Positions 1-15,287 of a stretch of DNA of 15,287 bases are shown piece by piece. The notes beneath the pieces were generated by a model. It ran no database searches and was not told where the DNA came from. It saw only the letters and a list, made by a program, of their open reading frames with translations. The DNA is taken from contig SHMQ01000043.1 in the NCBI GenBank assembly GCA_008534395.1, positions 1 to 15,287 of the forward strand. The letters run 5' to 3'. A program made the translations under genes and the position numbers. The DNA is from Candidatus Acidulodesulfobacterium acidiphilum (lineage in GTDB: Bacteria > SZUA-79 > Acidulodesulfobacterales > Acidulodesulfobacteraceae). Positions within the stretch are counted from its first letter, which is position 1, and each line of letters starts with the position of its first letter.

Positions 1-4
1 TCAT
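1..4 (-). CDS. Start codon of a leftward gene leaving the window
   Basis: On the minus strand an ATG occupies bases 4-2. It is preceded by a near-perfect Shine-Dalgarno, AAGGAGG, at 22-16, with an 11-base gap. That pairing is typical of the good SD sites elsewhere in this window (glnK and amtB also show 11 bases). Only the start codon and one base of the next codon are visible, so nothing can be said of the product. The gene would be transcribed divergently from resB. Confidence 0.45.
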
Positions 5-5
5 A

Positions 6-47
6 AGCGGATAACCTCCTTAATTTGCGTTAGTGGTGTTATCCGCT
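6..47 (-). promoter_or_regulatory. Leader hairpin holding the SD of the leftward gene
   Basis: A 10-bp perfect inverted repeat, AGCGGATAAC at 6-15 and GTTATCCGCT at 38-47, encloses a 22-base loop. Read on the minus strand, the AAGGAGG ribosome-binding site sits at the loop edge. The 3' arm of the stem fills the gap between that site and the ATG at base 4. Such an arrangement could control translation start. As a terminator for rightward transcription it is less convincing, because the loop is long, although an AT-rich tail follows at 48-65. Confidence 0.4.
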
Positions 48-73
48 ATTTTATTATTATTTTTAGTTAAGGA

Positions 74-120
74 ATAGACAAATTAAAAGTTATTTATATA
101 TAGACATTTTAAAAGTTATT
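74..120. repeat. 21-bp direct repeat, two copies
   Basis: Copies at 74-94 and 100-120 match at 19 of 21 positions and lie 26 bases apart, start to start. Each reads ATAGACA, three or four A/T bases, then AAAAGTTATT. A shorter AAAGTTATT recurs at 252-260. They could be operator half-sites in the divergent control region. The base composition makes chance similarity possible. Confidence 0.4.
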
Positions 121-140
121 AACATTCCTTTTGAATCTCT

Positions 141-169
141 TTGAATAAAGTTACGATTTCTGATACACT
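141..169 (+). promoter_or_regulatory. Candidate sigma-70 promoter P1, rightward
   Basis: TTGAAT at 141-146 and TACACT at 164-169 are separated by 17 bases. The predicted transcription start, about 176-177, falls right at the foot of the 178-225 hairpin. A second candidate promoter at 303-331 has the same spacer length and the same -10 hexamer. No experiment supports either site. Confidence 0.3.
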
Positions 170-173
170 GGTT

Positions 174-230
174 TTACATCTTTGTCGGCATAAAAGCATT
201 GCTTTTATAAGCCGCCGACAAAGATATCAT
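174..230 (-). CDS. Possible 18-codon leader peptide, leftward
   Basis: An ATG at 230-228 follows a strong SD, AAAGGAGG at 246-239, with an ideal 8-base gap. It opens an 18-codon frame, MISLSAAYKSNAFMPTKM, that stops with TAA at 176-174. The frame lies almost entirely within the long hairpin at 178-225, so its codons are constrained by the palindrome. I recognise no family. It could be a leader peptide upstream of the gene that starts at base 4, or an accident of SD-like sequence in a structured region. Confidence 0.22.
   Translation of the reverse strand: MISLSAAYKSNAFMPTKM
178..225. repeat. Long palindromic hairpin
   Basis: A 12-bp perfect outer stem joins 178-189 (ATCTTTGTCGGC) to 214-225 (GCCGACAAAGAT). 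An 8-bp perfect inner stem joins 190-197 (ATAAAAGC) to 201-208 (GCTTTTAT) across a 3-base loop. A 5-base bulge lies at 209-213. No T-run follows on either strand, so it is not a classical terminator. It may be a stable 5' end for a transcript from P1, or a dispersed palindromic element. Confidence 0.6.
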
Positions 231-238
231 TGGCGTTG

Positions 239-286
239 CCTCCTTTAATTTAAAGTTATTTTGGTCAATAACTATTTTATAGGAGG
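239..286. promoter_or_regulatory. Hairpin pairing a rightward SD with an anti-SD
   Basis: CCTCCT at 239-244 is complementary to the rightward SD AGGAGG at 281-286. Inside these arms TAA (246-248) pairs with TTA (277-279), and AGTTATT (254-260) with AATAACT (267-273), around a 6-base loop. That makes about 16 bp in three blocks. In a rightward transcript the SD would be hidden. In a leftward transcript the same structure would hide the SD of the 18-codon frame. This is a plausible translational switch, inferred from sequence alone. Confidence 0.4.
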
Positions 287-296
287 TGCGCCTATT

Positions 297-367
297 TTGC
301 CATTGGAAATTTACACAAGATATTTTACACTATCCTTTTTTCTTTACAAATTTTCAATAAAAGCATA
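297..367 (+). CDS. Possible 23-codon upstream ORF before resB
   Basis: A TTG at 297-299 stands 10 bases after the SD AGGAGG (281-286). It opens a 23-codon frame ending in TAA at 365-367. The stop is 10 bases before the resB ATG and in the same frame. resB has no SD of its own, so translation of this frame could deliver ribosomes to resB. I recognise no family, and the peptide may have no role of its own. The TTG start overlaps the -35 area of candidate promoter P2; transcripts from P2 would lack this frame. Confidence 0.22.
303..331 (+). promoter_or_regulatory. Candidate sigma-70 promoter P2 for resB
   Basis: TTGGAA at 303-308 and TACACT at 326-331 are separated by 17 bases, the same architecture and -10 box as P1 at 141-169. 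The predicted start is near 338, giving a leader of about 40 bases before the resB ATG at 378. Confidence 0.3.
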
Positions 368-377
368 AAATATAAAA

Positions 378-1733
378 ATGTTGTCAAAATTAAATAAATT
401 TATTTCTTCGGTTAAACTCGCAGTTTTTCTTTTTATAACAATCGCCGTTGTTGCCATAATAGGTACGTTTATAAATCAAGGCGATTCAATAAAACAGTAT
501 AAAACAATTTTCTCTCCGACGACTTATCACGTATTATACTGGCTCGGTTTTTTAAATATTTACGATTCGTGGTATTTTATAGCTCTCGCGCTTCTTTTAA
601 TGGTCAATCTTATAGCCGCATCGGTAAATTTATTTCCGCGTACGATAAAAGCGGTATTCGGTCCTTACCCTTCTTTTAAAGAAGTATCGGAAAAGAAAAA
701 TAATAAAGCGGTATATGAGACAATCGAAACAAAAAAGAAACCTGAAGAAGTAAAAGAAGTTATAGGTAAAAAATTCGGGACATTGCTTGATCAAAAGATA
801 AACGAAAGCAAAAACGGGACGGAACTATACTATTCTAAAAATTCTATTTTCAGATTTTCGCCTTATATTGCCCATATAAGCGTAATAATAATTATTATAG
901 GAGTATTGTTAAACTTTAAATACGGATTCAGGTCATATACCAACATTAAAGTTGGAGAAAAAACAAACGTTACGTACCTTTTAAAAAATAACAAGCCGAT
1001 TAAGCTTCCTTTCACGATAAGACTTGACAAATACCGCACGACTTATTATCCCGACGGGATTCCTAAGGCTTACATAAGCAAAATTAGCATAATCGAAAAA
1101 CATATAAGAATTTTGACAAAAAATATTGAGGTAAACCATCCCTTAACTTATAAAGGAATTACTATATATCAGGCAAGCTATGGGCATTATAAACCCGATA
1201 AATACGGTATTTTAGTAGTTAATTTACGACATATTAAATCTTTTAAAAAAATAATATATGCATCGATTGGAAAATATTATAATTCTAAAATAAATAACAT
1301 TAAATTTATGTTGGTCAGGGTTGTTAGAAAAGATAAAATGCCGTATTTTCCTTTTGTTATTAAATTAAATAATAAAAAAATTTTAAATTTTAGGATTATA
1401 CGGGTTAAGAATCACAATTTCCCCCTTATTATAGCAAGATATAAAAATATAGGTTTTATAATGACTCCGCAATTAAAAACTTATTATTATAGCGGCGTCG
1501 AAATATCTAAAAATACATACGTTTCTATAGTTTGGATAGGATGCATAATTCTTGTTATTTCTTTATTTTTTTCATTTTTCTTTAATCATGAAGAGACGTG
1601 GGTATCGATATCCGGTATTAATGACGGTAAAAAAACAAAGATTGAAATAATTTCTATACCGAAAAAGAAATTTAATTCTTTTTACAAGAAATTCGCTCAA
1701 AAAATTAACGAACTAAAAAAATACTTAAATTAA
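378..1733 (+). CDS. resB: ResB-like cytochrome c biogenesis protein (System II)
   Basis: This is the ResB/Ccs1 half of the System II (Ccs) machinery, which with CcsA delivers heme to apocytochromes c outside the cytoplasmic membrane and supports its attachment to CXXCH cysteines. The 451-residue protein has the family layout: membrane segments at about 14-31, 62-82 and 163-180, a large extracytoplasmic domain at about 185-380, and a last membrane segment at 384-402. His166, at the start of the third segment (AHIS), is placed like the conserved heme-binding histidine of the family. The tail after 402 is basic and cytoplasmic. The ATG at 378 gives a normal N-terminus (first segment with GTFINQ) but lacks an SD; the short frame at 297-367 may couple translation to it. 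ccsA follows after 34 bases on the same strand. Confidence 0.88.
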   Translation: MLSKLNKFISSVKLAVFLFITIAVVAIIGTFINQGDSIKQYKTIFSPTTYHVLYWLGFLNIYDSWYFIALALLLMVNLIAASVNLFPRTIKAVFGPYPSFKEVSEKKNNKAVYETIETKKKPEEVKEVIGKKFGTLLDQKINESKNGTELYYSKNSIFRFSPYIAHISVIIIIIGVLLNFKYGFRSYTNIKVGEKTNVTYLLKNNKPIKLPFTIRLDKYRTTYYPDGIPKAYISKISIIEKHIRILTKNIEVNHPLTYKGITIYQASYGHYKPDKYGILVVNLRHIKSFKKIIYASIGKYYNSKINNIKFMLVRVVRKDKMPYFPFVIKLNNKKILNFRIIRVKNHNFPLIIARYKNIGFIMTPQLKTYYYSGVEISKNTYVSIVWIGCIILVISLFFSFFFNHEETWVSISGINDGKKTKIEIISIPKKKFNSFYKKFAQKINELKKYLN

Positions 1734-1767
1734 TTAAACATATTAAGAGTAGCCAGAGGTTATAACT

Positions 1768-2664
1768 ATGATTTCTCCAAATATATCCGTCCTTGACGGA
1801 TCCTTATATTTTACTGTTTCGCTTCTTTTTATTTTCGCTTCTTTTGTTTGTTATTTTATTTTTTTATTTACGGGAAACAAAACTATATCGAAAATTGCCT
1901 TTGGCATTTTAATTACTGGCTTTATAGTTCAGACGGCGGCATTCGTTATAAGATGGATATATGCATATAAAATAGGGATTGATACGCCGCCTTTGGTCGA
2001 TTTATACGACTCTTTGGTATTTTTTGCCTATATCATTGAAGCAGGCTATATATTATTAAGAATTTTTTACGATTTTGACGCCCTTGGCTTTATAATTACG
2101 TTTATTGCATCAGCGGCGCTTGCTTTTGCAACTTTTTATCCGCTTGCGACAAGCGCAATAGAACCTACTATTCCTGCATTGCAAAGCTACTGGCTTCTAT
2201 ACCATATTATGACTTTATTCGTTGCTTACGGAGCATTTGCAGCTTCATTCGGATTAGGAATACTTTATTTAATAAAAAACTCTAGAGAAAACGTCGATAA
2301 AAAGCGTGAAAATAGATTTTTATCGCTTTTGCCGGAGTCTACAGTAATAGAAGAATCAATTTATAAAGTAATATCGGTAGGACTGGTTTTTTTAACTGCA
2401 GGAATAGTAATAGGAGCTGCATGGGCGGACAGCGCCTGGGGCGGTTACTGGAGCTGGGATCCTAAAGAGACATGGTCTCTAATAACGTGGATGACGTACG
2501 TTTTATTTATTCATGCAAGATTTACTAAAGGATGGGGCGGCAAAAAAATGGCTTGGATAGCCGTTATTGGGTTTGCGGTCGTTATATTTTGCTATTTAGG
2601 AGTGGATTTGATAATCCCGGGATTGCATTCATATGCAACGCCTGGATCGAGTCCTATTTTATAA
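1768..2664 (+). CDS. ccsA: CcsA/ResC-type heme handling protein (System II)
   Basis: This is the heme-handling partner of ResB, called CcsA, ResC or CcsB in different nomenclatures. The 298-residue, multi-spanning membrane protein carries the tryptophan-rich WWD heme-binding motif at about 224-238 (WGGYWSWDPKETW). Histidines flank it: His146 (LLYHIM) and His287 (GLHSYA) are placed like the axial heme ligands of the family, and His249 lies just after the motif. Length is normal for the short CcsA form with a separate ResB. The ATG at 1768 follows AGAGG at 1755-1759 with 8 bases between. It is almost certainly co-transcribed with resB. The pair would mature any c-type cytochrome in this cell, including the cytochrome c domain of the kinase at 4628-6454. 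Confidence 0.93.
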   Translation: MISPNISVLDGSLYFTVSLLFIFASFVCYFIFLFTGNKTISKIAFGILITGFIVQTAAFVIRWIYAYKIGIDTPPLVDLYDSLVFFAYIIEAGYILLRIFYDFDALGFIITFIASAALAFATFYPLATSAIEPTIPALQSYWLLYHIMTLFVAYGAFAASFGLGILYLIKNSRENVDKKRENRFLSLLPESTVIEESIYKVISVGLVFLTAGIVIGAAWADSAWGGYWSWDPKETWSLITWMTYVLFIHARFTKGWGGKKMAWIAVIGFAVVIFCYLGVDLIIPGLHSYATPGSSPIL

Positions 2665-2726
2665 AAATTATTGATATTTTTATAAAAATCCCTTAGTTTT
2701 ATAAATAAAACTTTGTTAATAAAACA

Positions 2727-4043
2727 GTGAAAAATAAAATTAAAACAATAATAGAACCTTTAAGACCTTATATTTACGACGTTAATGTGTCCGGAGAAAT
2801 TAAAAATCTTACTGCTCCGCCATATGACGTAATTAGCAAAGAACTTCAGGACGAACTGTATCGAAGGTCGGAATACAATATTATAAGACTGGAATACGGA
2901 AAAGAATTACTAAACGACGACAATAAGGAAAATAAATATACAAGAGCTGCGCATTTATTTGGAGAATGGATAGACAAGGGCATTTTAAAAAGAGCCGAAA
3001 AAAGTACGATTTACGTTTATTCGCAAATTTTCGACGTAGATGGAATAGAATATGAAAGAACCGGCTTTATGTCTCTTTTTAAACTTCCGGAATCTAAAGA
3101 AAATAACTCTATATACGGACATGAAGCTACACTATCCAAGCCCAAAGAAGACCGCTTTAGGCTGATGGAAAATGCAAATGCGAATTTCAGTCCTGTTTTT
3201 TCGATATTTGAAGACGATAATCAAAAAGTTTTGAATATTTTAAAAACGGTGCTATCGGAAAAAGAAGTTAAAAAAATCTTCGATTTCATTGACGACAGCG
3301 GAATTAGAAACATGCTTTACGCAATAGAAGATGAAAAAATCATATACGATATCCAAAATGTAATGAGCGATAAATCGGTTTATATAGCTGACGGACACCA
3401 CAGATTTGAAACATGTATTAATTACAGAGATTACGTTAAAAAAAACGGATTAGATAAAAAAGGTATTAACGCCGATTATTGCCTTATGTTTTTTGCGCCT
3501 TCCGTACAAAAAGGATTAGTTATTTTACCTACGCATAGAGGAATAAAAGGAAAAAATATAAATATTGAAAATTTTATAAAAATTTTAAATAAATTCTTCA
3601 TATTGAAAGAAACTAATGTAGACGACCTTATAAATGAAAATAAAAAAACCGGCGAAAAAAACGTTTCTTTCGGTTTTGCCCATAAATCAGGAAGAAATTT
3701 TATACTCTCGTTTAAAAACGAAACAGCGGACTCAAAAGCAATAAACCCTTTAGACAATCTCGACGTATCCATTCTTCAGGAATATATTTTAAAAAAAGCT
3801 TTAGAAATAACGCAGGAAGAAATCGATAACCAAAAATATCTCGTATATGAAAAAGATGCCAAAAAGGCTTTAGAAAAAGTTAAAAAAGGGGAACTAGAAG
3901 CCGTATTCTTTATGAATCCTACCAAGATAGAGGACGTAATAAAAATAGCTTCCGTAAACCTTAGAATGCCTCAAAAATCAACATACTTTTATCCTAAACT
4001 AATCAGCGGATTGCTTATTAACCCGCTGATTAAGCAAAGTTAA
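2727..4043 (+). CDS. DUF1015-family protein (COG4198)
   Basis: This is a 438-residue cytoplasmic protein of the conserved DUF1015 family, whose biochemical role I cannot state with confidence. Family hallmarks are visible: APPYDVIS at 30-37 near the N-terminus, HEATLSKPKEDR at 131-142, and the signature DGHHRFET at 222-229. There is no signal peptide or membrane segment. The start is GTG at 2727. The upstream in-frame stop at 2706-2708 leaves no alternative beyond it, and no clear SD precedes it. It lies 62 bases after ccsA on the same strand and may be read through from it. The family is elsewhere often near serine or amino-acid metabolism genes, but this window offers no such neighbour. Confidence 0.85.
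   Translation: MKNKIKTIIEPLRPYIYDVNVSGEIKNLTAPPYDVISKELQDELYRRSEYNIIRLEYGKELLNDDNKENKYTRAAHLFGEWIDKGILKRAEKSTIYVYSQIFDVDGIEYERTGFMSLFKLPESKENNSIYGHEATLSKPKEDRFRLMENANANFSPVFSIFEDDNQKVLNILKTVLSEKEVKKIFDFIDDSGIRNMLYAIEDEKIIYDIQNVMSDKSVYIADGHHRFETCINYRDYVKKNGLDKKGINADYCLMFFAPSVQKGLVILPTHRGIKGKNINIENFIKILNKFFILKETNVDDLINENKKTGEKNVSFGFAHKSGRNFILSFKNETADSKAINPLDNLDVSILQEYILKKALEITQEEIDNQKYLVYEKDAKKALEKVKKGELEAVFFMNPTKIEDVIKIASVNLRMPQKSTYFYPKLISGLLINPLIKQS
4000..4032. repeat. 10-bp inverted repeat at the end of the DUF1015 gene
   Basis: TAATCAGCGG at 4000-4009 and CCGCTGATTA at 4023-4032 form a perfect 10-bp stem with a 13-base loop, inside the last codons of the DUF1015 gene. A weaker A/T-rich stem (4042-4048 with 4055-4061) follows and spans the point where the two convergent genes meet. 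The pair could end transcription from one or both sides, but no T-run directly follows the strong stem. Confidence 0.4.
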
Positions 4044-4054
4044 ATTAAGACTTT

Positions 4055-4585
4055 TTAATTTCCGTAGCTGCCGTCCGGAGACATTGAGGGCATAACAGCC
4101 TCCTGCAATATGGAATTATTTTCGTAAATATACTGCATTATATAAATTACTTTCCCTACATTTCTTCCGTACTGCAATTTTTCGTAAACGTTAGGTACGT
4201 ATTTTAGAGTTTTAAACAGTATCGGATAACCGTAAAGATTTTTTTCTATTAAAGTGCTTAAAGGTATTACCGCAGAATTATTAGAAATAGCAAACTCCAG
4301 CCAGCATACTCCGCCGGCATTAAAAACCGCTTCGTATTTAACTTTGTTTATCTTATATTCATATGCCGTTATACCGGAATTTTTATAATTATACTGAGAC
4401 AGGTCCGGCTGTATAATATAAAGTTTTTTCAAAGAAATCTTCCGCATTTTGTATTTTGACTGCATATTTTTTAAAGTGCCGCCTACCGCCGCGTAAACTT
4501 TATTGCAGTTAATAAAATTTAACGCAAACAGCATACCCGCCGCAATAAATGCAAAAATTAAATTTTTTTTAATAATAATTTTCAT
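4055..4585 (-). CDS. Small secreted protein of unknown function
   Basis: I do not recognise the family. The 176-residue product starts with a clear Sec signal peptide: a lysine-rich N-region (2-7), a hydrophobic core to about 26, and a likely signal peptidase I site after KVYA (29-32). The mature part of about 143 residues is basic, rich in Tyr, Asn and Lys, and has one cysteine (Cys94), so no internal disulfide is possible. Cys27 does not sit in a good lipobox (Asn precedes it). The ATG at 4585 has a strong SD, AAGGAG at 4598-4593, 7 bases away. It is 42 bases downstream of the cytochrome-kinase gene and ends that operon, so it may act with the kinase's extracytoplasmic domain; this rests on position only. 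Confidence 0.75.
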   Translation of the reverse strand: MKIIIKKNLIFAFIAAGMLFALNFINCNKVYAAVGGTLKNMQSKYKMRKISLKKLYIIQPDLSQYNYKNSGITAYEYKINKVKYEAVFNAGGVCWLEFAISNNSAVIPLSTLIEKNLYGYPILFKTLKYVPNVYEKLQYGRNVGKVIYIMQYIYENNSILQEAVMPSMSPDGSYGN

Positions 4586-4627
4586 TTTCTAGCTCCTTAT
4601 TTTAGATTTATAATTTGTTTAATTGTT

Positions 4628-6454
4628 TTATTTTAAACTTTCCAACCAGCCCGCAATCTGAGCGACTTCTTCTGCCGGCATATTTGGATTAGGCGGCATT
4701 GAAGAACTCGGATGCGTAATCTGATTTTCTATCTGCGCATAACTTAATTGCGAACCGATGTGGGAAAGGCTGTAACCGCCCTGTTTTCCTTTACCTAATA
4801 TAACGTGGCAGTAAAAACATCCAGACATATCGAAATCTTCATAACCTGGACCGCTAAATACCGAAGCTTGAGATTGCGGCTGAGGCTGCGGTATCGGCCG
4901 AAATCGAGGCGCTGTTTTTGGTACAGTCTTGCGATAATAACGATAATGATGAACAGCAGTATTTTGATTCGGCGTAGGCAAAATATATGTATTATTAGAC
5001 GTCTTATTGACATGCTTCTTACCTGTAATTTTATTTTTGTTTTTACTATTTTTATGATTGTTTTTAGAATGTTTTTTTGATTTTAACAGTTTTTTTAAAG
5101 CTATTGACTTGCCTGAATTAACGCTTTTATGTTTTTTGCCATAAGAAAGGTACCTAAAATAAAAAAAATAGCCTGCTGCAGCTAAAATTGACGCAAAAAA
5201 TATAATTGCCGCTGCTAAAATATATAAATTGATTTTATTTTTAGAACCGTAATTGTTATAATTTACGTTAGAATTTGCGTTAAAATTTACATTTGCTGAT
5301 TCAGCATTTTTATTTGCATCTGTTTTATTATTTAAATATCGATTATTTTTAACTTCAGAAAAATTTGACGACTCTTCGTAATCAGTCCTGATATTTTCAG
5401 GGGGAATATTTTTTGACTGTTCAAATACAATTGCCTGCTTATCCTCTCTATGCTTAAATTGGCTATCGGCATCCGGCGTATTTTGAATTTCAGGTATATT
5501 TAGTTCTTGTCCGACTAAAACTTCGGATTTTTCTAATCCGTCTAAAAGTTTAAGCAATTCCTCCGTATTTTTTATCCTTTCCGGTATTTTTACCGTCAGT
5601 CCTTTATTTAAAATATCTTTTAATCCTACGCTTATTCCCGTAAAATCTATGCCTATTCCTCCTGCTAATTCGGTAGCTTCAGGAGGAGGAAATCCTTTTA
5701 AAAGAGCGTAAAGCGTAGCACATATTGCATAAACATCGGTATATTCGCCTCTTTTACCCTTACCTCCGTATTGCTCTAAAGGAGCATAGCCCGGAGTTAA
5801 AATTTTTTCGTAAGTCTTAGTTTTATCCGCCGTAAACACCCTCGAAGAACCAAAATCTATAATTTTAATATCTTCGCCGGTTTTTACTATAATATTTTCC
5901 GGTTTTATATCCTGATGCAGCATGCCGGCGGCATGTATTATTCCTACTGCTTTAGCTATCTGCTTTATATATTTAACGGCTTCATTTTCTTTTACTTTCC
6001 CTAAAAGAGATAACAGAGAAGTTCCTTCTATATATTCCATTACGATATAAACGGTGCCGTTTTCTTCGATTACATCGTAAACGTCCACTATCCAAGGATT
6101 TTTTAATTTTGCTATAGATTTTGCTTCATTTTTAAAATTTTCTATATTTTCTTCGTTGTCGCGGGTAGGCGGAATTGTAACTTTGCTTCCTGTTCTGACG
6201 GCTATTCCGTCGGGAAAATATTCTTTTATCGCAACTTTTCTTTCTAATTTTTCGTCATAAGCAAGATAAGTTATTCCAAAACCGCCCTGCCCTAAGACCT
6301 TTTCTATTTTATATTTTAAAAAAACAATACTCCCGCTATCGAGCGGCGTGCAGGAATAGCTTTCTCCCAAAGCGGCAGATATATCTCCTCCGCAAACCGG
6401 ACATTTTTCTGCGTTATCGGGTATAACGGAGGAGCAATAAGGACAATCCTTCAT
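4628..6454 (-). CDS. Membrane Ser/Thr kinase fused to a cytochrome c domain
   Basis: The 608-residue protein is a Hanks-type Ser/Thr kinase with an unusual sensor. Order of parts: zinc ribbon at 4-21 (CPYC and CPVC pairs); kinase domain at about 48-308; membrane segment at 409-433; K/H/N-rich then P/Q-rich linker at 439-530; cytochrome c domain at about 535-608. The kinase looks active: glycine loop GQGGFG (55-60), Lys77, Glu110, Asp182 and Asn187 in LHQDIKPEN (Gln in place of Arg, so HQD), DFG at 200-202, and the activation segment PGYAPLEQY. The last domain has one CXXCH (Cys546, Cys549, His550) and Met586 or Met592 as possible sixth heme ligand, followed by a terminal helix typical of class I monoheme cytochromes. 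Topology puts the heme outside the membrane. The start lacks an SD, but no other start keeps the zinc ribbon. Confidence 0.92.
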   Translation of the reverse strand: MKDCPYCSSVIPDNAEKCPVCGGDISAALGESYSCTPLDSGSIVFLKYKIEKVLGQGGFGITYLAYDEKLERKVAIKEYFPDGIAVRTGSKVTIPPTRDNEENIENFKNEAKSIAKLKNPWIVDVYDVIEENGTVYIVMEYIEGTSLLSLLGKVKENEAVKYIKQIAKAVGIIHAAGMLHQDIKPENIIVKTGEDIKIIDFGSSRVFTADKTKTYEKILTPGYAPLEQYGGKGKRGEYTDVYAICATLYALLKGFPPPEATELAGGIGIDFTGISVGLKDILNKGLTVKIPERIKNTEELLKLLDGLEKSEVLVGQELNIPEIQNTPDADSQFKHREDKQAIVFEQSKNIPPENIRTDYEESSNFSEVKNNRYLNNKTDANKNAESANVNFNANSNVNYNNYGSKNKINLYILAAAIIFFASILAAAGYFFYFRYLSYGKKHKSVNSGKSIALKKLLKSKKHSKNNHKNSKNKNKITGKKHVNKTSNNTYILPTPNQNTAVHHYRYYRKTVPKTAPRFRPIPQPQPQSQASVFSGPGYEDFDMSGCFYCHVILGKGKQGGYSLSHIGSQLSYAQIENQITHPSSSMPPNPNMPAEEVAQIAGWLESLK

Positions 6455-6473
6455 ATTAAATTAATTTTGTTTT

Positions 6474-6502
6474 TTTATCTTAATTTTAATACCGTTAATC
6501 AA
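6474..6502 (-). promoter_or_regulatory. Weak candidate promoter before the kinase gene
   Basis: On the minus strand TTGATT (6502-6497) and GATAAA (6479-6474) are 17 bases apart. The predicted start would leave only about a dozen bases before the kinase ATG at 6454. That would fit the missing SD, as in near-leaderless mRNAs. The region is very A/T-rich, so chance matches are expected. Confidence 0.2.
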
Positions 6503-6555
6503 TTAAATTAATAATATATAAATGATATAAAAGAAACGGCAAAATTAAGCCGAAA

Positions 6556-8175
6556 CTATGCAATACGCTTAATAACAAGGGCGGTCGCATTATCCGGAGC
6601 GCCTTTTTCTATTGCGTAAGAAACAAGCGCATCTGCTATATATTGAGCGCCGAATTTATTTATAGTGCCGCAAACATCACCATCGTCGTTTTTTGCCTCC
6701 GAGTATTCAATGCCGATGCCGCAAGCCGAACCGCTTAAAATTTTCATTATATCCTTCTCTTCCAACTCCGACCATATTCCGTCGCATACTATTAAAACAA
6801 TATCGCCAATATTTAAATCTTCCGTTTTTTTTCCTATAATTTTTTGTAAATCGTCAAAATATTCGCTCTGCCTGTTTCTTACTACTCCCAAGGATTTTAA
6901 AATTTTATTTCTGTCAGGGCTTATTCTTGCTTCTTCTTCGGTCATATTGCCGCTTGATACCATAAGCGAAACATATGAATGATCTTTAGTAAGCCTTTTT
7001 AATTTACATTCGGATTCAGCATTAACCCATAGATAAGCCCTTGAATCGCCGACATGAGCCAAAGCAAACGTCTCGTTTTTAAAAATAATGCCTATAAAAG
7101 TACAGCCGCCGTCTTTTCCTTGAAGCTCGTCGAATACGCTTTTATTTGCCTGCCATGCCGAATCTATTACGATATCGTTAAGGTCTTTAGAAAAATTTTC
7201 GGCGTTCTCGGAACTTTTCAAAAAACCTTTAACGGCAGCCGTGCTTGCATATTCTCCGGCCGCCATTCCGCCCATACCGTCCGCAAGGCATGCTTTTAAC
7301 ATGACGTTTTTTTCGCTAAAATTTATATTGTTTTCGATAACGTAACCGCAGGCATCTTCATCTACAAGCCTATCCGGATTTAAGCCTACGGACGAAGATA
7401 TTCCTATATCGAATCTTACCGCCGCTTTTCTTTCTTCGTTAATATTTTTTAAATAACCGATTGCTTCATCGATATTAAATCTCTCTTCCCGCCTTGAAAG
7501 CGTTTTGGATAAAAATTGAGGGAAACCGGGTATTTTTATATTGTTAATATAATCGGGAACATCGATATCGTAGGTATTTATATTATCTCCGGTTAAAAAC
7601 TTATAAGCAATAAGCCCCAGTATGTAAACCCCCTCTTTTCCAGTTGCGATATCATGCATTAAAACTTCAGGAGCGACGGAATCTCTCGGTGAAAACATCT
7701 TTTTTCCAATTTCCGATAAATCGGGCAGTATATTCAATTTAATTTTGTCGCCGTAAACATATAAAGAATCAGGATTGATATACAGCAGAGATATTCTTTG
7801 TTCGTTAAAAAACTTAATAATTTCCGCCAAATCGGAAATATATTTTACTATTAGGCCGATTTCTTTTTTTGAAGAAGGAATTTTAAATTCGTATTTCTTA
7901 TATTCCTTGTCCGCCGAAATTATTATTTCATTGTCAGTACAAAGCAAAATATCGGGCAGGGCGGAACATCCAAGAATGTCTTTCCATAAGCCGCAATTAC
8001 CCCTGTAATACAGAACCGATTCTCCCGCATTATTTTTAGCCGAATGCCATCCTTGTATAAAAGGACCATCGATTTTTAAATTAACGCCGGCGGCGTTAAT
8101 TATATCGCCTTCTTTTAAAAACTGCGTTTCGGAAGCCGCCGAATATATTTTTTCTTCAAGGTTTTGCCTATGCAT
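6556..8175 (-). CDS. Pseudokinase-PP2C phosphatase fusion
   Basis: The C-terminal half (about 255-539) is a complete PP2C metal-dependent Ser/Thr phosphatase: the DRLVDED start, ADGMGG (298-303) followed by GE (307-308), GCTFIG (358-362), HVGDSRAYL (374-382), LTKDHS, DG at 465-466 and GAPDNATALVI (526-535). The metal-binding aspartates Asp299, Asp465 and Asp528 are present. The first half (about 105-246) follows the order of a kinase C-lobe but has lost its catalytic residues: NPDSLYV stands where KPENILV would, ILPDLSE where DFG would, then VAPEVLM for the APE motif, EGVYILGLIAYKFLTG for the DVYSLG helix, and RREERFNIDEAI. No glycine loop is visible. It lies 101 bases upstream of the kinase and probably opposes it. 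The ATG at 8175 lacks a clear SD. There are no membrane segments. Confidence 0.9.
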   Translation of the reverse strand: MHRQNLEEKIYSAASETQFLKEGDIINAAGVNLKIDGPFIQGWHSAKNNAGESVLYYRGNCGLWKDILGCSALPDILLCTDNEIIISADKEYKKYEFKIPSSKKEIGLIVKYISDLAEIIKFFNEQRISLLYINPDSLYVYGDKIKLNILPDLSEIGKKMFSPRDSVAPEVLMHDIATGKEGVYILGLIAYKFLTGDNINTYDIDVPDYINNIKIPGFPQFLSKTLSRREERFNIDEAIGYLKNINEERKAAVRFDIGISSSVGLNPDRLVDEDACGYVIENNINFSEKNVMLKACLADGMGGMAAGEYASTAAVKGFLKSSENAENFSKDLNDIVIDSAWQANKSVFDELQGKDGGCTFIGIIFKNETFALAHVGDSRAYLWVNAESECKLKRLTKDHSYVSLMVSSGNMTEEEARISPDRNKILKSLGVVRNRQSEYFDDLQKIIGKKTEDLNIGDIVLIVCDGIWSELEEKDIMKILSGSACGIGIEYSEAKNDDGDVCGTINKFGAQYIADALVSYAIEKGAPDNATALVIKRIA

Positions 8176-8244
8176 TAAATCACTGCCGGTTTATTAGTTA
8201 TATAAGATGTATAATACAAATAGATAATAAATAATTTAATATAT

Positions 8245-8799
8245 TTAGAAGTTGAACATAAAAAGCATATTGCCTAATGATACTTCGTCTCCGTTATTTA
8301 ATTCGACCGGTTCTGTAATTCTGGACGAAAATTTCTTAGCCGAAGCAGATTTTACAAAAACGCCGTTTGTGGAACCTGCGTCGGAAACGAACCATTTACC
8401 GTTTTCAAAAATAAATTTAGCATGTTTCCTCGATATATGCTCGTCTCCGGAAAATCCCGACAAATCGATATCTATAGGCCCCGTCGACGAATCGAATCTG
8501 CCTGCAATCAGATAATTAGATTTTAAATCAAAAAATTTATCCGTTAAATTACCGTCTATTTTAAATGTTAAACGCGCAGGTTTAAACTCGGCAAGCCGTT
8601 CTGGTTTTTCTTTAATTTCCGATAAATTACCGTCGGCACCGGATTGGTTTTCATTTAAGGTTTTAATATTATTAAGCGAAGATTTATTTAAGTTTATATT
8701 TTCTTCAGTCATTTCAAAATCTATTAATTCGGAACCGTCTATATTGCAAAATTTCTTATCGTCCGTAAACTTTTTTCTACATACAGGGCATATTTTCAT
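8245..8799 (-). CDS. FHA-domain protein with N-terminal zinc-ribbon half
   Basis: This is a 184-residue cytoplasmic phosphothreonine reader. Residues 4-24 resemble a zinc ribbon (CPVC, then KFCNIDGSEL), but the second pair has only one cysteine (Cys18), so metal binding may need another ligand or be lost. A polar, likely disordered stretch follows (30-75). The FHA domain fills 77-184 and keeps the binding residues: GR at 100-101, SRKH at 123-126, and STNG at 143-146. The start has AGGAGG at 8810-8805, 5 bases before the ATG. It lies between the VWA gene (79 bases upstream) and the PP2C gene (69 bases downstream) on the same strand. It is probably the adaptor that recruits proteins phosphorylated by the neighbouring kinase. 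Confidence 0.92.
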   Translation of the reverse strand: MKICPVCRKKFTDDKKFCNIDGSELIDFEMTEENINLNKSSLNNIKTLNENQSGADGNLSEIKEKPERLAEFKPARLTFKIDGNLTDKFFDLKSNYLIAGRFDSSTGPIDIDLSGFSGDEHISRKHAKFIFENGKWFVSDAGSTNGVFVKSASAKKFSSRITEPVELNNGDEVSLGNMLFMFNF

Positions 8800-8878
8800 T
8801 TTATCCTCCTGTTATCATTCTATTATTTTATATTATTCTTTAGATTTTTATAAGAATTAAAGCTCTGCGGTTAATTAA

Positions 8879-10018
8879 TTAAATTCCGGAAAGTTTTCTA
8901 ATCTGCTCGTCGGAAAGTTCGTTTTCCTGACTAATTTTTATTGTTTTTGTTTTTGAACCTATCCTTAAAGTTTTCGACGTACCTATGCTTATAGTTTTAT
9001 TTTCTTTTATTTCATCCTGCGCCTTCTCTATTATTTTAGTCATAGCGCTATTGCCGAGCTTAACGGTCATACGTTTTGCCATATCTAAAGTTTTAGAGGC
9101 GTTAGAAGGATCCTCGCCCGCTTCTTTTAATGCTTTTTCCAATAAACTGCCTACGTTTCTTTGCTGAACCCACTGCATTACTTCGTTATTAACAACCGAC
9201 GCCTTGGATTCGTCCATGGTAAACTCGACAATAACGTCTTCCGGAGGGTTTTCTCCGCGGTAATTGCCGTCCGGCATATCGTAAGTTAAACTTAACTGCA
9301 TAAGACGCGATTTGATGGGTTTGCGTTCAGGCAAAGTAGATTCTATTATAAAAACGCTGTTTCCTTCGGGATTTATGCTGCCGAGAAAATGAGGTTTTAT
9401 ATTTATATCGACCTCGGAAACTTCGGGATAAACCTTAGTTATCCTGTCGACTGTTACGTCTTTTACGGTATTTAACGTAAGAGATAGCGCCGTTAAAGTT
9501 TCATTAACGGCATGTTCTAATTCTTTTATCATAATATCAGGTATCTCAGAGGGTTTTATAACTATTCCCGATGCATCGTCTCCGCCGTTAGCCGAAGCAT
9601 AGTAAGGTTTGCCTTGCGTTTTATCGGTAATAAAAGAAATAAGATTTTCATTCCAGTCTTCGCCGATTCCAACGGCTATTAACGGTATATTTAATTTTGC
9701 CAGTTCCAGCGACATTTCTTTTACCAAATCCTCGTCGGAGGTCTGCCCGTCGGTAAGCATTATAATCTTTCTATTTCCGGTTTCTTTAGAAATTAAATCT
9801 AAAGCTTCTTTCATTCCTGCGCCCATAGAAGTGCCGCCGCTGTAATTTATAAGTCCGTCTATTGCATTCAATATTAAATCCTTATTTTTACTCTCTATAT
9901 TAACGAAAGGCAGTAAAACGTCGGCTTTATCGTCAAATTTAATAAGGCTTACCCTGTCGGTATTTTTCAATTTTGACGAATTAACAAAGTTTTTCAACCC
10001 ATCTATTAAAATCGGCAA
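8879..10018 (-). CDS. VWA-domain protein, N-terminus missing
   Basis: The visible 379 residues contain most of a von Willebrand A domain (about 1-160), with GGTSMG (61-66) and the [11 protein letters not shown] strand (87-97). The DXSXS metal-site motif that should start the domain is absent: homology begins in the following helix ([11 protein letters not shown]). The TTG at 10018 is therefore only the first possible start after a break, not a true one. A beta-rich middle (170-270) and a helical part (275-340) follow. The tail carries KTISI, KTLRI and KTIKI at 341-362, each a T-x-x-I motif. It is the first gene of the leftward kinase operon and a candidate phosphorylation target that the FHA protein could bind. 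The upstream part of the gene and the operon promoter are not in this window. Confidence 0.85.
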
Positions 10019-10020
10019 TA
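10011..10020. other. Breakpoint joining two 5'-truncated genes
   Basis: Leftward from about 10018 the sequence encodes the interior of a VWA domain ([11 protein letters not shown]). Rightward from about 10018 it encodes [19 protein letters not shown], the interior of a PilB/GspE ATPase. The two coding stretches abut with no promoter, SD or true start between them, and each lacks its normal N-terminal part. This is the mark of a rearrangement, or of a false join in assembly. Confidence 0.7.
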
Positions 10021-10035
10021 AATAAGCCTTTCGGT

Positions 10036-10848
10036 ATGATACTAGTTACCGGGCCTACCGGTTCCGGAAAAACTACGACGCTTTATTCTATATTAAGCGA
10101 ATTGAATAAAAACGAATCTATAAATATATCGACGGCGGAAGACCCTATAGAATATGATTTTTCAGGAATAAATCAGATACAGATAGACGAAACGCTTAAA
10201 AATTCTAAGACCGGCGCAACTTTGAATTTTGCCGAGGTTCTCAGATCATTTTTAAGACAGGATCCTGATATAATTATGGTAGGGGAAATAAGGGATTACG
10301 AAACGTCTTCTATAGCTATTCAGGCTGCGCTGACAGGCCATCTGGTTCTTTCGACTATTCATACGAACAATGCTTCGGCTACCGTAACAAGATTAATAAA
10401 TATGAATATTGAACCTTTTTTAATTTCATCAAGTTTAAATCTTATTATAGCGCAAAGGCTTATAAGAAAACTCTGTTTAGAATGCAAAGAAGAACTTGAC
10501 GAATCCGACGTAAAAAAACTCGGAATATCCGCCGCATACAGTGATAACGATAATTACCGTCAAAATAAAAATAATTATTTTAAACTTTATAAAGCTAAAG
10601 CAAAAGGATGTCCTACATGCAATAATACCGGATATAAAGGCAGAATACCGATATACGAAATGCTTGAAATAAACGATGAAATAAGAGGGCTGATAAACGG
10701 TAATGCATCGGAATCCGAAATAGAAAAGTCGGCAATAAAAAACGGCATGAAAACTCTTTCGGATTCTGCAAAAGAAAAATTTTTAAGCGGCGTTACTTCT
10801 TTGGAAGAAATATTGCCGTATATTAAAAGCAGTAAAAGGAAAGCATAG
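10036..10848 (+). CDS. PilB/GspE-type assembly ATPase, C-terminal part only
   Basis: This is the catalytic half of a type II secretion/type IV pilus assembly ATPase. Visible in the 270 residues: Walker A GPTGSGKT (6-13), the Asp box AEDPIEY (35-41), [19 protein letters not shown] (69-87) with Walker B, the His box [14 protein letters not shown] (100-113), and a zinc-binding tetracysteine motif (Cys147, Cys150, Cys192, Cys195), which marks PilB/GspE rather than PilT. Full-length relatives carry roughly 200-300 more residues in front. Homology continues upstream of the ATG (INKPFG from about 10018), so the ATG is an internal methionine. The C-terminus is intact and followed by a terminator. No other pilus or secretion gene lies in the window. 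It is likely a non-functional fragment, unless the break is an assembly artefact. Confidence 0.85.
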
Positions 10849-10877
10849 AAAGGAAAAACTAAAAACATTGAATACAA

Positions 10878-10912
10878 AAAAAAGGGACGGATTTAAAATC
10901 CGTCCCTTTTTT
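10878..10912. terminator. Bidirectional rho-independent terminator
   Basis: GGGACGGAT (10884-10892) and ATCCGTCCC (10898-10906) form a perfect 9-bp stem with a 5-base loop, flanked by A8 on the left and T6 on the right. It ends the ATPase gene on the plus strand and amtB (stop at 10916) on the minus strand. Confidence 0.95.
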
Positions 10913-10915
10913 ATA

Positions 10916-12274
10916 TCAGAAATTATAGCCTGACTCGTCATGTTGCGTAATATCTAATCCCATTGCTTCTGTTTCTTTATCTACGCGAAGACCCATAACT
11001 TTGTCTATTACTTTAAAAATTATATAACTCATCGTAAACGAATACGCCGCAACGCAAACCACGGTCAGCAGCTGAATCCACATTTGACCGGGGTTGCCGT
11101 AAAATAAACCTCTTCCTGCCGAATTAATCAGCGGGTCGGCGAACAAACCCGTTGCAAGCGCTCCCCATGCTCCGCCTATCGCATGAACGTTAAAAGCGTC
11201 GAGGGCATCGTCGTAACCTAATTTAGGCTTTACGAAAACTACCATAGAATAACAAATTACCCCTGCTACGAAACCTATAATGATAGAATCTATTGGATTA
11301 ACAAAACCGGATGCCGGAGTTATAGCTACAAGCCCTGCTACTGCGCCGGAAACCATGCCTAGAGTAGTCGGTTTTCCGCTTCTTATCCATTCTGCTATCA
11401 TCCAGCCTATAGCGGCGGCTGCAGTTGCGGTATTAGTTACTAAAAACGCCGATGTTGCTAAAGGACTTGCTTCTAAGGCGCTTCCTGCGTTAAATCCGAA
11501 CCATCCGAACCATAAAAGAGCTCCTCCCAGAATTGTATAACCTAACTGGTTCGGCTGAACTATATTTTCTTTCATATAACCTTTTCTTTTTCCCAGTACT
11601 ATCGCTCCGGCAAGACCGGCGACGCCGGAATTAATATGGACGACCGTTCCGCCTGCGAAATCTAATACTCCCATTTTTTGAAACAATCCGCCTATACCCC
11701 ATACGGCTTGAGCTACAGGAGCATAAACAACCGTAAGCCATACTATCGTAAATACTACCCATGAAGAAAATTTAATTCTTTCAACCAAAGAACCGCTGAC
11801 AAGAGCTACCGTTATAATTGCGAACATAAGCTGAAACATTACGTAAATATAGGAAGGAATCTTGCCGTCGTATCTTGAATGCTGCGTTTCTTTCATGGCA
11901 AATAAACCTATATATTTCAGGCTTCCTATTACTCCGCCAAAAGAATCGGGGCCGAATGCCAAAGAGTATCCCCATAAGATCCATATAATACTTACCGTAC
12001 AAATAGCAATAAAACTGAGCGAAATTGTATTTAAAACATTTTTTCTTCTAACCATACCGCCGTAATAGAAACCGAGCCCAGGCGTCATTATTAAAACCAA
12101 TGCGGATGAAGCAAGCACCCAAGCTATATCTCCGCTGTTAAAAGCCGGAACCTTAGAGCCAGCTGCAAATACGGGGCTTACCCAGGAAAACATAACCAAA
12201 AGTAGTCCTCCTAATAAAGACCATCCGTATATTAAAGGTATTTTAAAATTTTTTAATTTCTTAATGAGATCCAT
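10916..12274 (-). CDS. amtB: Ammonium transporter AmtB
   Basis: This is an Amt/MEP/Rh channel for ammonium uptake across the inner membrane. The 452 residues are of full family length, with an N-terminal signal-like segment (about 14-38), then eleven predicted membrane helices. Family signatures: the Amt motif DFAGGTVVHINSG (205-217) containing His213, and FNVHAIGG with His364; these are the twin pore histidines. GSLVERIKF (161-169) and the C-terminal GLDITQHDESGY are also typical, the tail being the part contacted by GlnK. The ATG at 12274 follows AAGGAGG (12292-12286) with an 11-base gap. An ATG at 12284 is out of frame and too near the SD. The gene lies 108 bases after glnK and ends at the terminator at 10878-10912. 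Confidence 0.97.
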   Translation of the reverse strand: MDLIKKLKNFKIPLIYGWSLLGGLLLVMFSWVSPVFAAGSKVPAFNSGDIAWVLASSALVLIMTPGLGFYYGGMVRRKNVLNTISLSFIAICTVSIIWILWGYSLAFGPDSFGGVIGSLKYIGLFAMKETQHSRYDGKIPSYIYVMFQLMFAIITVALVSGSLVERIKFSSWVVFTIVWLTVVYAPVAQAVWGIGGLFQKMGVLDFAGGTVVHINSGVAGLAGAIVLGKRKGYMKENIVQPNQLGYTILGGALLWFGWFGFNAGSALEASPLATSAFLVTNTATAAAAIGWMIAEWIRSGKPTTLGMVSGAVAGLVAITPASGFVNPIDSIIIGFVAGVICYSMVVFVKPKLGYDDALDAFNVHAIGGAWGALATGLFADPLINSAGRGLFYGNPGQMWIQLLTVVCVAAYSFTMSYIIFKVIDKVMGLRVDKETEAMGLDITQHDESGYNF

Positions 12275-12382
12275 AATTTCCCATTCCTCCTTAATATTTT
12301 ATTTTTAAGATACTGCGCATTCTCTCCATAGATATGCTAAAAATTTAATAATTTTGCATATTGCATTTTAAAGCGATATTAA

Positions 12383-12745
<363 letters not shown>

Positions 12746-12813
12746 TTATTTTTTTAGGCGGTTCAATCTCGCAAAGCCAGTCCGGAGTGAGTAAATAAAT
12801 AAATCTGACACCT

Positions 12814-14280
12814 TTAAAAACTGTATAGAATCATTAAGTTTACGGTGTTTTGTTGAGAATGCGTCGGCAAACCTTTTGAATCTAAATATACGTTATGGTT
12901 AGAACCTTGATGTTCGAATTCGAGCCTGAACTGCACGTTTTTAAAGTTTTTAAAAGACGGCTGATATGCAAAAGTCAGGGTAGAATCGATATATGTATCG
13001 CTGACTCCCGGGGTACTGGTCATCTCCCACATCCCGTTCTGGTCGTATGCGGCGGTCTCTCTCAAAGTTTCCGCAATTTGTCCGAAACCGTAATTATGCT
13101 GATGGTGGATATAACCCGCTATGCCGTAAAAACGGGATTTATCGTAAGTACTGCTTGATGTTGGGACTAAAGTTGGATAGCCGTTAAAACTGCTTGCCGT
13201 AATTCCGTTATCGTTAAGCACGGAATCGTTTATTCCCCCTCCTAAGCCTAGTTCGTAGTCTAAAACGAAAGACCAGTCTGGATTAGGACTTAATACACCG
13301 TCTATATAGCCGTAAAAGCTTTTATTGAGGTTGTCTTCGTAAAGTTGTCCGCTTGTACCTCCGCCGTTACTACCTCCTACCAAATAGCTGTTCTCTCCGT
13401 AAATGAATCCTCCGTTAAACGTCAGCATGCTCGTTGCCGCATAACTTTCGTTAAGCTCTATAACCGGCAGATTGTCTATCGGAACGGCGGAGTTGTATGT
13501 ATTTGCTATTCCGAGCGTCGAAGTAAGAGCCGGTATAAAGTTATACGTTAAAAACACGCCCGTTAAAGTTGCAGGCTCCGCGGCATCAAGCAGCGAATAA
13601 GTGTCGTTCCAGTTCCTTATAGGGTTAAACGCCTCGAATCCCAAAAGCTCGTTTTCCTTTCCGATATGAATATCGAGTCCGCTCCCTACCGGAAGGTTTA
13701 TGTTTATATATGCCTTTCTTACATCGTATGGAGTTCTGTCTTCAAAAGGCGTCGTAAAATAAGACGTATTGCCGTAATATGATTTATAAAACTGAATATT
13801 CTGTCCGAAATCCAAAGAAATATGGAAACCTACGCCGTAAGGGTCTGAAGAAGTTCCCGGAGAACGTCTCAAGGTTATGTCTGCGTTATTTACCGCAAAC
13901 CCGTCGGGCTGCCAGTTATCTCCATAATTGCCGTTTCCTTCAAAGGAAGACGGAGTATTTACCGCTTCCGGTTTCGCAAGGTTATAGGTATAAGAAGCTA
14001 TCAACGTTCCCAGAAGTTGAATATTTGAAAAATAGTTTCCGGAATTTTCCGTTTTGTTTTCTTTTTTAATAGACTGAATTTCCATTAAAGCCTTGTCTAA
14101 TTTTTTTTCTATTTTTTTTATTTTTGCCTTTGTTCCAACATTCAAACTTCCGCTTCCGCTATCTGCATTAGAAACTGCATTTGCCGCATAAACTTTTTTT
14201 TGTACGGTAAACATTAATAAAAATAGCGCTACTGTAAAAAAAACAGCGCCTAAAATTAATCCTCTAAATTTAAATTTCAT
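12814..14280 (-). CDS. Outer-membrane beta-barrel porin, BBP2/OmpL-like
   Basis: The 488-residue product has a signal peptide (hydrophobic 8-26, likely cut after VYA at 30-32). A short charged, helix- or coiled-coil-forming stretch follows at 52-76 (KAKIKKIEKKLDKALMEI). A long beta-strand-rich barrel ends in Phe (ILYSF), the usual outer-membrane insertion signal. The segment at about 193-250 (AYININLPVGSGLDIHIGKE, then FNPIRN and LTGVFLTYNF) resembles the putative beta-barrel porin-2 family. There are no cysteines in the mature part. The ATG at 14280 follows GAGGAG (14291-14286) with a 5-base gap. It is the first gene of the porin-glnK-amtB operon, so it may pass ammonium or another nitrogen compound through the outer membrane; that role is inferred from position alone. 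Confidence 0.8.
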   Translation of the reverse strand: MKFKFRGLILGAVFFTVALFLLMFTVQKKVYAANAVSNADSGSGSLNVGTKAKIKKIEKKLDKALMEIQSIKKENKTENSGNYFSNIQLLGTLIASYTYNLAKPEAVNTPSSFEGNGNYGDNWQPDGFAVNNADITLRRSPGTSSDPYGVGFHISLDFGQNIQFYKSYYGNTSYFTTPFEDRTPYDVRKAYININLPVGSGLDIHIGKENELLGFEAFNPIRNWNDTYSLLDAAEPATLTGVFLTYNFIPALTSTLGIANTYNSAVPIDNLPVIELNESYAATSMLTFNGGFIYGENSYLVGGSNGGGTSGQLYEDNLNKSFYGYIDGVLSPNPDWSFVLDYELGLGGGINDSVLNDNGITASSFNGYPTLVPTSSSTYDKSRFYGIAGYIHHQHNYGFGQIAETLRETAAYDQNGMWEMTSTPGVSDTYIDSTLTFAYQPSFKNFKNVQFRLEFEHQGSNHNVYLDSKGLPTHSQQNTVNLMILYSF

Positions 14281-14389
14281 GGTTTCTCCTCTTAAATTTT
14301 TAATTTTTCTTTTTTTTAAATATGCTTGATAAATTCAAATGCTTTAGCCAAATAAATTTTATAACGACTTACCTTTCTTTTTAATTAGT

Positions 14390-14405
14390 AGCAAAATTTA
14401 TGCCA
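14390..14405 (-). promoter_or_regulatory. Sigma-54 (RpoN) promoter of the porin-glnK-amtB operon
   Basis: On the minus strand TGGCATAAATTTTGCT matches the sigma-54 consensus TGGCAC-N5-TTGC, with only the sixth base differing. The GG (-24) and GC (-12) elements are exactly 10 bases apart. The predicted start is near 14379, leaving a leader of about 100 bases before the porin ATG at 14280. Sigma-54 control fits a nitrogen-uptake operon. Confidence 0.6.
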
Positions 14406-14529
14406 AATATTAAAAATAAATAATTTATTTTGTTTGCAATGATTAAAACGGCGAAATGTCTATATTAAGGAATAAAAAACGAAGATATTATAAGTTTGAA
14501 TATTAAATTAAAGCAGGATTTATATGTTT

Positions 14530-14581
14530 AAAAATTAGGCAATTTTTAATATATATAAATTATTGGTTAAAATTTAGGCAA
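14530..14581. promoter_or_regulatory. Paired TTAGGCAA sites upstream of the sigma-54 promoter
   Basis: TTAGGCAA occurs at 14535-14542 and 14574-14581, 39 bases apart. The first lies in a near-palindrome, AAAAATT-AGGC-AATTTTT (14530-14547). They are about 155-200 bases upstream of the predicted sigma-54 start, the distance usual for enhancer sites of sigma-54 activators. They do not match the known NtrC consensus. The rest of the 14281-14592 gap shows only A/T-rich sequence. Confidence 0.3.
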
Positions 14582-14592
14582 AAATATATTTT

Positions 14593-15287
14593 TTATTCTA
14601 AAATATTTTCTTGTAAAATTACGGGCTTTAAATTATATGCTTCAGAAAACGATACGGCTAAAATTTCGGAAAGATAGTCGAAGGTCAATTCTTGGTCAAT
14701 TTGTTTATAAGGTTTATTTAATTCTTTGCTTCTATTAATTTCCTGCAGAATACCTGTAATATTATTAAAATATTCGCTATGATCGCCGCGGCCGTCGCCG
14801 TCGAATATTTCGATGTGATCCTCAGGCTTGTAATCAACATAAATAGAACCGTGCTGTAAAAACGCAAAATCGTTTCTTCTCTGAGAATTGCCGCAAATTT
14901 TTTTTCCGCCGAACGTTATTTCGTAGGAATGAGCTTTAAGAAAACAATTAAAATTATTCCTGTCGTTTTTATTATTTTCTTTATTTTTATCCCTATTTAT
15001 ATTTATACTATGACAACCCCCGTTATCCGGTTTTAACCCAAGTTTGATAAAAAAAAGATACAGGAACTCGCTAATTTTTTTATAAGTTTCAATAAGCTTG
15101 CCTGCAAAAATTCCGTTTTTATAAGATGCCGTTACCGAATAGGTTATTTCCGATTTATGTAGAACCGCCCTGCCTCCGGTAGGTCTCGAAACAACGTCGA
15201 AACCCTTGCTTTTAGCTTTTTCGATAATTTTATCGTCTATATTCTTATCTTTTTGAAAAAAACCTAACGATAACGCAGGAGGATTAA
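14593..15287 (-). CDS. Lipoate/octanoate protein ligase family (LipM/LplA-like), 5' end outside window
   Basis: 230 codons before the stop are visible; the N-terminus lies beyond base 15287. The frame opens with NPPALSLGFFQ, then RPTGGRAVLH about 36 residues in, the substrate-binding signature of the lipoate ligase/octanoyltransferase fold. Next come CFLKAHSYEITFGGKKICGN and QRRNDFAFLQHGSIYVDY, which match the CF..PSxYE..GKKxxGSAQ and QHGS motifs of the LipM and LplA groups. The cysteine in CF (about 14944-14946) is placed like the LipM catalytic cysteine, and the lysine in GGKK like the ligase lysine. The enzyme would attach lipoyl or octanoyl groups to 2-oxoacid dehydrogenase or glycine cleavage proteins. 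An Asn/Lys/Asp-rich insert (about 14950-15005) is unusual. It is separated by 312 bases from the porin gene. Confidence 0.85.
   Translation of the reverse strand, partial: NPPALSLGFFQKDKNIDDKIIEKAKSKGFDVVSRPTGGRAVLHKSEITYSVTASYKNGIFAGKLIETYKKISEFLYLFFIKLGLKPDNGGCHSININRDKNKENNKNDRNNFNCFLKAHSYEITFGGKKICGNSQRRNDFAFLQHGSIYVDYKPEDHIEIFDGDGRGDHSEYFNNITGILQEINRSKELNKPYKQIDQELTFDYLSEILAVSFSEAYNLKPVILQENILE

Follow-up and report, generated by a model that had tools for sequence, protein, structure and literature searches.

The window, the whole stretch of DNA analysed here, is 15,287 nucleotides long and constitutes one entire contig of a 2.1 Mb genome. The dsrA gene of this genome scores over the cut-off, which fits an order known from acid mine drainage, Acidulodesulfobacterales (PMC6776010), although placement of the genome there is inferred. 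On the minus strand lies a gene for a kinase whose extreme C-terminus is a cytochrome c domain, accompanied by genes for phosphatase, FHA and VWA proteins. Features of the window are given below, with positions numbered from its first nucleotide and residues numbered along the kinase protein.

378 to 1733, plus strand: ResB, cytochrome c maturation system II (PF05140, E 9.6e-72)
1768 to 2664, plus strand: CcsA, cytochrome c maturation system II (PF01578, E 1.3e-47)
4055 to 4585, minus strand: 176-aa secreted protein of unknown family, encoded after the kinase gene (no Pfam match)
4628 to 6454, minus strand: transmembrane Ser/Thr kinase with C-terminal cytochrome c domain, 608 aa (ORF, Pfam, 10-sequence alignment)
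4631 to 4864, minus strand: class I monoheme cytochrome c domain, residues 531–608, at the very C-terminus (PF13442, PF00034, structure profiles)
4697 to 4699, minus strand: Met586, predicted axial heme ligand, in the motif SSMPPN (invariant; aligned with Met61 of c551)
4805 to 4819, minus strand: heme c attachment motif CFYCH, residues 546–550 (invariant in 10 kinases)
4865 to 5155, minus strand: Lys-rich low-complexity linker, residues 434–530, presumed periplasmic (low identity among orthologues)
5156 to 5227, minus strand: single transmembrane segment, residues 410–433 (hydropathy 2.37; found in all homologues despite sequence drift)
5525 to 6334, minus strand: Hanks-type kinase domain, residues 41–310 (PF00069; HQD replaces HRD; GYAPLEQY activation segment as in PpkA)
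6380 to 6454, minus strand: N-terminal zinc ribbon, residues 1–25, Cys4, CPYC...CPVCGG (Cys invariant in 10 sequences)
6556 to 8175, minus strand: PP2C phosphatase with degenerate kinase-like N-terminal half (PF00481, E 4.4e-11)
8245 to 8799, minus strand: zinc-ribbon/FHA protein, by prediction a likely phospho-Thr reader or substrate (PF00498, E 1.6e-13)
8879 to 10018, minus strand: VWA protein, its gene lacking the 5′ end in this assembly (PF00092, matched from profile position 25; 465 aa in L038)

The kinase open reading frame begins with ATG and is uninterrupted over its 608 codons. Pfam family PF00069 (Pkinase) matches residues 48–306 (E 8.2e-40), and the catalytic Lys77, the loop H180-Q-D182-x-K184-P-x-N187 and the DFG at 200–202 are invariant across the 10 aligned genes, as is the GYAPLEQY motif. 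The protein is thus a Hanks-type Ser/Thr kinase by fold and by its catalytic Lys, HxD and DFG, of the non-RD kind given HQD at the catalytic loop, while phosphorylation of Ser/Thr residues is inferred. Zn_Ribbon_1 is matched by 9 of the 10 kinase homologues, with the window protein scoring under the curated cut-off. A juxtamembrane region of variable sequence separates the kinase domain from the membrane segment, and the linker beyond that segment is about 75–150 residues long. Pfam finds no PASTA repeats in the window kinase, and searches with PADLOC and NCBIfam returned generic kinase matches only, with nothing pointing to a defence system. The preliminary description, made from sequence alone, had proposed an intact Hanks kinase with an N-terminal zinc ribbon, one membrane segment and a C-terminal CXXCH domain with candidate Met ligands. 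All of these elements held when assessed by ORF, Pfam, alignment and hydropathy; CXXCH lies exactly where it had been placed (4805–4819), Met586 is a credible ligand (see below), and only the domain span, put at residues 535–608, needs slight correction to about 531–608.

Several lines of evidence identify the tail as a class I cytochrome c. When excised, the domain scores over both Pfam cut-offs, with 29.2 against 27 for PF13442 (Cytochrome_CBB3) and 26.1 against 21.3 for PF00034 (Cytochrom_C). One caveat here is that in a scan of the whole protein the cytochrome families score slightly under cut-off, and hence the passing scores pertain to the excised domain only. By Pfam, the tail contains no Cache/DUF3365 domain; cytochrome c families alone match. 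Alignment places Met586 on the axial ligand Met61 of Pseudomonas cytochrome c551, within a common MPPN loop. CXXCH followed by an axial Met in an MPP-type loop, at a spacing of 36 or 37, meets both criteria for class I cytochromes c. An 11-sequence profile, combining the tails with the genome's own small cytochromes, matches solved structures of c551, c552, c6, and bc1 and cbb3 subunits; a 7-sequence profile of the tails found no match in the PDB. Structure prediction of the C-terminal domain, suggested as a check in the preliminary description, was run with AlphaFold, which had only 7 sequences to work from and gave a mean pLDDT of 47, too poor for use. The fold assignment therefore rests on the sequence profiles. 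The tail has CXXCH, the MPPN ligand loop and a C-terminal helix region in common with the small class I cytochromes (c551, c552, c6) and with cytochrome-c-tailed respiratory proteins. Unlike these proteins, it is joined through a linker and a membrane segment to a kinase, and is encoded within a signalling operon. In 30,000 shuffles of the kinase protein, CXXCH appeared 41 times (0.14%), and together with a suitably placed Met 8 times (0.03%). A chance origin of the motif is in any case irrelevant, because it is conserved in all homologues.

Among non-fused proteins, the tail is closest to small cytochromes that the organism itself encodes (43–49% identity), and the domain was therefore probably derived from the organism's own electron carriers. 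The tails form a separate clade. In a family-wide profile search, 14 places score at E ≤ 5.3e-37, followed by a gap to 3e-15 for the other cytochromes of the family. These 14 comprise 10 intact kinases, one interrupted kinase gene (G027), one remnant (G028) and two Hsp70-linked fusions. Within the clade, the domain is found only fused to membrane-anchored proteins or as the remnant of such a fusion.

To gauge constraint on the tail, we compared homologues drawn from 61 genomes plus a genome collection; full-length homologues came from the same genus and family. CFYCH, Met586, Pro587, Pro588 and Trp603 are invariant in all 10 aligned kinase genes, and the histidine of CXXCH is separated from the Met by 36 residues in every case. 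Loss of CXXCH and Met from homologues had been named in advance as an outcome that would refute the cytochrome reading, and this is not what we see. Nei–Gojobori dN/dS values are 0.02–0.12 for the cytochrome domain (where computable) and 0.07–0.16 for the kinase domain, compared to 0.4–1.0 for the juxtamembrane region and 0.2–0.6 for the linker. Similarly, the linker is only 45–48% identical to those of the nearest orthologues, whereas the folded domains on either side are 94–96% identical. These data show that the cytochrome domain is under strong purifying selection, about equal to or beyond that on the kinase domain. The low dN/dS of the cytochrome domain next to a looser linker indicates a working part under constraint in the former and a tether in the latter.

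Heme c is attached outside the cytoplasm, making the orientation of the protein a key issue. We infer an N-in/C-out topology, since an ATP-dependent cytosolic kinase precedes the single membrane segment, which would place the tail outside. Furthermore, the same tail occurs behind one membrane segment on both the kinase and an unrelated Hsp70/GrpE-linked domain (see below), each expected to be cytosolic. Flanking charges do not favour this orientation. Net charge is +2 to +7 in the 20 residues after the membrane segment versus +2 to +4 in the 20 before it, and the Lys-rich stretch that follows the segment runs counter to the positive-inside rule. This objection is weakened by L073, where a membrane protein of this family has two CXXCH domains joined by a Lys-rich linker of net charge +11, with no obvious membrane segment between them. 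The kinase–cytochrome gene and the system II genes resB and ccsA share one contig. Multi-pass membrane proteins with two CXXCH domains linked by a Lys/Ala-rich stretch are encoded at L073:551–2389 and L075:1333–3186.

Across the family, gene order is conserved with minor losses: VWA, zinc-ribbon/FHA, PP2C, kinase–cytochrome, 176-aa secreted protein. The PP2C protein retains its acidic metal-site motifs, while the kinase motifs of its N-terminal half are degenerate (YINPDS), an architecture also conserved in the family. Many loci have a PilB/GspE gene upstream of the cassette, and in one genus the locus is followed by prepilin genes. In one kinase locus, a gene for a protoglobin-HD domain protein, a heme gas-sensor type, sits between two VWA genes (L041:3552–4733). 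The upstream end of the cassette is abnormal in the window: at 10004–10012, a 9-bp microhomology joins the interior of the PilB gene to the interior of the VWA gene, and relative to L038 ∼1.44 kb is absent, namely the 5′ ends of PilB/GspE and VWA, with their starts, and the region between them. The join is either a real deletion or an assembly error. If real, this copy of the operon lacks its usual promoter region, making its expression in the window genome uncertain. The kinase gene itself is unaffected by the join.

Among solved kinases, PpkA (5hnv) is by far the closest (E 1.2e-38), the next being 11 orders of magnitude weaker (1.2e-27); the PP2C protein also matches PppA (6jkv), more weakly. 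PpkA is a transmembrane kinase whose extracytoplasmic sensor is a VWA domain (PMC3224232); it dimerises and phosphorylates the FHA protein Fha, and PppA reverses this reaction (PMC10482370). Like the PpkA–PppA–Fha pathway of type VI secretion, the window has a transmembrane receptor kinase with a PpkA-type kinase domain, including the common APxEQY segment, and PP2C and FHA proteins encoded alongside. The two differ in that the periplasmic domain of the window kinase is a cytochrome c rather than a VWA domain, VWA being encoded as a separate protein, and in that the window PP2C carries a kinase-like N-terminal half. Moreover, the type VI sheath protein VipB/TssC was not found in the genome, which is rated 100% complete. 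With a cytochrome c where PpkA has VWA, and no VipB in the genome, the cassette is not a member of the PpkA/type VI system. By analogy, the VWA/FHA/PP2C/kinase set most plausibly works in a PpkA-like way. VWA, PP2C and kinase also make up the TerY-P triad, in which a TerY-type VWA protein is associated with a zinc-ribbon kinase.

The window kinase resembles the receptor kinases PknB, PrkC and PknD in having a cytosolic Hanks kinase domain, one membrane segment, an extracytoplasmic sensor and a cognate PP2C nearby (PMC6213207). In those proteins the sensor is built of PASTA repeats or a β-propeller, whereas here it is predicted to be a covalent heme protein of ∼78 residues. Neither heme nor cytochrome comes up in a review of Hanks kinases, where PASTA and propeller types are given as sensors (PMC6213207). 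Sensors with heme c are themselves known, as Cache domains (DUF3365/Tll0287) and the PAS-type domains of Geobacter GSU0582 and GSU0935 (PMC12889525, PMC3460858), and these too consist of an extracytoplasmic CXXCH domain fused to a signalling module. However, their carriers are histidine kinases, chemoreceptors and cyclic-di-GMP enzymes, whereas in the window a Hanks kinase bears a complete class I cytochrome c. The supposition that no kinase with covalent heme c had been described held within the literature searched, where we found no Hanks kinase with a cytochrome c or heme c; no domain-architecture database stands behind this, and hence a known entry elsewhere is not excluded. We also looked for kinase–cytochrome fusions outside the family, in 386 relatives and domain-wide genomes with the tail profile, in 193 genomes of one phylum and in two further phyla. 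None was seen among the larger proteins inspected (cytochrome b–c, multiheme, peroxidase and membrane respiratory proteins), although this is a limited genome sample and not a census. What appears to be undescribed is the use of a class I cytochrome c as the sensor of a Hanks kinase, with sensing itself being inferred; heme-c sensing as such is already known on other receptor types.

The reading that we favour, as somewhat more likely than not, is that the protein is a PpkA-like transmembrane receptor kinase whose extracytoplasmic, His/Met-ligated cytochrome c reports the redox state of its heme. The data show how the protein is built, that its heme-c residues are conserved, that the domain is under purifying selection and that PP2C, FHA and VWA genes are linked to it, and in these respects support the earlier suggestion that the kinase reads redox state, a gaseous ligand or periplasmic electron flow. 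Sensing remains an inference, as do heme attachment, topology, redox exchange, dimerisation, kinase activity, FHA phosphorylation and output; direct evidence is lacking for heme binding, for sensing and for kinase activity. In the model we envisage, ResB/CcsA would attach heme to the tail in the periplasm, and the heme would be reduced or oxidised by the small homologous periplasmic cytochromes or by envelope redox chemistry. Its redox state would alter self-association of the tail or its binding to a partner, with the flexible Lys-rich linker acting as tether, and the state of the tail would in turn control dimerisation and trans-autophosphorylation of the kinase. The kinase may then phosphorylate the FHA protein or its partners, with PP2C as the off-switch. 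Judging from the neighbouring PilB and prepilin genes, the first candidate for an output would be type IV pili or a secretion machine related to them. If heme is attached and controls the kinase, there would be a direct route from electron flow in the envelope to Ser/Thr phosphorylation, and a cofactor-bearing sensor would join the repertoire of receptor-type Hanks kinases. Such control would lend itself well to testing, with an enzyme activity as output and an input adjustable by redox buffer.

The alternative that survives best, possible but ranking below the redox reading, is that the cytochrome domain serves in docking or localisation, binding a respiratory complex or pilus part and thereby positioning the kinase without any redox control. 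The long flexible linker suits tethering, prepilin and PilB genes adjoin the locus, and the TfcP protein of Myxococcus, a periplasmic cytochrome c, functions for type IV pili with no evident role in electron transport (PMC8833165). However, TfcP has unusual His/Cys ligation whereas the tail retains the canonical Met, and the heme-ligand residues of the tail are kept as strictly as in electron carriers. Less well supported, and in our view unlikely, is a gas sensor, in which NO, CO or sulfide would displace the axial Met and ligand binding rather than redox state would drive the kinase. Heme-c Cache domains fused to signalling modules do behave as NO sensors (PMC12889525), and the protoglobin-HD gene between VWA genes at L041 is consistent with gas sensing. 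Against this, Cache domains have a different fold, and as a class I cytochrome c the tail is ordinary, its Met ligand being conserved throughout, which favours electron exchange over ligand binding. We hold little hope for an inside-out scheme, in which the tail is a membrane-tethered electron carrier and the kinase controls the transfer. Homologous domains do terminate cytochrome b and peroxidase proteins, where they carry electrons, but the tail resides in a phospho-signalling operon at 10 loci and on an Hsp70-linked protein at two, and the operon lacks any oxidoreductase gene. Finally, a cytoplasmic C-terminus or apo-domain, with heme c never attached and CXXCH a relic or binding something else, draws support from the positive-inside counts but can practically be dismissed, given the invariant CXXCH, Met and spacing, the low dN/dS, and the Lys-rich linkers that join heme c domains elsewhere in the family.

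As indicated above, the redox receptor proposed here may not be confined to kinases. In G004 and G023, the same tail is attached, behind a membrane segment, to an unrelated domain of ∼200 residues, encoded directly behind GrpE and Hsp70 genes. These operons, GrpE – Hsp70 – unknown domain–TM–cytochrome c, lie at L047:5142–8633 (G004) and L046:3737–7298. Both non-kinase fusions carry CLYCH as the heme motif, and their tails are 58–65% identical to the kinase tails and 77% identical to each other. The Hsp70 cassette of G004 (L047) and the kinase cassette of G008 (L042/L057) have the same flanking genes, with transporter genes on one side and the 176-aa gene and beyond on the other. Because the two Hsp70-linked tails are most alike, whole cassettes, rather than N-terminal parts alone, seem to have been exchanged. 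A bolder reading, to which we would give clearly less than even credence, is that the membrane-anchored cytochrome c is a plug-in redox receptor of the envelope, attached by this family to cytosolic outputs of quite different kinds. In most carriers the output would be a PpkA-like phospho-signalling cassette; in two it would be a chaperone cassette with Hsp70 and GrpE, one of these lying at the chromosomal site that a kinase cassette occupies in a relative. That kinase and Hsp70 cassettes have been swapped while the tail stays the same points to a sensor module that can be transferred, and offers a natural control.

Within the genus, the kinase cassette is patchy. It is absent from the G002 site that corresponds to the window's (L053, G002:C83, 8218–10459), where the ammonium transporter gene abuts the 176-aa gene and PilB, VWA, FHA, PP2C and kinase genes are all missing. 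In G027 (L056), the kinase gene is broken by an in-frame stop ahead of the membrane segment, and in G028 (L048) only a truncated VWA gene and a tail remnant are left. In most relatives, the 176-aa gene comes after the kinase or the Hsp70 cassette. An AlphaFold model of its product was unusable (pLDDT 53). A distant homologue of the 176-aa protein is encoded in L054, near PilB and a prepilin-like gene.
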